The translations under genes and the position numbers were made by a program. From Neobacillus driksii (GTDB taxonomy: Bacteria > Bacillota > Bacilli > Bacillales > Cytobacillaceae): a DNA stretch of 64,000 bases. The stretch's first letter is position 1. Each line of letters begins with the position of its first letter. The stretch spans positions 349,827-413,826 of the forward strand of contig NZ_JACCBX010000002.1 in NCBI RefSeq assembly GCF_013409995.1, read 5' to 3'. Below the pieces are notes generated by a model. It saw only the letters and a list, made by a program, of their open reading frames with translations. It was not told the origin of the DNA and made no database searches. Positions 1 to 64,000 of this stretch are shown in pieces.

Positions 1-697
1 TCACTCCTTGTTGGATAGCCGTTACTACTTCTGACGGGTCGACCACCGTTGCACTTGCTCCTAATGCTTCGATGGTGTCATTTAGAATGGTGCCTCCTGT
101 AGATCTTATTTTCAGACCTTTTGCACTCTTTAAATCAGTAATCATTTTATCTTTATCAGCTGTAAAAAATGAGCTGTAATAATCTTGTGACATGGATAGT
201 ACTTTTAACCCATGCTCCTCTGTTTTCGCTTTTATCACCCCACCACCTTTTTCACTATCAAAAAAGGCTCTCTTATGCTTAATAAATACGGAAGGATCAT
301 CATTATTGAATTCAAATAAATAAGGTAATTCAAAAATATACCAAATCGGATCGATGCTGCCAATGACGGAGGAAATAGGTATGGCCATATCAATTTGACC
401 ATTGAGCATTGCTTGAAGTTCTTGCCCAGATGGCATTAATTGTCCGCTCGGGTAAATTTCCAGCGATAATCTCCCATTACTTCGTTTGCTAATTTCGTCA
501 TTGTACCATTCAAGAAGCTTATGTTGGTGCGAGGTTGGTGGATGCCCATGTGATACTTTAAATACATATTTTTCGTCCTTTGAATTACTAGAACCGTTAT
601 TTCCCTTCTGTGGTCCATTACTTGTTTCAGATGTTCCACCACAAGCAGTCATGATGAATACCATTAGAATCAAAATTCCACTCAATACCTTCTTCAA
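1..697 (-). CDS. dctP: TRAP transporter solute-binding protein (DctP family), C-terminus cut by window edge
   Basis: Extracellular lipoprotein that should bind the substrate of the TRAP transporter encoded just upstream (DctQ and DctM). The start is TTG at 697, preceded by a GGGGGA ribosome binding site; no better ATG is available. The N-terminus is a lipoprotein signal with lipobox MTAC, followed by a Ser/Asn/Gly-rich linker and then VFKVSHGHPPTSHQH, typical of DctP first strands. Further on, MPSGQELQAMLNGQIDMAIP and, near the edge, VVDPSEVVTAIQQGV fit the conserved ligand-lobe and hinge segments of the family. The frame is open for about 232 codons and leaves the window; the family is usually about 340 residues. 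Last gene of the operon in this window. Substrate cannot be read from sequence; dehydrogenase neighbours suggest an organic acid. Confidence 0.9.
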   Translation of the reverse strand, partial: MKKVLSGILILMVFIMTACGGTSETSNGPQKGNNGSSNSKDEKYVFKVSHGHPPTSHQHKLLEWYNDEISKRSNGRLSLEIYPSGQLMPSGQELQAMLNGQIDMAIPISSVIGSIDPIWYIFELPYLFEFNNDDPSVFIKHKRAFFDSEKGGGVIKAKTEEHGLKVLSMSQDYYSSFFTADKDKMITDLKSAKGLKIRSTGGTILNDTIEALGASATVVDPSEVVTAIQQGV

Positions 698-780
698 ATG
701 AATATCCCCCTTTATCCAATTTATGGATAGATTTTATTACGAGTTTTGTCTATTCCCCTTAGATAGAGTCAATCCACAGC

Positions 781-2049
781 TTATCTAACTAAAGCTGTAC
801 TTAGCCAAGGAACATATAAAAGTATGATAGCAGCAATGATTAGAGCATACATGTAAGGCATAGAACCTTTCACGACAACACTAACATTTTCTTTAAAATA
901 ACTTGATAATGCGAATAGACTTCCTCCTACTGGCGGGGTTATTTGTGAGATCATCATTAATGCGCAGGTCACGATACCAAAATGGATGGCATCAAAACCT
1001 AAACCAGTTACCACAGGATAGAGGATAGGCATTGTAATAAAGAGGATAGGGATAGGTTCCAAGAATGTCCCTAGAACAAAGAAAAGCAGTAAAATTAAGA
1101 GCATGATGATCCATGGAGACAATGATAGCTCAGTCAAAGCTCTTGTAATTCCTTGTGGAAGCTGTGTGTACATTAGTGCTGTTGAAAACAATTGAGCTCC
1201 ACCTAAAATAATGTAGATAACTGCAGTCGTCATCATTGAGCTCTTTATACTTTTAACGAGATTCTCACGTGTAAAGTCTTTTCTATTAAAAATAAAGCTT
1301 ATGAGCAGCACATATAAAACAGCAACTGCCGCTGATTCTGTTGGGGTAAATGTACCTGTATAGATTCCTCCTAATACGATAACTGGCATAAACAAAGATG
1401 GAATGGCCTCTATGAATGACTTTTTAATGGTTGAAAAGGAGCTTTTCTCTTTCACTGAGGCTTTTTCTTTTGAGCTGACGAGCACAGCCGTAATCACTAA
1501 CACAATCGAAATGAAAATACCTGGGATAATTCCTGAAATAAAAAGATCTCCTACATCTGCTCCAACCATAGAAGCATATAATACGAAGAATATACTAGGA
1601 GGGATCATAGATCCTAAAGTTCCGGCAGAAGCCACAATTCCCATACTATTCTGCATCGAGTAGCCTAAAGCTTTCATTTGTGGGATCATCAAAGTTCCTA
1701 CTGCGACAACGGTTGCAATTGAAGACCCTGATAGTGCTCCAAATACTGCACATGTGATAACGGCGGCTGCAGGGATTCCACCACGAAAATGACCAACTAA
1801 ATCATTGACAACTTTTAACATTTTATAGGCGGGTCCCATATAGGTCATGAGATTACCTGCCAGCAAGAAATATGGAATCGCTAGTAAAAGCCAACTATCT
1901 GTTGAAATGAAAAATTGAGTTGGGATACTCTCTAATGGTAAACCAATTAGGAATACACCCCAAAACACCCCACCGATACCCAATGCTAACCAGATAGGAA
2001 CACCAATAAAAAGTAATATCATAAATACGATGAATCCTAGTAAAATCAC
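781..2049 (-). CDS. dctM: TRAP transporter large permease subunit (DctM)
   Basis: Membrane translocation subunit of a tripartite ATP-independent periplasmic-type (TRAP) carrier, driving uptake with an ion gradient. The 422 residues are almost entirely hydrophobic with about 11-12 membrane segments, and show family signatures GALSGSSIATVVAVGTLMIP and SAGTLGSMIPPSIFFVLYAS near residues 105-160 and MISQITPPVGGSLFALSS near 365. Length matches the family (about 425). Starts at GTG with a strong AGGAGGGG site 6 nt away. It follows dctQ by 29 nt and precedes dctP by 83 nt, so dctQ-dctM-dctP are co-transcribed. Confidence 0.95.
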   Translation of the reverse strand: MILLGFIVFMILLFIGVPIWLALGIGGVFWGVFLIGLPLESIPTQFFISTDSWLLLAIPYFLLAGNLMTYMGPAYKMLKVVNDLVGHFRGGIPAAAVITCAVFGALSGSSIATVVAVGTLMIPQMKALGYSMQNSMGIVASAGTLGSMIPPSIFFVLYASMVGADVGDLFISGIIPGIFISIVLVITAVLVSSKEKASVKEKSSFSTIKKSFIEAIPSLFMPVIVLGGIYTGTFTPTESAAVAVLYVLLISFIFNRKDFTRENLVKSIKSSMMTTAVIYIILGGAQLFSTALMYTQLPQGITRALTELSLSPWIIMLLILLLFFVLGTFLEPIPILFITMPILYPVVTGLGFDAIHFGIVTCALMMISQITPPVGGSLFALSSYFKENVSVVVKGSMPYMYALIIAAIILLYVPWLSTALVR

Positions 2050-2078
2050 AAATATCCCCTCCTTTGCTTTTTAATAAT

Positions 2079-2621
2079 TTATATATCGAGCTCCTTTATT
2101 TCCTTCGGTGCAAGACTCTCATCATAATTATCACGAATTTTTCTATAATCTATAATTATTAGGAGAATAGAATAAACACAAGCAAAAAACATTCCAATTG
2201 GAACGGCTAAAGAAGGAAGTGCAAGCAGCATGGTCCCCGAGGTTGTTTTAATTCCTAATTGAAATAATGAAATGACCCATTGGGTTCCCGTCCAAAAAAG
2301 AACAGCACAGGAAGCCAATAAAATGATATTGATTAATAGACTATTTATTTGTAACAATCTACCTTTTAAGACGCTATTAAGAAAATCCATCTTAATATGT
2401 TCATCCTTTTTTATTAATGGACCCAGATACATGAAAGTTCCATAAATTATCGTGTAGCGGCACAGTTCTTCAACCAATGAATAAGTTGTATCAAAAAAGA
2501 ATCTCATTGCGATATTAAATAGCGCCAAGATCGTACTAATAATTAATAATGATAACGAAGAAACTTCTAATATTTTATCTAGTACCCTAGTAGACGATTC
2601 CAGCCTTTTAATGCTATTCAC
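2079..2621 (-). CDS. dctQ: TRAP transporter small permease subunit (DctQ)
   Basis: Small four-helix membrane subunit that pairs with DctM. I place the start at the GTG at 2621 because a GGGGGG ribosome binding site lies about 6 nt upstream; an upstream in-frame ATG at 2681 would add 20 residues but has only a poorly spaced site. The 180-residue product shows four hydrophobic segments and the conserved EELCRYTIIYGTFMYLGPL region followed by the DEHIKMDF motif characteristic of DctQ. It lies between the aldehyde dehydrogenase gene (97 nt upstream) and dctM in one minus-strand operon. Confidence 0.9.
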   Translation of the reverse strand: MNSIKRLESSTRVLDKILEVSSLSLLIISTILALFNIAMRFFFDTTYSLVEELCRYTIIYGTFMYLGPLIKKDEHIKMDFLNSVLKGRLLQINSLLINIILLASCAVLFWTGTQWVISLFQLGIKTTSGTMLLALPSLAVPIGMFFACVYSILLIIIDYRKIRDNYDESLAPKEIKELDI

Positions 2622-2718
2622 AATTTGGCCCCCCTTTTCCCGATTTTTTAAGAAATGGAGGACAAAATGATTTGTCTCCATTTCCTATTTCTAAGCAATA
2701 AATCGACGTGTTTTATCA

Positions 2719-4164
2719 TTAACCTTCCAAATCAACTACAACGGTCTTTACCTGTGTAAAGTCTTTAATTGATTCCAAACCATTCTCTCTGCCAACTCCG
2801 CTAGATTTATAGCCGCCATATGGAGTGACCCATCGAGTATAACGATAGGTATTCAACCAAACCATCCCTGATTGTAATGCTTTTGCCATTCTATGACCTC
2901 TTGCGATATCCTTCGTCCATACAGCAGCTGTTAACCCATAAGAAACACCATTGGCAATTTCAATCGCTTCCTCTTCAGAAGAAAATGGAATCACACTAAC
3001 TACTGGTCCAAATATCTCCTCTTGCGCAATCCTCATCGAGGGTTTAACATTTACAAACAGAGTTGGGTTGACATAGTATCCCTTTTTCAAGTGACGAGGT
3101 CGATCTCCACCTAAAATTAGTTCGGCTCCTTCTTCTTTTCCTATTTGGATATAGCTCAACGTTTTTTCCAATTGTTGCTTATGAGCATGTGGACCAATGT
3201 CTACCTGTTCCTGAGGATTACCAACTTTAATCTGTGCAGCCTTTTCTTTAAATTTCACAATAAATTCATCATAAATATCTCGATGCACGAGAACTCTTGA
3301 GGATAGTGCACAAGACTGTCCAGTGATAGCGAAGCCATGTTCAACTGCAGCATTAAGTGCTTTATCTAAATCTGCATCTGGAAAAATAATATTTGGAGAT
3401 TTTCCACCTAACTCGAAAGAAAATCTTTTAATATTACTAGATTCAGCTGCAGACTTCATAATTTTCCTAGCTGTATCTCCATACCCGGTAAAGGCAATTT
3501 TATCTATATCAGGATGGGAACTTATCCGATCGCCAACGACTGACCCATATCCTGTCACAACATTAATAACCCCTGGAGGAAAACCGGCTAGCTCTGAAAG
3601 TTTGGCTATTTCTAACGCTGTTACAGGTGATGTTTCAGCAGGTTTGACGACGATGGTATTTCCTGTTGCTAAAGCTACCGTCAATTTCCACGTTAGTAAT
3701 TGGATTGGACCATTCCATGGAATGATTGCGGCCACTACCCCGATCGGTTCTCTTATGGTGAAAATATGCTTATGGTCCTCAAATGGGATTGTTTCCCCAT
3801 GAATTTTGTCAGTGATACCCGCGTAATAGTACCACCATTGGTTATACATTTTTGCTTCTCTTGTTGTTATGTGGAGGGGCTTCCCATTTTCTTTTGTCTC
3901 AAGAGCCGCAAGGAAATTAGCATTTTCCTCCATTAAATCGCCCATTTTCCTTAAAATCGCAGACCGTTCATACGTACTCATCCTTTTCCAAGGACCGTTA
4001 AAAGCCTTTCGTGCAGCTTCTACAGCACGATCAACATCATCTGCATTTCCCTCAGGAACTTGTGCCCAAACCTCTTCGGTTGCTGGATTTATGACATCCA
4101 TCTGCTTTTCGGAACTACTATTTACCCATTCACCGCCAATAAATAACTTATTATAAATCTCCAT
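2719..4164 (-). CDS. Aldehyde dehydrogenase (NAD(P)+-dependent, ALDH superfamily)
   Basis: Oxidises an aldehyde to the carboxylic acid with NAD(P)+. The 481-residue product carries the ALDH landmarks: PWNGPIQLLTWKL and VVKPAETSP (cofactor site), FTGYGDTARKIM (Rossmann glycine loop), FELGGKSPNII with the general-base Glu near residue 255, GQSCALSSRV with the catalytic Cys near residue 290, and EEIFGPVVSV. The start at 4164 is preferred because GAGGAGGAAAAG stands directly before it; the longest frame begins 13 codons earlier at 4203. Operon with an SDR upstream and TRAP genes downstream: together they suggest uptake of a substrate followed by alcohol and aldehyde oxidation. A cre-like box precedes it. 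The aldehyde itself is unknown. Confidence 0.95.
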   Translation of the reverse strand: MEIYNKLFIGGEWVNSSSEKQMDVINPATEEVWAQVPEGNADDVDRAVEAARKAFNGPWKRMSTYERSAILRKMGDLMEENANFLAALETKENGKPLHITTREAKMYNQWWYYYAGITDKIHGETIPFEDHKHIFTIREPIGVVAAIIPWNGPIQLLTWKLTVALATGNTIVVKPAETSPVTALEIAKLSELAGFPPGVINVVTGYGSVVGDRISSHPDIDKIAFTGYGDTARKIMKSAAESSNIKRFSFELGGKSPNIIFPDADLDKALNAAVEHGFAITGQSCALSSRVLVHRDIYDEFIVKFKEKAAQIKVGNPQEQVDIGPHAHKQQLEKTLSYIQIGKEEGAELILGGDRPRHLKKGYYVNPTLFVNVKPSMRIAQEEIFGPVVSVIPFSSEEEAIEIANGVSYGLTAAVWTKDIARGHRMAKALQSGMVWLNTYRYTRWVTPYGGYKSSGVGRENGLESIKDFTQVKTVVVDLEG

Positions 4165-4332
4165 CTTTTCCTCCTCGTTTAATAAAATCTCTTTTTTAGT
4201 CATTTAAGTTAGATACCTTCCCCGCCTAGGGTTTAAAATAAGAAATATAGTTAGAAGAGTGGTTTTCTCCAACCCCTGTTTATCGTTATTTATTGCAGAT
4301 TGGTCGTTTTTCCGACCTGTAGATGTTACAAT

Positions 4333-4346
4333 TGTAAACGCTATCA
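4333..4346. promoter_or_regulatory. Catabolite-responsive element (cre), candidate
   Basis: TGTAAACGCTATCA fits the CcpA cre consensus TGWAARCGYTWNCW at every position. It lies between the SDR stop and the aldehyde dehydrogenase start, so CcpA bound here could block or roadblock expression of the ALDH-TRAP genes when preferred sugars are present. The match is seen directly; binding is inferred. Confidence 0.6.
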
Positions 4347-4362
4347 ATTTAATGCTGAAAAT

Positions 4363-5127
4363 TTAAGCAGTGTATGCTCCATCTACAGGCAGATTCACAC
4401 CACTGATATACTCTGATTCATTTGATGCAAGAAAAAGAGCAGCATTTGCAATATCATTTGGTCGCGCAAATCTTCCTAGAGGAATTTTGTCCAAAATAAA
4501 TTGCTTGTTTTTTTCGAGATCATCATTTTCTGACCTTGTCATAAACTGGACTAACATTGGCGTCTCTGTAAGACCAGGGCAAATACCGTTTACTCGAATT
4601 TTGTCCTTTGACAAATTTACTGCAAGTGATCGAACAATGTTTACTACGGCACCTTTTGCCGCTGAATAAACAACACTATATGGAGACGCAATCAGTCCGG
4701 AAACGGAAGACGTGAAGATAATGGATCCTCCGCCAGCTTTTCTCATTGCCGGGAGTACATATTTAGTAGTAAAAAATCCACTTTTCAAGTTTAGTCCCAT
4801 GGCAAAGTCATAGTCTTTTTCCTCTACATTCTCTACACCACCCGGACCGGGAGTACCTACATGATTCCATAAAATATCTATCTTGCCATACTGTCCCTCA
4901 ATTCTTTGAATAACTTGCTTTATAGCTTCTAAATCTAATAAATCCGTTTTAAAAAATTGCGCGTCTCCACCATTGAGTTTGATCTCCTCAACCACTTCAT
5001 CACCCTGTTCTTGGTTGATATCTAAAATAACAACCTTCGCACCCTCTCTAGCAAAAAGGTTAGCACCTGCACGACCCATTCCTGATGCAGCTGCAGAGAT
5101 CACTGCTACTTTACCATCCAATCTCAT
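4363..5127 (-). CDS. SDR family NAD(P)-dependent oxidoreductase
   Basis: Classical short-chain dehydrogenase/reductase of 254 residues, the usual length. It has the cofactor loop SAAASGMGRAG near residues 11-21 (a variant of TGxxxGxG), NHVGTPGPGG at the NNAG position, the catalytic Ser in IIFTSSVSG, the YSAAKG catalytic Tyr-Lys pair near 155 and PLGRFARPNDIANAALFLAS near the end. The ATG has an AAGGAGA site 8 nt upstream. First gene of the operon with aldehyde dehydrogenase and TRAP transporter, so it probably oxidises an alcohol whose aldehyde is passed to the next enzyme. Substrate not identifiable. Confidence 0.93.
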   Translation of the reverse strand: MRLDGKVAVISAAASGMGRAGANLFAREGAKVVILDINQEQGDEVVEEIKLNGGDAQFFKTDLLDLEAIKQVIQRIEGQYGKIDILWNHVGTPGPGGVENVEEKDYDFAMGLNLKSGFFTTKYVLPAMRKAGGGSIIFTSSVSGLIASPYSVVYSAAKGAVVNIVRSLAVNLSKDKIRVNGICPGLTETPMLVQFMTRSENDDLEKNKQFILDKIPLGRFARPNDIANAALFLASNESEYISGVNLPVDGAYTA

Positions 5128-5163
5128 ATAATAAATCTCCTTCTTCCAATTTAATTTTTATTT

Positions 5164-5177
5164 TTTAAACGCTTACA
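5164..5177. promoter_or_regulatory. cre-like box upstream of the SDR operon, one mismatch
   Basis: On the minus strand TGTAAGCGTTTAAA fits the cre consensus except for A instead of C at position 13. It lies 37 bp upstream of the SDR start, where a CcpA operator for the whole operon would be expected. Together with the perfect box at 4333 it makes carbon catabolite control of this operon plausible. Confidence 0.4.
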
Positions 5178-5443
5178 TTTTAAGTTTTGGAAAAGATTTG
5201 TTTCCTACCATCCAATTAAACTTATCCTATCCTCCTTTTGTACCTATTTCAGAAAAAATAGAATTTTCTAAATTTAAATTCATTATAGGTAATTAATTAA
5301 TGACTGTAAATTAGATAAAAGTTTAGTAATTAGTAAACAAAATGTTAAATTAAAACTAGTGCCTATCATAATATCTAGTCAATTATTTAGAAATTAATTT
5401 TTACCTTAGGGTCATCAGATCTATATATAACCTATATATTAGT
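5178..5443. other. AT-rich intergenic stretch
   Basis: Very AT-rich DNA between the SDR promoter region and a terminator hairpin. I see no open frame with a ribosome binding site and no clear repeat. It presumably holds the SDR operon promoter. Confidence 0.4.
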
Positions 5444-5487
5444 AAAAAACGTTAGACACCTATAATAGAAGGTGTCTAACGTTTTAT
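5444..5487. terminator. Bidirectional terminator hairpin
   Basis: A perfect 14-bp inverted repeat AACGTTAGACACCT / AGGTGTCTAACGTT with an 8-nt loop, flanked by an A run on the left and TTTTATT on the right, so it can work on both strands. It follows the broken VOC gene on the minus strand. Confidence 0.75.
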
Positions 5488-5532
5488 TAAACAAGTACTA
5501 ATAACTTTAAAGTAATCAACACTGACAAACCA

Positions 5533-5825
5533 TTAATGCCCGATAGCCGTTGTTAGTTTGACATTCTTGTTCTTCATATACTCATAGGCTTGTTCGATAT
5601 TAATCGTATTAAAATGAAAAAGAGGAGTTTTTAATCTTGTTTCCTCTGAATAAATCTTACTATCGAGCACAATTCCAGTCCCGTTCATCAGACAATAAAC
5701 AAATGTCCGTATAATATCTCTCCACTGCTTTCTAACCCCAAGATGTCACAATAGCAATTACGCGCTTTTTCTACATTACTAACCGGTATAAAAATGGTTA
5801 CGACCTGGTTTATTATTGGATTCAT
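5533..5825 (-). pseudogene. Broken VOC family (glyoxalase/bleomycin-resistance fold) gene
   Basis: Starts with a good GGAG site and reads MNPIINQVVTIFIPVSNVEK, then ARNCYCDILGLESSGEILYG, which is the first beta-alpha-beta half of a VOC protein. The frame then stops; a shifted frame continues with MNGTGIVLDSKIYSEETRLK, PLFHFNTINIEQAYEYMKNK and NVKLTTAIGH before a stop. The family normally continues about 25 residues with an FKDPDGN metal-site motif, which is missing. So there is one frameshift near position 5695 and a lost C-terminus. I infer a non-functional remnant. Confidence 0.75.
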
Positions 5826-5841
5826 TCATACTCTCCAATCC

Positions 5842-6135
5842 TTAAATGTCTATTTTCTTATTCAGATTAATAGAAGAAAACCATTCTCTAAATTGTTGAT
5901 ATTGATAATATGTAGTACCTTTCAATTCGATTTTGGGTACTTCCGGATATTTGAGGAGCAATTCACTCACTTCCTCTTTACTTAATCCTAGATAAAGATG
6001 TAACTCATTTTCTTTTATAAGTGCTGGATATCCGGAGAAGCTACCTCTAGGATTTTTAAAATTCTTAAGGCCATCACCAATAAAATACCCCAGAGCCGTT
6101 AAACCTGCACCAATCCAAAAAAAACTAATATCCAT
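5842..6135 (-). CDS. Small membrane-anchored hypothetical protein
   Basis: Product of about 97 residues starting MDISFFWIGAGLTALGYFIG, which is one N-terminal membrane segment, followed by a polar linker and a C-terminal domain (LGLSKEEVSELLLKYPEVP ... YYQYQQFREW) that resembles an excisionase-like helix-turn-helix. The longest frame begins at a TTG at 6165 inside the IS21 end, which cannot be original; ATG 6135 is the likely start but has no clear ribosome binding site. The IS insertion may have removed its promoter. Function unknown. Confidence 0.55.
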   Translation of the reverse strand: MDISFFWIGAGLTALGYFIGDGLKNFKNPRGSFSGYPALIKENELHLYLGLSKEEVSELLLKYPEVPKIELKGTTYYQYQQFREWFSSINLNKKIDI

Positions 6136-6229
6136 ATTTAGAAATGCTAATTTAAATATGTACAATCATGCTTGAATAAAGATGTACAAAATTGATTGCT
6201 CAATTCATACTAATCGTGGGGTGATTAGT

Positions 6230-6883
<654 letters not shown>

Positions 6884-6899
6884 TTTTGTACATTCTTAT

Positions 6900-7361
6900 T
6901 CAAGCGAAAGTGTACATATTTGTGTTGACATTTATATCTTGAAAACCAACCTTCATATAGAGCTTTTGTGCCGGGATATTTTTGTGGTTAACAGCTAACA
7001 CAATTTCATTGCAATCAGGAAATTCTTTTTGGACAAACTCACTTAATAAAGACATCCCTTGCTCGGCATAGCCCTTCCCTTGGTGAACATGATTAATCGA
7101 AAATGCGGTAAGCAGCATCGCTCTTGGATTATCGGAGTAATCCTTTACCCGGTCGGTTGAGTGTAATTGAAAGAAACCAACAGGCTCATTTTCGCTGAGA
7201 ATAACAATCCGGTATTGTCCATCGTGTCCATCGGCTATTTCTGTTATCTTTTTTGGTAATGCAGTAAATTGCTCCTGCTCTTCCTGTAGTTCGAAAGAAT
7301 GTAATTCAGTTTCATACTTAATAGAAAAATGCACTAGTTCAACTGTTTTCATTTTTTTCAT
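6900..7361 (-). CDS. GNAT family N-acetyltransferase, C-terminus replaced by IS end
   Basis: Acetyl-CoA-dependent N-acetyltransferase fold. ATG at 7361 has an AGGGGGAG site. Recognisable are the substrate half (RIVILSENEPVGFFQLHST), the acetyl-CoA loop INHVHQGKGYAEQGM near residue 93, and LAVNHKNIPAQKLYMKVGFQ near 125-145. After VGFQD the last residues (INVNTNMYTFA) are read from the inverted repeat of the IS21 remnant, so the native final strand is gone. The protein may be inactive. The acceptor substrate is unknown. Confidence 0.75.
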   Translation of the reverse strand: MKKMKTVELVHFSIKYETELHSFELQEEQEQFTALPKKITEIADGHDGQYRIVILSENEPVGFFQLHSTDRVKDYSDNPRAMLLTAFSINHVHQGKGYAEQGMSLLSEFVQKEFPDCNEIVLAVNHKNIPAQKLYMKVGFQDINVNTNMYTFA

Positions 7362-7375
7362 ATCAAAAACTCCCC

Positions 7376-7702
7376 CTAGTATTCACATAACAATCTTTCG
7401 ACACCAGGATACTTTTCTCCTAAGCTCGTTATCTTGAAACCATATTTACGATAAAATTCAACAGCGTCGGAATCAGTTTCAGCATGTACCGATGGATACA
7501 TCTCTAAAATAGAACTGATCATTATACTGCCGATCCCTTTTCCTCTTTGCTCTGAAGAAACAGCAATATGTTTAATTTCGCATAATTTTAAACTACTAAT
7601 CTCAACACCTATACAGCCAACATTTTTACCTTCTAATTCAAAAGCAAATAAGGTCCTGTTCGGGCATTTTACATAGTTCTCATATTCTCTTTCGACTTTC
7701 TC
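7376..7702 (-). pseudogene. GNAT acetyltransferase remnant lacking its N-terminus
   Basis: The frame encodes CPNRTLFAFELEGKNVGCIG, then the acetyl-CoA motif IKHIAVSSEQRGKGIGSIMI, then HAETDSDAVEFYRKYGFKIT and the end GVERLLCEY. An in-frame TAG lies just upstream of this stretch and no start codon is available, so roughly 30 N-terminal residues are missing. It ends 15 nt before the next GNAT gene. Confidence 0.7.
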
Positions 7703-7783
7703 CTATGAGGTGGCTAATGAAAGTAGTTTTCAAATGGAGGGATGAATGGTGCCCGAGTCCACTATTATCATACTGTTCATTGT

Positions 7784-8242
7784 TTAAATACCAGTACTTT
7801 TTTCATAAATTTTCAAATGACCCCCGCTTGGACCATAGGCAACTCCATTATGTTCCCATCCATATTTTTCATAATAATTTTCCAAATCAGTAGTCAAATA
7901 AAGCTTCTTATACCCTTTTTTAGCAGCCTCACTCAAACCGTGTTCCAAAAGCTTCGCGCCTAATTTTCGCCCCCGATATGCTTTATCAACGAACAGGCAT
8001 GCAAACCAAGGACATAAATCTTGACGGCTATTAATATCATTTCTCAAGATAGCATACGTGCCAATAATTTTTCCATTTTCCACTGCGACATAGAATCTTG
8101 GAAGGTCTTCTGAAGTTTCAGCAGAATGAAGAATACAATCCTCGTAAAACTTATAATTATCTTCGGTTCCCCATACGTTCCAAAATACTTCAATGCCTTC
8201 CTCCAAAAATTCATTCCCCGTTTGAAGCTCAATAATTTTCAT
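7784..8242 (-). CDS. GNAT family N-acetyltransferase
   Basis: Complete 152-residue GNAT protein. Motif A is FACLFVDKAYRGRKLGAKLL near residues 80-100 (the R/QxxGxG/A acetyl-CoA loop), followed by GYKKLYLTTDLENYYEKYGW, the usual strand-helix with Tyr near the active site. The start ATG has a GGAGGGATA site. It stands upstream of two damaged GNAT copies on the same strand. Target molecule unknown. Confidence 0.88.
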   Translation of the reverse strand: MKIIELQTGNEFLEEGIEVFWNVWGTEDNYKFYEDCILHSAETSEDLPRFYVAVENGKIIGTYAILRNDINSRQDLCPWFACLFVDKAYRGRKLGAKLLEHGLSEAAKKGYKKLYLTTDLENYYEKYGWEHNGVAYGPSGGHLKIYEKSTGI

Positions 8243-8298
8243 AAAAATATCCCTCCCTCAACCTATCTTGCTTTGGTGAAGTACACTAATTTTATAAG

Positions 8299-9570
8299 TC
8301 ATTGTAAATCATTTAAAACATTCTTTTCTTCAGTTTTTTCCTCTTTGATCATTATGGCTCCTATCGCTCCAATAAAGGAAAACAGAACAGGAATGATAAA
8401 TCCATAATGATATCCAATATTGATAGAATCTTTAGGAAATAAATCTAGTACCTTTCCAAAAACAATTGGTAACAAAACGGCGCTAATAAATCCACCCATA
8501 TTAGAGAATCCTGTCACAACCCCTACTTCTTCTATAGGGAAGGATTTCCGCACAACAGCGAACGTCAATGCACTTGCACCATTACCAAAACCTACAAGGA
8601 AAAACAAAACTACTACTAAAATAAATGAAGGATTCACACCTGTTAAAAACAATCCTCCCCAGCTTAAAAAGGTAATGATGTGCACAAACGTATAAACTTT
8701 CTTTATAGTTCCAAGTCTGCTTGTAATCCAGCTCATTAAAGGACCGCCAAGAATGGCTCCAAAAAGACCATACATCATGAGCTGGCTAGCTTCTGAACGG
8801 GATAAATCCAGTACATGAATTCCATATGGTACACCCCATGAACCGATAAATCCGACATACGCCCCAACCAGCCCAAAGTGACACAGAAACGTTGCCCAAG
8901 CCTGACGTTCAGAAATAGTTCGGCGGAGAATTTTCCAAACACTTTCTCGATTTTTATTCCTTTTCTTTTTCATATCGGAATCATTTTTAAAGATTTTTTT
9001 AGGTTTCAAAACAAGCACAGTATATAGAAGATAAGATAATAATACTAAAATGATACCTATAGTTAAGAATGGTGTTCGCCAACCTGCGAATGAAATCCAC
9101 ACAGAAAAGGGAACAGTAGCCATTAAGGAGCCTAGGCTCGAAACTAGTGAAATCATACCCAATAATTTTACAAATTCATTTGCTTTAAACCACTGGCTCA
9201 AAATGATAACCAGGTTGACAAAGATCATCGAATCTCCTATACCAACCAAAAAGCGAGAAAGAATCAGTACATATTCATTTGGTGAAAAATAATAAATAAT
9301 GCAGCCTATTCCAGTAAGAATCGTTCCTAAAATAAGAAATCGATTGGGACCATACCTGTCTGATAATAAGCCTACCGGAATTTGAAATCCTGCATAAGCA
9401 AAAAATTGAAAACTGCTCATTAGACCTATAACAGCAGCTGAGACATGAAAATCCTTCATTAACTGATCCGTTATAAGTCCTGGAGCAGTTCTTTGGCTTA
9501 TTATGATAAAGTAAGCCAATAAGACGGTACTAAAAACAACCCATCTGTAGCTGCTTTCCTGTTTGTTCAT
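8299..9570 (-). CDS. MFS transporter
   Basis: Major facilitator with about 12 membrane segments in 423 residues. The loop 2-3 signature GLLSDRYGPNRFLILG lies near residue 70 and the partner loop SWITSRLGTIKKV in the second half. I choose ATG 9570 because AAGAGGAT sits 7 nt upstream; a GTG six codons earlier overlaps that site. A charged central loop (KKKRNKNRES) separates the halves. Substrate cannot be read; a metabolite or drug carrier is possible. Confidence 0.9.
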   Translation of the reverse strand: MNKQESSYRWVVFSTVLLAYFIIISQRTAPGLITDQLMKDFHVSAAVIGLMSSFQFFAYAGFQIPVGLLSDRYGPNRFLILGTILTGIGCIIYYFSPNEYVLILSRFLVGIGDSMIFVNLVIILSQWFKANEFVKLLGMISLVSSLGSLMATVPFSVWISFAGWRTPFLTIGIILVLLSYLLYTVLVLKPKKIFKNDSDMKKKRNKNRESVWKILRRTISERQAWATFLCHFGLVGAYVGFIGSWGVPYGIHVLDLSRSEASQLMMYGLFGAILGGPLMSWITSRLGTIKKVYTFVHIITFLSWGGLFLTGVNPSFILVVVLFFLVGFGNGASALTFAVVRKSFPIEEVGVVTGFSNMGGFISAVLLPIVFGKVLDLFPKDSINIGYHYGFIIPVLFSFIGAIGAIMIKEEKTEEKNVLNDLQ

Positions 9571-9730
9571 GTTGAATATCCTCTTCACTTTGAATTTTTG
9601 TTAAACCCTATCCAGTTGATAATAACATTATAAACTAAACAATATTATACTAGTGAATATCTGTCTAAACTTCAAGACTTTATTAGGAAGCATCATCTTA
9701 TTTCTCTTTCCATATCCTCCATTCAATAAG

Positions 9731-9775
9731 AAAGCAGAGTAAAGTCACTGAATTACTCTGCTACAATATTTTTTA
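9731..9775. terminator. Terminator hairpin
   Basis: Perfect 10-bp inverted repeat AGCAGAGTAA / TTACTCTGCT with a 10-nt loop; U-rich on both strands. On the minus strand it ends the methyltransferase transcript. Confidence 0.65.
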
Positions 9776-9799
9776 TGGGTTGATTGAGAATAGTTATAC

Positions 9800-10555
9800 C
9801 TACACCTGGCCTAGATAACTCCGGGTAAAATTCGGCATGACGATTTTTCCATTATGACTGTATTTTACAAATAGGTTTCCGATAGCCTCAACAAAGAATT
9901 TATATTCCTTTTCTGACTCTTTTAGTGAATAGGACGCTGAGAGGTTCCTGCCAAGGAAGCCTTCTAAATCCATGACTAAGTCATTAGGAAACCATTTAAG
10001 TTCATATTGTCCAAACAGGAAAAATTGATTAAATATTTCCTCCCCATCACCAATACCACCGCTAAACCCATAAAAATTCGGACAATATTTTTTAAAGATC
10101 TCGGCATTTTCCTTAATCAGCGGGCTGCTGAAATCTCTATTATTCCAAACCAGTGCAACCTTTCCGTCCTGCTTCAAAATCCGTTTACATTCTAATTTGA
10201 ACTTTTCTTGGTCAAACCAATGAAAAGCTTGAGCGGCTATAACCAGGTCCAAACTATTGTCAGGTAATGTAGTTTCTTCAGCTGAGCCTTTAATTTAAGT
10301 AAAATGTTCAAACTGTTGTAAGTCTTGTTCAGCTTTTGTTCTCATGTCACCATTCGGTTCCACCGCTACAACGCTGACACCTCTCTCCAAAAGCTGCCGG
10401 GTTAAAATGCCTGTCCCTGAACCGATATCTGCAACCCTACTAGTCTCATTCAAAGAATTTATTGAAAGTAAATAATCGATATACTCATTTGGGTAACTGG
10501 GGCGAGATTTTGAATACACATCGGTCTTCCCGCTGAATTTATCGGTTGGTTCCAT
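9800..10555 (-). pseudogene. Class I SAM-dependent methyltransferase interrupted by one in-frame TAA
   Basis: ATG 10555 has a strong AAGGAGGG site. The N-terminal part reads DKFSGKTDVYSKSRPSYP and the SAM-binding VADIGSGTGILTRQLLE, then VVAVEPNGDMR. At 10295-10297 there is a TAA; the very same frame continues IKGSAEETTLPDNSLDLVIA, AAQAFHWFDQEKFKLECKRI and on to 9800. No frameshift is needed: a single nonsense codon splits a normal-sized (about 250 residues) methyltransferase into 87 and about 164 residues. Either a recent pseudogene or a sequencing error. Related proteins methylate small molecules. Confidence 0.75.
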
Positions 10556-10670
10556 AAGAAATCCCTCCTTTTTCACAATCGTTAAACACTCATACACGGT
10601 ACAAATAATTAATATCGGAAGCTACTTTTTATTAGAACAACCGTTTGACGAGACTTTTTGTAAGGAATTA

Positions 10671-10726
10671 AAAAAAGCAGAAAATTTACAAGTTGTGAAT
10701 GAATACTTGCAAACCTTCTGCCTTTT
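10671..10726 (-). terminator. Terminator of mqo
   Basis: On the minus strand a long imperfect stem starts at GGCAGAAGG and closes at TTTTCTGC, followed by a run of seven T. It lies 35 bp past the mqo stop codon. Confidence 0.6.
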
Positions 10727-10760
10727 GATTATTATATTACTGTTTTCTGTAGCAAATGAC

Positions 10761-12260
10761 CTAATTATAAGCCAGCTCTTTATCTGTCAGGCCGAGCGAC
10801 TGCTCAGTCGATGAATGAATTTCGCTAAGCAAATGTGGGTTTTTCATTAGTGACACACCGTAAGAAGGAATCATTTCCTTAATTTTTGGTTCCCACTCTA
10901 TTGTTTGTTGCGGGAAGCATTTTTTGATGACCTTAAGCATAACATGAACGGCAGTAGAAGCACCTGGAGAAGCCCCAAGTAATGCTGCGATTGAGCCATC
11001 GGAAGCAGTAATTACCTCAGTTCCAAATTGCAGCGTTCCTTTTCCTGCCTCAGTATCTTTAATAACCTGTACACGCTGCCCTGCTACGACTAAGTCCCAA
11101 TCTTCACTTTTAGCGCTCGGGATAAATTCACGTAATTCTTCCATACGCTGTTCTTTTGATAACAACACTTGTTGGATCAAGTATTTGGTCAAAGGCATTT
11201 CTTTTGCGCCTGCCGCTAACATCGTTAAAACATTATTCGGCTTTACAGAAGTTACTAAATCGAGCATAGAACCCGTTTTCAGGAATTTAGGTGAGAACCC
11301 GGCAAATGGTCCAAATAACAATGTTTTCTTATTATCAATGAATCTTGTGTCAAGATGTGGCACAGACATTGGCGGAGCGCCGACCTTTGCTTTTCCGTAT
11401 ACTTTCGCATGATGCTGCTCTACAACAGCAGGATTATTACATACCATAAAGATTCCGCTTACTGGGAATCCTCCAATATTTTTCCCTTCAGGTATACCGG
11501 ATTTTTGCAGTAAGTGCAAGCTTCCTCCTCCGCCTCCGATGAAGACGAATTTTGCAGTGTGGCGTTTAACATTTCCACTAAACTGATTTTGAACCTTCAG
11601 TTCCCATAAGCCCTCGCTGTTTCGTTTAAGGTCAGTCACACTATGATTGTACTTAACATCAACATTTTTATTTTCTAAATGGGTAAACAACATACGTGTT
11701 AATGCACCAAAATTGACGTCCGTTCCCGTGTCAATTTTTGTTGCCGCAATAGGTTCATTCCATTTTCGGCCTTCCATAATAAGCGGAATCCATTCCATCA
11801 GTTTTTCCGGATCTTCCGAAAACTCCATCCCTTGGAAAAGAGGATTTTTTGTGAGCGCTTCAAAACGTCTCTTTAAAAAGCTTACATTTTCTTCCCCTTG
11901 TACCAAACTCATATGAGGCAATTGTCTGATAAATTCCTGTGGATTCTGAATCAACCCGCTGTTTACAAGGTAAGACCAAAACTGCATAGAAACCTGGAAC
12001 TGCTCATTGATGCTTATCGCTTTACTAATATCTACAGATCCATCGGGTTTTTCGGTTGTGTAGTTAAGCTCGCACAGTGCCGCATGCCCCGTTCCCGCAT
12101 TATTCCATTCGTTAGAGCTTTCTTCTCCAGCGTTTTCAAGTTTCTCAAATACTTTTATTTCCCATTGTGGTACTAATTCTTTTAAGATTGTCCCCAAAGT
12201 GGCACTCATGATTCCGGCGCCAATCAATATGACGTCTGTTTTAGTTTCCCCGTTGCTCAT
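10761..12260 (-). CDS. mqo: Malate:quinone oxidoreductase
   Basis: FAD-dependent peripheral membrane enzyme that oxidises malate to oxaloacetate and passes electrons to menaquinone, replacing or supporting NAD-malate dehydrogenase in the TCA cycle. The 499 residues show the FAD-binding [20 protein letters not shown] at the N-terminus, [31 protein letters not shown], and [20 protein letters not shown] near residue 255, all typical of Mqo. ATG 12260 follows an AAAGG site; the longest frame would add 16 unrelated residues. Single gene with its own terminator. Confidence 0.95.
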
Positions 12261-12461
12261 TTTTATCAACCTTTTCACTAAAATTTGCAGAAAAAATATA
12301 AGCGTCACACCAAGGCAGGCGCGACCGAGTCACACACCTTTTCTGTCTCTATTATTAACATATACATTGTTTATAGATTAATTATATACTATTATATGAT
12401 AATTATAAATTATTTAAAAGATTTTAAAAAGGGAGAAATCCTCAACAGGTTCTAAGTAAAC

Positions 12462-12505
12462 GAAAAAAAGCCTTAACCCGGATTTTGCAACAGTTAAGGC
12501 TGTGG
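12462..12505 (-). terminator. Terminator of the Tat/GMC unit
   Basis: Inverted repeat AGCCTTAAC / GTTAAGGCT with a run of seven T on the minus strand, 12 bp past the tatA stop. Confidence 0.75.
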
Positions 12506-12516
12506 TCTTATATTAA

Positions 12517-12708
12517 TTATGGCTGCTGTTTTTTACTACTTTCAAGAACTTCCTCTTCTTCATCAATGATAGAAGTGGCAGTTCGTCTGAATTCGGATAA
12601 TGTCTTTCCAAATGCCGAACCAATTTCTGGAAGTTTTTTAGGACCAAAAATGATTAATGCGATGATTAAAATGAGAATTAACCCTGGGATGCCAATATTC
12701 GAAAGCAT
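12517..12708 (-). CDS. tatA: Twin-arginine translocase subunit TatA
   Basis: Pore-forming component of the Tat export system for folded proteins. 63 residues: a short N-terminal membrane helix ([20 protein letters not shown] with the conserved FGPKKLPE hinge), an amphipathic helix ([14 protein letters not shown]) and an acidic tail. Length and motifs match Bacillus TatA-type proteins. It follows the GMC oxidoreductase gene by 22 nt and the Tat-signal subunit gene further upstream, so this copy looks dedicated to that enzyme, much as TatAd is paired with PhoD in B. subtilis. No tatC is present here, so it must use one encoded elsewhere. Confidence 0.95.
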
Positions 12709-12730
12709 ATTTTCCTCCTCTTCGCGCGTT

Positions 12731-14446
12731 TTAAGCTAATATTCCGCCTTTTTGTCTATAGGTTAAAATCCCTTCAGCTGCTCGATAAGCGAATGCCCCG
12801 ACAGTGCCGGTTGGATTATAGCCGCTATTATGGGCGAATGCTGTGGCACCAACGACAAAAATATTATCAGCATCCCACATTTGCATATAATTATTGACGG
12901 CAGAAGTACTTGGATCTGCCCCCATTATGATACCCCCAGTATTATGGGTGGATTGATAGGTGGTTATATCATAAGGACCCAGTTCCTCCATAGATTCAAT
13001 TTTATCTGCGCCCATTTCTTTCATAATATCTACACACCGATCAGATAAAAACTTGGCTAATTGACGGTCCTGCTCTTCGAAATCATAGGTAATCCGAATT
13101 AATGGATCGCCAAATTCATCCTTGTATGTCGGATCAAGATCAAGATAATGATGCTTAAATGGCATACTTGCACCTTGTCCGCCAACGGATAGAACCCGAT
13201 TTGCATATTTAATCGAATTGGCTTTAAATTCTTTCCCCCATGTCGGAGTACCTTTTGGAACTTTGTTATTGGATATCGGCCGCAAGCCGGTTTGAGAAAT
13301 GGCAATCGAGCCGCCATGAATAAAATTAAGATTGGAGTGATCGAAGTTGTCGCCATTAAAATCATCTACCACCATACCGAGAGCACCTGCTCCGGCATAG
13401 GTATTAAATTCTTCTTTTTCAAAAAAGCCGGTTGCATTCCCTTTTTGGACTTGGTAAGCATAATTTTTCCCAATCACACCTGATCCCGTTACAGGGTCAT
13501 AGGGACGGCCAATACCCGATTGTAATAATAACCGAACATTATTAAATACATAACTTGTTAACACCACAATATCCGCAGGCTGTTCAATCTCTTCTCCTGT
13601 TGTAGTATCCACATACATAACTCCGGTTGCCTTATTGCCGGATTTCAAGACACGTCTGACATTGGAATGCGTGCGAATTTCAAATTTCCCAGTCTTTTTT
13701 GCTACTGGAATAACAGTCACAACAGGATCAGCTTTTGCCCCATATTCACAGCCAAACCTTTCACAATAGGCACAGTATTGACATGCTGCACGTGAAACTC
13801 CGTCAGGATTGGTGTAGGGTTCTGAAAGATTTGCAGAAGGACGATTATAGGGATGGAGCTTTAATTTGTTAGCCGCCTTCCTAAATTTTTCAAGTGCAGG
13901 TGTTGTTTTCATCGGCGGTGTTGGATATGGACTCGATCTTTTCCCAGCAAGCGGGTTTTCTTCGCCTGAGATCCCAGCCATTTTTTCAAATTTATCGAAA
14001 TAGGGTTCTAATTCATCATAGGTAATGCCCCAATCCTGAATGGTCATATCCTGAGGAATCTTTTTTTCACCGTATCTTTCAATCGTTTTGCTGCGAATTT
14101 CAAAATCGTAAGGGAGGAAGCGATAGTTTTGCCCGTTCCAGTGAACACCCGAACCCCCTAGTCCCTCCCCTATTAAAAAGGAACCATATTGCCGCATTGG
14201 CAGAGCTCTGATTCTTTCATTTCCTCTGAACGTAATGGTCTCCTTCGAAAGACTCTGCATCATGTCGTACCTAAGAGCATAACGGAGTTCATCGTGCATC
14301 ATAAAATAATCCTCTGTTTTTCGCTCTTTACCTCTTTCCAATCCAACACAATTTAAACCTTGCTTCGTTAGCTCTGCCGCGATAATCCCGCCTGCCCAGC
14401 CAACACCAACAATGACAACATCAACTTTTGGTAATGTCTTTGCCAC
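12731..14446 (-). CDS. GMC family oxidoreductase (gluconate 2-dehydrogenase flavoprotein-like)
   Basis: FAD-dependent dehydrogenase of 571 residues. The N-terminus has the dinucleotide fold [20 protein letters not shown] and [25 protein letters not shown] near 93-113 is the family's GSG-V-W motif; the end contains [20 protein letters not shown] and [18 protein letters not shown] with the catalytic His/Asn region. [17 protein letters not shown] near 217 is a Cys-rich patch seen in membrane-bound gluconate/sorbitol dehydrogenase subunits. It has no signal peptide; the Tat signal sits on the co-transcribed subunit 3, so the pair probably exports together. Sugar or sugar acid substrate is inferred. 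Confidence 0.92.
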
Positions 14447-14493
14447 TTCTTACACCTCATTCATAGTCGATTTAGTGCAAACTTTCAAATACT

Positions 14494-15249
14494 TTAATGA
14501 CCAAGGTGGTCCTTTAGGCTTTTTGGAGGAATAACAGTAAATTCTTTATCAATGACTTCTGTATAAGCCATTTGACTGCCTGGGTAATTTCTCATTTTCC
14601 ATCCGTCCATATTTCGATTTCCGCTGTACAATGGATCACTATAGACCCCTTCTAAAGTACTGCTCCGTAGCATGTTAAAAAAACCACTTGGTGAAAGCGT
14701 CGTAAGGTTAACCTTGTCTTCTGCAAAATCAGTTAAAATATCGTCTTGTTCTTCTTCGCTAAGCTCAACAAAATTCTTTTTATACTTCGTTAAACTGTGG
14801 TTTTGTAATTCACGTAAACCAATATCGAAAATTTCGCGTCGTCTTAGCCGACCTTGATATCCTTGGACTTTTTCTCCTTTAAAGAAGGGCGGCTGCATGT
14901 ATTCCCTTGAATTAAAGCCCCAATCCCCACTTAATTGGTGATCGATAAAATATGCCACACCTAAATCCTTCGCACCTGGTCCATTATCATCAGCCGGAAA
15001 AATACGCTCCGTTGCGGCTTCAACCATTTTAAATTGTTCTCGAGTAAAATACATTAATGCTAGATTATAGTTTTCTGCCACTTGTTGGTTTTTAACGACT
15101 GGATTATTCGTTGTTTTTTCTTTAAAGGGAAGTAAACTGCCTAAAGCACCGCCTACAGCCAATCCCCCAACCGCAATTCCAGAACTTTTGAGGAATTTGC
15201 GGCGAGAAAGTGATTCCTTCTTTTCTTGTTGTTTGGAGTTATCTGCCAT
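14494..15249 (-). CDS. Gluconate 2-dehydrogenase subunit 3 family protein with Tat signal
   Basis: Small partner subunit of a membrane-associated FAD dehydrogenase. The N-terminus has a twin-arginine signal, SLSRRKFLKSSGIAVGGLAV, followed by a hydrophobic stretch and then the subunit 3 domain (FKMVEAATERIFPADDNGPG, AKDLGVAYFIDHQLSGDWG). 251 residues. Start ATG 15249 is chosen because AGGAGGTGG lies directly upstream; the GTG inside that site would add three residues. First gene of the unit subunit 3 - GMC flavoprotein - tatA. The flavoprotein likely travels as a passenger on this signal. Confidence 0.92.
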   Translation of the reverse strand: MADNSKQQEKKESLSRRKFLKSSGIAVGGLAVGGALGSLLPFKEKTTNNPVVKNQQVAENYNLALMYFTREQFKMVEAATERIFPADDNGPGAKDLGVAYFIDHQLSGDWGFNSREYMQPPFFKGEKVQGYQGRLRRREIFDIGLRELQNHSLTKYKKNFVELSEEEQDDILTDFAEDKVNLTTLSPSGFFNMLRSSTLEGVYSDPLYSGNRNMDGWKMRNYPGSQMAYTEVIDKEFTVIPPKSLKDHLGH

Positions 15250-15359
15250 AAAATCCACCTCCTACATTTTAAGGATAGATTACCCCAAAAAAATTCATTC
15301 ATACGTAAAAAATAGTTGGGCATGATAACCTTAAATCTATTTTTATGAGGTGGTAAATA

Positions 15360-16088
15360 ATGAAAAAAACTTGGAAAAATGCGGCTATAATTAGTGCTGC
15401 CTTATTCCTATCAGCATGCTCAGGTCAACAAAATCTACTTGATGAATCTGTTAAAGCCGAAGAAAGTCAACATGATGACACACACGGAGCGCATCAAACA
15501 AGCGTCTATGATAAAAGTATTAATACAAGAAATATGAATGATGGCTTAATTATACCTAGTGAAAACGGGGAAAAAACACAAACTACGGATGAACATGGGG
15601 GAACCTCTCATGGAGCAGGAACAAATGTATATAGTTTAATTGGGAGCTCAGGTTTGAATGAGGGCGGGATTTCTTCTCACCTTGAATCAAGATTGGGCGG
15701 TGAAGGAATCAATGGGATTAAGGTATTTGTTTTAGATGACACAGTCATCCTTGCACGTGCAACCCCTGAAGTGACTTCCAATCAATACGATTCTATGCAG
15801 GAACATGTCCTCAATGGTGTCGATGGAATGTCTAGAAAAGACCAAAACAAAAAAGATGCTGCTAATATGAACAACACAGCTGCCCAAGACGTGGATGATA
15901 ACCTCGACAAGGCAAAAAGTTATATGAACAAAGTCTTTAATGGAAATGTTCAAACCCTTACAGTAACAAATCCCGAAGCAGTTGTGCTAATTGAAAAGAT
16001 TAAAAACAATTTAAAAGCGGAATCCGTTCCATATGATACCGTTTCACGAGATATTATTACGCTGGTAAAAATGACAAGGGAAAAATAA
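15360..16088 (+). CDS. YhcN/YlaJ family sporulation lipoprotein
   Basis: Lipoprotein expected in the forespore or spore membrane; YhcN-family members accumulate in spores. 242 residues: signal with lipobox LSAC at about 17-20, a His/Asp/Thr-rich low-complexity region to residue 90, then the YhcN/YlaJ domain with IKVFVLDDTVILARATPE and LDKAKSYMNKVFNGNVQTLT. GAGGTGG site 6 nt before ATG. Divergent from the GMC unit, with its own terminator. The exact role of this family in germination or coat structure is not settled. Confidence 0.85.
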   Translation: MKKTWKNAAIISAALFLSACSGQQNLLDESVKAEESQHDDTHGAHQTSVYDKSINTRNMNDGLIIPSENGEKTQTTDEHGGTSHGAGTNVYSLIGSSGLNEGGISSHLESRLGGEGINGIKVFVLDDTVILARATPEVTSNQYDSMQEHVLNGVDGMSRKDQNKKDAANMNNTAAQDVDDNLDKAKSYMNKVFNGNVQTLTVTNPEAVVLIEKIKNNLKAESVPYDTVSRDIITLVKMTREK

Positions 16089-16144
16089 ACAGTATGGGAA
16101 AAGTGTAGGGATAATAAAATTGCTGCTTTTTCTAGGATATAAAT

Positions 16145-16189
16145 AAAAACGAGTGTTTCACGGTTCTTAACACCAAACACTCGTTTTTA
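16145..16189. terminator. Terminator hairpin (convergent genes)
   Basis: Perfect 13-bp inverted repeat AAAACGAGTGTTT / AAACACTCGTTTT, T-rich on both strands; it serves the spore lipoprotein gene and the lyase gene that converge here. Confidence 0.8.
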
Positions 16190-16257
16190 ATACTCTTTAT
16201 ACATCTAATCCACCGAATTACAACCTGACTATGACTGTAGATAGTTTGATTGTGTTT

Positions 16258-17781
16258 TTATTCATTAACTCCAGTCCATTTCGTAATGATCTCCTTAACC
16301 TTAGAAGCCGATGTGGTCAAATGGTCCTGTTTTTCCTTCAACCAGCTTTCTAATTCTTCCTGTTCCTGTATTCGAACCTTGATTGTTTTTTCCATCCGGC
16401 TTGGGCTAGGTCCGCCTTGTAGGTCACGGATTCGAACAAAATATTCAGGACTCAAGCATCGTTTTAATTCTTCTTCAGTTAAAACAGATTCCTTACCTAC
16501 AACCTTTTTCGATTGCTCGTTTAAAAGATCCAATGTTAAGGATTCTAATGAAATTTTTCCATTTTTCATTAATTCCTTAACTGTTGAACTTACCACATGG
16601 TGAGCCTGACGGAAGGATAGTCCATCTTTTCGCACAATGGTATCTGCCAATTCAGTGACGTTCGCAAAGCTTTCCTTTGCTCTTTTCAGCAGGGTTTCTT
16701 TATTCACTTCCATCGTGAGTAAAACAGATGTTAATAAATCATAGATGCCTCCGAGTCTTTCAATCGCTTTCCATATATATGGCTGCATATCATCCTCTGT
16801 ATCAACAATATCTCCAAAAGGCGTATTGTGAACCATGAGTAAAACCGTCTGGCAATCGCCTGCTACACTAGATAAAAGGGCCCTCATATGCTCGATTGAA
16901 ACAGGGTTTCTTTTTTGCGGCATGATGGAACTAATTTGTACATATGGTGCGGAAAGAAGAAATGCACCATACTCCTGGGTGCCCCATAGTAAGAAATCTT
17001 GCATCGATCTACCTAAATTTAATGCGGACAACTGAACGGCAGTGGCAGTCTCAGCTATATAATCTGCACCTGCAACAGCATCCCATGCATTATCAATCAG
17101 GTCCTCGAAGCCAAGAAGATCCTTCATCCGTTCTCGATTAATCCGAAATCCCGATGTTGTTAATGCCGCAGCTCCCATACTGCTGCGATTTACTGTTTTA
17201 TAGGCTGCTTGAAGGCGATAAATATCACGTGTAAGCATGTCAGTCATCGCATTTAAGTAATGACTCAATGTGGTTGGCTGCGCCTGTTGGGTATGTGTAT
17301 ATCCAATCATCACGGTTTCTTTATGCTCGTCGGTCAATTCAATAAGACCTTCGCGAAGTGTTAACGCCTTTTCTATTAATATTAATAGTTTCTTTCGTAA
17401 TGTCATGCGATAAATGGCAATCCCCATATCATTTCGGCTTCTAGCGATATGAAGATTTCCTGCAATATCACCTGCTTCCTCGATTAATGAATGTTCCACT
17501 TCAAAAAATAAATCTTCAAACTCACCCGTGTAGCTCCTTCTTTTAACATCTTCGATATCTACGTTTGAAACTGCTTTCGCAATTTTTTCTGCTTCTTCTT
17601 TTCCAACAAGCCCTTGTTCTACAAGCATGATTAAATGGGCATAATGGATTTCCACCATAGAGTCAATAAATTGTTGCTTTGCCTCAATATAGGCAGGTTC
17701 AAGTACCAAGGATGTATAGGTTTTAGAAGGAAAAGTAATACCTTCTTTTTTTAAGAATAGCTCTCGAAGTGAGATTTTCAC
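16258..17781 (-). CDS. Argininosuccinate lyase-like protein (fumarase/aspartase superfamily)
   Basis: Lyase of the ArgH branch, 507 residues (ordinary ArgH is about 460). It carries the ArgH regions HIARSRNDMGIAIYRMTLRK, MIGYTHTQQAQPTTLSHYLN and SSMGAAALTTSGFRINR, and the superfamily signature SSIMPQKRNPVSIEHMRALL near 280. The usual ArgH signature GSSLMPQKKNPD is changed at several places, the gene stands alone without argG, and the N- and C-termini are extended. I therefore call it an ArgH paralogue: it may cleave or form an aspartate-derived C-N bond other than argininosuccinate, as EDDS lyase does. Real ArgH cannot be excluded. Confidence 0.75.
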   Translation of the reverse strand: MKISLRELFLKKEGITFPSKTYTSLVLEPAYIEAKQQFIDSMVEIHYAHLIMLVEQGLVGKEEAEKIAKAVSNVDIEDVKRRSYTGEFEDLFFEVEHSLIEEAGDIAGNLHIARSRNDMGIAIYRMTLRKKLLILIEKALTLREGLIELTDEHKETVMIGYTHTQQAQPTTLSHYLNAMTDMLTRDIYRLQAAYKTVNRSSMGAAALTTSGFRINRERMKDLLGFEDLIDNAWDAVAGADYIAETATAVQLSALNLGRSMQDFLLWGTQEYGAFLLSAPYVQISSIMPQKRNPVSIEHMRALLSSVAGDCQTVLLMVHNTPFGDIVDTEDDMQPYIWKAIERLGGIYDLLTSVLLTMEVNKETLLKRAKESFANVTELADTIVRKDGLSFRQAHHVVSSTVKELMKNGKISLESLTLDLLNEQSKKVVGKESVLTEEELKRCLSPEYFVRIRDLQGGPSPSRMEKTIKVRIQEQEELESWLKEKQDHLTTSASKVKEIITKWTGVNE

Positions 17782-17901
17782 ATTGGTCCATCCCCTCTGT
17801 CTCTCAATATTTATAATTTAAAATATGAAAAAAATTTGCATTTGTGTTTTTACCCAGGCAAAGAGGGAATTAGTAAGAAATCTACAAAGGAATAGTAAAT
17901 A

Positions 17902-17935
17902 AAAAAATGACGTGATCAGTTTCACGTCATTTTCT
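17902..17935 (-). terminator. Terminator of the HIT gene
   Basis: AAATGACGTGA / TCACGTCATTT stem with 6-nt loop; on the minus strand it is followed by TTTTTTTATTT. Confidence 0.75.
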
Positions 17936-18046
17936 TAAGATTCCGGTGTTCTCAAATATTTCTATCGTATATTCCCGATTTAGGAAATGTGCATTTTTAT
18001 GGAGTGATTTTTTTTACCACTTTATAAAGCTCACTTTCTATCTCTT

Positions 18047-18460
18047 TCAAAGTTCTTTGTTTCTTACATTCGCTTTACCTTTAAACATATAACGAATTCC
18101 TTTACCTGCCAGGGCCTCATCTGAATACCTGGGTAAAATATGAAAATGTGCATGAAAGATATGTTGCCCGCCAACTTCACCGCAATTCCAACCAAGGTTA
18201 TATCCTTGCGGTTGGTATTCTTCATCTAAATATTTTTTTACTTCTTTAAGGAGAGTGTATGTTGCGTCCCATTCTTCTCGAGTCAAATCAAATGCGGTTT
18301 CTCTATGTTTAATTGGAACAATAAGACCTGCACCTTCTAGTTGACTACCTTTTATTTCGGATTGTTCCAACTGTAAAAACATACAATACTCATTACTAAG
18401 AATTACCCTTTGGCTAGGCTCTAGCTCTAAATTACAGAAAATACAATCTTTTACCATCAT
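18047..18460 (-). CDS. HIT family protein
   Basis: Histidine-triad nucleotide hydrolase or transferase fold, 137 residues. Two N-terminal Cys (CIFCNLE) probably bind zinc; the triad motif HIFHAHFHILPR near residues 104-115 contains HxHxH. VGGQHIF and LGWNCGEVGGQ match bacterial HIT proteins. It likely hydrolyses phosphoramidate or dinucleoside substrates in the cytoplasm. Stands alone on the minus strand, with its own terminator. Confidence 0.92.
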   Translation of the reverse strand: MMVKDCIFCNLELEPSQRVILSNEYCMFLQLEQSEIKGSQLEGAGLIVPIKHRETAFDLTREEWDATYTLLKEVKKYLDEEYQPQGYNLGWNCGEVGGQHIFHAHFHILPRYSDEALAGKGIRYMFKGKANVRNKEL

Positions 18461-18651
18461 AAAACTCCTTGAAACTTAGGTTGATACTTCTTAATTCCAC
18501 TATATTATTTAAAAATCCTGCTTTGTAAGCCAATTAGATCTGTACGCTACAGCATCCAAAGTCTTAGAGAAGAATCATTTCAAAAAGGTTGTTAAAAGGA
18601 TATTAACAATGTAAAATTTATCCATATAGTTTAGGTGGGGGATGATCGATA

Positions 18652-19044
18652 ATGGAACACGAATTAAAAGAGTTAATTAAGAAATGTGACCTTGCAATTA
18701 AAAACGAAGATTTTGATACATTAATGGATTACTATACAGATGATGCAGTATTAGTTGTTAAACCTGGAATGATTGCAAAGGGTAAAGATGAAATAAAAAA
18801 AGCGTTCATCGCCATTGCAAAATACTTTAATAACAGTATCGTACCAACACAGGGAGAGATGATTATACTAGAAGCAGGTGATACTGCTTTGGTTTTATCT
18901 CATACATTCCTTGAAGCTGATAAAGAGGATTCGGATTATTCCATGGATAGAAAGGCCACTTATGTATTTAAGAAAAATTCTCAAGGCAAATGGCTGTGTG
19001 CCATAGATAACTCATATGGTACAGAATTAATTGACACAGACTAA
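18652..19044 (+). CDS. SnoaL-like / DUF4440 family protein (NTF2 fold)
   Basis: 130-residue protein starting at ATG with an AGGTGGGGGA site. The pattern [25 protein letters not shown] near residue 12-35 and [20 protein letters not shown] near the end is typical of NTF2-like steroid isomerase/DUF4440 proteins, which form a conical pocket. No catalytic assignment is possible. Flanked by a dispersed repeat on the 3' side. Confidence 0.8.
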
Positions 19045-19096
19045 TATATTTTCTAATGAGCAGTCTGGTTCGTAATAGAGTAACAAGCAAAGGTAA

Positions 19097-19286
19097 GATA
19101 AGCGGAGATTTTCCGGTTAAATGCAGAATGGAGCGCGTTACGGGGAAATTAAGCGGAAGTTTTCCGCTTAATCCAAGAAAAATCTCCCATTTTCGAATTT
19201 TTAAGTCAATAGGCGGAATATCTCCGTTTATTGAAGCTTTTTTTAATCCTAATTACGAATTAAGCGGAATTTCTCCCCCTATTTAT
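19097..19286. repeat. Divergent copy of a dispersed repeat built of CGGA-TCCG palindromes
   Basis: Contains at least four short palindromic modules such as AAGCGGAAGTTTTCCGCTTA, AGCGGAGATTTTCCGGTTA and AGGCGGAATATCTCCGTTTA, spaced by 40-60 bp. The same modules make up the repeats at 35744-35939 and 59750-59952, which are clearly homologous to each other; this copy keeps the module pattern but little of the spacer sequence. Confidence 0.55.
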
Positions 19287-19300
19287 CAACGAACAAGCTA

Positions 19301-19864
19301 TTAACGTTTCTGACAAAAAATTGATTGCCAGCCTTCTTGTTCATTCTCTTCAAAATATAGAACCTTCCAATCTCCAAATTCTGTCAACAACTCATTTGAC
19401 TTCAATTTATAATGGTCGGATACTCCTTGTTCCTCTGTGTACGGTGACTGATAGTAGGTTTCCATAAAGAAATAACCCCCATCTTTTAACACGTCTTTTA
19501 CAATTGGAAACAGTGAACGGTCTAAGTAATAAGACATAACAATAAAGTCAAAGGGATTACTCGGCCAATTTAACGTATCCAAATCTGTAAGGTCCGTTAC
19601 TCGAGGCTGCACACTTAAATTATCCTTGGCTGCCTGTTCTTGGACATAGTTGATTGCCACGTCTGAAATATCAATTGCCTCGACTTGATTGTTCATTCCT
19701 GCAAGGAACAAACTATTTCCTCCAAGACCACAAGCGATATCTAATGCCGTGCCGCCTTCCTTAAAATATGATGCCAGCCTCTTTAATCTTGGATTGGGTT
19801 GAGGTTCCTTTAGCTGAGTGATTCGATCGAGGTGTTTCAGATTCCATTTGTCCTTTGTATTCAT
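19301..19864 (-). CDS. Class I SAM-dependent methyltransferase
   Basis: 187-residue Rossmann-type methyltransferase. SAM motif I is ALDIACGLGGNSLFLAG near residues 40-56, followed by VEAIDISDVAINYVQEQA (motif II, acidic residue binding the ribose) and FDFIVMSYYLDRSLFPIVKD (motif IV/post-IV). It resembles TehB/SAM-MT-11-type small-molecule or detoxifying methyltransferases. ATG has a GGAGG site. Monocistronic. Substrate unknown. Confidence 0.85.
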   Translation of the reverse strand: MNTKDKWNLKHLDRITQLKEPQPNPRLKRLASYFKEGGTALDIACGLGGNSLFLAGMNNQVEAIDISDVAINYVQEQAAKDNLSVQPRVTDLTDLDTLNWPSNPFDFIVMSYYLDRSLFPIVKDVLKDGGYFFMETYYQSPYTEEQGVSDHYKLKSNELLTEFGDWKVLYFEENEQEGWQSIFCQKR

Positions 19865-20250
19865 ACAAAAACCTCCGCTATATTTAATTCCTGGGGTAAC
19901 TCTTGCATTTTAGTAGATTTTAACATATTTCTTAAATCTACGTATAATTCAAACTATTAAAATTACAATTTATTGCTTAAACAACTTACATTATCTGATC
20001 ACAATAATATTGTGGTTATTCGGATTTAAATGCTTCAGTTGTTAATGTACTCTCCCACCAAAATTTAATAACATAGATTTTTTTATCTTTCTTTTTAATA
20101 GCTATAGGATTTGTGTACCATTTGAACCGATTAAAGTTCCTACATGGGTTCCTTGTATTATACTCTTCATTGCTCCTGCTCTATAGAACTCCTCCGCTCA
20201 ATTTAATTAACACACGCTTATACATAATCCGCATCACCCTTTCTGAACAT
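19865..20250. other. Intergenic region, possible small gene remnant on the minus strand
   Basis: No intact gene. On the minus strand a frame that starts at about 20184 after a GGAGG site encodes MKSIIQGTHVGTLIGSNGTQ and stops; a shifted frame goes on as FKWYTNPIAIKKKDKKIYVI and KFWWESTLTTEAFKSE before a stop. The protein-like composition suggests an eroded short gene, but I do not recognise it. Confidence 0.3.
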
Positions 20251-20290
20251 AAAAAAAGAACTAAAGCAATAAATAGCTTTAGTTCTTTGT
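20251..20290 (-). terminator. Terminator of the aldo/keto reductase transcript
   Basis: Perfect 13-bp stem AAAGAACTAAAGC / GCTTTAGTTCTTT with 8-nt loop and a T run on the minus strand, 200 bp past the aldo/keto reductase stop. Confidence 0.7.
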
Positions 20291-20491
20291 AAAATGGAAA
20301 AATAAGGAATTACCGATCTTTAATCCTAGACACTATTAAAAATAGAAAATTCCTCCTTTTCCAAACATTTGATTTTCCCTAAATTATAATACATTCATTT
20401 ATATATTCTCGTCACTACTTTTCATCTTAAAACTAACCGCTATTGTTTAGACGCTTAGTTATTTTCTGTGTTGGGTACCTTTAGGACAAAA

Positions 20492-21472
20492 TTAACTATG
20501 TCCAACTATTGAATGTGGTACATATGGCTCTTCTAGATAGGCGACTTCTTCAGTCGTTAACTTTATGGATAGAGCACCTACGGCATCTTCAAGATGGGAT
20601 AATTTCGTAGCTCCGATAATAGGAGATGTTACTGGTTCTTTCTGCAGCAGCCAGGCAAGTGCGATATGGGTACGCAGAACACCATATTTTTCTGCTAGGG
20701 CTGCAGCTCGTTCTACAACCACTCGATCAGCATCAGCAGTCGAATCATATTTAAATTTTTGAATTTGATCCGTCTCTGAACGCTGTGTGGTTTCAGACCA
20801 ATCACGCGTCAATCTTCCCGACGCAAGCGGACTATATGGAGTTACCCCAATCCCTTCTTCCCTGCAAAGTGGCAGCATTTCTCTCTCCTCTTCACGGTAG
20901 ATGAGGTTTAAATGATTCTGCATGGAAACAAACCTAGTCCATCCATTTTTCTCGGCTACATGTAATGCCTTTTGGAACTGCCATGCGTACATGGATGAAG
21001 CACCGATGTATCTTGCCTTACCCGCTTTCACCACATCATGCAATGCTTGCATTGTTTCTTCAATAGGAGTATGGTAATCCCAGCGGTGTATAATATAAAG
21101 GTCTACATACTCCGTTTTCAACCTTTTAAGACTTTTATCAATTTCACTCATAATAGCTTTTCGGGAAAGCCCAGAACCGTTTGGACCTTTATGCATTTGC
21201 CCATGTACTTTCGTTGCGATTACAACTTCATCTCGATTTGCATATTCCTTAAGTGCTCTTCCAAGGTATTCCTCGCTTGTTCCCAGAGAGTACACATTTG
21301 CTGTATCAAAAAAGTTAATTCCCAACTCGAGTGCTTTTTTGATAACGGGGCGAGAGTCCTGTTCGTTAAGTACCCACTGGTGAATCCATTTGCTAGCGTC
21401 ACCAAAACCCATGCACCCCAGACATAATCGAGATACATCTAAGCCTGTGTTACCAAGTTTTACATATTCCAT
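20492..21472 (-). CDS. Aldo/keto reductase
   Basis: NADPH-dependent carbonyl reductase of the AKR superfamily (YajO/YghZ-like group), 326 residues. Catalytic tetrad visible: Asp and Tyr in FFDTANVYSLGTSEEYLG near 54-71, Lys in VVIATKVHG near 87, His in VDLYIIHRWD near 127. The C-terminal cofactor segment TSPIIGATKLSHLEDA is present. Directly downstream of the small HPr-like gene (38 nt) and divergent from an AraC regulator, which is the usual layout for an AKR induced by its AraC neighbour. Confidence 0.93.
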   Translation of the reverse strand: MEYVKLGNTGLDVSRLCLGCMGFGDASKWIHQWVLNEQDSRPVIKKALELGINFFDTANVYSLGTSEEYLGRALKEYANRDEVVIATKVHGQMHKGPNGSGLSRKAIMSEIDKSLKRLKTEYVDLYIIHRWDYHTPIEETMQALHDVVKAGKARYIGASSMYAWQFQKALHVAEKNGWTRFVSMQNHLNLIYREEEREMLPLCREEGIGVTPYSPLASGRLTRDWSETTQRSETDQIQKFKYDSTADADRVVVERAAALAEKYGVLRTHIALAWLLQKEPVTSPIIGATKLSHLEDAVGALSIKLTTEEVAYLEEPYVPHSIVGHS

Positions 21473-21509
21473 TTCTAATCACCCTCACCTTTTCAAAAAA
21501 ATAATATAG

Positions 21510-21791
21510 TTAAACGCTGCTAATTACTTTCATTTTACTAAAATGGTCTTCTATTGATCGGAAAGCTTGATACGCGTCAATTCCCTCAGCCCTTATATGA
21601 AATGGAACCCCGGGCCTAATTCCCAATGACATAACATCCAATATAGACTGTGCTGAGTAATCTAATTCAACAGCAATCCCCTCATACTCGAGAACTAGTT
21701 TCGATAAATATTTAGCAGAAGTACTTACTAGCATACGTGCTGGACGGGCAAATCCTGTATTAGACATAATATGATATTGTTTTTCAATCAT
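21510..21791 (-). CDS. HPr-family protein lacking the catalytic histidine
   Basis: About 93 residues with the HPr fold: TGFARPARMLVSTSAKYLSK near residues 12-31, LEYEGIAVELDYSA, and SILDVMSLGI near 50. In HPr the first motif is GIHARPA with the phospho-accepting His15; here it reads GF-ARPA, one residue shorter and without His. The regulatory Ser46 region (SIxxVMSLGI) is kept. That is the pattern of Crh-like proteins, which act only in catabolite control and not in sugar transport, but sequence is otherwise far from Crh. ATG 21791 is preferred (AGGAG 9 nt upstream). Co-directional with the aldo/keto reductase. Confidence 0.75.
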   Translation of the reverse strand: MIEKQYHIMSNTGFARPARMLVSTSAKYLSKLVLEYEGIAVELDYSAQSILDVMSLGIRPGVPFHIRAEGIDAYQAFRSIEDHFSKMKVISSV

Positions 21792-21967
21792 GTACACCTA
21801 CTCCTATAGCTTCCTTAAAATACATTGGACTTTGTAAATTATGCAACAATTCAAAGAGAAAACGTTAGTTCATTCCTATCAAGTTTTTGCCTAATCCTAT
21901 CAAAGGCATTTACATAGCAGACAAATATGAGCTAGAATGTGACTACATTGATTTAGGAGAATCCAAT

Positions 21968-22885
21968 ATGTCAGTAGAAATCAAAAAACAGCAGCTTGAG
22001 CTTGCCAAATTCATTGAACGTTATTCTGAGCTGGACGGGGTTCATCCCACTGCTATCCCATCTTTATTTTTAATCCGTGAATCGATTGTTACCGAACCCA
22101 TTGCAAGAGTGAACGAAACATCCTTTTGCATAATCGTCCAAGGGGAGAAGGAAGTATGGTTAGCAGAGGAATGCTTTAGGTACGGTCCCGCGCAGTACAT
22201 TGTAGCAGCTGCTGACTTGCCGGTTACCGGCCAAGTCATAAAAGCATCAGCTGACAGTCCCTATTTGGCTCTTAAACTTGAATTTTCACCTAATCAAATT
22301 TTAGAAGTTTTAAGCGATTCTACTACTCGATCAGGACAGAAAAAAAATGCCAAACGTGCGATGTTTGTCAGCAAAGTAGATCCAGCTCTGTTAGATGCTG
22401 TCATAAGGTTAGCCCGGCTGCTAGAAAATCCAAAACATATTCCGGTTCTAGCTCCTTTATTCACCAAGGAAATTCTATATTGGATTTTACAAGGTCCTCA
22501 TGGTGAGTCTTTAGCACAAATGGCCATAAAGGGCAGCAACGGAGGACGGATAAAAGAGGTTATTGAACATATCATTAAAAACTTTGACGTCTCTTTTAAA
22601 ATCGAGGAGCTTGCAGAAATAGCGAATATGAGTGTTGCTTCTCTTCATCGGCACTTTAAAGAGGTTACAGCTATGAGCCCCATTCAATTCCAAAAACAAT
22701 TGAGACTCCAGGAAGCTAGGACCATGTTACTAGCGGATTCAACTGATATCGCTGATGTTGCATTTCGCGTAGGCTACGAAAGTCAATCACAATTCAGTCG
22801 GGAATATTCCCGCATGTTTGGCTACTCTCCAAGAGAAGATGTAAATCGGATGAAGGCGAAATTCAACCAAAGGATAAAAGCATAA
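21968..22885 (+). CDS. AraC family transcriptional regulator
   Basis: 305-residue regulator with an AraC_N-type ligand domain (SLFLIRESIVTEPIARVNET, SFCIIVQGEKEVWL, QYIVAAADLPVTGQV) and two C-terminal helix-turn-helix motifs: FKIEELAEIANMSVASLHRH and DIADVAFRVGYESQSQFSRE, with the family signature through FGYSPRE. ATG 21968 has a TAGGAGAA site; the longest frame starts with TTG 27 codons earlier. Divergent from the HPr-like and aldo/keto reductase genes, which it probably controls. Inducer unknown. Confidence 0.92.
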   Translation: MSVEIKKQQLELAKFIERYSELDGVHPTAIPSLFLIRESIVTEPIARVNETSFCIIVQGEKEVWLAEECFRYGPAQYIVAAADLPVTGQVIKASADSPYLALKLEFSPNQILEVLSDSTTRSGQKKNAKRAMFVSKVDPALLDAVIRLARLLENPKHIPVLAPLFTKEILYWILQGPHGESLAQMAIKGSNGGRIKEVIEHIIKNFDVSFKIEELAEIANMSVASLHRHFKEVTAMSPIQFQKQLRLQEARTMLLADSTDIADVAFRVGYESQSQFSREYSRMFGYSPREDVNRMKAKFNQRIKA

Positions 22886-22888
22886 ATT

Positions 22889-22930
22889 GGAAAAGCCAAT
22901 CTTCAAAGTTGGAAGAATGGCTTTTTCTTT
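22889..22930 (+). terminator. Terminator of the AraC gene
   Basis: AAAAGCCAATCTTC / GAAGAATGGCTTTT stem (one mismatch) followed by TTCTTTTC directly after the stop codon. Confidence 0.7.
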
Positions 22931-23017
22931 TCATTTGTGAAGAAACATACTTAATAATCTGCTATAGATCGACAAAAACAAATCTAGTTTATAGACTTGA
23001 AGAATCGCTGAGAGAAT

Positions 23018-23461
23018 TTAGTTTTGGTAGCAGGTTACATATTCGTCTTTCATTATCAAACTTTTACAAGCCAAACCATTTTCATGATAAATCTCTTTAC
23101 CAATTTCTAATTTAATACTTCTATCAGAATCTGGATAATTAGGATCAGTATTTATAATGTAGAGTATATTTTCATCCACCCATTCCATTGAAAAATTACT
23201 CTTTGCGTCACTATAATAAATCGTTTGAACCTTATTTTTCTCATTCTTGTTTGTGATATCAACCCATACATTTACACCGCCAGCTGCACCACCATATAAT
23301 TCATAATAAGCATTGGCTGTATATTCTCCAGTGGGTGAAGTGATAGGTCCAGGTCCTTTTTGTGTTGATTCTCTATCAATTTCTTTAAATGTAAAAAAGT
23401 ACACTTCATATATATAGATGGAAGATATCAGAACAAATACAGACAACGTTGCAATCAGCAA
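23018..23461 (-). CDS. DUF5412 family membrane protein, true start uncertain
   Basis: The C-terminal domain SPTGEYTANAYYELYGGAAG, VNVWVDITN, IYYSDAKSNFSMEWVDENIL is typical of DUF5412 proteins, preceded by a membrane helix (LSVFVLISSIYIYEVYFF). The given start is a TTG at 23461 without a ribosome binding site. The same frame stays open upstream to 23599 and encodes another membrane helix (IIILVIFGFFLSFITIILFS), as expected for the family, but contains no ATG, GTG or TTG; the only candidate is an ATT at 23572, 6 nt after AGGGGG. So the gene probably begins at about 23572 with a rare start, or has lost its start codon. Function unknown. Confidence 0.6.
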   Translation of the reverse strand: MLIATLSVFVLISSIYIYEVYFFTFKEIDRESTQKGPGPITSPTGEYTANAYYELYGGAAGGVNVWVDITNKNEKNKVQTIYYSDAKSNFSMEWVDENILYIINTDPNYPDSDRSIKLEIGKEIYHENGLACKSLIMKDEYVTCYQN

Positions 23462-23596
23462 TTTTATAGGAAATGGTTTCTTTTTTATGTAAGAAATTGT
23501 TATTTTAGCACATAAAGTTGAAAATAATATTATGGTAATAAAAGAAAGGAAAAAACCGAAAATAACTAAAATGATAATCCCCCTATCTTGGTTAAA

Positions 23597-24061
23597 CTAT
23601 TTAGGTATGACAGGAACCCAAAGCTCATTATTAGGAACTCGATCTGGTGCTAAATGATTTTCAATGCATGGGAGGTCTGCCAATTCATATCCTGAAGCAG
23701 GCAGCCATTCAGTATACAGACGCCTCCATGCGTCTGTAATATTAGGAAAAACTGCCCATGTACTTCTCGGAATCACGAATTTCTCCATATCGCTGGGGAT
23801 TTCAGTTATATAACGGCACCCCATAAAATAATCAAACTCTTCGTCAGTAATCACAGCTTGGTTTCCACATACACCTAATATCCCTTCCATTTTGCATTGT
23901 GGATTTTCCCATGACATATCAATTAGTCGTTGTAATAATCCATTCTTAGTGGCTTCTTCCCATAATCTTGGGATTGTATTAAACGATTCTTCTGTAACGA
24001 CCTTTTGTTTAACTCCAACAATCTCAACCTCAAAATCTATTACTTCAATTCGAAAATCCAC
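23597..24061 (-). CDS. GyrI-like / effector-binding domain protein
   Basis: 154 residues of the AraC_E_bind/GyrI small-molecule-binding fold: FEVEIVGVKQKVVTEESFNT at the N-terminus, RYITEIPSDMEKFVIPRSTW AVF in the middle and RRLYTEWLPASGYELADLPC near 115-135 are family hallmarks. No DNA-binding domain is attached. Starts with GTG after a GGGGATG site. It is 15 nt downstream of the YdcF-like gene, so probably one transcript. A binding partner or ligand cannot be named. Confidence 0.8.
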   Translation of the reverse strand: MDFRIEVIDFEVEIVGVKQKVVTEESFNTIPRLWEEATKNGLLQRLIDMSWENPQCKMEGILGVCGNQAVITDEEFDYFMGCRYITEIPSDMEKFVIPRSTWAVFPNITDAWRRLYTEWLPASGYELADLPCIENHLAPDRVPNNELWVPVIPK

Positions 24062-24076
24062 GCCAACATCCCCTTT

Positions 24077-24646
24077 TTACCCAGTTATACCTGTAGATTG
24101 ATTCTTTAAAATTTTTGCGTATTGTTCGATTTCGTTTAAGATTCTTGCCCTGCCTTTTTCACTTTGTGTCCATTTGGTAGGAATAATATCTCGATGATCT
24201 TGGAGTGGTAATACATCTAGTACCTTTTCATTGCTTGCATAAATGGTAGCTAATAAATAGAATCGTTTACAAAAAAATGATTTTCCAGCCAATAAAATAT
24301 TTTTATGAGGAGTGCCATTTAGATAATTAAATGCGGATTCAATTACACCTTCGACCCCTTTTTTTTCATTAATACTAGATGGAATTGGCATCATCTTTTC
24401 CTTTTCTATACCTCCATTTATTAATAATTGGGCATAATAATCAAACTCATTGCATTCTAAGAATGTATTATAAACGTTTGGAATCAAAATTAAATTAGCA
24501 CCACAACTCTTATAATAGTCTAATAATTGTTTATTTAACTCTGGGAAATGACCCGGATGATAAAGAATGACATCGGGATATTCGAACTTATTCATTCTGT
24601 CCATAAATACCATTTCATCAATAAATTTTATTGTTTGATGATTCAT
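24077..24646 (-). CDS. YdcF-like (DUF218) protein
   Basis: 189 residues starting at ATG 24646, which has AGGAGG 11 nt upstream. The C-terminal half NILLAGKSFFCKRFYLLATI and WTQSEKGRARILNEIEQYAK follows the pattern of YdcF/ElyC/SanA proteins (a Rossmann-like fold with a conserved K-S-x-H/C-x-R segment and a terminal helix). The N-terminus (YPDVILYHPGHFPELNKQ) gives the first strand. Family role is poorly defined; some members act in envelope biology. Assignment is by pattern only. Confidence 0.5.
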   Translation of the reverse strand: MNHQTIKFIDEMVFMDRMNKFEYPDVILYHPGHFPELNKQLLDYYKSCGANLILIPNVYNTFLECNEFDYYAQLLINGGIEKEKMMPIPSSINEKKGVEGVIESAFNYLNGTPHKNILLAGKSFFCKRFYLLATIYASNEKVLDVLPLQDHRDIIPTKWTQSEKGRARILNEIEQYAKILKNQSTGITG

Positions 24647-24760
24647 CTGTAGCGATACCTCCTGCAAAAACTATAAATTACAAACTTTCTTATTCTCTAA
24701 AAAATTGGTAATTCCTTCTTTTTGAAAGGCTTTGTAACATAGTATCGAAATCTTTCAGGT

Positions 24761-24797
24761 AAAAAATATGGGAACATCCGATTTGGACGTTCCCGTT
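24761..24797 (-). terminator. Terminator of the DinB-like gene
   Basis: GGGAACATCC / GGACGTTCCC stem with one wobble pair and a T run on the minus strand, 50 bp after the DinB-like stop. Confidence 0.7.
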
Positions 24798-24847
24798 CTT
24801 ATTTCATATAGCCCATATGGAATAACTGTAAAGCGAATGAAGCTTTT

Positions 24848-25339
24848 TTAAAAGCTGCGTTTCCCTGCCCAAGCTCCTTGCATTTTACTTAGGAATACAA
24901 TTTGCCCAATATGATATGCGTCGTGCAATGCTAAACTCTTCAGTTCAAGCACTAATGAATGATCTTCTCCTGGGATTTGTCTATACAAATCTTCTTGTTC
25001 TGATTTTGCTAGTATTTTTCCAAGTTCACGATGAACATAAAAATATTCTTGTTTTGTTTCCTTCCAATTTTCTAACGTCTCAATTGGTAATCGGAATGTA
25101 GAATCATTGTTTTCTGCCTGTGGTTCATTCGCTGTTTCACCAAGAAATCGCATCATAAATCTCTTTTCATAGAAAAGTAAATGACAAACTAATTCCCAAA
25201 TGGAATGTGCCCCCTCAACTGGTTTCCAAACTGCCTGTTCAAAAGTAATATCCTCTAGCACTTTTTCAAGTGGTGGAAACCAGTCTTCTTTATCTAAGCA
25301 GCTTGCCCATTGTTGTAACAAAATTGTCTTTACATCCAT
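24848..25339 (-). CDS. DinB family protein
   Basis: Four-helix-bundle metalloprotein of the DinB/YfiT type, 163 residues. The metal-binding His are visible: His in GAHSIWELVCHLLFYEKRF near 45-62 and two in LALHDAYHIGQIVFLSK near 136-152. Such proteins bind Zn or Ni and include mycothiol/bacillithiol-linked transferases; DNA-damage induction is known for some. ATG preceded by AGGAGGGAA. No functional partner is evident nearby. Confidence 0.88.
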   Translation of the reverse strand: MDVKTILLQQWASCLDKEDWFPPLEKVLEDITFEQAVWKPVEGAHSIWELVCHLLFYEKRFMMRFLGETANEPQAENNDSTFRLPIETLENWKETKQEYFYVHRELGKILAKSEQEDLYRQIPGEDHSLVLELKSLALHDAYHIGQIVFLSKMQGAWAGKRSF

Positions 25340-25495
25340 TTCTATTCCCTCCTAGGTTTCATCCATTTCTACTATGCCTTCAAAAATAAACGGAAAGCGA
25401 GTAAATCTGCTTCTGCAGGGTAGTCTATGTTTGTGAAGGTGTATTCTCATAAAATTAGCATCATATTCCCTATTAATAAACAAGGAAGTGGATAA

Positions 25496-25762
25496 ATGAA
25501 TCAGAGTTACGAACGAAATAAAGTTGGTGGCAATGCAGAAGAAAGTGACAACAATCAAGCTGGTAGTAATGCTAATCAAAGTACCAATGACCTTGGGGAA
25601 ACTGCAGGAACTTTTAATGGAGCGATTGCAGGTGCTATGATAGGCTCTCAATTTGGACTAATTGGTACAGTAATTGGCGGTGTTTCAGGCGGTGCTATTG
25701 GTAACCAGATTGTGGAGGGGACTGATGCAGATGACGATTCCAATAATCATGGTTCTCAATAA
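25496..25762 (+). CDS. Small glycine-zipper protein
   Basis: 88 residues: an Asn/Gln/Ser-rich hydrophilic N-terminus, then GAIAGAMIGSQFGLIGTVIG and GVSGGAIGNQIV, which form a glycine-zipper pair able to pack in a membrane, then an acidic Asp/Asn tail. AAGGAAGTGG site before ATG. I choose this frame over the overlapping antisense frame because of its ribosome binding site and coherent composition. Short glycine-zipper proteins are common in spore formers; function unknown. Confidence 0.65.
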   Translation: MNQSYERNKVGGNAEESDNNQAGSNANQSTNDLGETAGTFNGAIAGAMIGSQFGLIGTVIGGVSGGAIGNQIVEGTDADDDSNNHGSQ

Positions 25763-25973
25763 TAAGTAGCGCTTCGATTTTCTTAAGGATAATTTAATGA
25801 GGAAATATAAGTTTCCGCTAACCTTTGATGTTAAAGACTGTGCATGAGTTGTGTAACGGGTAAATTGTCTTAATGGAAGAACTCAATAATGGGTTCTTTT
25901 TCTTTTGATATACGGTTCTTCTCTTTGGATGGCAATGCACTTTCATACCTGTGTATTCTAATTGAGTTTTAAC

Positions 25974-26300
25974 TCAGAATGGATTTTCCCCTTTTATAAA
26001 AGGGATAAAGATTACATAATTTGAACCAATAAACAAAAGCCAAAATAGAATCGATGTAAATCGATGTTTAAAGAGTTCACTCTCCTTATAGATACACAAA
26101 CCAACAATTATCGTGTAAAAGACAAATAAAATATAAGAAACTCCAACCCAGTTTACCCATACATTTCCAGTAAATTGTATTCCAAAGTTCTCGTAAATAG
26201 GACTTAAAATATAAACTGTTAAAAGTAACCCGATTGCTAAAATTGTAAAGATTTCAATCAATCTAAGTACAACTATTTTCAAAACACTCAACTGATTCAC
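25974..26300 (-). CDS. Hypothetical three-helix membrane protein
   Basis: About 108 residues with three membrane segments (VVLRLIEIFTILAIGLLLTV; NWVGVSYILFVFYTIIVGLC; ILFWLLFIGSNYVIFIPFI). GTG 26300 is chosen as start because GAGGGA precedes it; a TTG seven codons upstream has no site. I do not recognise the family. Monocistronic, followed by no clear terminator. Confidence 0.5.
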   Translation of the reverse strand: MNQLSVLKIVVLRLIEIFTILAIGLLLTVYILSPIYENFGIQFTGNVWVNWVGVSYILFVFYTIIVGLCIYKESELFKHRFTSILFWLLFIGSNYVIFIPFIKGENPF

Positions 26301-26367
26301 CCCATAACGAATATCCCTCAATGAAAATTATACAAAGGTATTTCCTAATCTCAACCAAGATGATGAT

Positions 26368-26532
26368 TTAAAATGAATTTAATAGAGGGACTATTATGAT
26401 TGATAAAACTAGACTTATTAAGAATGTCACCAGCCAATCCCTTTTTTTCGTCGTCTTAAGTAGTATATTCAGCAGCGAACCAAAAAAAATACAAATTAAA
26501 AGTGCGGACAAAACCATAATAAGAAATTCCAT
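26368..26532 (-). CDS. 54-residue two-helix membrane protein
   Basis: Short frame starting at ATG 26532 with a GAGGTG site 7 nt upstream. It encodes MEFLIMVLSALLICIFFGSL, a KKRDW loop and a second helix VTFLISLVLSIIIVPLLNSF: a small hairpin-type membrane protein. Similar tiny proteins are widespread in Bacillaceae and usually unnamed. It lies 67 nt before the start of the three-helix membrane protein gene, on the same strand, so the two may be co-transcribed. Confidence 0.5.
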   Translation of the reverse strand: MEFLIMVLSALLICIFFGSLLNILLKTTKKRDWLVTFLISLVLSIIIVPLLNSF

Positions 26533-26764
26533 AAAATACACCTCGGATAAACAAAAAGTTGGTTAACCTATTTCCAAAAGTACTGTTAATAAATACTTCG
26601 ATTCAGTCGCCTCCTAAACCTTCTTTCTAAAACAACTTTACGCTTTTCGACTACACTGCCCCGCTAGAATACAAAAAGCTACCGTATCGGCAGCTCTGAT
26701 TAATTCACTTTATTAATTTTTTTTATCCTTAGGTGCACATATATGAAACTTTAAATAAATTAAC
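26533..26764. other. Intergenic stretch without recognised genes
   Basis: AT-rich and free of frames with ribosome binding sites. It presumably contains the promoter for the small membrane protein genes on the minus strand. Confidence 0.4.
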
Positions 26765-26785
26765 AGTGAACAATTTCTGTTCACT
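26765..26785. promoter_or_regulatory. Operator-like palindrome
   Basis: AGTGAACA-N5-TGTTCACT, perfect 8-bp half-sites with a 5-nt centre, without a T run, in an otherwise AT-rich intergenic region. Its form is that of a dimeric repressor operator (TetR or MarR type); no matching regulator is adjacent. A plain hairpin is the alternative. Confidence 0.35.
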
Positions 26786-26889
26786 CAATTAATAATTAAC
26801 CATTAGTATACATAGATGTTGACCGTTGAGGCACCTGCTAGGAGATTCACTTCAACCACCGAAGCGAATACCACAAATATTTAACACAC

Positions 26890-26918
26890 AAAACGCTTGG
26901 GGTAATCCAAGCGTTTTT
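26890..26918. terminator. Terminator hairpin after the VOC gene
   Basis: AAAACGCTTGG / CCAAGCGTTTT, perfect 11-bp stem with a 6-nt loop, downstream of the ArsR-VOC pair on the minus strand. Confidence 0.65.
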
Positions 26919-26988
26919 GCAAACGAGAATTCACCGAACTTAAACCTTCCAATAAAGCCGTTAAGATCTGCGTGACCTGTCCTTGAAG

Positions 26989-27372
26989 TTACTGCTGAAT
27001 GATTTGAATAAGGTTACCGCAAGTATCGTCGAAAACAGCTATTGTGACATCGCCCATTTTTGTCGGCTCCATAGTAAACTTCACGCCGTTTTCCAGTAAT
27101 CGGTGATACTCTTTTTCAATATCTTCAACGCCAAACATGGTTGCTGGAATGCCTTCAGAAGCTATCTTTGATTGATACTCCTTTGCGGCAGGATGGACAT
27201 TCGGTTCGAGCAAAAGTTCAGTACCGTTTTGTTCATCGGGTGAAACAAGTGTTATCCACCTATATTCTCCGGTAGGAACGTCATGCTTTTTTACAAAGCC
27301 AAGCTTTTCTGTATAAAACCTCAATGCTTTATCTTGATCGTCAACAAATAAACTGGTAACAACGATTTTCAT
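26989..27372 (-). CDS. VOC family protein (glyoxalase/dioxygenase fold)
   Basis: 127 residues with the paired beta-alpha-beta-beta-beta modules: VVTSLFVDDQDKALRFYTEK LGF at the N-terminus, TELLLEPN, and the second module IPATMFGVEDIEKEYHRLLE with FDDTCGNLIQIIQ at the end, the position of the C-terminal metal Glu/Gln. AAAGGAGG site before ATG. It follows an ArsR-type regulator by 37 nt, a common bacterial pairing in which the regulator controls the VOC gene. Substrate unknown; resistance or detoxification is a typical role. Confidence 0.9.
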   Translation of the reverse strand: MKIVVTSLFVDDQDKALRFYTEKLGFVKKHDVPTGEYRWITLVSPDEQNGTELLLEPNVHPAAKEYQSKIASEGIPATMFGVEDIEKEYHRLLENGVKFTMEPTKMGDVTIAVFDDTCGNLIQIIQQ

Positions 27373-27409
27373 ACTGTATCTGCCTCCTTTGATATCTTCA
27401 TACTACTGT

Positions 27410-27688
27410 TTACTCTATCCATCCTTTTAGCAAATCTTTTAGTGGTTCATTGTTGAATACAATTACACGATACTTTCCCTTTCTTTTTGATTTTACGAGA
27501 CCTGCGTCTTCCAATACTGAAAGATGTTTAGCTATTGCTTGTCTAGAAATGGCAAGGTCGTATTTCATGATAAGACGTACCGTTAATTCATACAGCGTTA
27601 ACTCGTTGCGTTCGGTTAGTTCGTCTAAAATGAGCCGCCGAGTCGAGTCACTTAGTGCTTTAAATATGGCGTCTTTGTCCCAATTCAT
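27410..27688 (-). CDS. ArsR/SmtB family helix-turn-helix regulator
   Basis: Winged-helix regulator of 92 residues from ATG 27688: MNWDKDAIFKALSDSTRRLI opens the fold and AISRQAIAKHLSVLEDAGLV is the recognition helix, then KGKYRVIVFN the wing. No metal-binding Cys pair is present, so it belongs to the SdpR-like group that senses something other than metals or only its own dimer state. The longer frame to 27781 is unlikely because a near-perfect promoter lies inside it. That promoter puts the transcription start at about the ATG, so the mRNA would be leaderless. Operon with the VOC gene. Confidence 0.88.
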   Translation of the reverse strand: MNWDKDAIFKALSDSTRRLILDELTERNELTLYELTVRLIMKYDLAISRQAIAKHLSVLEDAGLVKSKRKGKYRVIVFNNEPLKDLLKGWIE

Positions 27689-27724
27689 ATCCCAAGTATA
27701 CGCAACCCGGCGGTTGCTTGTCAA
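27689..27724 (-). promoter_or_regulatory. SigA-type promoter with an embedded palindromic operator
   Basis: On the minus strand TTGACA (27724-27719) and TATACT (27700-27695) are separated by 18 bp. Between them lies GCAACC-N4-GGTTGC (27702-27717), a perfect-armed palindrome exactly where a repressor would block RNA polymerase. The -10 box ends 7 bp before the regulator ATG. I infer autorepression by the ArsR-type protein. Confidence 0.7.
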
Positions 27725-27825
27725 ATACAAGTAACCGTTGGGTTGCATGACATAAAGAGTTCTATCATGGAATTTGGACACTGTTTACCCAAAGCATTTA
27801 GCCCTGTCTACTTCTTCCAACTCAT

Positions 27826-27860
27826 AAAAAAAATGAAAGAGAGTCTCCAAGACTCTCTTT
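27826..27860 (-). terminator. Terminator of the DUF1906 gene
   Basis: AAAGAGAGTC / GACTCTCTTT stem, loop of 5, T-rich run on the minus strand, 12 bp after the stop codon. Confidence 0.75.
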
Positions 27861-27872
27861 AACAACGATTGA

Positions 27873-28754
27873 TTACCATAAAAAATCTAAGATATTGGAT
27901 TGGATAAGATTCGTATCAATGTTACAGGTTTCTCCATCAATTCCATATTGCCAAATCGAGACTGGAACGTTTTCAGGTGCGCCTGGCTGAAATTCTGGGG
28001 CATTCGCCTGGGGAGTTACGCCAGGATCAGGGTTACTACTCCAGATGATCGTTTGGGATTGAATATTCTGATTAGCGGCAATAGCGGCCTGGTATGCGGC
28101 AGTAAGGGCACTTTCGTTGGTAAAGATCCCGTAGATACCGGGCTTATACGGCGAACCCTGTAAGGTTTCGACCCATCCACGGATAAACGCTTCATCTACT
28201 GGGTAAGTCGGTTCAATATCTGCGAAGATCGCTTTCCCCTCCGGGATTCCTATTTGTTGCGCATAGGCAATCGCTGCCTGAGCCTCTTGAGCCCCGCCTT
28301 CATAGGTTGTCGCGTTTGTAAAATGGTTGTAAATGGGGATAATCTTAATCCCTTGTTGATGAAGAAGCTCCACTTCTTCCGGTGTCAAACCAGTTGATAC
28401 CCCTTCTTTGGTCTCCAAATATCTTCCAAAGACAGTAGGCATCCCATAGTTATCAACGACACATTGTAAAAAAGCTTGGTCTAGCGGACTAGCGGTATCG
28501 ACTCCCCATAAAATTTGTGGCGGCTCCTGCGGTGGCGGTGCCGGTTGAGGCTCTGGTTCTGGTTGTGGTTCTGGTTGTGGTTGTGGTGGTTCATCTGGCG
28601 CCTCCCCCTCATTACCGGTCTCTGTTACAGTTTGCGGTTCTTTCACAGGTTCTGTACTTGTTGGCGTGGAATCGTGACGAAGAAAAACAAGGAGTATTAA
28701 AAGAACGAGGAAAGTACTTAGCAATATGATCCAAAACAATTTACCTGTTTTCAT
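27873..28754 (-). CDS. DUF1906 glycoside hydrolase-like secreted or membrane-anchored protein
   Basis: 293 residues: an N-terminal uncleaved-looking membrane helix (LFWIILLSTFLVLLILLVFL), a Pro/Glu/Gln linker made of PQPEPQPEP repeats (about residues 50-80) that should span the cell wall, and a catalytic-type domain beginning WGVDTASPLDQAF with KIIPIYNHFT and AIFADIEPTYPVDEAFIRGW. This is the DUF1906/Rv2525c-like TIM barrel related to GH25 muramidases; the acidic DIEP pair corresponds to the active-site position. It probably acts on peptidoglycan outside the cell. Strong GGAGGCG site. Activity unproven for the family. Confidence 0.85.
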   Translation of the reverse strand: MKTGKLFWIILLSTFLVLLILLVFLRHDSTPTSTEPVKEPQTVTETGNEGEAPDEPPQPQPEPQPEPEPQPAPPPQEPPQILWGVDTASPLDQAFLQCVVDNYGMPTVFGRYLETKEGVSTGLTPEEVELLHQQGIKIIPIYNHFTNATTYEGGAQEAQAAIAYAQQIGIPEGKAIFADIEPTYPVDEAFIRGWVETLQGSPYKPGIYGIFTNESALTAAYQAAIAANQNIQSQTIIWSSNPDPGVTPQANAPEFQPGAPENVPVSIWQYGIDGETCNIDTNLIQSNILDFLW

Positions 28755-28978
28755 TTTTTCGCCTCCATGCGACTGAGTTCTATCTCAATTTATTCGGACA
28801 GTCGTATGGAAGCGTGAGGATTTGTACCCACGCCTTTAGATTGAAAAATGCCTATTTATCAAATAGTTAACATAATATGATTATATTTCTACAATACTAT
28901 AATTCTTATATATTAATGAATAACTATTCATTTTGTGTTAAAATTTTACAAAGGAAAGGTTTTGGGAGGTTTCATTAT

Positions 28979-29788
28979 ATGTTGCTTAAGAAGAATTTCG
29001 GCCAACAAATCATAAATGGTGTTCAAGCTGGAAACGGTACCGTAGCATTTCAAGGGGTAAAATTAAATGTTCATAGCTTCGTCCTAGACGGTGTTCTCAT
29101 TGATACAGGTTCCGCTTCATTAGAAAAGGAGTTTCAACCATTTTTTAAACAACAAGACATCAATCAAGTGGTCATCACACATTTTCATGAAGATCATACA
29201 GGCTGTGCGGCATTTTTACAAAAAGAAATGAATCTACCAATATATATGAATGATACGAAGCTTGAATATTGTAAAAAGAAGCCTGATTATCCTATGTATC
29301 GAAAGGTTTTCTGGGGGAAGCGCCAGCCATTCCATGCAAACTCCATCGGTAAAACTTTTTCATCCCGAAATGCGACTTGGGACGTAATTGACACACCAGG
29401 TCATGCCATCGATCATGTAGCGTTTTTAAATCGTGAAACAGGACAACTATTTACTGGAGATTTGTATTGCCAGGAAAAAACAAAGGTTATTTTACGAGAA
29501 GAAAGCATTCCAACCATTATCGAATCGTTAAGAAGAGTATTAACCTATGATTTCGGAGATGTATTTTGCTGCCATGCTGGCTTTTTAGAAGATGGGCGTG
29601 CTGCATTACAGAGAAAGCTAGATTATTTGTTAGAGCTCCAAGATAAAATTATCAAGCACTACCAAGATGGCATGACACCTAGTCAAATTAGCAAAACCCT
29701 TTTTCCAAAAAAATATCCGATCATCTTTCTTTCTAGAGGAGAATGGGAATCTATACATATTATTAACTCGATTATTCAAGATCTTTGA
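28979..29788 (+). CDS. MBL fold metallo-hydrolase
   Basis: Metallo-beta-lactamase-fold hydrolase, 269 residues. The metal motif THFHEDHTG (HxHxDH) lies near residue 70, the next His in DTPGHAIDHVAFLN near 148 and the bridging Asp in LFTGDLYC near 162. The C-terminal region (MTPSQISKTLFPKKYPIIFL) is the winged-helix-like tail seen in LACTB2/glyoxalase-II relatives. ATG 28979 follows GGGAGG; the longest frame adds 34 unlikely residues. Monocistronic. The substrate is not evident. Confidence 0.9.
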   Translation: MLLKKNFGQQIINGVQAGNGTVAFQGVKLNVHSFVLDGVLIDTGSASLEKEFQPFFKQQDINQVVITHFHEDHTGCAAFLQKEMNLPIYMNDTKLEYCKKKPDYPMYRKVFWGKRQPFHANSIGKTFSSRNATWDVIDTPGHAIDHVAFLNRETGQLFTGDLYCQEKTKVILREESIPTIIESLRRVLTYDFGDVFCCHAGFLEDGRAALQRKLDYLLELQDKIIKHYQDGMTPSQISKTLFPKKYPIIFLSRGEWESIHIINSIIQDL

Positions 29789-29979
29789 TAGAAGTATGAT
29801 TGATTATCGCTTTATGAACCTTGATTGTAGTAGAAATTTATAATAAATAGAAATACTTTTATTGTCCTCCATAAAAATCTTTTATCGTTTGGTGTTTTTT
29901 CTAAAGCCAATTCTCCAATTTATAGTGATAATATTTTATGAATTGGAAAAAATAGAACTTAGGAACGGAGGGATTGTAA

Positions 29980-30369
29980 ATGTTTGTGAAAAAATGGTTA
30001 ATTGGATTCGTCGTTTTGCTTGCGATGATTGTGGTTGTGACCACTCCAGGCTCACTCGGCGTATTTGCCGAAACCGGTGTCGTAACACGACCTATGGAGA
30101 CGGTGAAACCGATTGAGATCGAGTTGAACGATGATTACTTTAATCCAAAAGTCATCACTATTTCCAATGGAAGAACGACAACGTTGGTATTGAAAAACAA
30201 AGGTGCGAAAGAACACACATTCACAGTGGAAAAGCTCGGAATTGACGCGGAAGTCCAGCCGGGAAAAGAAAAAACCATTACCGTGAAACCGACAAACCCG
30301 GGTACATATGAACTGATATGTCGGTACCATTTCAATGAAGGAATGGTGGGAAAAGTAATAGTCAAATAA
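29980..30369 (+). CDS. Secreted cupredoxin-domain protein
   Basis: 129 residues with an N-terminal signal (WLIGFVVLLAMIVVVTTPGS, cleavage near VFAE) and a plastocyanin-like fold. Copper ligands can be seen: His in KEHTFTVEK, then Cys, His and Met in YELICRYHFNEGMVGKV at the C-terminus (C-x2-H-x4-M). It likely binds one type 1 copper on the outer side of the membrane, for electron transfer or copper handling. CGGAGGG site before ATG. Its own terminator follows; no copper genes flank it. Confidence 0.88.
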   Translation: MFVKKWLIGFVVLLAMIVVVTTPGSLGVFAETGVVTRPMETVKPIEIELNDDYFNPKVITISNGRTTTLVLKNKGAKEHTFTVEKLGIDAEVQPGKEKTITVKPTNPGTYELICRYHFNEGMVGKVIVK

Positions 30370-30399
30370 CAAGCAGGGCCAATCTGGCCTTGCTTTTTT
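30370..30399 (+). terminator. Terminator of the cupredoxin gene
   Basis: AAGCAGGGCCA / TGGCCTTGCTT with a three-base loop followed by a T run, directly after the stop codon. Confidence 0.8.
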
Positions 30400-30418
30400 A
30401 ACAGGCAACGGTAGCAAA

Positions 30419-30520
30419 TTGGGAACAAAGATTTCATGATACTTCTCTGGAATCATAATATTAGCTTTAGTCTAGATGTTTCTACCATCATGTGTATGTC
30501 TTTTATCGGAACCGCACCCT
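30419..30520 (-). pseudogene. About 100-bp duplicate fragment of the BNR-repeat gene at 31383-32300
   Basis: The stretch around 30440 encodes IPEKYHEIFV on the minus strand and is clearly similar at DNA level to 31540-31620, where the same peptide occurs in the broken BNR-type gene. Nothing of the remaining gene is present. It looks like the leftover of a tandem duplication whose intervening DNA now holds the DUF2238 gene. Confidence 0.55.
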
Positions 30521-30592
30521 AAACCTCTTTCTATTCTTTTAAAATGTTTAGCAAATACTAAATACATATTGTTTTCTGATGGAGTGATTTGA

Positions 30593-31213
30593 GTGTCTCG
30601 TAAAAAAGGTAGTTCAATGCATTTCTTCTTGCTATTTGTTATTATACTTGTTGCTATTTGGTCTCTGATTAAGCCTGAGGAAGGTTACATGGTTTTATTG
30701 ATGGAAGTTTTTCCTTCAGTATTCGTTTTATTATTCTTGATATCAAGATACAACAAATTTCGCCTTACCACTGTTTCCTATGCTATTATTACTCTTCTTG
30801 CTATTTTAACGTTTATAGGAGGGCACTATTCCTATTCTAAAGTTCCCCTTTTTACATGGATCAAAGATTACTTTGATTTACAAAGAAACAACTATGATCG
30901 GTTTGGTCATTTTCTTAAGGGGCTTATGGTCATAATTATAATAGAGATATTATTAAGGAAAACAGCTTTATATAAAAGTAAAACGACAAATTTTATTGCT
31001 ATATGTATAACACTATCAATCGGGGCTTTCTACGAAATCATTGAATGGGCAAGTACAAAAATAGGGAAAGAAGGCAAAGCTACCAAAGATTTTTTAGGAA
31101 TGCAAGGAGATATATGGGACGCCCAGTGGGATATGACATGTTTATTAGTGGGTTCCATTCTTTCACTTTTTTTTATACAGATCCTTTATAAAGGATTGGA
31201 AAAATTAAAATAA
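30593..31213 (+). CDS. DUF2238 (YjdF-like) integral membrane protein
   Basis: 206 residues, six membrane segments. Conserved family motifs: DLQRNNYDRFGHFLKGLM near 100-117 and FYEIIEWAS with DFLGMQGDIWDAQWDM near 145-180. Acidic and His residues within the membrane are typical of this family, but no activity is established. The GTG start has a GGAGTG site 7 nt upstream. Monocistronic with its own terminator. Confidence 0.88.
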   Translation: MSRKKGSSMHFFLLFVIILVAIWSLIKPEEGYMVLLMEVFPSVFVLLFLISRYNKFRLTTVSYAIITLLAILTFIGGHYSYSKVPLFTWIKDYFDLQRNNYDRFGHFLKGLMVIIIIEILLRKTALYKSKTTNFIAICITLSIGAFYEIIEWASTKIGKEGKATKDFLGMQGDIWDAQWDMTCLLVGSILSLFFIQILYKGLEKLK

Positions 31214-31240
31214 TGGGTTGCCATAATTCCTTTTGTAAAA

Positions 31241-31300
31241 AAACATCATTTACTTATGATGTGGTTCACCGTACCATAAGTAAATGAGGTTTTATTTTTG
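31241..31300 (+). terminator. Terminator of the DUF2238 gene
   Basis: CATTTACTTATG / CATAAGTAAATG stem with a 16-nt loop and TTTTATTTTTG behind it. Confidence 0.7.
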
Positions 31301-31382
31301 CTTATATTGTTAGAATTTCCTTAATAACCACTAAAAAGAGAAAACCGAACCGTTCTTCAATTCTGCCCGATTCTCCCCTTAA

Positions 31383-32300
31383 TCACCAGTCATTTTGCAG
31401 TACCTCCATGGAAAACTCCCACGTTTTTCCTTTGTCGTTTGAAATGAATTTCCCTTTACTTTCCCACCTTCGTAGTCCCCATTAGGACCCTGATTGATAT
31501 AAATGGCCAAGTGATCTTCTTCTTTAAACGGACTTCAGCCATCACAAAGATTTCATGGTACTTCTCTGGAATCACAATAGTTGCTTTACTCCAGGAGTTT
31601 CCTCTATCTTGTGTGATGTAAAGATCGGGTTCTACAGGATTAAGGATTCCCAATGATAAGAAGCCTGTGTTTTCATCAACAAAGCCTCCATCATAAATCA
31701 ATCGAGTAACACCAGGATGGGTCGTCTCTTTCCATTGCCTACCGCCATCATTGGTAATATAAACGGTTGTCCATTCTTGTGACATCGTTCGATCTCCTGA
31801 AATGATGACATAGCCAAACGTATCATTTAAAAATTCAACCTTCCGAAAACGGATTGGCGGATATTGAGCTGTAACGACACTATCTTCCCACGTGTCTCCT
31901 TGGTTTAGAGAATATTTCAATTTAACGCTGTCACCTTCAGTATATAAAAAGGAAGCACGTTTTTGCGTTAGTATATAGCTATTCTCTATAAGTTCTTGTT
32001 CGTCCCCATTGTATTCTCCTGAAAATAGCTTAGCTTTTTCAACAGGAACTAGAACCCAATCACTTCCTTTATTGAAGGTAATTTGTAATTGGTCGTTTTG
32101 TAACGAGTTACCAATTGAATCATCTTCAAAAATGGGCGCAATGGACTAAGTTGTGGTGGTTCTGATCCTTTTGCTTCCTGCTTTTCAATTGGTTGATTCT
32201 GTCTAGGCGAAGTTAATTCTGGGTGCTTTTCAAAAAAATAAGTTGCCACCATTACTCCAACGATTATCATAATCATTGTACCAATGATATAACTTTTCAC
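31383..32300 (-). pseudogene. BNR/YCF48-type beta-propeller lipoprotein-like gene with several frameshifts
   Basis: Starts MKSYIIGTMIMIIVGVMVAT, an N-terminal membrane anchor, and a Gln/Glu-rich linker. Near 32150 the frame shifts (SIAPIFEDDSIGNSLQNDQL continues in another frame), then a long correct stretch with BNR-like repeats: SLNQGDTWEDS, YITNDGGRQWKET, YITQDRGNSWSKATI. Near 31540 it shifts again (FKEEDHLAIYINQGPNGDYE) and once more before SNDKGKTWEFSMEVLQNDW and the stop at 31383. At least three indels, so not functional. The intact ancestor would be a surface propeller protein of about 300 residues. Confidence 0.8.
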
Positions 32301-32364
32301 ACTGAAATACTCCTTTTATCATGCTTATCCTTTTACCATTCTACTAGAGTTAGCAAAATATGCC

Positions 32365-32410
32365 ATAAAAAAGCCAGGACCCATTTTTATTAGGATGGAT
32401 CCTGGCTCTA
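32365..32410 (-). terminator. Terminator of the thiamine-binding protein gene
   Basis: AGCCAGGACCCAT / ATGGATCCTGGCT stem with one wobble pair; T run on the minus strand. Confidence 0.75.
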
Positions 32411-32449
32411 ATATATAGGTTTACATAATATTATTACAGGAAGTTAGGT

Positions 32450-32752
32450 CTATAATTTTGCTTGTACCGACTGTAACTTCCGCTCCATTGTATTTTCCTT
32501 ATCGCGTCGATCATCAATGCGAATGTTCGTGCAAACCCTCTGAAGACCTTTTTGAAACGGAACCTCATGTAGTTCGTGAACAATCTCCAGCAAAAGTTTT
32601 AAATCACCTTCGATTAACGTACTCATTGGAGTTAATTGATACTTCACCTGACCTTCATACTGTTGTAATACTTTATGTATTTCAGCTACATACTTACTAA
32701 CACTAGGTGTGCCAGTCCCAACCGGAATCACTGTAATATCAACAATTGCCAT
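32450..32752 (-). CDS. MTH1187 family thiamine-binding protein (DUF77, YqgV-like)
   Basis: 100 residues beginning MAIVDITVIPVGTGTPSVSK, with YQLTPMSTLIEGDLKLLLEI and the end VCTNIRIDDRRDKENTMERK. This is the ferredoxin-like DUF77 fold, shown in other bacteria to bind thiamine or a pyrimidine precursor as a tetramer. ATG 32752 has a perfect AGGAGG site. No thiamine genes are adjacent. Cytoplasmic. Confidence 0.9.
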   Translation of the reverse strand: MAIVDITVIPVGTGTPSVSKYVAEIHKVLQQYEGQVKYQLTPMSTLIEGDLKLLLEIVHELHEVPFQKGLQRVCTNIRIDDRRDKENTMERKLQSVQAKL

Positions 32753-32945
32753 TTTACTACCTCCTAATTTCTTCATTCTGCTTTAGGATAGCATGAAAAT
32801 AAGCAGATCAAAAATCTAAAGAACCATCTCACCAGTCTTGGTTTCCCATCGTAAATAAAAAGTGTAACCAAAATGACTATATAATAGTACATTAATTTGA
32901 TAGTCATTTTTATTATGATAAAAGGGAAAAGAAAGGTAAGTGAAC

Positions 32946-33377
32946 ATGTTGAAAAATAGACTAAAATTTATCGGCTCTCTTTTTCGTCAAAAAAAAGAAT
33001 CAAGTCTCCAAACGAAAATTCTAAAAGCGACCAATGGAATAAAGACAATCCCCCTAACGGTTCAAGTTGCTGATACTCCCAAAAAAAGAGACAAGGGCTT
33101 AATGTTTGTTGAACAATTACCCGAAAACGAGGGGATGCTATTTGTGTTTTCAGGTAAAACATATGGTGGATTCTGGATGAAAAACACGTTCATTCCTTTA
33201 TCGATTGCTTTTCTTGATTCAGATGGTAAAATTCTAAAAATACTAGATATGATGCCTTGTAAAGAAGATTTCTGCCCTACTTATGATCCGGAACTTACTT
33301 ATCATTATGCTCTTGAAGTGAATCTTGGATGGTTTGAAAAAAATCAAATCAAAGAAGGTGATTTTATAAAGTTTTGA
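32946..33377 (+). CDS. DUF192 family protein
   Basis: 143 residues: basic N-terminal region, then the DUF192 domain: LTVQVADTPKKRDKGLMFVE, GMLFVFSGKTYGGFWMKNTF and PLSIAFLDSDGKIL, with LEVNLGWFEKNQIKEGD at the end. The GLM-W-M-N-T-P-L-D pattern is the family signature. ATG 32946 is taken over the GTG two codons earlier because of spacing to AAAGG. Function of the family is unknown. Extra Cys pair CKEDFCPTYD present. Confidence 0.88.
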   Translation: MLKNRLKFIGSLFRQKKESSLQTKILKATNGIKTIPLTVQVADTPKKRDKGLMFVEQLPENEGMLFVFSGKTYGGFWMKNTFIPLSIAFLDSDGKILKILDMMPCKEDFCPTYDPELTYHYALEVNLGWFEKNQIKEGDFIKF

Positions 33378-33420
33378 TTACTATCTGTTTCACCTACCAA
33401 TTTAGAATTGCTGAACCCAG

Positions 33421-34152
33421 TTAATCATTTTTTCTACTCTTTTCATACACTCTCCGTGCCATTTCCTCCAATATATAAATCACGGGAATTTGCGTGGTAA
33501 TATTTGAAGTGTCCAAAAATTCCTCCGTCACATAATAGGATACATTTATATCAGACATCCTGGCTATCATGGACTGGGCATTGTTTGTAATGCTTAAAAT
33601 CTTGCTTCCTTTTTCTTTTAATTGGTGTATGTGAGAAATGGTAAAATCATTTTCTCCAGAAACGGAAAGAGCCACAGTAATGCTATTATGTAAGTTGGCG
33701 TGTACAGGCATATACCAGTCTTTTAAATAAGTAGAGAACTTACCTAAACTCGAAAGGTATCTGGAACCGTATTCTGCAAGGATTCCCGAACTGCTAATTC
33801 CAATAAAAAGAACATGATCTGCTTTAGAAATGGCTTCTGCTGCCTCATCTAACTTCAAAATGAAATTTTCATTTTGCGTACGCTCAAAAAACTCCGCCAA
33901 CACATGCTGTCCACTTTTAATGGTTGGGGCACTTTTTTCATCAAATAATAGCTTCAGTTTTACTTTAAACTCCGAAAAACCTTCACAATTTAATTTCCTG
34001 CAAAAACGCATGATGGTGGAAGTGGAAACATGCGCTTCATCCGCAAGATCCCGTATACGCATATAAACGACTTTTTCTTTATTTTGCATGATGTATTTAT
34101 AAAGCAGTAACTCAAGTTCATTAAATGTGGCAATGACCTCATTTGTAAACAT
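33421..34152 (-). CDS. MurR/RpiR family transcriptional regulator
   Basis: 243-residue regulator: N-terminal helix-turn-helix (IRDLADEAHVSTSTIMRFCR KL near 38-58) and C-terminal SIS sugar-phosphate-binding domain (DHVLFIGISSSGILAEYGSR, ALSVSGENDFTISHIHQLKE). ATG 34152 has AAGGGAGAG upstream; the longer frame to 34275 would cover the intergenic control region. Divergent from the GH4 glucosidase, so it most likely senses a phospho-sugar and controls that gene. Confidence 0.92.
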   Translation of the reverse strand: MFTNEVIATFNELELLLYKYIMQNKEKVVYMRIRDLADEAHVSTSTIMRFCRKLNCEGFSEFKVKLKLLFDEKSAPTIKSGQHVLAEFFERTQNENFILKLDEAAEAISKADHVLFIGISSSGILAEYGSRYLSSLGKFSTYLKDWYMPVHANLHNSITVALSVSGENDFTISHIHQLKEKGSKILSITNNAQSMIARMSDINVSYYVTEEFLDTSNITTQIPVIYILEEMARRVYEKSRKND

Positions 34153-34260
34153 AATCGTCTCTCCCTTTATGTGAACGTTGTATCTTTTGTTAGTTAGTAT
34201 ACTCCAAAAGAGAAACACAGTGTTACTTTTGTGAAACAAATTCCTTTCGGTGAAAAACAA

Positions 34261-34274
34261 ATCTAACGCTTTCA
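34261..34274. promoter_or_regulatory. cre-like box in the rpiR-GH4 intergenic region
   Basis: On the minus strand TGAAAGCGTTAGAT fits the cre consensus with one mismatch (A for C at position 13). It lies 73 bp upstream of the GH4 start, a usual site for CcpA repression of a sugar gene. Confidence 0.4.
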
Positions 34275-34346
34275 AATCTATATCAAATACCCTTTTTCTC
34301 CTCTAGAATAGGTTTTGTAAATTTGTATTTAATAGGAGGATGACCC

Positions 34347-35675
34347 ATGAGTAAAGGAATTAAGATTGTAACGATTGGCGGAGGTTCAAGTTATACGCCA
34401 GAATTAGTAGAAGGGTTTATTAAAAGATACGAGGAATTGCCTGTAAGTGAATTATGGTTGGTTGATATAGAAGTTGGGAAAGAAAAGTTGGAGATTGTTG
34501 GGAACCTCGCAAAAAGGATGATTGAAAAAGCAGGTCTTCCAATTGATGTTCATTTAACACTTGATCGAAAAGCAGCATTAAAAGGTGCCGATTTTGTTAC
34601 GACACAATTTCGCGTAGGTTTATTGGACGCTCGTGCTAAAGATGAAAGAATTCCTTTAAGCCATGGGGTATTAGGCCAAGAAACAAATGGACCTGGTGGT
34701 CTATTTAAGGGATTGCGTACCATTCCAGTCATTTTAGACATTGTAAAAGATATAAAAGAACAATGTCCAGATGCTTGGTTGATCAACTTTACAAACCCTG
34801 CCGGCATGGTGACCGAAGCGGTTCTTCGCTATACGGACCATAAGAAAATCGTTGGTTTATGTAATGTTCCAATCGGAATTGAGATGGGAGTAGCAAAGCT
34901 ATTGGATGTGGACCATTCTCATATTCGAATTGATTTCGCTGGTTTAAATCATATGGTATATGGATTAGATGTGTATCTAGACGGCGTAAGTGTAAAAGAT
35001 CGAGTAATCGAACTGTTAACAAGTCCAGAGAACAGCAGCTTTGTTAAAAACGTAGAAGGTCAAGGCTGGGAGCCAGAATTTATTCGCGCGTTAAATGCCC
35101 TAACTTGTCCATATCACCTTTACTATTATAAGAGTGATGAAATGCTAGAAAAAGAGCTGAAAAACTTAAAAGCGGGCACAACAAGAGCAGAAGTCGTGAA
35201 AAAATTAGAAGAAGAATTATTTGAGCTATACAAGGATCCTAATTTAGCCATCAAGCCACCTCAATTAGAGGAACGTGGCGGGGCGTATTACAGCGATGCA
35301 GCCGTTCGTTTAATTTCTTCCATTTATAACGATAAACGGGACATTCAGCCTGTCAACACGATTAATAATGGTGCAATTGCTAGTATTCCTTACGAGTCAG
35401 CAGTGGAAGTAAGTTGTGTCATCACAAAAGAAGGCCCAAAACCAATTATCAATGGAGATTTACCAGTTGCGGTTAGAGGCCTCGTACAACAAATTAAATC
35501 ATTTGAACGAGTAGCAGCTGAAGCCGCAGTTACAGGAAACTACGATACTGCTTTACTAGCGATGACCATCAATCCGCTCGTTCCTTCTGATAAAGTGGGT
35601 AAAGTGATTTTGGATGAAATGTTAGAAGCACATAAAGAGCATTTACCACAGTTTTTCCAAACAGTAGAAGTTTAA
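34347..35675 (+). CDS. licH: 6-phospho-beta-glucosidase, glycoside hydrolase family 4
   Basis: Hydrolyses phosphorylated disaccharides (cellobiose-6-P type) using NAD+ and Mn2+ in the GH4 redox mechanism. 442 residues; N-terminal VTIGGGSSYTPELVEGFIKR binds NAD, GQETNGPGGLFKGLRTIPVI and NFTNPAGMVTEAVLRY follow, and the metal ligands lie in GLCNVPIG (Cys near 172) and GLNHMVYG (His near 202). Closest in pattern to LicH/CelF. AGGAGG site before ATG. No PTS genes lie next to it, which is unusual for licH, so the transporter must be elsewhere. Confidence 0.9.
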   Translation: MSKGIKIVTIGGGSSYTPELVEGFIKRYEELPVSELWLVDIEVGKEKLEIVGNLAKRMIEKAGLPIDVHLTLDRKAALKGADFVTTQFRVGLLDARAKDERIPLSHGVLGQETNGPGGLFKGLRTIPVILDIVKDIKEQCPDAWLINFTNPAGMVTEAVLRYTDHKKIVGLCNVPIGIEMGVAKLLDVDHSHIRIDFAGLNHMVYGLDVYLDGVSVKDRVIELLTSPENSSFVKNVEGQGWEPEFIRALNALTCPYHLYYYKSDEMLEKELKNLKAGTTRAEVVKKLEEELFELYKDPNLAIKPPQLEERGGAYYSDAAVRLISSIYNDKRDIQPVNTINNGAIASIPYESAVEVSCVITKEGPKPIINGDLPVAVRGLVQQIKSFERVAAEAAVTGNYDTALLAMTINPLVPSDKVGKVILDEMLEAHKEHLPQFFQTVEV

Positions 35676-35743
35676 AATTAGCAAGTTTACTAGAAGAAGC
35701 TTTAGCTCAGTCGAAATAGGACTGAACTATTGTTGATAAAAAT

Positions 35744-35939
35744 TATAAACGGAAAAATTCCGGCTAAATTGGGAAATACCGCTTAAAAATAACCGGAGTT
35801 TTTCCGTTTATCTTATCTAAATCTTTGGATTTTGTCTTTATAAGCAGTTAACCGGAATTTCTCCGCTTATATCCGCTTCTTAAACTCCCCTATATACACT
35901 AGCAGGAAATTCTCCGTCTATGAATACTCATACCTACAC
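35744..35939 (+). repeat. Dispersed palindromic repeat, copy in plus orientation
   Basis: 196 bp that align over nearly the whole length with the reverse complement of 59750-59952, for example ATAAACGGAAAAATTCCGG, CAAATCTTTGGATTTTGT-like centre, GCAGTTAACCGGAATTTCT and ATGAATACTCATACCTAC. Four CGGA-N-TCCG palindromes are spaced through it. It lies between the GH4 gene and the Spo0A paralogue and encodes nothing. Confidence 0.75.
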
Positions 35940-35962
35940 AAAATCGATACCGAAAAAAAGGA

Positions 35963-36748
35963 TTATACAGTGGTGAAACTTCCGATTTCCATCCCTTTTT
36001 GTAGCATTAAATGCTCAGCAATGAATCCTATGAATACACCGTTAGTTGGTCTCCCTTTTAATGGACTTACTGTGTTTCCAAAAATAAAATCTAACTGCTC
36101 AATACCTCCTCGATTCCATCCAACTTCAATTGCATGTCTTATGGCTCTTTCTACCCGGCTTGGAGTGGTATGATATTTGGATGCAATAGCCGGATATATT
36201 ACTTTTGAAAAACTAATATCACTGCCATTATTTATCATTTGAATAGCTTCTCTTAGAAAAAAATATCCCTTTAGATTTGCTGGAATACCTATAGAACGTA
36301 AAATATCGCTAATTTTTAATTCTAACTTATCATCATTATTCGTGTTATGTATTTTCTTTTCTAAAGTTGTTTTCTGTAAAACACTATCTGAACAAATAGA
36401 CATGATCATGTTTGGTAAATTGCTTAGTTCAATAGGTTTCATCAAAAAGTAGGATGCCCCTAACTCCTTTGCTTGTGTTATGATCTCGTCGGTTCCAATA
36501 GAGGTAAGCATTATAACCTTTGTAGTTATGCTTTCTTCATATATATTTTTTAATAAAGACAAGCCATCGGAAAATGGCATAATCAAATCTAATATGATAA
36601 GGTCTGGTTTCTTCTTCTCTATTAACTCCATCCCCTCCATTCCATTATGCGCAACTCCAATTACCTTCATTTCGTTGATAGTCGAGAGAATATCTTTTAG
36701 TAATTCTGTGAATTGTACATTATCATCAATTATTCCGATTTTTATCAT
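35963..36748 (-). CDS. Spo0A-family response regulator (paralogue)
   Basis: 261 residues with a receiver domain (IGIIDDN, phospho-acceptor Asp in LIILDLIMPFSDG near residue 55, MLTSIG, LMKP) and the Spo0A DNA-binding domain: SIGIPANLKGYFFLREAIQM and TTPSRVERAIRHAIEVGWNR, nearly the Spo0A recognition helix. The linker is short and the receiver differs clearly from canonical Spo0A, and spoIVB, its usual neighbour, is absent, so I read it as a second, divergent Spo0A-type regulator. ATG 36748 follows AGGAGGAG; the longer frame to 36811 runs into a hairpin. Confidence 0.85.
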   Translation of the reverse strand: MIKIGIIDDNVQFTELLKDILSTINEMKVIGVAHNGMEGMELIEKKKPDLIILDLIMPFSDGLSLLKNIYEESITTKVIMLTSIGTDEIITQAKELGASYFLMKPIELSNLPNMIMSICSDSVLQKTTLEKKIHNTNNDDKLELKISDILRSIGIPANLKGYFFLREAIQMINNGSDISFSKVIYPAIASKYHTTPSRVERAIRHAIEVGWNRGGIEQLDFIFGNTVSPLKGRPTNGVFIGFIAEHLMLQKGMEIGSFTTV

Positions 36749-36799
36749 ATTACTCCTCCTCCTTTTTTTAATTAAATTGCTTCTGGTTGTATCGATAAT

Positions 36800-36855
36800 A
36801 AAAATAGCCAAAATAGAATAACCCTATTGCTAGAGTGTATCTATTTTGGCTATGT
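36800..36855 (-). terminator. Hairpin between the FrnE-like gene and the Spo0A paralogue
   Basis: Perfect 14-bp inverted repeat ATAGCCAAAATAGA / TCTATTTTGGCTAT with a 22-nt loop; TTTTATTATC follows on the minus strand. It ends the upstream transcript, or could act as an attenuator 52 bp before the Spo0A-like start. Confidence 0.55.
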
Positions 36856-37031
36856 ATGAGCACAATAAAATATTGTCTATATCATCTTCCAAAAGGGAAT
36901 ATTTAATTATTATGTTTACTTTTACCAAGTAAAATATTACCTTACCTTTTCAAAAAAATCAATAGGAACAGAAATTTGCTGTATCAATCAATAAGAATGT
37001 TGTTTAGCAAATACCTTACACACTCGGTTCT

Positions 37032-37730
37032 TTACTTATTAGGGAGTTCACAGCCATCATCATCGCAATTTAGACCGTCTTGACTGTTCAAAACCGTGAT
37101 GTCATCTTCTGCAATCACTTTTCTCAAAGCCTGAACAAATGTCTCAGTAGGCTGTGCACCGGTAAGTGCATATTTTTTATTAATTAGAAAGAATGGAACA
37201 CCTGTAACACCATATTGTTTGGCTGTTTGCTCATCAGCACGAACAACGTCTGACATTTCATCACTTGCGAGCATTTTCGCCACTTCTTCCCGGTTCAACC
37301 CTACTTCCACTGCTAGCTCGGTTAAGGTTTCATGGTCTCCGATATGTTTGGATTCGGTAAAATAGGCACGGAGAATCCGCTCGGTCATCTCTTTCATTCG
37401 TCCCTGAGTTTTCGCATATAACGTTAATCGGTGCGCATCAAAGGTGTTCGTTTGGATGAGAGTATCCATCTGATAATCCAATCCAACTTCCTTCGCCATT
37501 TGTACCACTCTTTCGACATTTGCCTTTGCCTGAGCGATACTCATACCATATTTCTTGGCTAGCGTTTCGTACATAGATTCTTTTATATCTCGTCCCATTG
37601 TCGGATCCAATTCATAGCTTCGATACGTCACTTCAATGGGATGGTTAAGCTGTTTAAGAGCGTCCTCCAGACGCCTTTTGCCAATATAGCAAAATGGTCA
37701 AGCAAAGTCAGTCCACATTTCAATATGCAT
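37032..37730 (-). CDS. FrnE-like DsbA-family oxidoreductase with in-frame UGA at the first active-site Cys
   Basis: Thioredoxin-fold protein of the FrnE/DsbA group, 232 residues, normal family length. ATG 37730 has GGAGGG 7 nt upstream. It reads MHIEMWTDFA, then TGA (37700-37698), then PFCYIGKRRLEDALKQLNH and continues without interruption to 37032: the family motif is WSDFVCPFCYIGKRR, so the UGA stands exactly for the first Cys of CxxC. The rest is intact, including GVTGVPFFLINKKYALTGAQ (cis-Pro loop) and a C-terminal CDDDGC. Two readings: selenocysteine (a hairpin lies 28 nt after the UGA) or a single Cys-to-stop mutation. If UGA stops translation, a truncated GTG-start product from 37631 would lack the active site. 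Confidence 0.75.
37660..37674 (-). promoter_or_regulatory. Candidate bacterial SECIS-like hairpin
   Basis: On the minus strand GCGTC-TGGAG-GACGC forms a perfect 5-bp stem, extended by AAG/CTT across a bulged T, with a G-containing pentaloop. The loop begins 29 nt after the UGA of the FrnE-like gene, within the range described for bacterial SECIS elements, where an early G in the apical loop is expected. Small hairpins arise by chance, so this is only suggestive. Confidence 0.35.
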
Positions 37731-37833
37731 ACTTGTCCCTCCAATTCTTTATTCTCGTATAGTATAGGAGTTAAATGTGTAATTTACACGTAATTTGCTT
37801 CAGAGTCTTCCGCTACAAATTTTCTAGTTGTAC

Positions 37834-37864
37834 AGAAAAAGCTGCCCAATTGGCAGCTTTTTCA
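37834..37864 (-). terminator. Terminator of the OFA carrier gene
   Basis: AAAAAGCTGCC / GGCAGCTTTTT, perfect 11-bp stem with a 5-nt loop, 12 bp past the stop. Confidence 0.8.
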
Positions 37865-37876
37865 TAACGTCACTTC

Positions 37877-39148
37877 CTAAAAATTCCCGACATTTTTCAT
37901 CACTTGATTTTCGCTCATATCCCTGATTTTCTTGATATCAAGACGAATAAGTAGTGAAACCGTTAGAGCCATAATAAAGATTCCTGAAAAAATGACCAAT
38001 GTCCCCTGATAGCTTCCGGTTGTTTCCCTAACCCAGGATACAAAGATCGGTCCTGCTAAACCGGCTGCAGCCCAAGCAGTTAAAATATATCCATGAATCG
38101 CGCCAAGCTGTTTTGTTCCAAACAAATCACCGATATAGGCAGGTATCGAGGAAAACCCTCCACCGTAACAGGTCATGATCATATAAACAATTACAGAAAA
38201 TAGAATAGCAACTGTTATATTAGGAAGCATAAAAAAGGCAATGATTTGAAAAGCAAAGAATAGGGTGTAGACATTTGGTCTTCCGATATAATCAGAGATG
38301 GTAGCCCAAACAATCCGTCCGCCGCCGTTAAATAACCCCATGATTCCCACCATTGTTGCCGCCCCAGTTGCTGTCATACCTACTAGCTCTTGAGCCATCG
38401 GCGAAGCAACCGAAAGAATCGCAATTCCACAGGTAACATTGATAAATAACATCAACCATAATGCCCAAAACTGTCTTGTTCTGACTGCCTCATTTGCCGT
38501 TAACTGACGCAAATCTTCTTTTAATTTCATTCCGCCTGATTTTTGCCCTGTCGCTGTCATACCCTTAGGTAACCAACCTTCTTTCGGCGGAGCAAGATAT
38601 TGTGCAGAGCAAAATATGATAATGAAGTAGGCTGCTCCAAGTATATAGAAGGTGTTAGAAATCCCATAGTTCACGATTAAATAATTCATAATCGGACTGC
38701 TGATCATGGAAGCAAATCCAAATCCCATAATCGCTAGCCCTGTTGCAAGTCCTCTTCTATCAGGGAACCATTTTACCAAGGTAGAAACCGGTGTAATATA
38801 GCCAACTCCTAACCCAATTCCAGCGATCATTCCATAAAATAAATAGAGTAATAGCAATGATTCTATTTGAATAGCAAAACCTGCCCCAGCTACTCCAGTC
38901 CCAAAAAACACAGCGCTAAGTGTTCCAGCAGCTCTCGGTCCAAACTTCTCGACAAAATGCCCTAAAAAGGCTGCAGATAATCCTAAGAAAAGGATGGCCA
39001 AACTAAATGTGAACGAAATTTGCTTTAATCCCCAGCCCATTTCCTGTTGAAGTGGTTTTGTGAAAACACTCCAAGCGTACACTGATCCAATCGAAATATG
39101 TATGCCAACCGCAGATAGCGCGATTAACCAACGATTTTTTGTATGCAT
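37877..39148 (-). CDS. OFA-family MFS transporter (oxalate/formate antiporter-like)
   Basis: 423-residue carrier with 12 membrane segments. N-terminal GIHISIGSVYAWSVFTKPLQ, loop FVEKFGPRAAGTLSA, and VKWFPDRRGLATGLAIMGFG near 125-145 are typical of the OFA group (OxlT-like; B. subtilis YhjX-type). NGGGRIVWATISDYIGRPNV is the second-half loop. It lies just downstream of purT (49 nt), whose product uses formate, so formate or another small carboxylate is a reasonable substrate guess. Confidence 0.85.
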   Translation of the reverse strand: MHTKNRWLIALSAVGIHISIGSVYAWSVFTKPLQQEMGWGLKQISFTFSLAILFLGLSAAFLGHFVEKFGPRAAGTLSAVFFGTGVAGAGFAIQIESLLLLYLFYGMIAGIGLGVGYITPVSTLVKWFPDRRGLATGLAIMGFGFASMISSPIMNYLIVNYGISNTFYILGAAYFIIIFCSAQYLAPPKEGWLPKGMTATGQKSGGMKLKEDLRQLTANEAVRTRQFWALWLMLFINVTCGIAILSVASPMAQELVGMTATGAATMVGIMGLFNGGGRIVWATISDYIGRPNVYTLFFAFQIIAFFMLPNITVAILFSVIVYMIMTCYGGGFSSIPAYIGDLFGTKQLGAIHGYILTAWAAAGLAGPIFVSWVRETTGSYQGTLVIFSGIFIMALTVSLLIRLDIKKIRDMSENQVMKNVGNF

Positions 39149-39197
39149 TCATCCATCCCTCTTTCCAAATTGTATAAATCTCGTTGATTCTAAAAGG

Positions 39198-40367
39198 TTA
39201 ATCTTCATAGGTTAACATCAATTTAGAAGCTGCTGTCTGCGCTCTTTCTCTAGCATCATCGACAGATTCCCCGTTGCTTAACACTACCGCCATTCGTCGC
39301 CCCACTTTGGTTTCTGGTTTTCCAAATACTCGAACCTGTGTATGAGGGACGGATAAGCTTTCTGCTATTCCTGATATGTGGTACTTCTTACTTTCTTTTA
39401 TAGCCTTAATCGTATGACTAGCACCCGGTTTCACTAGCTGAACATCTGGAATTGGATAGCCTAAAATCGCCCTTACATGTAAGGCAAACTCAGATAGATC
39501 TTGTGTAACCATGGTAACCATCCCCGTGTCATGCGGTCGTGGTGACACTTCACTAAAATAGACACTTTGTGGGGAAAGAAATAACTCCACTCCAAAAACT
39601 CCGAAGCCGCCAAGCCCATCTGTGATTTTTTTTGCGATATCCTGTGCCTCTAGGATTTGCGCATCTGACATGTCATGCGGCTGCCAGGATTCAATATAGT
39701 CACCATCTTTTTGCACGTGTCCAATCGGTGGACAAAAGGTTGTGCCAGAAGCGGATCGTACAGTTAATAGCGTGATTTCAGATTCAAAATGGATAAATTC
39801 CTCCACAATCATTCGGGCTTTCTTCCCTCTTCCACCTGCCATCGCCTCATTCCAAGACCACTCCACATCCTCCATGGACCGGCAAATCGTTTGCCCTTTT
39901 CCAGAAGAACTCATAATAGGTTTTATAACGCATGGTGTCCCGATTTTCTGAACTGCATTCCTAAGTTCGTAAAGGGTGTCCGCAAAGGCGTACTTCGCTG
40001 TTGGAAGCCCTAGTTCCTCGCTGGCCAATCGGCGGATTCCTTCCCGATCCATCGTTAAGTTCACAGCATTCGCTGTCGGTACGATACGGAAACCTTCTTT
40101 TTCAAGTTCCACTAGTGTTTCTGTAGCAATCGCCTCAATCTCGGGAACCACCAAATCTGGTTTCTCTCTTTCTATAACACTCCGAAGTTCTTCTCCATCA
40201 AGCATGTCCAACACATATGAACGGTGAGCCACCTGCATGGCAGGAGCATTTTCATAACGGTCAACCGCAATGGTATCGAGCCCTAGTCGCTGCGCCTCAA
40301 TAATCGTTTCTTTTCCAAGTTCACCTGAACCAAGTAACATGATCTTTTTCGTCTGGGTACCAAACAC
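39198..40367 (-). CDS. purT: Formate-dependent phosphoribosylglycinamide formyltransferase (GAR transformylase 2)
   Basis: ATP-grasp enzyme that makes formyl-GAR from GAR, formate and ATP in purine synthesis, independent of formyl-folate. 389 residues; [20 protein letters not shown] begins the pre-ATP-grasp fold, [20 protein letters not shown] is the glycine loop, [20 protein letters not shown] and [20 protein letters not shown] are the metal/substrate region, all PurT-specific. GTG start with an AGGGG site. Followed by an OFA carrier in the same direction. Confidence 0.96.
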
Positions 40368-40568
40368 CTAACACAACCCCTATCGTTTGCCTTTTGATTA
40401 TAATATCCTATATTCTCACCGATGACAAGCTATTATTTTTACCAAAACACGAACATTAAATCAAAAATAACTATTATTATTCGTATTTAAAATGAAAGCG
40501 ATATCGTAATAGTTTTTAGTTGACAGTTTATCTGAATACGTGTAACTTAACAGGTAATTACATACGCA

Positions 40569-40680
40569 AGAATACTCTTATCAAGAGAGGTTGAGGGACT
40601 GGCCCTATGAAGCCTCGGCAGCAGACTAATCTATAGTACTGTGCCAATTCCAGTAGTGAATGCTTGAAGATAAGTAGAGA
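40569..40680 (+). promoter_or_regulatory. SAM-I riboswitch (S-box) aptamer
   Basis: Shows the S-box core: CTCTTATCAAGAGAGG at the 5' side, GAGGGACTGGCCCTATGAAG, CCTCGGCAGC (P3/P4 junction), GTGCCAATTCC, and GATAAG closing P1 near 40670. With S-adenosylmethionine bound the downstream terminator forms and the MetE-like gene is off; in methionine starvation it is transcribed. Confidence 0.95.
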
Positions 40681-40694
40681 TTTGGTTACGGATT

Positions 40695-40731
40695 ACCCCT
40701 CTTCTTATTTTTAAGAAGTGGGGTTTTTTTA
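40695..40731 (+). terminator. Regulated terminator of the SAM-I riboswitch
   Basis: ACCCC-TCTTCTTA / TAAGAAG-T-GGGGT stem followed by seven T, 15 bp after the aptamer. Expression platform of the S-box. Confidence 0.92.
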
Positions 40732-40755
40732 TCATTTTGAAAGAAGGTAATAAAG

Positions 40756-41883
40756 ATGGCAATACCACTAGTAAAAGCTCCATTTAAAGCAGATCATGTG
40801 GGGAGTTTCCTTAGAACAGAACCGATTAAAGCAGCAAGAAAGGCTTTTGCAAACGGGGAGATCGATAGAGCAGCTCTAAAGGAAGTTGAGGATAGAGAAA
40901 TTAAGAAACTGGTACAAAAACAAATCGAGGTAGGTCTTAAATCAATTACCGATGGCGAGTTCAGACGTTCATGGTGGCACTTAGACTTTTTAGCAGGTCT
41001 CAAAGGTGTAGAATTCTTTGAAAGCCAATATGTGAGTGCCTTTAAAGGGGCGAAAACAAGAAATAATGCCATTAAAGTCGTTGGTAAGGTCGACTTCGAT
41101 CAACATTATATGATTGACCACTTTGAGTTTTTAAAACAAGCGGTTGAAAAATATGGTGATGGAAGCCAAGTAGCGAAATTCTCCATTCCTAGTCCAAATA
41201 TGCTTTTCACTAGAATTCAAGGTGATGAGTATTATAACGGCAAAAAAGAGGTGTTTTATAACGATACTGTTGCTGCATACAGAAAGGCAATTCAAGCATT
41301 TTATGATGCAGGCTGTCGTTACTTGCAATTAGACGATACATCTTGGATTGATTTCGTCTCGGAAGAACGAATTACAGCTGTAGTTGAAAAAGAAGGCATG
41401 AACGTACAAGATATTATCAAAGCAAGAGTTGCATGTATCAATGACGTCATCGCAGACAAGCCCGATGATTTGTTAATTACCATGCACATTTGCCGAGGTA
41501 ATTTTAAATCTACTTATATTACAAGCGGAGGATATGACCATATTTCTGACGCGATTTTCGCTGAGTTAAATGTGGACGGGCTGTTCCTAGAATACGATGA
41601 TCAACGTTCAGGTGATTTTGAACCACTAAAAAGCTTTAACCGCCCCGATTTGACTGTCGTTCTGGGATTAATCACCTCTAAATTACCGGAACTAGAAAAT
41701 GCTGACACCATTAAAGCCCGGATCAACGAAGCAAGCGAGTCTATCCCTTTAGAAAACTTGGCACTAAGTCCGCAATGTGGCTTTGCTAGTACAGAAGAAG
41801 GAAATATTTTAACCGAGGAAGACCAATGGAATAAAATCAAACATGTTGTGAATCTAGCTACTAGTGTTTGGGGGACTATTTAA
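40756..41883 (+). CDS. MetE-like cobalamin-independent methionine synthase family protein (YxjG/YxjH type)
   Basis: 375 residues, the length of the YxjG/YxjH group that contains only the C-terminal catalytic barrel of MetE. FKADHVGSFLRTEPIKAARK starts the barrel; QLDDTSWIDFVSEERI, TMHICRGNFKSTYITSGGYD (zinc ligands His and Cys) and LSPQCGFASTEEGN (zinc Cys) are present. It should transfer a methyl group to homocysteine or a related thiol; the methyl donor is uncertain because the N-terminal folate-binding half is missing. Control by the SAM-I riboswitch fits methionine supply. AGAAGG site. Confidence 0.92.
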   Translation: MAIPLVKAPFKADHVGSFLRTEPIKAARKAFANGEIDRAALKEVEDREIKKLVQKQIEVGLKSITDGEFRRSWWHLDFLAGLKGVEFFESQYVSAFKGAKTRNNAIKVVGKVDFDQHYMIDHFEFLKQAVEKYGDGSQVAKFSIPSPNMLFTRIQGDEYYNGKKEVFYNDTVAAYRKAIQAFYDAGCRYLQLDDTSWIDFVSEERITAVVEKEGMNVQDIIKARVACINDVIADKPDDLLITMHICRGNFKSTYITSGGYDHISDAIFAELNVDGLFLEYDDQRSGDFEPLKSFNRPDLTVVLGLITSKLPELENADTIKARINEASESIPLENLALSPQCGFASTEEGNILTEEDQWNKIKHVVNLATSVWGTI

Positions 41884-41956
41884 CCCGTTTTCGGGTATGT
41901 TTTTGGTATATTAGAGCGAAAATATGCAAGAAATCAATAAACTTGCATATTTTCGG
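41883..41956 (+). terminator. Double hairpin after the MetE-like gene
   Basis: A short ACCCG-TTTT-CGGGT hairpin with a following T-rich stretch at 41883-41901, then a perfect 14-bp stem CGAAAATATGCAAG / CTTGCATATTTTCG at 41917-41955. The first is the probable terminator; the second has no T run. Confidence 0.5.
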
Positions 41957-42009
41957 CTTATCCGTTACATCTCTTATTATGTAATGCTACCTGTTAATCA
42001 AACAAGGAG

Positions 42010-42566
42010 TTATCCTTTACCTTTGGATAAAGTCTCAATCGTTTTGAGCTTTTGTAGTATAACCTTTACAAAAATGCCCAGTAATATATAGGATGGTATA
42101 GAGTAAATGTGTTTCCACTTTAACAATTTATAAATCCCCAGCCATTCGAAAATCGTTTCCCCGACAAATGCAGCGAAAAGGGAAAATATGATTATTCCTA
42201 CTAAGTACGATTTCCACTTTGGGAACCACTGATAAAGCATCATATAAAAAAATGGCATAACGAAAATTCCGCAACTGCCCATAAGTCTCTTTCTAAAGGT
42301 GTTAAGCTGAATGGATAAATCCAATAACCTAGCGAGGAACCAATTTAGTCTAATATGAATGCAATACAATTTACAATAAGTCCAACTAAACTTATTTCTC
42401 TTATTCGAGTTTTATCTACCAATTTCCACCATATAAAAAAAGGAATAAGTAAAGTAAAAATCATGATCCACCATTGATGAGTAAAAACAACTTCCTCAGT
42501 CCAGTAATCCAACCACAACTTGTGTAACTGTCCATAGTGCTTTTCTATTTCCTGAAACTTATCCAT
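42010..42566 (-). pseudogene. CBO0543-type membrane protein gene with nonsense codon and frameshift
   Basis: The N-terminal part (WWIMIFTLLIPFFIWWKLVD, GLIVNCIAFILD) is followed by an in-frame TAA near 42345. The same frame continues IGSSLGYWIYPFSLTPLERD LWAVAEFS, which is the next family segment, and then a one-base shift leads to MPFFYMMLYQWFPKWKSYLV, FVGETIFEWLGIYKLLKWKH and YSIPSYILLG to 42010. So two lesions in an otherwise recognisable CBO0543-family protein of about 185 residues. Translation as two overlapping frames would give non-native pieces. Confidence 0.7.
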
Positions 42567-42683
42567 GTCGCCTCCTTTCTATTTCAGTATGCTTCAACAA
42601 AGAAAACATATGTGAAGTTGACAATAAAAAGCACTCTTCATTAGCCCAATTGTCGTTAAACAAATTCTAATTGACTTAACACT

Positions 42684-42718
42684 AAAAAAACCCTTCAATC
42701 CATGAATGAAGGGCTTTT
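42684..42718 (-). terminator. Terminator hairpin upstream of the broken CBO0543 gene
   Basis: CCCTTCA / TGAAGGG with a T run of seven on the minus strand; ends the PrsW transcript, which stops at 42862. Confidence 0.65.
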
Positions 42719-42861
42719 CTCATATTTCGTCTTCTGGATAAAACCTACAATCTTCATCATTGCTATTAAATATCCATAGATATTCAGCAAACTGCAATAC
42801 AGAAACAAGAGATTAAATTAAAGTAGGGATTAACTTTTTATTAGAGATTTGGTTTTAATCT

Positions 42862-43584
42862 CTATCCTTTTATTGGAAAGTATAGTTTCATTCCTGGCTT
42901 TAGTTTAGTTCCTTGTTTAATAAAATGATTTTTTTGGAAGTAATCATAACTGGATTTTTCGGCCAATTGTACTTTTCTCAAACCCAGCCACCATAAGAAC
43001 CCCATATATGGAGTTATAGACAACCAAGTACCTGCTTTTAACAATAAAAAATTATAAACACCATGTAATAGGGCTGGAAGTAATAGTGATATGATCAACC
43101 AAACCCATTTTGATTTTTTGGTGAATTTGGCTCTGCTAATATAATAACCCATAATAACACCAAACAACGCATGACTTGAAACAGGCAGTATTGCCCTTGT
43201 AAGGGCATAATCCATCCCATTAGTCATCAAATAAAAAATATTTTCCACCGTTGCAAACCCCAAAGATACGGAGGTTCCATAGACGATACCATCAAAAGGT
43301 TCATCGAATTCAACACTCCTGTATGCACAAAAAAATAAAACGGACCATTTGAATATCTCTTCAATTAAACTCGCAGAAAATATGGCGTTAATGGAATTAT
43401 ATATAACAACATTTTCTGCTTTCAATATATATTCAATAAATGCTATCGGAAAGAAAACCAATGCCCCCGATATAAATGTGAAAAGGACCATAGATACGGG
43501 TTCTGGTTCATGCTTATCTTTCAAATAAAAATAACTTAATAATGCTAAACCTGGAGCAAATCCAGCGAATAATGTCCCTAACAT
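42862..43584 (-). CDS. PrsW family intramembrane metalloprotease
   Basis: 240-residue membrane protease related to B. subtilis PrsW, which cuts anti-sigma factor RsiW at site 1. Seven to eight membrane segments; the conserved motifs are SLIEEIFKWSVLF (EExxK) near 71, PFDGIVYGTSVSLGFATVEN near 95-115, HALFGVIMGYYISRA near 137 and LLHGVYNF near 170, providing the Glu and His of the proposed metal site. AGGGG site before ATG. The C-terminus has an extra soluble tail of about 35 residues. No anti-sigma gene is nearby. Confidence 0.92.
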   Translation of the reverse strand: MLGTLFAGFAPGLALLSYFYLKDKHEPEPVSMVLFTFISGALVFFPIAFIEYILKAENVVIYNSINAIFSASLIEEIFKWSVLFFCAYRSVEFDEPFDGIVYGTSVSLGFATVENIFYLMTNGMDYALTRAILPVSSHALFGVIMGYYISRAKFTKKSKWVWLIISLLLPALLHGVYNFLLLKAGTWLSITPYMGFLWWLGLRKVQLAEKSSYDYFQKNHFIKQGTKLKPGMKLYFPIKG

Positions 43585-43888
43585 ATCAAACCCCTTTCAA
43601 CCTTAGATTTAAAAATAATCCCAACTATATAAACATATTAGTTTATTTGTGATGTTATTAATTCCTCTACAACTTAAGTGAGCATAAATAAATACATTTA
43701 AGTTTATTATACCGTTTATCGTAAGTCCCTGCAAAGTTGCAATGATTTGAATGGTGATTTCAAAATGGAATCTCTTAAACAACCAGATTATTTTTTACAT
43801 CAATAGAGTTTAGTAAGTCTAATGAAGAAACCCCAGGTGCACGTTGAAAAATAAATGGTAAAAGAATTGCCATCACCCATATATATTG
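43585..43888. other. Intergenic region without a supported gene
   Basis: AT-rich DNA upstream of prsW. A minus-strand frame (43775-43981) crosses the terminator at 43889 and lacks a ribosome binding site, so I do not accept it, although its end (LPFIFQRAPGVSSLDLLNSI) looks protein-like and could be an old remnant. Confidence 0.35.
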
Positions 43889-43920
43889 CAAAAACCCAGC
43901 CAAAATTGGTTGGGTTCTAT
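43889..43920 (-). terminator. Terminator of the FMN reductase gene
   Basis: AACCCAGCCAA / TTGGTTGGGTT stem (one wobble pair), 2-nt spacer, TTTTGC on the minus strand; 31 bp after the stop codon. Confidence 0.7.
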
Positions 43921-43950
43921 TTTTCCTATATACCATTTCATCATACATCA

Positions 43951-44550
43951 TTAACGTAATGATTTTAAAGCCCCACTCCAAGCAATAACCTGGTCAAGCA
44001 TAGCATTTACATTATCTAGGTGTAAATTTTGTGGTTTGAATTGAGTTCCATTTTCAAAATCTGTAAATAAAGACAATGTAGGGTGTACTCGAACATCCGC
44101 AATCAATAACTCACCGCAGATTCCACGTAAATGCTCAGCAGCGCGAGCACCACCTGTTGAACCATAGCTAACAATTCCTGCAGCTTTGTTGTTCCAAGCT
44201 TCTCGTGCAAAATCAAGTGCATTTTTCAATGCTCCTGTGATACTGTGATTGTATTCTGCGACGATGAAAACGAATCCATCTAGACTAGCAAGTTTTCCAT
44301 TCCAATCTGCTATACCTGGCTCGGAACCATCAGTTGTACCTAAGAAAGGCAATTTAAAATCTGCAATATCTACTATTTCGTAAATTGCATCTCCACGTTT
44401 ATCTGCGATTCCTTTTACCCATTCACCGACTTGTGGACTTACACGTCCCTGACGAGTACTACCTAAGATAATGCCAATATTTAACTTTTCAGTTGTCACG
44501 TCTTCTTCCTCCCTACTTTGTGTACCAAATAATTTGCTTAAAAAACCCAT
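43951..44550 (-). CDS. NADPH-dependent FMN reductase
   Basis: Flavodoxin-fold quinone/azo/chromate reductase type, 199 residues. IGIILGSTRQGRVSPQVGEW near residues 25-45 is the FMN phosphate loop (GSTR-GR), PFLGTTDG and VAEYNHSITGALKNALDFAR near 98-117 bind the flavin ring, and VSYGSTGGARAAEHLRGICG is the second FMN loop. An N-terminal extension of about 20 charged residues precedes the domain. GGGGTGG site. Monocistronic; likely detoxification of quinones or similar electrophiles. Confidence 0.92.
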   Translation of the reverse strand: MGFLSKLFGTQSREEEDVTTEKLNIGIILGSTRQGRVSPQVGEWVKGIADKRGDAIYEIVDIADFKLPFLGTTDGSEPGIADWNGKLASLDGFVFIVAEYNHSITGALKNALDFAREAWNNKAAGIVSYGSTGGARAAEHLRGICGELLIADVRVHPTLSLFTDFENGTQFKPQNLHLDNVNAMLDQVIAWSGALKSLR

Positions 44551-44715
44551 TCATCCACCACCCCTGGATAATATTCCTCCTTTTTCACCTTAAAATACCA
44601 CTAACAAACCTAATATTTGTTAATTTACAATTCATTATTCCTACAGAAAAATAGCTCTCACCATTATTATTTTCAACCCTAATAGTTGGACATATTATCC
44701 GTAGGAGGTGATAAA

Positions 44716-44859
44716 GTGGCTGAAGAAAAGAAAACTTCCAAACCTATTGAAACTAACAGTAATTTAGATCAATACAACAACGATCGACACAATGATAATG
44801 CTAAAGCAGCAGCGGCTAATGAACCAATTATCCCAAGAATTAATACAGATAATCTTTAA
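44716..44859 (+). CDS. 47-residue hydrophilic small protein
   Basis: GTG start at 44716 with a perfect AGGAGGTGATAAA site. Product MAEEKKTSKPIETNSNLDQY followed by NNDRHNDNAKAAAANEPIIP and RINTDNL: highly polar, no Cys, no membrane segment, probably disordered. The excellent ribosome binding site makes it a believable gene although short. Composition resembles small spore-associated proteins, but I do not recognise a family. Confidence 0.6.
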   Translation: MAEEKKTSKPIETNSNLDQYNNDRHNDNAKAAAANEPIIPRINTDNL

Positions 44860-44925
44860 CAGTACGTTTATTAGGGTACCAAATGTTTTTATTTCCACAT
44901 CCTAAAATAAAATGATTCATTAATA

Positions 44926-44951
44926 AAGAGCTACCCCCACAGGTAGCTCCT
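44926..44951 (-). terminator. Terminator of the truncated SDR gene
   Basis: GAGCTACC / GGTAGCTC stem. The same hairpin and flanks recur after the full-length paralogue at 51188-51214. Confidence 0.65.
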
Positions 44952-45161
44952 TTAGTCGTTATAGAAAAAAGATTCTTTGGTGACATCACATACGCGGGTA
45001 ATCCATTCAGGATATTTTTCCTTTACTTCTTGGAGCTTTGCATCTCGTCTGCCGTAGACAACGACTTTATTGCCTGCTTTTATGAATCTCTCGGTAAACG
45101 CAAACCCGATACCTGCTGCCCCGCATGTAATAAGGACTGCGTTCCCCGATAATTTCTTCAT
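44952..45161 (-). pseudogene. Truncated DltE-like SDR, internal-deletion copy of the gene at 51221-51985
   Basis: The first 64 residues (MKKLSGNAVLITCGAAGIGF ... ITRVCDVTKES) match the N-terminus of the SDR at 51221-51985 almost residue for residue; then the frame runs into FFYND and stops. At DNA level the sequence after the jump (TCCTTTAGTCGTTATAGAA on the plus strand) equals the 3' end and terminator of the full gene, so about 555 bp were deleted between codon 64 and the end. The nucleotide loop TGGAAGIG has become TCGAAGIG. Catalytic Ser, Tyr and Lys are gone. Confidence 0.8.
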
Positions 45162-45193
45162 TTCCCTTTTTCACCTAAACGTTATTTCATTCT

Positions 45194-45565
45194 TCAATAA
45201 TATTTAAACTTTTTTAAATGGAGAAGCTGCCAATAGTTCTTGTTAAATTTTTTCTCTAAATGGATTACTTTCAGTCTGATTGCTGTGATTTTAAGGAAGT
45301 AATCTAGAAAGTCGTGTGTAATAAAACTCATGTTAAATAATTGAATTGTTGTTTTCTTTACAGCATGCTCTAGTATGAATATTGAATCCATACAAGCCTT
45401 TCTTAATTCATGCTCAACACAATTCTCAATAATAATATTTAATTCGTTAATACAATAATTTAATGACTCAACCTGCTCTTCTAATAAATTTACACGTTCA
45501 GAAATACATATATAGACTTCGCTTGCTACTACTAACAGAATATCGCATAGAGAACTGTGTGGCAT
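45194..45565 (-). CDS. Hypothetical helical protein, possibly the C-terminal half of a frameshifted gene
   Basis: Predicted alpha-helical region (VNLLEEQVESLNYCINELNI, LEHAVKKTTIQLFNMSFITH, DYFLKITAIRLKVIHLEKKF) without a ribosome binding site at its first ATG. It overlaps the end of the next entry by 68 bp in another frame. I think both frames were one protein: membrane helix plus cytoplasmic helices. No family recognised. Confidence 0.4.
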   Translation of the reverse strand: MPHSSLCDILLVVASEVYICISERVNLLEEQVESLNYCINELNIIIENCVEHELRKACMDSIFILEHAVKKTTIQLFNMSFITHDFLDYFLKITAIRLKVIHLEKKFNKNYWQLLHLKKFKYY

Positions 45566-45770
45566 TTTTTAATAAATGATTCAATTGGTGAAAAGCTTTA
45601 AAATTAAGCTTCTTTACCCTTTTTTCTCGTAATTCATAGTGTTTGAAGAAAAATATGACTGTTACAATTACTGAAAGTAATAGCAACACTATATACACAT
45701 AAACCCATTCAATATCCATTAATATATTAATAAAATTCACCCCATCAGTTTCCTCCAGCTGCAAATTCAT
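45498..45770 (-). CDS. Hypothetical membrane protein, possibly the N-terminal half of a frameshifted gene
   Basis: About 90 residues with one strong membrane helix (WVYVYIVLLLLSVIVTVIFF) after a short outside segment, followed by basic cytoplasmic residues (HYELREKRVKKLNFKAF). The last part (SVSSSKRSLYMYF) reads through a region that gives a better frame in 45194-45565. A one-base indel near 45530 would join them. Function unknown. Confidence 0.4.
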   Translation of the reverse strand: MNLQLEETDGVNFINILMDIEWVYVYIVLLLLSVIVTVIFFFKHYELREKRVKKLNFKAFHQLNHLLKNATQFSMRYSVSSSKRSLYMYF

Positions 45771-45951
45771 ACATTATATTCTGCCAATAAAAAATTGATT
45801 TCATTACATTGGTCAACAATTAAATTTTATACTCAAAACCTAAATATTTGTTTGAAATAATTTCATTTCAAATGTCTCACTTTTATAATTATGCAATAAG
45901 TGATATTCGGAAATAATGAAAAGTGAATGACTTTTTATGAGGTGGGAAGAG

Positions 45952-46944
45952 ATGGTTCAGCATTGGTTGGCTAAGTTTTTACGACTACCTGTTGTTGTAA
46001 GAATTTTTTTATTAGCTTCATTTATTACGATAATATTTGGGTATATCATTCATCTAATAGAACCAGATAATTTCCCAACTATCTTTGAAGGGATATGGTG
46101 GGCAGTTGTTACAACGGCTACGATTGGATATGGGGACTATGCTCCAGTAACAGTTGCTGGAAGAATAACAGGAATTATACTTATGCTAGTAGGGATTGCA
46201 ATTGTATCCTCTTATTTTGTTAGCTTGGCCACAGTAGCAGTAACCATGCAAGCAGCCTATATGGAAGGCAAACTCATTTTTAAGGGGCATCGACACATGA
46301 TAATAATTGGTTGGAATGAACGTTCCAAAGAATTGATTTCGTCTATATCTAAAAAAGACCCATCAAAGAAAGTGGTTCTTATCGATGAAACATTGGATAT
46401 GATGCCAACAGAATACAAAAATGTGCATTTTATTAAGGGACGTGCCAATTTAGACAATATATTATTAAAAGCAAACATTCTTGAAGCAGAATGCGTAGTG
46501 ATAACCTCCGACCAAAATAAGAATGAATTGTACGCTGACATGAATACTATTATTACCTTGTTAGCGATAAAAGGGACACGCCCCACAATTCGATGTATCG
46601 CAGAAATTCTAACCTCTGAACAAGTGGAAAATGCAAGGAGAGCAGGAGCAGATGAGATTATCCAATCTAATATCCTTACAAGTTCCTTTTTACTTAACAG
46701 TCTCGAATCTCACTCTACAATGGATTCCATCCTGAACGTAATACGTGATTCTGAAAACCACCACCTCTTAACATGTGAACCTGTTGATGGAATTGTTGGA
46801 AAACAATTTTATGAGGCTTGTAAACTTTTTTTGAAGCAGAATAAAATGTTGGTTGGAATAAAGAGAGGAGACAAAACTCATATTAATCCTCCACTAGAAT
46901 TTAAGATACAACAGGAAGATCTTGCTGTTGTCATTACCGAATAG
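45952..46944 (+). CDS. Potassium channel protein with RCK/TrkA-N domain (YugO-like)
   Basis: 330 residues: two membrane helices flanking a pore with selectivity filter TATIGYGDY near residue 60-68, then a cytoplasmic RCK domain (HMIIIGWNERSKELISSISK, VVLIDETL, CVVITSDQNKNELYADMNTI, ARRAGADEIIQSN) and a C-terminal TrkA-C-like part (EPVDGIVGKQFYEAC). ATG 45952 follows GAGGTGGG; an ATG five codons upstream overlaps it. Similar to B. subtilis YugO, the K+ channel used in biofilm electrical signalling. Convergent with kimA, a K+ importer. Confidence 0.92.
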   Translation: MVQHWLAKFLRLPVVVRIFLLASFITIIFGYIIHLIEPDNFPTIFEGIWWAVVTTATIGYGDYAPVTVAGRITGIILMLVGIAIVSSYFVSLATVAVTMQAAYMEGKLIFKGHRHMIIIGWNERSKELISSISKKDPSKKVVLIDETLDMMPTEYKNVHFIKGRANLDNILLKANILEAECVVITSDQNKNELYADMNTIITLLAIKGTRPTIRCIAEILTSEQVENARRAGADEIIQSNILTSSFLLNSLESHSTMDSILNVIRDSENHHLLTCEPVDGIVGKQFYEACKLFLKQNKMLVGIKRGDKTHINPPLEFKIQQEDLAVVITE

Positions 46945-46950
46945 TTCAAT

Positions 46951-47005
46951 AAAAAATAGCCTGCTTTATCTATCCTTAAGATTTAAAAAGCAGGCTACTG
47001 TTTTT
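46951..47005. terminator. Bidirectional terminator between K+ channel and kimA
   Basis: TAGCCTGCTTT / AAAGCAGGCTA stem with a 19-nt loop, A-run before and T-runs after, shared by the two converging genes. Confidence 0.8.
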
Positions 47006-48830
47006 ATTTTTTCAAATGGTAAGGCACAGTAGTAATAATCACGTTTCTACGATAAAGCAAAAACGAACGAATCAATAAACTTGATTGATTATGGAGAATA
47101 TTGTGCCAAGCCTTCTTCGTTATAAATTGTGGGATGACTACTGTAACTTGGTAATTGGACTCACTAGCTTTATGTTCAACCGTATCTACAAACTTAGTTA
47201 ATGGAGTAATGATGCTTCTGTAATGCGAGTGAAGTGTTACCAATCTTATATTAGGTTGCCACTTCGTCCATTTTTCTTCAAACTTATGCTCATCATCTCT
47301 TTCAAAAGCTACATAAACCGCAATAATTTGATCTGGATTTAGTGATTTGGCGTAGTTTATTGAATTTTCAACTACATGAGTTATACCTGCTACGGGCACT
47401 ATGATCACATTCCCCTCAATCTTCAAAGCAGGTTCACATGTAGTAATTCTCAATTGATCTCCAACTGCATCATAATGTTTTTTTATTCGGTGGAAAACAA
47501 AAATAATAATCGGTACAAAAACTAAGATTGACCAAACTTGATTAAATTTAGTTAAAAAGAACATGATTGTGACGATAAAACTAATCAATGCACCCGTCGT
47601 ATTAATAATAAATTTCGGGACCCATCCCTCTGGTTTTTCACGAAGCCATTTAAGCATCATACCTGTTTGAGACAATGTGAAAGGGATAAACACACCTACT
47701 GCGTAAAGAGGTATAAGATGTTCAGTTTCTGCGTGAAAAGCGAGGATTAGTAGTATTGATGCTACACCAAGAATGATAATTCCATTTGAATAGCCTAATC
47801 GATCTCCTCTAATCAGGAACATCCTTGGAATAAACTTATCTTTTGCCAGATTAACCGCCAATAATGGGAATGCAGAATATCCAGTGTTGGCGGCTAGGAT
47901 TAATATTAACGCTGTGGTCCCTTGGATGAAGTAATACATAAAATTTCGTCCAAAGATTTCCTCTGCAATTTGTGAAACAACCGTTACCTCTGTTCTTGGA
48001 GCAGTTCCGTAAAAATAGGCTAAAGTGACAATTCCTGAAAACAGAATAGCTAGTAAAATTCCCATCATAATTAAGGTTTTAGCAGCATTGTTAGGTGCAG
48101 GATCTTTGAAGTTAGGAATTGCATTAGAAATCGCTTCAACTCCTGTTAAGGCCGAACTACCCGAAGCAAATGCCCTTAAAAGAATAAATAAACTAATCCC
48201 TGCTATCGGTGTCCCAATAGGAGTATGTAATTCAGGTGAAACTCCGCCTGTTACAATGTTAAAAAGACCGACACCGATTAAAATAAACAAGGCTAAAACA
48301 AATAAGTACACTGGGTAGGCTAAAATGGAAGCTGACTCTGTTACACCTCTTAAATTCAACAATGTTATAAATATGACAAATACTATTGCAATTTCTACAT
48401 TATAGTCATGTAGGTTTGGAAAAGCAGATGTAATCGCATCCGTTCCTGCAGATACACTAACAGCCACAGTAAGTATGTAGTCTACCAATAGAGATCCACC
48501 AGCAATTAAGCCAGGATTTACTCCTAAATTATTTTTCGAAACAACATATGCTCCTCCTCCATGAGGATAGGCAAAAATAATCTGCCGATAGGACAGTATG
48601 AGAGCAGTTAAAAGAATTAAAACACCCACTGCAATAGGAATCGAATACCAAAAGGCTGCTGTTCCTATTGCAACCAACACGATTAGGATTTGTTCAGGAC
48701 CATAAGCCACCGAAGATAATGCATCCGATGAAAGTATAGCTAATGCTTTCGTTTTATTAATTTTTTGTTCCCCTAATTCATGTGATTTCAACGGTCTTCC
48801 AATTAAAAACCTTTTTATTGATGAAAACAT
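47004..48830 (-). CDS. kimA: Potassium uptake permease KimA (APC superfamily)
   Basis: High-affinity K+/H+ symporter formerly called YdaO. 608 residues, the same length as the B. subtilis protein; N-terminus FLIGRPLKSHELGEQKINKT, then KALAILSSDALSSVAYGPEQ, IFAYPHGGGAYVVSKNNLG and SVSAGTDAITSAFPNLHDYN, about 12 membrane helices, and a cytoplasmic C-terminal domain (VIIVPVAGITHVVENSINYA) that in KimA binds c-di-AMP. No ydaO-type c-di-AMP riboswitch can be seen in the 237 bp upstream, unlike B. subtilis kimA. Convergent with a K+ channel gene. Confidence 0.93.
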   Translation of the reverse strand: MFSSIKRFLIGRPLKSHELGEQKINKTKALAILSSDALSSVAYGPEQILIVLVAIGTAAFWYSIPIAVGVLILLTALILSYRQIIFAYPHGGGAYVVSKNNLGVNPGLIAGGSLLVDYILTVAVSVSAGTDAITSAFPNLHDYNVEIAIVFVIFITLLNLRGVTESASILAYPVYLFVLALFILIGVGLFNIVTGGVSPELHTPIGTPIAGISLFILLRAFASGSSALTGVEAISNAIPNFKDPAPNNAAKTLIMMGILLAILFSGIVTLAYFYGTAPRTEVTVVSQIAEEIFGRNFMYYFIQGTTALILILAANTGYSAFPLLAVNLAKDKFIPRMFLIRGDRLGYSNGIIILGVASILLILAFHAETEHLIPLYAVGVFIPFTLSQTGMMLKWLREKPEGWVPKFIINTTGALISFIVTIMFFLTKFNQVWSILVFVPIIIFVFHRIKKHYDAVGDQLRITTCEPALKIEGNVIIVPVAGITHVVENSINYAKSLNPDQIIAVYVAFERDDEHKFEEKWTKWQPNIRLVTLHSHYRSIITPLTKFVDTVEHKASESNYQVTVVIPQFITKKAWHNILHNQSSLLIRSFLLYRRNVIITTVPYHLKK

Positions 48831-49067
48831 TCATTAATCACCGCCAATTCTTAAATAAGTTTATGTTATATATTACCCCATCAAACAACTTTTTCTCATT
48901 TTTATAATAAAAAATTGCCTACAAGTCAAAGTTAATAGAATTGTAGACACATTACTCTTGAATTCAGCAAACGTAAATGATTTTTGTGCTAAAAGATTAA
49001 AACCCAGTAATTACGGATATTTTAGAAACAAAACAATTATTTCTATATAGGAAGGAGAATTTTTTTA

Positions 49068-49190
49068 ATGGTAAAAGAAAATGTACCCTTTTTAACAGAT
49101 GAATTTTTAGACGAGTTAGTTAAAGAAATTAATCAGCAATACGGGTGGCAAACCCCTGAACAAAATATAGAAACCATAACTAATGATTGA
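49068..49190 (+). CDS. 40-residue small acidic protein
   Basis: ATG 49068 with a GGAAGGAGA site. Product MVKENVPFLTDEFLDELVKE, INQQYGWQTPEQNIETITND: acidic, amphipathic helix in the first half. A terminator hairpin follows at 49266. The ribosome binding site supports translation; the family is not recognised. Divergent from kimA. Confidence 0.5.
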   Translation: MVKENVPFLTDEFLDELVKEINQQYGWQTPEQNIETITND

Positions 49191-49265
49191 ATAGTAATTC
49201 CATAAAAAAACTACAAACCATTGTTGTACACTTAAACCTTCCTGTGTGTTCAACTTCCAGCCTAT

Positions 49266-49300
49266 TGAAAAAAGCTATCCCATGGGGTAGCTTTTTTCTA
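49266..49300. terminator. Bidirectional terminator after amt
   Basis: AAAAAAGCTATCCC-ATG-GGGTAGCTTTTTT, near-perfect stem with T runs on both strands, 7 bp from the amt stop. Confidence 0.85.
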
Positions 49301-49306
49301 TTATAC

Positions 49307-50617
49307 TTAGATTACTTCCCTTGTTTGCTCTTTTCTTGTAGGAGCAACCGAAATGCCTGTCGTTTCTTCAAAGTTATATAAACTTGTAGGCAAATCAGTA
49401 AATCGTTCTAATTCATTATAAGCTGGAATACCGTGGTACGACATATCCAAACCTTCTTCTTCCTCACGTTCGCTAGCTCGTAATCCAACAGTCTTTTCAC
49501 ATACCTTGGCCATAAATGTACCACCGAGAAACCCCCAAACAACTACAACGGCAGCACCTAATAATTGTATTTTTAAAAGTGAAAAATCACCCGTTGTTAA
49601 AAAACCTTGAGACATATCAAACAATCCAACCGCTATCGTTCCAAAAACACCATTGAAGCCATGAACGGCTACGGCTCCTACTGGATCATCAACTTTTAAA
49701 TGGTCGACTAAAAGTGTTGCATAAATCACAATGACTCCGCTGATGGCGCCAATTATTATCGCACTCCATTGTGAAACAAAGGCACATCCAGCTGTTACAG
49801 CTACAAGACCAGATAATACTCCATTAATCGTCATACTAGGATCTGCTTTTCCGAATTTCTTCATTGTTATAAGAAGTGCCGAAGTACCTCCACTTGCTGC
49901 AGCCAGCATCGTATTAATTGCAATTGAAGCGAGGGCAGTATTGGAAGCATCTAATGTGCTTCCTGAATTAAAAGCAAACCAACCGAACCATAAAATAAAC
50001 GCACCAGCTGAAGCTAGAGGAATATTACTAGGCGCAAATACATTCGCACTTCCATCTGAATTAAATCTTCCTTTTCTTGCTCCTAAAACTTTCGCCATAG
50101 CAAAAGCCGCAAAACCGCCAACCGCATGAATAGCAGCCGAACCAGCAAAATCCTTTATTCCTAATTTCGCTAACCAACCATCGCTGTTCCAAATCCAGTG
50201 ACCTGAAAGGGGATAAATGATTGTACAAATCAGAGCTGCTGTTACAATATAGGCTTTAAAATTCATCCGCTCTGCAACTGCACCAGAAACAATTGAGATA
50301 CATGCCACTGCAAAACCCATTTGAAATAACACAAAAGCTGCACTTGGCAATTCAACAGAAAGAGCAATCTTTTCTGGACTCCCAAATAAATTAGTACCGA
50401 TAAATCCAAAGGCGTCTTTTCCAAACATAATAGCAAAGCCAATTAACCAAAAAGCTAAAGCTCCAATCGTTAAATCCACAAAAATTTTCATTGTTACATT
50501 GACAGCATTTTTAGTTCGGACAAGACCCGCTTCTAGCAAACTAAATCCGCCTTCCATAAATAAGACCATTGCTGCAGCTAATACAATCCAAACGGTATTT
50601 AGATACATTAATTCCAT
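49307..50617 (-). CDS. amt: Ammonium transporter
   Basis: Amt/Rh/MEP-type NH4+ channel-like transporter, 436 residues, 11 membrane helices. Landmarks: FMEGGFSLLEAGLVRTKNAV near 20-40, GAVAERMNFKAYIV, DFAGSAAIHAVGGFAAFAMA near 155-175 with the first pore His, WFGWFAFNSGSTL, and DPVGAVAVHGFNGVFGTIAV with the second pore His. It follows glnK by 5 nt, one transcript. The C-terminal tail of about 35 residues (RASEREEEEGLDMSYHGIPA YNEL) is the PII-docking end. Confidence 0.96.
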   Translation of the reverse strand: MELMYLNTVWIVLAAAMVLFMEGGFSLLEAGLVRTKNAVNVTMKIFVDLTIGALAFWLIGFAIMFGKDAFGFIGTNLFGSPEKIALSVELPSAAFVLFQMGFAVACISIVSGAVAERMNFKAYIVTAALICTIIYPLSGHWIWNSDGWLAKLGIKDFAGSAAIHAVGGFAAFAMAKVLGARKGRFNSDGSANVFAPSNIPLASAGAFILWFGWFAFNSGSTLDASNTALASIAINTMLAAASGGTSALLITMKKFGKADPSMTINGVLSGLVAVTAGCAFVSQWSAIIIGAISGVIVIYATLLVDHLKVDDPVGAVAVHGFNGVFGTIAVGLFDMSQGFLTTGDFSLLKIQLLGAAVVVVWGFLGGTFMAKVCEKTVGLRASEREEEEGLDMSYHGIPAYNELERFTDLPTSLYNFEETTGISVAPTRKEQTREVI

Positions 50618-50622
50618 GTTGG

Positions 50623-50982
50623 TTAGTCCTCCTTATTTGCTAGATCATCTATATCAAAGTCTGTGGTACCTGTTCGAATGTTATAGGCTTCTAGAATAGG
50701 ATAGACATATATTTTCCCGTCCCCTTCTTCCCCAGTTTGAGAGGAGACTATAATAGTATGAATTGTAGGCTCAACCATGTAGTCTGAAAGGACAATCTCC
50801 AATTTAACTTTTGGATGAAGAGTCACGTTATAATTCTTACCACGATAAACTCCTTGAGTATCCTTCTGTTTCCCTCTACCGACCACCTGCGATACGGTAA
50901 AGCCTGTAATTCCTATATTCTTTAAACCCTTAATCGTCTCAGTCAGCTTTTCTGGTCTAATAATGGCCTCTATTTTTTTCAT
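50623..50982 (-). CDS. glnK: Nitrogen regulatory protein P-II
   Basis: 119-residue PII protein: MKKIEAIIRPEKLTETIKGL at the N-terminus, GRGKQKDTQGVYRGKNYNVT (T-loop), and GDGKIYVYPILEAYNIRTGT near the C-terminus with the ATP/2-oxoglutarate-binding Lys and Arg. It should gate the Amt channel and, in Bacillaceae, bind TnrA. Gene order here is glnK-amt; in B. subtilis it is amtB(nrgA)-glnK(nrgB). A TnrA/GlnR box lies 23 bp upstream. Confidence 0.95.
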   Translation of the reverse strand: MKKIEAIIRPEKLTETIKGLKNIGITGFTVSQVVGRGKQKDTQGVYRGKNYNVTLHPKVKLEIVLSDYMVEPTIHTIIVSSQTGEEGDGKIYVYPILEAYNIRTGTTDFDIDDLANKED

Positions 50983-51004
50983 TTTATCTCCGCCTCTTTG
51001 CTCA

Positions 51005-51021
51005 TGTTATGTTTTCTAACA
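51005..51021. promoter_or_regulatory. TnrA/GlnR binding site, candidate
   Basis: TGTTATGTTTTCTAACA fits the core TGTNA-N7-TNACA perfectly on both strands and the full 17-bp consensus in 16 positions on the minus strand. It is only 23 bp before the glnK start, which leaves no room for a promoter downstream of it, so it suggests repression (GlnR-like) or a second activating site farther upstream. Confidence 0.65.
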
Positions 51022-51127
51022 TCGATATGGTTAATAATATTACATGTATGAAAAACATGCAATAACCTATTGCGAAAATTATAAATAGTGCAATTATGAT
51101 TAAAATCTAAATATGACTATGAAAATT

Positions 51128-51214
51128 AAAAAGACATCCATGGATGTCTTTTTATTGTCCTTCTTTTTTTAATTATAAATTTGCAATAAAGAGCTACCCC
51201 ATGAGTAGCTCCTT
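51128..51214 (-). terminator. Two terminator hairpins after the DltE-like SDR gene
   Basis: GAGCTAC / GTAGCTC at 51191-51211 and AAAAAGACATCC / GGATGTCTTTTT at 51128-51153, both downstream of the SDR stop codon on the minus strand; the second has a strong T run. Confidence 0.7.
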
Positions 51215-51220
51215 TAGTCG

Positions 51221-51985
51221 TTATAGAATTGTGTTTTTCATTTTGGCGTACATCATCTTTACTGTCTCATCAATTTCATCTCGAGACATCCTCATCGCGT
51301 TTTCAGCACGCGCGTAACCAATTTCAGTTTTTCCGGCTTCAAGACCTTTAAATATCGCATCGGCAAATTCATCTACAGGAGTGCCAAAGGTATGCAAGCC
51401 GGCTCCACCTAAATCAGTATTAACTGCCGGCGGCGCAACTTCGATTACCTCAATGGCCGTATCTTCAAGCTGATGTCGTAAGCTCATGGTAAAAGAATGA
51501 ACCGCTGCTTTCGAAGCTGAATAGATCGGTGCAATCGCCATCGGGGTAAAGGCTAAACCGGATGATACATTAAGGATAGCACCATAATCTTTATTAGCGA
51601 AGTACGTCGCGAATAGCATCGCTAAATGAAATGGCGCCTCGATGTTGGATGCTATTTCTTGACTGTAATAGCGCCAATCCTCCTTTGCGTTCGTTTTAAG
51701 AACATGGTAGCGCTGCTGTATGCCTGCGTTGTTTACAAGCACATTCACATCAGGGTGCTCGCTGGTTGCCCAGTCGAACAATGCAACCCGGTCAGATTCC
51801 TTGGTGACATCACAAACGCGTGTAATCAGCTCAGGATATTTTTCCTTTGCTTCCTGAAGCTTCGCTTCACGTCTTCCGCAGATAATCACTTTATTGCCTG
51901 CTTTTATGAATCTCTCGGCAAACGCAAACCCGATTCCTGCTGCCCCGCCCGTAATAAGTATTGTATTGCCTGATAGTTTCAACAA
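51221..51985 (-). CDS. SDR family oxidoreductase (DltE-like)
   Basis: 254-residue classical SDR: ILITGGAAGIGFAFAERFIK cofactor loop, VNVLVNNAGIQQRY, Ser in ILNVSSGLAFTPMA near 140, YSASKAAVHSFTMSLRHQLE with catalytic Tyr and Lys near 155-160. The APPAVNTDLGG and IGYARAENAMRMSRDEIDET region is shared with DltE-like proteins of Bacillus. NAD(P)-dependent; substrate unknown. A truncated paralogue lies 6 kb away at 44952-45161. Confidence 0.92.
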   Translation of the reverse strand: MLKLSGNTILITGGAAGIGFAFAERFIKAGNKVIICGRREAKLQEAKEKYPELITRVCDVTKESDRVALFDWATSEHPDVNVLVNNAGIQQRYHVLKTNAKEDWRYYSQEIASNIEAPFHLAMLFATYFANKDYGAILNVSSGLAFTPMAIAPIYSASKAAVHSFTMSLRHQLEDTAIEVIEVAPPAVNTDLGGAGLHTFGTPVDEFADAIFKGLEAGKTEIGYARAENAMRMSRDEIDETVKMMYAKMKNTIL

Positions 51986-52442
51986 TATCCCTCTTTCGTC
52001 TGAACGTTATGTATTTCCTCGAAATTATTGTAACCCGTTTAAAGATATTCACCCTAAACCAAAAAGGAAAGCATTCTGCTCAGGCACAGAACACTTTCCT
52101 TTTTTAAAATTTGATAAATTTGTCAATTACCAAGCTTTTGGTTTATCTTTACCCATAGAGCCCTGGAGTTTAGGATTTATATCAAAAAAAGAAAACATGC
52201 GTCACCAACAGTTCGTGAATTTATCAAGTATATTTCAGCTGCATTACCTTTTTAATAATGAAAAAAATGAGCATATGAGTTATATGTGTACGAACAAGAA
52301 AAACAGACACATTAATATAAGGCTTTGAGAAAATATATTTTTTCGACATATTCAATCCTGAATATTTCGTTTTTTTATTGAATTGAATATGCTTTGTAAA
52401 GAAAGTTTTGAATTAATAAACCTCACCCGTTATTTCAAAAAG
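51986..52442. other. Intergenic region with one hairpin and no supported gene
   Basis: A hairpin AAAAAGGAAAG / CTTTCCTTTTT at 52061-52104 could end a transcript. A plus-strand frame through 52328 stays open (PIEPWSLGFISKKENMRHQQ) but has no ribosome binding site and begins antisense to the SDR gene, so I do not annotate it. Confidence 0.4.
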
Positions 52443-52473
52443 AAAAAGCGATGCTTCGTTATTGAAGCACCGC
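52443..52473 (-). terminator. Terminator of the His/Gln/Trp-rich gene
   Basis: GCG-A-TGCTTC / GAAGCA-C-CGC stem with six-base loop; a T run follows on the minus strand. Confidence 0.55.
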
Positions 52474-52544
52474 CCCCGAAATTTTATGATAAAATTCCTC
52501 ACTATTTTAGGTGGTGAATCTTCACCCCCTATGCCATAATTCCA

Positions 52545-52826
52545 TTATCTCCCTTGATACATTTGATGCCATTGCTGCCAGGTACCATGAGGATGTTGGT
52601 GATGCCATTGGTGCCAAGGAATGAATGGATGATGTGGATGGTGCTGTGGATGGTGCTGGTGCTGGTGCTGCCACTGCTGCCAAGAACCATGAGGATGTTG
52701 CTGGTGCCATTGCTGCCATGAGCCTTGCGGAAATTGTTGATGATGATGGTGCTGCTGATTCTGCCACTGTTGCCAAGTACCGTGAGGATGCTGCTGATGC
52801 CATTGCCCCCAAGATTGACCATGCAT
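52545..52826 (-). CDS. His/Gln/Trp-rich tandem-repeat protein
   Basis: 93 residues with extreme composition: mainly His, Gln, Trp, Pro and Gly, almost no charged residues besides His. Three near-identical 12-residue units, WGQWHQQHPHGT, WQQWHQQHPHGS and WHQWHHQHPHGT, alternate with WQQW-started spacers that hold HHHH and HPQHHPHHP clusters. All three minus-strand frames are open because the DNA is repetitive; this one is chosen for its AGGCAGGTG site before ATG 52826, its terminator and its non-random product. It could bind metal ions (Ni, Zn, Cu) or form an insoluble layer such as a spore coat. No known family recognised. Confidence 0.65.
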   Translation of the reverse strand: MHGQSWGQWHQQHPHGTWQQWQNQQHHHHQQFPQGSWQQWHQQHPHGSWQQWQHQHQHHPQHHPHHPFIPWHQWHHQHPHGTWQQWHQMYQGR

Positions 52827-53002
52827 AGAATTCACCTGCCTTTATATGAGTCTTAATAGCTTATGCACGCCAGGGTTTTGAAGTTTGTACTTATGCAAAA
52901 TTTAGACAGCTAAGGTGAGAAAAGAGCACCTTCTAGTCATCATACTAATTTTTTTATCCCCCTCAAGACCATGAACCATTTGTATTGTTAAATTTATCCA
53001 AG

Positions 53003-53027
53003 TAAAAAAAACGTCCATAGTGGACGC
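53003..53027 (-). terminator. Terminator hairpin
   Basis: CGTCCA-TAG-TGGACG with eight T on the minus strand; it serves the GNAT gene or the small remnant between them. Confidence 0.65.
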
Positions 53028-53037
53028 CTTCGATTCA

Positions 53038-53140
53038 TTATTCATTTATGAAGGATATCAGTTCCTCAACTTTCTCGCCGTCCAATTGGTTTGAAACGCC
53101 GAAGGCTTCACCTGTTCTATAATAATTCTTTAACCATTGT
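53038..53140 (-). pseudogene. C-terminal protein remnant overlapping the GNAT 3' end
   Basis: In the frame next to the GNAT stop the DNA encodes WLKNYYRTGEAFGVSNQLDG EKVEELISFINE and a stop, just before a terminator. It reads like the genuine end of a protein, without a start. I do not recognise the family. Chance reading is possible. Confidence 0.3.
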
Positions 53141-53560
53141 AAAATAACTACTACCAGGAGGATAATCTTTTATTTCACCGACAACTTTATATCCTTTTAT
53201 TTCATAGAAAGAACGTGCTTGAAAATCAAAAGTAGTCAAAAGTGCCTTCTTTGCACCTTTCTCTTTTGCTAACCTTTCCGTTTTATCAAGCAAATCCCCA
53301 CCTAAACCTTTGCCCCTAAATTCTTCACGAAACCAAAAATTATTGATTTCGACCCAGTCCCAGTAAACATCTGCAGTTATACCGCCTATCCATTTTTTAT
53401 TATTATCTGAGACAATAATATTTATGGGTTGCACTGAACCTTTGTTCCTTGCTTCTTTGTGGTGGAATGAGTGCTTAATATTAAATTCCTTTATCATTGT
53501 TTTTAAAAATGCAGAGAATTCTTCGTTGTTCTCCATTAAAATTTCTATATTATATTTCAT
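53117..53560 (-). CDS. GNAT family N-acetyltransferase
   Basis: 147 residues from ATG 53560, which has AAGGAG 7 nt upstream; the longest frame adds 12 residues. WVEINNFWFREEFRGKGLGG near residue 82-100 is the acetyl-CoA loop (R-x-x-G-x-G), followed by ALLTTFDFQARSFYEIKGYK VVGE, the usual motif B. The N-terminal helical part (EEFSAFLKTMIKEFNIKH) would bind the acceptor. Complete and apparently functional; substrate unknown. Confidence 0.9.
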   Translation of the reverse strand: MKYNIEILMENNEEFSAFLKTMIKEFNIKHSFHHKEARNKGSVQPINIIVSDNNKKWIGGITADVYWDWVEINNFWFREEFRGKGLGGDLLDKTERLAKEKGAKKALLTTFDFQARSFYEIKGYKVVGEIKDYPPGSSYFTMVKELL

Positions 53561-53653
53561 TCTTGTACTCCTTATTTGTATATTAACACTACCCATTAAA
53601 CATATATCAATCTATTTTTATATCAATCAATTTTCTGCATAAGATCGTATTAA

Positions 53654-53896
53654 TTAAGAAAAAGGTTTGGTGGTTTTGACTAAAAAAAATAAAAGTAATC
53701 CCATAATGAAAGAAGTTACTCCAAACCAAAATGTATATTTAGTAATGCTCCAAATATACGATGGAGTTAAATCAACAATAGCCTGCATCTCATTAACACT
53801 ACCATTAAATGAAGAAAAAATAAGTACCTTTTCTAACCCACTTAAAGCCATCAAAATAGTCCCTGATAAAATTAAAACTAACCCTAATCCCTTCAT
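53654..53896 (-). CDS. Small two-helix membrane protein
   Basis: 80 residues: GLGLVLILSGTILMALSGLE is helix one, WFGVTSFIMGLLLFFLVKTT helix two, with a 25-residue outside loop. AAAGGAG site before ATG. Similar small proteins of unknown function occur in Bacillaceae. Not linked to its neighbours. Confidence 0.65.
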   Translation of the reverse strand: MKGLGLVLILSGTILMALSGLEKVLIFSSFNGSVNEMQAIVDLTPSYIWSITKYTFWFGVTSFIMGLLLFFLVKTTKPFS

Positions 53897-54242
53897 TGTT
53901 TTCTCCTTTCTACTAGGTGTACCACTTAATGAATATTCTCCATTTTTTTACTGAATTCCTTCTTTCACCAACGTCAGCAGTCAACAAGAAAAGGACCGCC
54001 GTCGCGATCCCTTTCAAATAATAGATGTAGAAAATCTGAAAACATACCAAATTGCACAAGTACTGACGTTTATAAAGGAAAGTCTGACCCATTTCTTTTT
54101 CTCCTCCTTTTTATCTCGAAGGAGATTAACAGGAAGTATCCAAGCAATCAGTCCAAACATGAGACTACAACCTTGCTCCGTTAGTCAAAATGAAAAGGGC
54201 GAAGCGTAGTTAAAGCATCGCACCCGGTTGGCTTAAGAACAA
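53897..54242. other. Intergenic region with two hairpins
   Basis: Two hairpins in a row: AAAGGACCGC / GCGATCCCTTT at about 53994-54019 and GGGCGAAGC / GCATCGCACCC at 54197-54225. Both are T-rich on the minus strand; the second probably ends the 52-residue gene at 54243. No further gene seen. Confidence 0.45.
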
Positions 54243-54401
54243 TTAATTCTTGTTTTCACTTTTTTGCAAAATAGAGATAATTTGTTTATTTTGTTCAACT
54301 TGAATATCACTATTTATTTTGATTTGGCGCACCCACCTTAATACAAATGCTAGTATTAATAATGGTAAAAGAGTAAAAAATGCAGGAATTACTTCATTCA
54401 T
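54243..54401 (-). CDS. 52-residue single-helix membrane protein
   Basis: ATG 54401 with a GGGGAAAA site. Product: MNEVIPAFFTLLPLLILAFV as membrane anchor, RWVRQIKINSDIQVEQNKQI as start of a charged helical tail ending SILQKSENKN. The membrane anchor plus coiled-coil tail layout is common in small Bacillus proteins of the YrzO/YvrJ type. Function unknown. Confidence 0.55.
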   Translation of the reverse strand: MNEVIPAFFTLLPLLILAFVLRWVRQIKINSDIQVEQNKQIISILQKSENKN

Positions 54402-54709
54402 TTCATTTTTCCCCAGTCTGTTTTTCCCTTTATTTTACCATATATTAGGTGAAGGTTACCTTTGAAGAAAGGATAAATTGTTAATTCTTCTCAACTAATC
54501 TTCATGTTAGTAAAACTAGTAAAAAAGACCGTCGCAGCGATCCCCGTCTTATACTCTTGCACCGTTCGTTTAAGTGATACTCTTCAAAATCTTTTTTTTA
54601 CCAAAAAAGTCTAATCCCCTTAATATGTAAAGGGTTATCAAAAAGACCTCGTCTTACTTAAGAAGAGCGCCCGATTACTGAGCAGAAAACATCTCTAGTC
54701 ATTGTTCAA
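54402..54709. other. 3' region of the pectate lyase gene
   Basis: Holds two short terminator-like hairpins, AAGAC-GAG-GTCTT with TTTTTGA behind it on the minus strand near 54640-54655 and another at 54526-54553 (AAGAC ... GTCTT). No gene is seen. Confidence 0.45.
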
Positions 54710-56374
54710 TCATTTCTTAGGAGTATAATCTGTCTTTAACCAACCTATTGGACTCATATTCACTTTGTTTGCCCCTGCATAGTTTGTAAGTGTTGCCATA
54801 ACACTATTTAAAGGGAGTACATTATAAGTATAAGGTATCTCCTCATCATAATTATATTGGAAGGTAAATGGATTTGTAGGTGGATTCGTTTTACTCATAT
54901 TTTCACTTCCTACAATATGTGAAGACCATGCCCAATTTCCTATCGTTGATTTGTCATACCATGTAAATCCTTTATTAAATAGATTTTCGCCATTATTATC
55001 CCAACTACTTCCAGTATAGGTTCCATATTTATTTGTTATGTGGGAGTTAACAATTAAATTTCTGTTATAAGCGCTTTGAAATAGCTCAGCCCATTGTTCA
55101 TCCATGTTTGTAGTATCTAATCCCTGAATCTCAGAACCTGTAATTGGCTCGTTAATGTCATGGAATACACAGGTATCTGCTGCAATAGAAGCACCATTTC
55201 TCGCATTAAGTGCTCGTGACAGAGTATCAGTGCCGTATTCAGCGATAGCACTCACATTATCCAATACATCATAATGAGTTGAGTTATCAAGGTAACAGTT
55301 GTACATATGACCAGTACCTTGACGGATCATTGGTATTCTTTGCCCAATATTGGTATAACGGTTATAAGCAAGGGTTAAACGGATTCTTTGATTGCCATCC
55401 TTTACCTCAGTTCCGCTACTACTCACATAATTCACATAGTCTTTATCTCCTGAACCACTTAAATGCACCTTGCTGTGATAGGCTGCATATGCCATTATCT
55501 GTTCTTTGGTCGCACCGCCATTGCGCATGTTAAAGTATATACTATCAGAATTCAGTTCCTTTGAAGCATATTTCCCTTCCATATACTGGATTGACTGATA
55601 AATATCACTTTCTTCTGGCGGATTTTCATTTGCAGGTAATCCGAATTCAGACCAGGAAATGGTAATATTGGAGCCACCATTCTCTGTATCAATTAATCCA
55701 TCCGCTGCAATAGAGAATTTACAATGGTCTATCCAAACATTATTTGCACCATTTATTTTAATAAATGTCCAGCCTACTTCCTTATGTTTTCCAGTGTCAT
55801 CCCATTGCCACATTCCATCAAAATTTAGATTTCTTATGACAATATCATTCGTAGAATTTTGTAATTTAAATTCGGCACTCCTAATCGTTTTCCCTTTTTT
55901 TGAAAAAATAGTTAACCCATCGACATTATTGATATCTAATTGTGAAACACCGGATGAAGCTAAATTCGGATTTGTAAATCCATTCATAGGATTCCTATAG
56001 TTTCTTATAAACCGATATTTTTTAGTTTCTTCTGAACTTAGATTTAATGCTTTCCACCCTAGGTTAAGATCTTTCGCCACTTCAATTACCTTCACACTGC
56101 CATTTCCGGCATCCAAAATAGCCTGTAAAAACTCTCTTTCCGTTTTAACCTGGCGATAATAAGTAGTATCAATGTAATGGGTTCGGTCATTTACCCCTAA
56201 TGATGCATAACCAGTTACTGAAAGATAACTATTGTCGTAGTCTTTAAAATTTCTTGTTGTATTTGGTATAGAATCAATTTCTGCTGCACTTACTAATGCA
56301 TTTCCTCCAAATAATAACGTTGTTGTAAAAAAAGATATAACGACTAGCCGGATTAGTGCCCTTTTAAATTTCAA
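54710..56374 (-). CDS. Secreted pectate lyase, polysaccharide lyase family 1
   Basis: Cleaves polygalacturonate by beta-elimination outside the cell. 554 residues: signal peptide (LIRLVVISFFTTTLLFGGNA, cleavage after VSAA near 31), then a parallel beta-helix. PL1 signatures: ANNVWIDHCKFSIAADGLID near 210-230 (WIDH with calcium-site Asp following) and RIPMIRQGTGHMYNCYLD near 345 (R-x-P-x-x-R with the catalytic Arg). The TTG start has GGGGAGG. A perfect cre box lies about 190 bp upstream, so glucose repression is expected. Single gene; no pectin-uptake genes next to it. Confidence 0.93.
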   Translation of the reverse strand: MKFKRALIRLVVISFFTTTLLFGGNALVSAAEIDSIPNTTRNFKDYDNSYLSVTGYASLGVNDRTHYIDTTYYRQVKTEREFLQAILDAGNGSVKVIEVAKDLNLGWKALNLSSEETKKYRFIRNYRNPMNGFTNPNLASSGVSQLDINNVDGLTIFSKKGKTIRSAEFKLQNSTNDIVIRNLNFDGMWQWDDTGKHKEVGWTFIKINGANNVWIDHCKFSIAADGLIDTENGGSNITISWSEFGLPANENPPEESDIYQSIQYMEGKYASKELNSDSIYFNMRNGGATKEQIMAYAAYHSKVHLSGSGDKDYVNYVSSSGTEVKDGNQRIRLTLAYNRYTNIGQRIPMIRQGTGHMYNCYLDNSTHYDVLDNVSAIAEYGTDTLSRALNARNGASIAADTCVFHDINEPITGSEIQGLDTTNMDEQWAELFQSAYNRNLIVNSHITNKYGTYTGSSWDNNGENLFNKGFTWYDKSTIGNWAWSSHIVGSENMSKTNPPTNPFTFQYNYDEEIPYTYNVLPLNSVMATLTNYAGANKVNMSPIGWLKTDYTPKK

Positions 56375-56380
56375 ACTATT

Positions 56381-56907
56381 ACCTCCCCAATAAAATTTTT
56401 ACAGTAAATCTAGATGTAATGTAGCGGCTTGCTAAATAAAATCAATCATCTTCGCTTTCCCTACTATCATCACCTCCCTAAAAATAATCAAAAGGGCTTC
56501 AAAATGATAAAAAACAATTCTTAAGGGTCTAGTCAAGACACTTAAATCTACTAACCCCCCGCCTCTTGAAAGCGTTTTCTGATTATAGGATAAAAAATGG
56601 TGACAACTACTAATCTATTTGCATTTTGAAACAAGTTTTTATTACCATTATCCATCACAACTTTTCAGTGCTAGGTATTCTAACAATAGAAATCATATTC
56701 AAAAGGGTTTTCAAAATATATAATCAGTTTCTTAGAAATAAGAAAAAAGACTTACTCATTACTATAAAAGGAAACTAAATGAGCATGTTTAATGAAAATG
56801 ATTATGTCTATAACCCTAAGCCATAAGTACTGTAGACAGTTATAGGTACAAGTCAGTGAAAAAAGGATTATAACAATTGTTCAACTATACGACACCGCTC
56901 CTTAAAG
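56381..56907. other. Long upstream region of the pectate lyase gene
   Basis: About 530 bp, AT-rich, without open frames that have ribosome binding sites. Apart from the cre box no operator stands out. Confidence 0.4.
56567..56580. promoter_or_regulatory. cre box upstream of pectate lyase
   Basis: TGAAAGCGTTTTCT fits TGWAARCGYTWNCW at every position. It lies 193 bp before the pectate lyase start; CcpA repression of an extracellular polysaccharide lyase is what the family would predict. Confidence 0.65.
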
Positions 56908-56945
56908 AAAAAACTGGCTACCGTTTTCGGTAGCCAGTTTTTAAT
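56908..56945 (-). terminator. Terminator of the DUF2269-like gene
   Basis: AAAACTGGCTACC / GGTAGCCAGTTTT, perfect 13-bp stem with 6-nt loop, T-rich on the minus strand. Confidence 0.85.
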
Positions 56946-56958
56946 ATTTCCCGCATAT

Positions 56959-57450
56959 TTATTGTCTTTTAATTCTTTTCCCCCATGGTTTGAATACCGA
57001 TACAATAAAAATTATTGCCAATAGAATTACTTGTATGATAATCCAAATCATAAGTTGATAATGGTTTGCCATGAAATGATCACCTATCGATTCTTCTGAA
57101 AGATGAATTCCATTTAGAGTCCAATAATAAATAAAGAAAAATCCTAAAACCAAACAAATGAAGGTCAGAATTTCTTTGGTAATGATCCAATAAAACTTAA
57201 ATAATCCCCATTTTGTAAAGATAGAAAGAATAAGACCTGTAATAACCGTTCCAATAAGTGAAGCTCTACCGGCAGTTTGTTCCATTTGGAGCATACTTGT
57301 ATAATAGGCTTTTATTACCTGACTATCATTAGTCGTTAAAACACTAATGGAAAGGATTAAAAAGGTTACAGTAACCCCAAACCAGATGGCAGAAAATAAT
57401 ATATGAGCAGTCAACCACCATTTTTTCTGTGTAATCGATAGATTTTTCAA
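56959..57450 (-). CDS. DUF2269-like integral membrane protein
   Basis: 163 residues with four membrane segments: WLTAHILFSAIWFGVTVTFL, GRASLIGTVITGLILSIFTK, FYWIITKEILTFICLVLGFF, LMIWIIIQVILLAIIFIVSV. His in the first helix and the W-G pair fit DUF2269/DUF2214-like membrane proteins, possibly with haem or copper roles, but this is not established. TTG start with an AGGAG site. Monocistronic. Confidence 0.65.
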   Translation of the reverse strand: MKNLSITQKKWWLTAHILFSAIWFGVTVTFLILSISVLTTNDSQVIKAYYTSMLQMEQTAGRASLIGTVITGLILSIFTKWGLFKFYWIITKEILTFICLVLGFFFIYYWTLNGIHLSEESIGDHFMANHYQLMIWIIIQVILLAIIFIVSVFKPWGKRIKRQ

Positions 57451-57679
57451 AGTTTTTTCTCCTGAATTAATTGATTTATTATTGATTAGAACCGAATCGA
57501 TTATATTTCTTATCTCTTTGAAATAAGTATACTTCTACAATTATCTGGTTTTCCACTGTTCTTTCGTTAAAGGGAATTAGGCGAATTCATGATTATGTGA
57601 TACACTCAGTTTACCATTTGATTTACTTGTTTTCACATGTGCCCTACTTATTCGTGAGTAGGGCTCCTTTTTTAAAAAA

Positions 57680-57710
57680 TAAAAAAAACAGACTCTAAAA
57701 GAGCCTGCTT
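57680..57710 (-). terminator. Terminator of the cold-shock gene
   Basis: CAG-CTCT / AGAG-CTG type stem with one internal mismatch and an eight-T run on the minus strand, 16 bp after the stop. A second hairpin, GCCCTACT / AGTAGGGC at 57641-57664, follows. Confidence 0.65.
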
Positions 57711-57725
57711 TCATTTGTTCTTTTA

Positions 57726-57926
57726 TTAAGCTTTACGCACGTTAGCTGCTTGAGCTCCACGTTGACCTTGCTCAACGTCAAAAGTAACTGCTTGACCTTC
57801 GTCTAAAGATTTGAAACCTTCGCCTTGGATCGCTGAGAAATGAACGAATACGTCTTCTCCGCCTTCACGCTCGATAAATCCGAAACCTTTTTCTGCGTTA
57901 AACCATTTTACTTTACCTTGTTCCAT
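57726..57926 (-). CDS. Cold-shock protein (CspA family)
   Basis: 66-residue RNA/ssDNA-binding OB-fold protein. Both RNA-binding motifs are present: KGFGFIE (RNP1, residues 13-19) and VFVHFSAI (RNP2, residues 26-33). The sequence begins [20 protein letters not shown], as in B. subtilis CspB/CspD. GGAGG site 8 nt before ATG. It acts as an RNA chaperone at low temperature and during general growth. Confidence 0.97.
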
Positions 57927-58169
57927 TTTGTTTCCTCCAGCTGTGCTTTACACACAATGTATTACTATCCTTGCACTCAGTGATCATCAAGACGAAAAGT
58001 TAATCCTTATACTATCCTTTACACCGAACAAAAATAATTCTTCTAAAGCTTAACACCTTTTAAGAGCATTTGCAAGTAGACATATTGACAACCATTTTTG
58101 CCATCATGAATTTTCAGGGTTCCTTTGTTGTTCTTATTCGATTTAAGAAATAAAATTTCGTCTGGTATA
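57927..58169. other. Upstream region of the cold-shock gene
   Basis: A 243-bp AT-rich stretch that must contain the csp promoter and its leader; I could not single out a cold-shock box. No gene seen. Confidence 0.35.
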
Positions 58170-58211
58170 AAATAAAAATAGTGCCAATTTCTCTGATTGA
58201 AATAGGCACTT
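58170..58211 (-). terminator. Terminator of the zinc-ribbon gene
   Basis: AGTGCC-N-ATTTC / GAAAT-N-GGCACT stem on the minus strand followed by ATTTTTATTTT. Confidence 0.7.
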
Positions 58212-58227
58212 CGTCAATCGCTATGCG

Positions 58228-58437
58228 TTATCGAGACACTTTTGGCGGTTGGCACACGTCACATTTCCGTTGGTTATTATTTTTAAATTTCGTAAATGTT
58301 TTTTCAAAGTTGCTACCACATTCACATTTAAATAGTAAATGTTGAGAAAAACCGTGATATTCCGTCGTGAGCAACTTACTTTCAGAATTATTCTCAACAA
58401 ACTCTTTTATTTTACCAATGGTCCATCGTTTATTCAT
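58228..58437 (-). CDS. Small zinc-ribbon-like protein
   Basis: 69 residues with GGAGGTG before ATG. The C-terminal half has CECGSNFEKTFTKFKNNNQR KCDVC: two Cys pairs (CxC and CxxC) that should hold one zinc. WTIGKIKEFVENNSESKLLT resembles the repeat units found N-terminal to phage-type homing endonucleases and related DNA-binding proteins, so nucleic-acid binding is likely. A free-standing single unit; possibly derived from a larger gene. Confidence 0.65.
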   Translation of the reverse strand: MNKRWTIGKIKEFVENNSESKLLTTEYHGFSQHLLFKCECGSNFEKTFTKFKNNNQRKCDVCQPPKVSR

Positions 58438-58489
58438 TCTCTTACACCTCCATCACTTTTCGGAGGCTTTTCTTGGCATCCGTTAAATT

Positions 58490-58689
58490 ATAAAAAAAGT
58501 AGTAATTATCCTAAGTTACTCATTATAACATGGGCTGCTACTAAATTAATACAGATGGAAGGTATCTTGTTCATTTATAATTTTCGGGTAGAAAAAGGCA
58601 TTTCAAGAAAAAGAATGTGGAACCATTTATCTCTTGTTCTAGGACCATTTGCTGTAGGAAACTTTTGGATCTTCCACTTACCTTATTGA
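58490..58689 (+). pseudogene. C-terminal fragment of a membrane protein
   Basis: The frame encodes LLIITWAATKLIQMEGILFI, YNFRVEKGISRKRMWNHLSL and VLGPFAVGNFWIFHLPY before a stop: two membrane-like stretches with natural composition. Upstream the frame runs antisense through the zinc-ribbon gene and has no ribosome binding site, so only the end of a former gene is left. Family not recognised. Confidence 0.4.
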
Positions 58690-58740
58690 AGATTTGGTTA
58701 ATATTATTAATTATCCTGCTAAATAATTTACAATATGCCT

Positions 58741-58860
58741 TTTTGATTAAGCTGCCCAGGCATAGGCAGCTTGTACCTCATTCTCATTCTTTCACCCGTA
58801 TAAAAAACCTCATCGCTGCACTATTACATTATATTTTTCCATTTCGAAGATTCCTTCAAA
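58741..58860. other. Hairpin region downstream of the coiled-coil gene
   Basis: AAGCTGCC / GGCAGCTT at 58749-58772 is a perfect 8-bp stem; on the minus strand it is followed by AATCAAAAAGG. Probably the terminator of the gene at 58861. Confidence 0.5.
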
Positions 58861-59205
58861 TTAGAACCACCATTTTCGCTTTTCAAGGGAGCTTTGCATT
58901 TTTAATATCAATTCTTTTAGTTCCTCATTATTTTTAATGATTTGATTTTGTAAGTCAATAATTTGTTGATTCATTTCTGCTATTTGTTTTTGCAACACTG
59001 GTATAGTGTTATCCTGAAGTTCCTCTGGTTTTTTCGTGGTTTCATGACCGTTATTAGTAAGTTTCATTACATCTGAAACGGTATTCAATACTTCTGGATT
59101 TTTAAGTAATGAACCAGCAATATTCATGATTCCACTTAAATCGATAGATTTATTATCTTTCAGAGGGTTTTTGATCTCTTGTTTTGACTCATTTTCATTC
59201 GTCAT
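58861..59205 (-). CDS. Hypothetical coiled-coil protein
   Basis: 114 residues from ATG 59205 (GGAG site 8 nt upstream; the longest frame adds 23 residues). A central part SGIMNIAGSLLKNPEVLNTV resembles small spore- or division-linked Bacillus proteins, and LQKQIAEMNQQIIDLQNQII KNNEELKELILKMQ is a clear coiled coil over about five heptads. The end is KRKWWF. Cytoplasmic; probably forms dimers or trimers. No family name assigned. Confidence 0.6.
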   Translation of the reverse strand: MTNENESKQEIKNPLKDNKSIDLSGIMNIAGSLLKNPEVLNTVSDVMKLTNNGHETTKKPEELQDNTIPVLQKQIAEMNQQIIDLQNQIIKNNEELKELILKMQSSLEKRKWWF

Positions 59206-59283
59206 GTAGTAAACTCCACAAATTTCAGCTAGGTAAAATGGTAAAATGGATTGCCTATGTTCACGTTTTTCCAAATCTTACAG

Positions 59284-59311
59284 TTGTAAAATATTTATAT
59301 TTCTATATAAT
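59284..59311 (+). promoter_or_regulatory. SigA-type promoter of the guanidine riboswitch transcript
   Basis: TTGTAA (59284-59289) and TATAAT (59306-59311) with a 16-bp spacer, about 28 bp before the aptamer. The -35 box is weak, the -10 box perfect. Confidence 0.55.
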
Positions 59312-59338
59312 TTATTGTAATTGTATATGTAAATGTTT

Positions 59339-59459
59339 TCTAGGGTTCCGCAACACCCCTGTTGGTCTGGACCGAGAGAAAACTCACAGCATTGCTGTGT
59401 CACGGAAGGATAAAAGCCTGGGAGATACTGTTTAACAGTGATCTCTCAGGCTTTTTTTG
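59339..59459 (+). promoter_or_regulatory. Guanidine-I riboswitch (ykkC-yxkD leader) with terminator
   Basis: The conserved blocks of the ykkC class are present in order: CTAGGGTTCCG, GGTCTGGACCGAGAGAAAAC, TCACGGAAGGATAAAAGC, CTGGGAGA. The aptamer overlaps a terminator, AAAGCCTGGGAGAT / ATCTCTCAGGCTTT (59413-59454) plus seven T, so guanidinium binding should prevent termination and switch on export genes. The usual output, a YkkC/YkkD-type SMR pair, is encoded downstream but 560 bp away, behind repeats. Confidence 0.95.
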
Positions 59460-59513
59460 TTTTTAGCTTTGTTAAATTTAAATGTTGATTATAAGTACAA
59501 CGGTTAAAAGGTT

Positions 59514-59667
59514 GATGAAAGACTAATCAAGAGAATTTCCAGTGAGATTTGTCCTTCATAAGCATGATGAAAGACTAATCAAGAGAGTTCCCAGTGAGAT
59601 TTGTCCTTCATAGGCATGATGAAAGACTAATCAGAAGATTCCTCATTGAGTTTAGTCCTTCATCAGA
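59514..59667. repeat. Three tandem 52-bp hairpin units
   Basis: Units begin at 59514, 59566 and 59618, each with GATGAAAGACTAATC. Units 1 and 2 are almost identical; unit 3 is more diverged. Each unit has GATTTGTCCTTCAT near its end (GTTTAGTCCTTCATC in unit 3), which pairs with the beginning (12 of 14 positions), so every unit can fold as a hairpin with a 14-bp imperfect stem. Confidence 0.85.
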
Positions 59668-59749
59668 ATTTCCGTAAGAAAAATCAACAACTTTCTTTAA
59701 CAGAACCTTGTTTTTATAGGCTCTGTTATGATTCATTGTTGATTTAGGT

Positions 59750-59952
59750 GTAGGTATGAGAATTCATAGTCGGAGAATTTCCGGTTAATGTATATAGAGG
59801 AAGCTTAAGAAGCAGATTTAAGCGGAGCTATTCTGGTTAACTGCTCTAAATAAAACAAAATCCAAAGATTTGGATCATATAAACGGAAAAACTCCCCTTA
59901 TTTTTAAGGAAATATGAGCATTTCCTAATTTAGCCGGAATTTTTCCGTTTAT
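59750..59952 (-). repeat. Dispersed palindromic repeat, inverted copy
   Basis: Reverse complement aligns with 35744-35939 along its full length, with about one difference in six to eight bases and one short insertion. CGGA-TCCG palindromes are conserved, as is AAATCTTTGGATTTTGT in the centre. Confidence 0.75.
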
Positions 59953-60022
59953 TTTTCAAACACAGTAAATCAACATGAGAATTTAACAAAGCTTTTTTAT
60001 AAATTAATGGAGGTAATAGATA

Positions 60023-60364
60023 ATGAATGCAAATTGGATGAAGGTGTTTGTTGGGGCATTTTTTGAAGTGTTTTGGGTAATCGGTCTAAAACATGCAAAT
60101 GGCTTTTGGTCTTGGTCTGGTACAGTGATCTCGATTATGGTGAGTTTCTACTTAATCATCATGGCTAGCCGAAAACTTCCGGTAGGTACAGTATACGCAG
60201 TTTTTGTAGGTTTGGGGACAGCAGGAACGGTCATTTCTGAAATTATATTTTTCTCAGAACCTATCAAGCTGGAAAAAATCATGTTGATAGCACTTTTACT
60301 AGTTGGTGTGCTTGGATTAAAGTTATTAACAAAAGATGATAAACAAGAAGGAGCTGATTCCTAA
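60023..60364 (+). CDS. ykkC: SMR family efflux protein, YkkC-like subunit
   Basis: Small multidrug resistance protein of 113 residues with four membrane helices. The essential membrane Glu is in GAFFEVFWVIGLKHANGFWS near residue 15; GTVYAVFVGLGTAGTVISEI near 54-73 is the SMR helix 3 signature. The guanidine-I riboswitch upstream and the paired second gene point to a guanidinium/H+ exporter (Gdx-type) acting as a heterodimer, as YkkCD. AATGGAGG site; its stop overlaps the next start by one base. Confidence 0.9.
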   Translation: MNANWMKVFVGAFFEVFWVIGLKHANGFWSWSGTVISIMVSFYLIIMASRKLPVGTVYAVFVGLGTAGTVISEIIFFSEPIKLEKIMLIALLLVGVLGLKLLTKDDKQEGADS

Positions 60365-60678
60365 TGGCGTGGCTATCATTAATTTTAGCAGGATTATGTG
60401 AAGCATTTGGTGTTGTTACCATAAATAAATTGAATAACAGTCGTAATTGGCAATCCTTATTCCTATTAATTCTCGGATTTGGAGCCAGTTTTCTTTTTCT
60501 TGCCTACGCCATGAAAACTCTACCTATGGGGACCGCATATGCAATATGGACAGGAATTGGTTCAGCTGGTGGAGCGCTCTTAGGGATCATAATTTATGGC
60601 GAATCAAAAGATTGGAGAAGAATAGCGTGTATTGCATTAATATTAGGTGCAACGATTGGGCTAAAACTTGTTGGCTAA
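60364..60678 (+). CDS. ykkD: SMR family efflux protein, YkkD-like subunit
   Basis: 104 residues, four helices. Glu in LAGLCEAFGVVTINKLNN near residue 13 is the coupling residue; MGTAYAIWTGIGSAGGALLG near 53-72 is the helix 3 motif, including the dimer-forming Gly pattern. Overlaps the first SMR gene by one base (TAATG), so the two are translated together and probably form an antiparallel heterodimer that exports guanidinium. Confidence 0.9.
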   Translation: MAWLSLILAGLCEAFGVVTINKLNNSRNWQSLFLLILGFGASFLFLAYAMKTLPMGTAYAIWTGIGSAGGALLGIIIYGESKDWRRIACIALILGATIGLKLVG

Positions 60679-60715
60679 ATGTAGTAAAAATAATATAAAA
60701 ACTACTAAACCTGAT

Positions 60716-60764
60716 AAAATAGGCTGCCAAGCGCCAGTAGACTTTTGGAAATGGCAGCCTAATA
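60716..60764. terminator. Terminator between ykkD and the YerC-like gene
   Basis: AGGCTGCCA / TGGCAGCCT stem with a 22-nt loop; AT-rich on both flanks, shared by the two convergent genes. Confidence 0.6.
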
Positions 60765-60811
60765 AGGGTTTGTTACCTCTGTCTCATATCTAAGATAGTC
60801 TCATTAGATTC

Positions 60812-61114
60812 TTATGACTTAACATAATTTTCTCCCCGTTCTAATACAGTTTGATACCCCTTACTTCCATAATCTAATAGCTTCTTAACTCTTGTTATCG
60901 TAGAGGATGAGGCATTCGTTTCTATTTGAATATCCATATATGTATTGCCTTCTTTTAGTAACCTTGCAACTTCAAGCCTTTGTACAAAAGCCTTTATTTC
61001 ATTCATTGTACATAAATCATCAAAAAATGCCGCACACTCTTCCTTTGTCTTTAACGAAAGGATTGCATTAAATAACTGTTCAATGGGTTCTTGGGGTAAT
61101 TTTTTTATATACAT
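60812..61114 (-). CDS. yerC: YerC/YecD family TrpR-related protein
   Basis: 100-residue helix-turn-helix protein related to the Trp repressor. ECAAFFDDLCTMNEIKAFVQ, RLEVARLLKEGNTYMDIQIE and TNASSSTITRVKKLLDYGSK form the TrpR-like helices, with the recognition helix at ASSSTITRVKK. GTGGAGG site before ATG. In B. subtilis yerC lies near pcrB; here it stands alone. Targets are not known. Confidence 0.88.
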   Translation of the reverse strand: MYIKKLPQEPIEQLFNAILSLKTKEECAAFFDDLCTMNEIKAFVQRLEVARLLKEGNTYMDIQIETNASSSTITRVKKLLDYGSKGYQTVLERGENYVKS

Positions 61115-61319
61115 GTAACTGCCTCCACTAAATATCGGTAATAATCGTTTTATATATAATAGAAGAAATTATAATTTTTAATTAATAGAAGGGGGAATCA
61201 TCCAAAAAAGACATTTTCCCCACTTCCAGCAAAAATGTAGACAAAGCAATTGTTGAAGATCTCCTGGTTTCACCTTAACCCAAGTTTTTACTTAACAGCA
61301 TTTTCCAAATCGACGATGT

Positions 61320-61823
61320 TCACATCTCAAAATTTGCACCGTTTTGGACATAATGTAACGCACCTTCTTTTGAACGCTCAATCTGTTCTTGAGTTAATGT
61401 TCGAATCACCTTTGCAGGAACTCCAGCCACTAAAACCCCAGGTTCAATCATTTTACCTTCCGGAACAAGCGCACCAGCAGCCACTAGGGCACCTGTTCCA
61501 ATAACGGCACCATTTAAAATGGTTGCACCCATCCCAATTAATGCCCCATCTTTTACTGTACATCCGTGTAAAACCACATTATGCCCAATGGTGACATATT
61601 CACGAACATGTACAGGATAGCCCGGGTCAACATGGATTATGGCTCCATCCTGAATATTTGAGCCTTTGCCTATCGTAATTTTTTCATTATCTCCTCTTAA
61701 AACAGCATTAAACCAAACAGATGTATCTTCTTTTAGTTCAATGTCGCCAATTATCTGAGCACCTGGTGCAATATACGTACTGGAATGGACATTTGGGTAT
61801 TTCCCTTTATATTTATAAAGCAT
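61320..61823 (-). CDS. Gamma-carbonic anhydrase family protein (YrdA/PaaY-like)
   Basis: 167-residue left-handed beta-helix protein. Hexapeptide repeats run from APGAQIIGDIELKEDTSVWF to VAGVPAKVIRTL; the metal ligands are His in AIIHVDPGYPV near 65 and two in VTIGHNVVLHGCTV near 82-87. RGDNEKITIGKGSNIQDGAI is the catalytic-loop region. It forms trimers with metals at the interfaces; activity may be carbonic anhydrase or thioesterase-like. AGGTGG site upstream of ATG. Lies downstream of a CitMHS-type carrier by 38 nt, probably in one transcript with it. Confidence 0.9.
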   Translation of the reverse strand: MLYKYKGKYPNVHSSTYIAPGAQIIGDIELKEDTSVWFNAVLRGDNEKITIGKGSNIQDGAIIHVDPGYPVHVREYVTIGHNVVLHGCTVKDGALIGMGATILNGAVIGTGALVAAGALVPEGKMIEPGVLVAGVPAKVIRTLTQEQIERSKEGALHYVQNGANFEM

Positions 61824-61861
61824 TTTTCCTGATCCACCTTAACCTTTCCGACGTTTTCACA

Positions 61862-63196
61862 TCACCATAACGCGATGATTCCAGTGAACACACCTACAAT
61901 TATATAGATAAGCATAATTCCTAAAGACCATTTGGCTGCGTGCTTGTGGAGATCACCTAGATTAATCCCGGTTATGTGAATTAGTAAATAAACAGACGCT
62001 ACGAGCGGCCCCATAATTCCAAATGGAGTCCCATATAATGAAGCGGTTCCAATTGTTAACGCATCGATTCCATAATTAGATGCAGTTTCTGCAAGTATTG
62101 GGAGTATTCCAAAGTAAAAACCATCTGCACCAATTAAGAAAAGAGCTGGACCACTCACAATAGCAGTAAATAATGCCATATAAGCACCCAGTCCATCTGG
62201 GATAATAGCTACCAACGATTGGGCCATAGATTCAGAAATAGGAGTTCCTTTAAAAATTCCAGAAAAAATACCTGCAGCAAGTACCACGACTACTACAGCT
62301 AATGCATTAGGAGCATGTGCTGTCATTCGTTCACGTTGATGATGAAGAGCCGGATAATTAATGAGTAAGGCAAGAGCCGTACCTGCGATAAAAACGATAG
62401 CTGGAGGCAGCCATTCTAGAACAATGGCAATCATAATTAAGCTTGAAAGAAAAAGGTTAAACCCAATTAGTTTAGGGCGTTTAACATTTAGACTATCAGG
62501 TGTGATGTTTTCGATAACAGCGCTTTCAATTGCCGCATCGATTATTCCTATTTCAGACATAGAAAGTGATTCACTATTTGTCTTTCTAATTCTTGCACGT
62601 TCTTTCAACCCGATAAAATAAGCGACGGCAATAACGAATAGTAAACTTACAATCATTCCTGGTAACATTTCAAGATATAATTGATTTGGTTCGAGATTCA
62701 GAACACTTGCTACCCTGCCGGCTGGACCTCCCCATGGAACGAGTGTAGTAATCCCAATTTGCATGATTGTAATAGAAGCTAATATTATGGGACTGATACC
62801 AAGTTTCTTATAAAGTGGAAGTAAAGCGGTTACAACAATCATCATGGTTGTAGATCCATCACCATCAAAGCCTATAATTCCTGCTAACACTGCCGTTCCG
62901 ACAATGATTTTTAATGGATCACCTTTCGCTAACTGTATGATTTTTGAAGTTAATGGATCAAACAATCCAGTATCCAACATGATTCCAAAATACAAAATGG
63001 CAAATAACAATAGAATAGCAGTAGGTGCTACATTCTGGATTCCTTCCATCATCAAATTCCCTAGTTCCGACCCAAATCCTCCAATTAGGCCATAAATAAT
63101 CGGTACAAGTGTTAAACCTAAAAACGGAGATACACGCTTAGTCAAAATCAAAAATAAGAAGGTAAAAATCATCAAAAACCCTAAAATAGACAACAT
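61862..63196 (-). CDS. CitMHS-family citrate or carboxylate transporter
   Basis: 444 residues, about 12 membrane segments. LYFGIMLDTGLFDPLTSKII near 70-90, GIIGFDGDGSTTMMIVVTAL near 110-130, TTLVPWGGPAGRVASVL near 150 and ALFLIGADGFYFGILPILAE near 345 are typical of CitMHS (metal-citrate symporters such as CitM/CitH). ATG 63196 is chosen because GGGGAGGAAG lies right before it; the frame could begin six codons earlier. Downstream of a CaiB-type CoA-transferase, so a di- or tricarboxylate that is activated to its CoA ester is a likely substrate. Confidence 0.88.
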   Translation of the reverse strand: MLSILGFLMIFTFLFLILTKRVSPFLGLTLVPIIYGLIGGFGSELGNLMMEGIQNVAPTAILLLFAILYFGIMLDTGLFDPLTSKIIQLAKGDPLKIIVGTAVLAGIIGFDGDGSTTMMIVVTALLPLYKKLGISPIILASITIMQIGITTLVPWGGPAGRVASVLNLEPNQLYLEMLPGMIVSLLFVIAVAYFIGLKERARIRKTNSESLSMSEIGIIDAAIESAVIENITPDSLNVKRPKLIGFNLFLSSLIMIAIVLEWLPPAIVFIAGTALALLINYPALHHQRERMTAHAPNALAVVVVVLAAGIFSGIFKGTPISESMAQSLVAIIPDGLGAYMALFTAIVSGPALFLIGADGFYFGILPILAETASNYGIDALTIGTASLYGTPFGIMGPLVASVYLLIHITGINLGDLHKHAAKWSLGIMLIYIIVGVFTGIIALW

Positions 63197-63285
63197 ATAC
63201 TTCTTCCTCCCCAATGGTCGTTTTAGGTTGCGGTATCATTGGTGCCTGGAATTATCACTGCCATATATTCCTCATTAAAACCCGA

Positions 63286-64000
63286 TTATTTTTGCTTACA
63301 AAGATTCCTACCTATGATTTCGTCATTATGTTGTCCGAGCTCAGGACCAATCCATTCTATACTGCCGGGAGTTTCCGATAATTTTGGGACAATACCGGGA
63401 ACCAGAACCTCTTCACCATCTGGCAAGGTAACACTTTGAAGCATATCTCTCGCCTTAAACTGTTCATCATTAACAATATCTTCAATACTATATATAGGTC
63501 CTACTGGGACGCCTGCTTCATCAAGAATTCTTTGTACTTCTTTTTGTGTACGAAGCTTTGTCCACTCCTCAATGACTTGATCCAATTGTTCTGCTTGTTT
63601 AGATCTACCCTGATTATTAGTGAGATTGGGATCCTCAGCCAAGTCAGTCCGGCCAATAGCATTCATAAATCGATTGAAAATGCCATCACTATTTGCGGCA
63701 ATGACAATATATTTACCATCTGCACAAAGGTACGTATTAGATGGAGCGATCCCTTCCAACGTCGCGCCTGTTCTTTCTCTTACAATACCTTTTAGATCAT
63801 ATTCCGGCAGTACCCCCTCAAGTAAAGAGAAAACTGCTTCAGTAAGAGCAACATCCACATATTGGCCCCTTTTCAATGGATCGATATCTCTTGCTCTTAA
63901 TGCCATTAACGTTCCATTAACTGCATATAGACCCGCTATTGAATCCCCAATAGCCAATCCAACACGAACGGGTGGACGATCAGGAAACCCTGTTAAATAC
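63286..64000 (-). CDS. CaiB/BaiF family CoA-transferase, N-terminus outside the window
   Basis: Family III CoA-transferase. The visible 238 residues begin YLTGFPDRPPVRVGLAIGDS at the right edge, then AGLYAVNGTLMALRARDIDP, KRGQYVDVALTEAVFSLLEG, and KYIVIAANSDGIFNRFMNAI, EAGVPVGPIYSIEDIVND near the C-terminus. The active-site Asp lies upstream of the visible part or near the edge. It moves CoA between carboxylic acids. The next gene in the operon is a carboxylate carrier. About 150-170 N-terminal residues are missing. Confidence 0.92.
   Translation of the reverse strand, partial: YLTGFPDRPPVRVGLAIGDSIAGLYAVNGTLMALRARDIDPLKRGQYVDVALTEAVFSLLEGVLPEYDLKGIVRERTGATLEGIAPSNTYLCADGKYIVIAANSDGIFNRFMNAIGRTDLAEDPNLTNNQGRSKQAEQLDQVIEEWTKLRTQKEVQRILDEAGVPVGPIYSIEDIVNDEQFKARDMLQSVTLPDGEEVLVPGIVPKLSETPGSIEWIGPELGQHNDEIIGRNLCKQK

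Follow-up and report, generated by a model that had tools for sequence, protein, structure and literature searches.

Two MITEs with like ends, inserted behind a guanidine-I riboswitch terminator, separate the riboswitch from ykkCD in Neobacillus driksii

A riboswitch, two inserts and an SMR gene pair

The window, by which we mean the whole analysed stretch of 64,000 nucleotides from Neobacillus driksii (genome G000), encodes a ykkC-like and a ykkD-like SMR gene downstream of a guanidine-I riboswitch. The features of the locus, in window coordinates and compared where aligned with G016, the genome of a second species, are:

59284-59311, plus strand: promoter-like site TTGTAA-16-TATAAT (one base differs from G016 over the 44 aligned within 59284-59328)
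59329-59426, plus strand: guanidine-I riboswitch aptamer (RF00442; one difference from G016 in 98 positions)
59412-59464, plus strand: intrinsic terminator of the riboswitch and landing site of the inserts (hairpin 59412-59455, T-tract from 59452)
59457-59464, plus strand: left target duplication of E1, TTGTTTTT (8/8 bases)
59465-59707, plus strand: E1, a 243-bp MITE with three 52-bp tandem units inside
59508-59663, plus strand: the three 52-bp minisatellite units inside E1
59708-59715, plus strand: right target duplication of E1, TTGTTTTT (8/8 bases)
59711-59718, plus strand: left target duplication of E2, TTTTTATA (5 of its bases are shared with the right E1 copy)
59719-59993, plus strand: E2, a 275-bp MITE whose RNA folds end to end
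59935-59957, plus strand: weak terminator-like site in E2 (5-bp stem, T-rich tail)
59994-60001, plus strand: right target duplication of E2, TTTTTATA (8/8 bases)
60009-60013, plus strand: GGAGG, ykkC ribosome-binding site, read from the sequence
60023-60364, plus strand: ykkC-like SMR gene (PF00893)
60364-60678, plus strand: ykkD-like SMR gene (PF00893)

The Rfam scan matches the aptamer over model positions 1-107 with 85.4 bits against a cut-off of 63, and this is the one guanidine-I match found in the window's own genome. The arms of the terminator (59412-59426 and 59441-59455; -27.0 kcal/mol) form a platform that overlaps the 3' end of the aptamer, with the SMR genes downstream. Judged by these features, 59329-59464 is a complete guanidine-I riboswitch with its terminator, and switching by guanidine is predicted; riboswitches of this class are described in PMC12186494 as usually being ON switches that prevent terminator formation. 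The order noticed earlier in this DNA (promoter-like site, full aptamer, terminator, repeats, then the SMR pair) is confirmed by RF00442, PF00893 and the repeat coordinates. A consensus scan of 59200-60100 returned 3 promoter-like matches where 3.1 are expected by chance, so the call of a leader promoter at 59284-59311 rests on its position. Elsewhere in the window are a SAM riboswitch (40575-40676, 81.2 bits) and, convergent with ykkD, a gene for a Trp-repressor-like protein (PF01371; 60812-61114, minus strand).

What the earlier note took for a repeat nest inserted as one block is two MITEs with like ends, E1 and E2, separately inserted behind the riboswitch terminator. The insertion itself is borne out by the 8-bp duplications and by the short spacers of relatives described below; the single block gives way to two elements. 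The possibility that the outer 26-nt repeats enclose one single insertion was considered and rejected: taken as one unit, the flanks agree at 5/8 bases, against 8/8 for each of the two elements, and the 26-nt inverted pair (59465-59490 and 59968-59993) consists of the left end of E1 and the right end of E2. Either order of insertion yields the identical sequence.

Both elements have the characters of MITEs: they are short, carry no transposase gene, have terminal inverted repeats and 8/8 target duplications, and occur in many copies. No ORF of at least 60 aa lies inside E1 or E2. A group IIC intron was rejected on the same ground, together with the lack of any intron match at gathering score in the window. 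Queried jointly as 539 bp, the inserts give 46 matches in their own genome, E1-like and E2-like pieces taken together, and match 28 of 40 relatives. A partial second E2-like copy lies in the window itself at 35745-35939 on the minus strand (G000:C2:385571-385765). The RNA of E2 is predicted to fold with -82.8 kcal/mol (z -7.5), end-to-end folding being found in all 50 tested E2 copies of 265-285 bp, and the lengths of E1 relatives step by 52 bp (242-244, 295-296 and 348 bp).

The two elements account for the 529 bp between the terminator and the end of E2, and the gene start is displaced by 534 bp. From the end of the aptamer to the ATG of ykkC there are 596 nt. Measured from the aptamer start to the ATG, the leader is 694 nt long with the inserts and 160 nt without them (62-nt spacer); the earlier note put the lengthened leader at about 700 nt.

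Spacer length in relatives and the same inserts in G016

In an Rfam scan of sixty related loci, 56, the window's included, had a riboswitch score exceeding the cut-off; the named YkkC loci among them come from the best 80 of 512, of which 30 were scanned. In 52 of the 55 other leaders measured, the spacer is 54-81 nt long. Ten of the 56 leaders represent the same genome twice, with identical leaders, which leaves 46 distinct leaders with the window's and 42 short ones. The other long spacers are those of L078 from Neobacillus G014 (233 nt), L131 from Psychrobacillus sp. OK032 (310 nt) and L119 from Paenibacillus woosongensis (133 nt), and none of these three loci matches E1 or E2 by BLAST (E 0.01). 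A different dispersed repeat lies in the guanidine-I spacer of L078 (1860-2042; 13 matches in that genome), and another stands behind the guanidine-I terminator of L131 (2722-2975; 76 matches in that genome). Four loci had no riboswitch score of that height (L052, L071, L074 and L076). L052 is the G016 locus, whose riboswitch lies beyond the fetched flank, and in L076 (G001) a match 186 nt from ykkC stays below the threshold.

These lengths bear on whether the spacer might be an old and conserved part of the leader. The long spacer is indeed common to two species, that of the window and that of G016, which speaks for an old leader; it is absent from 52 of the 55 other leaders, and the three other long ones lack E1 and E2 by BLAST. 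We therefore regard an ancestral spacer as refuted. The check proposed earlier, for a conserved gap of about 560 bp in relatives, has thus been run, and the insertion reading stands.

In G016, whose YkkC is 99% identical, E1 and E2 occupy the same place, and since both species share them the inserts are older than the split. Its E1 has four 52-bp units against three in the window. Between E1 and E2, G016 additionally carries an IS256-family element of 1482 bp, bordered on each side by GTTTTTATA (a 9-bp duplication) and with a transposase antisense to ykkCD (L189, region 1872-3306). A second ykkCD, with a compact leader, is also found in G016. The ykkC and ykkD ORFs are intact in both genomes. 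Codon differences between the two species number 6 synonymous and 1 nonsynonymous in ykkC and 13 synonymous and 4 nonsynonymous in ykkD (19 and 5 in total), with the inserts present in both, and by this pattern the genes look maintained since G000 and G016 separated. The aptamer differs at 1/98 bases, the terminator at 1/38, E1 at 6/243 plus one unit, and E2 at 15/275. The gap between aptamer plus terminator (2/136) and E1 plus E2 (21/518 aligned) is small and too slight to argue from.

Element ends and intrinsic terminators as landing sites

The ends of the inserts define a motif, GGCTCTGTTA...TGTTGATT, which matches the window exactly once and is absent from 100 shuffles. Of 61 genomes of the genus, 15 contain a stricter form of it and none the reversed control pattern. 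Among 30 motif loci (L211-L240), 28 have a partner end, and the duplication matches at 8/8 bases in 15 and at 7/8 in 8. The interiors of elements with such ends differ, ranging from about 70 to 803 bp. An 803-bp element in the window's own genome (L257 723-1525, contig C3) seemed autonomous and was rejected as such, its interior being filled with tandem units of about 50 bp; like ends and an exact 8-bp duplication are present, and the element sits at a terminator.

Judged by the ends, the parent transposase of E1 and E2 is probably of the ISL3 type. Like ends are seen in 3 of 4 ISL3-type copies in G065, another Neobacillus (1927-1928 bp), with 0-2 mismatches to the motif at the right end and 4-5 at the left, and one copy has an exact 8-bp AT-rich duplication, TTAAAGAA, on both sides. 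In G065 the coding sequence of the ISL3-type transposase is divided between two overlapping frames (L283 1023-2601). PF01610 is matched in 9 of 61 genomes, G000 and G016 not among them. An IS1595-type element (L209 987-2688, in G015) has an A8 duplication and ends 4 and 5 mismatches from the motif, close enough to make IS1595 a candidate parent as well; we prefer ISL3 because of the fit of its right end. PF12762 has no match in the window's own genome, and IS1595-type matches were found in 2 of 6 genomes.

Many E2 copies can be seen to stand behind a hairpin and T-run. The places where such elements land were examined by rebuilding the empty sites and asking for a hairpin of -7 kcal/mol or lower, on either strand, followed by a T-tract whose start could lie up to 16 nt before the duplication centre or up to 4 nt beyond it. 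Control positions came from the same loci, were AT-rich (7/8) and ORF-free, and lay at least 60 bp away. For E2, 106 raw sites were reduced to 55 with a duplication of at least 7/8 and both ends at least 6/10, and to 52 after a first merging; E2 ends were slid by up to 14 bases to the best duplication, so that the duplication match is inflated. A terminator is found at 28 of these 52 sites and at 11.9% of 1618 control positions, and in the 37 E2 loci with controls 19 were observed where 5.2 are expected. The other element sites, 41 in number, were chosen for a duplication of at least 7/8 at fixed ends, two of them (L105 and L166) lying outside the window's genus; 28 are at a terminator, against 10.0% of 1257 control positions. 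Pooled over the 68 loci with controls, 39 are observed against 9.2 expected, and with T-runs matched the proportions are 42/58 insertions and 68/335 control positions.

Stricter merging joined three more shared-site pairs and one E2 site with another element, and reduced the four rows of the ykk locus to one place, which was then left out. In these rows those of E1 are hits and those of E2 misses, the latter because there E2 does not adjoin the hairpin but follows E1 or the IS256 element. The strict count is 52 of 85 sites at a terminator T-tract (E2 26/47, others 26/38). The pooled and E2-control statistics predate this merging and the control positions are partly dependent, so that the size of the effect is the point. 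The duplication centre lies 5-14 nt from the first T (median 9), within a search range of -4 to 16; at the ykk locus, the offset is 9 for E1, and by the coordinates it would be 12 for E2 on the empty site. Elements with these ends are thus shown statistically to be strongly enriched at intrinsic terminators relative to matched AT-rich positions, and at a narrow offset. To the insertion proposed in the earlier note we can add a likely cause, a preference of the elements for intrinsic terminators (52/85, against 10-12% of controls).

The same excess could arise, wholly or in part, by survivorship, if elements inserted at any AT-rich site and the copies behind terminators, where they do least harm, were kept. 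Terminators do lie in tolerant sequence, and the duplications are AT-rich in general (695/744 bases). Yet the controls are themselves AT-rich, ORF-free and from the same loci, the excess persists when T-runs are matched, and harm alone predicts no narrow offset such as the 5-14 nt observed; we consider survivorship a rather unlikely explanation.

Predicted guanidine control across the lengthened leader

We think it likely that terminator-favouring MITEs split this leader while leaving the terminator intact, and that guanidine control is kept through predicted read-through. Transposition, probably by an ISL3-type transposase, would favour terminators and would be harmless at most places; in a riboswitch the terminator precedes the gene, so that insertion there parts the sensor from the gene, and the leader terminator would be a collateral target. 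The two MITEs went separately into the T-tract that follows the riboswitch hairpin, with 8 bp duplicated each time and the hairpin and T-tract left whole. From the sequence, it is the duplication that keeps a T-tract on the riboswitch side and hence the terminator whole. Without guanidine, polymerase would halt at the untouched terminator, and with guanidine the antiterminated polymerase would cross 529 bp of self-folding E1/E2 RNA to reach ykkCD.

Of the three consequences offered in the earlier note, read-through is the one we favour. Another is that the inserts damage control, so that guanidine is sensed and little transcript reaches ykkCD, whether through a weak terminator in E2, through the E2 foldback by its T-rich duplication or through decay of the long leader. 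The inserts are strongly folded, and the E2 foldback directly abuts the T-rich duplication and might stop polymerase too. Terminator-like sites in 59200-60100 number 2 against 0.4 expected, one in E2 and one on the minus strand in the aptamer. A stricter rule misses the site at 59935-59957 and gives instead one weak site at 59726 (-7.9 kcal/mol); by this rule a sense-strand terminator site is found in 26 of 50 E2 copies, and the window copy alone has none. None of the possible stop sites of E2 resembles the riboswitch terminator of -27 kcal/mol. The ribosome-binding site is predicted to be less open, four of the five GGAGG bases going from above 0.9 to 0.47-0.71, and the second ykkCD of G016, with its compact leader, would also fit damaged control. 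Against such damage stand the intact ORFs of both species with mostly synonymous codon differences, the presence of one guanidine-I match in the window's own genome, and the position of serS, with one match in its genome, behind an insert of the same kind (see below). We consider damaged control unlikely. Still less likely, in our view, is that the inserts bring a promoter of their own and make ykkCD partly constitutive. In its favour, the BrickBuilt MITEs of Porphyromonas are described as containing promoter elements (PMC4596501). Here the earlier suggestion finds no support: promoter-like matches are at the chance level (3 against 3.1), the only sense-strand one downstream of the aptamer overlaps the start codon, and the consensus scan, which can miss promoters, returns no sense-strand one around the MITE of serS.

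The serS locus, L217, is in a different species (G065). The order at 1248-1720 and beyond is T-box (1248-1474), terminator, a 184-bp MITE that has like ends and TATTTTAT on both sides, ribosome site and serS (TIGR00414); here, too, the element stands between terminator and gene. The G065 genome has one serS match, and serS is indispensable. This case argues that a gene the cell needs can probably be expressed across such an insert. In an Rfam scan of 80 element loci, serS is the only other case in which an element parts a leader RNA from its gene; the T-box of L212 and that of L003 lie beyond the element, and in L311 the cspA match spans the csp gene, which E2 follows.

The locus varies on known precedents. 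In the pneumococcal trp leader, a BOX element lies between two T-boxes, and from RNA-seq the authors conclude that the riboswitches still work (PMC3049150). As there, where the leader described reaches nearly a kilobase, the leader under riboswitch control contains a mobile repeat whose inner units vary; unlike BOX, which stands between two sensors, E1 and E2 stand between terminator and gene. The likeness is one of layout alone, E1 and E2 are not claimed as BOX members, and the account of BOX in PMC3049150, as far as it was available, states no terminator-targeting rule. E1 resembles BrickBuilt of Porphyromonas gingivalis, a MITE with an inner tandem array, beside 10 of 19 copies of which terminators and/or polyadenylation sites are predicted (PMC4596501); it differs in having 52-nt units and an 8-bp duplication, where BrickBuilt is described with 23-nt units and irregular duplications. 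The ISL3-type elements of G065 have a right end close to the motif (0-2 mismatches) and, exact in one copy, an 8-bp AT-rich duplication; their left end is further off (4-5 mismatches), and E1 and E2 carry no transposase, none being detected in their own genome. Class C (group IIC) introns are reported to insert downstream of Rho-independent terminators (PMC3522654, citing Robart 2007); being RNA retroelements, these are an analogy to E1 and E2 and not their relatives. In the text available to us, a MITE review speaks of intergenic sites and not of terminators as targets (PMC10969869), and PMC4133298 does not mention terminator targeting. A literature in which subscription journals were thinly covered yielded no DNA transposon or MITE reported to target terminators, and this absence is therefore weak evidence.

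The preference for terminators is the part worth pursuing. Tentatively, and with a little less than even confidence, we propose that a transposition system, probably of the ISL3 type, targets the terminator itself, and that leader terminators are standing landing pads where elements stack. The duplication would start about 5 nt after the first T and rebuild the T-tract, and stacking (two MITEs here, and IS256 too in G016) would perhaps follow from a foldback plus T-rich duplication that resembles a terminator again. One odd locus would then lead to a rule, testable on many genomes, for where this element group lands, with the prediction that genes under terminator-type riboswitches or T-boxes occasionally receive long leaders. 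The ykkCD and serS loci are natural experiments on the tolerated distance between a transcription switch and its gene. If leader terminators are such landing pads, leaders would gain RNA modules between sensor and gene with the switch kept.
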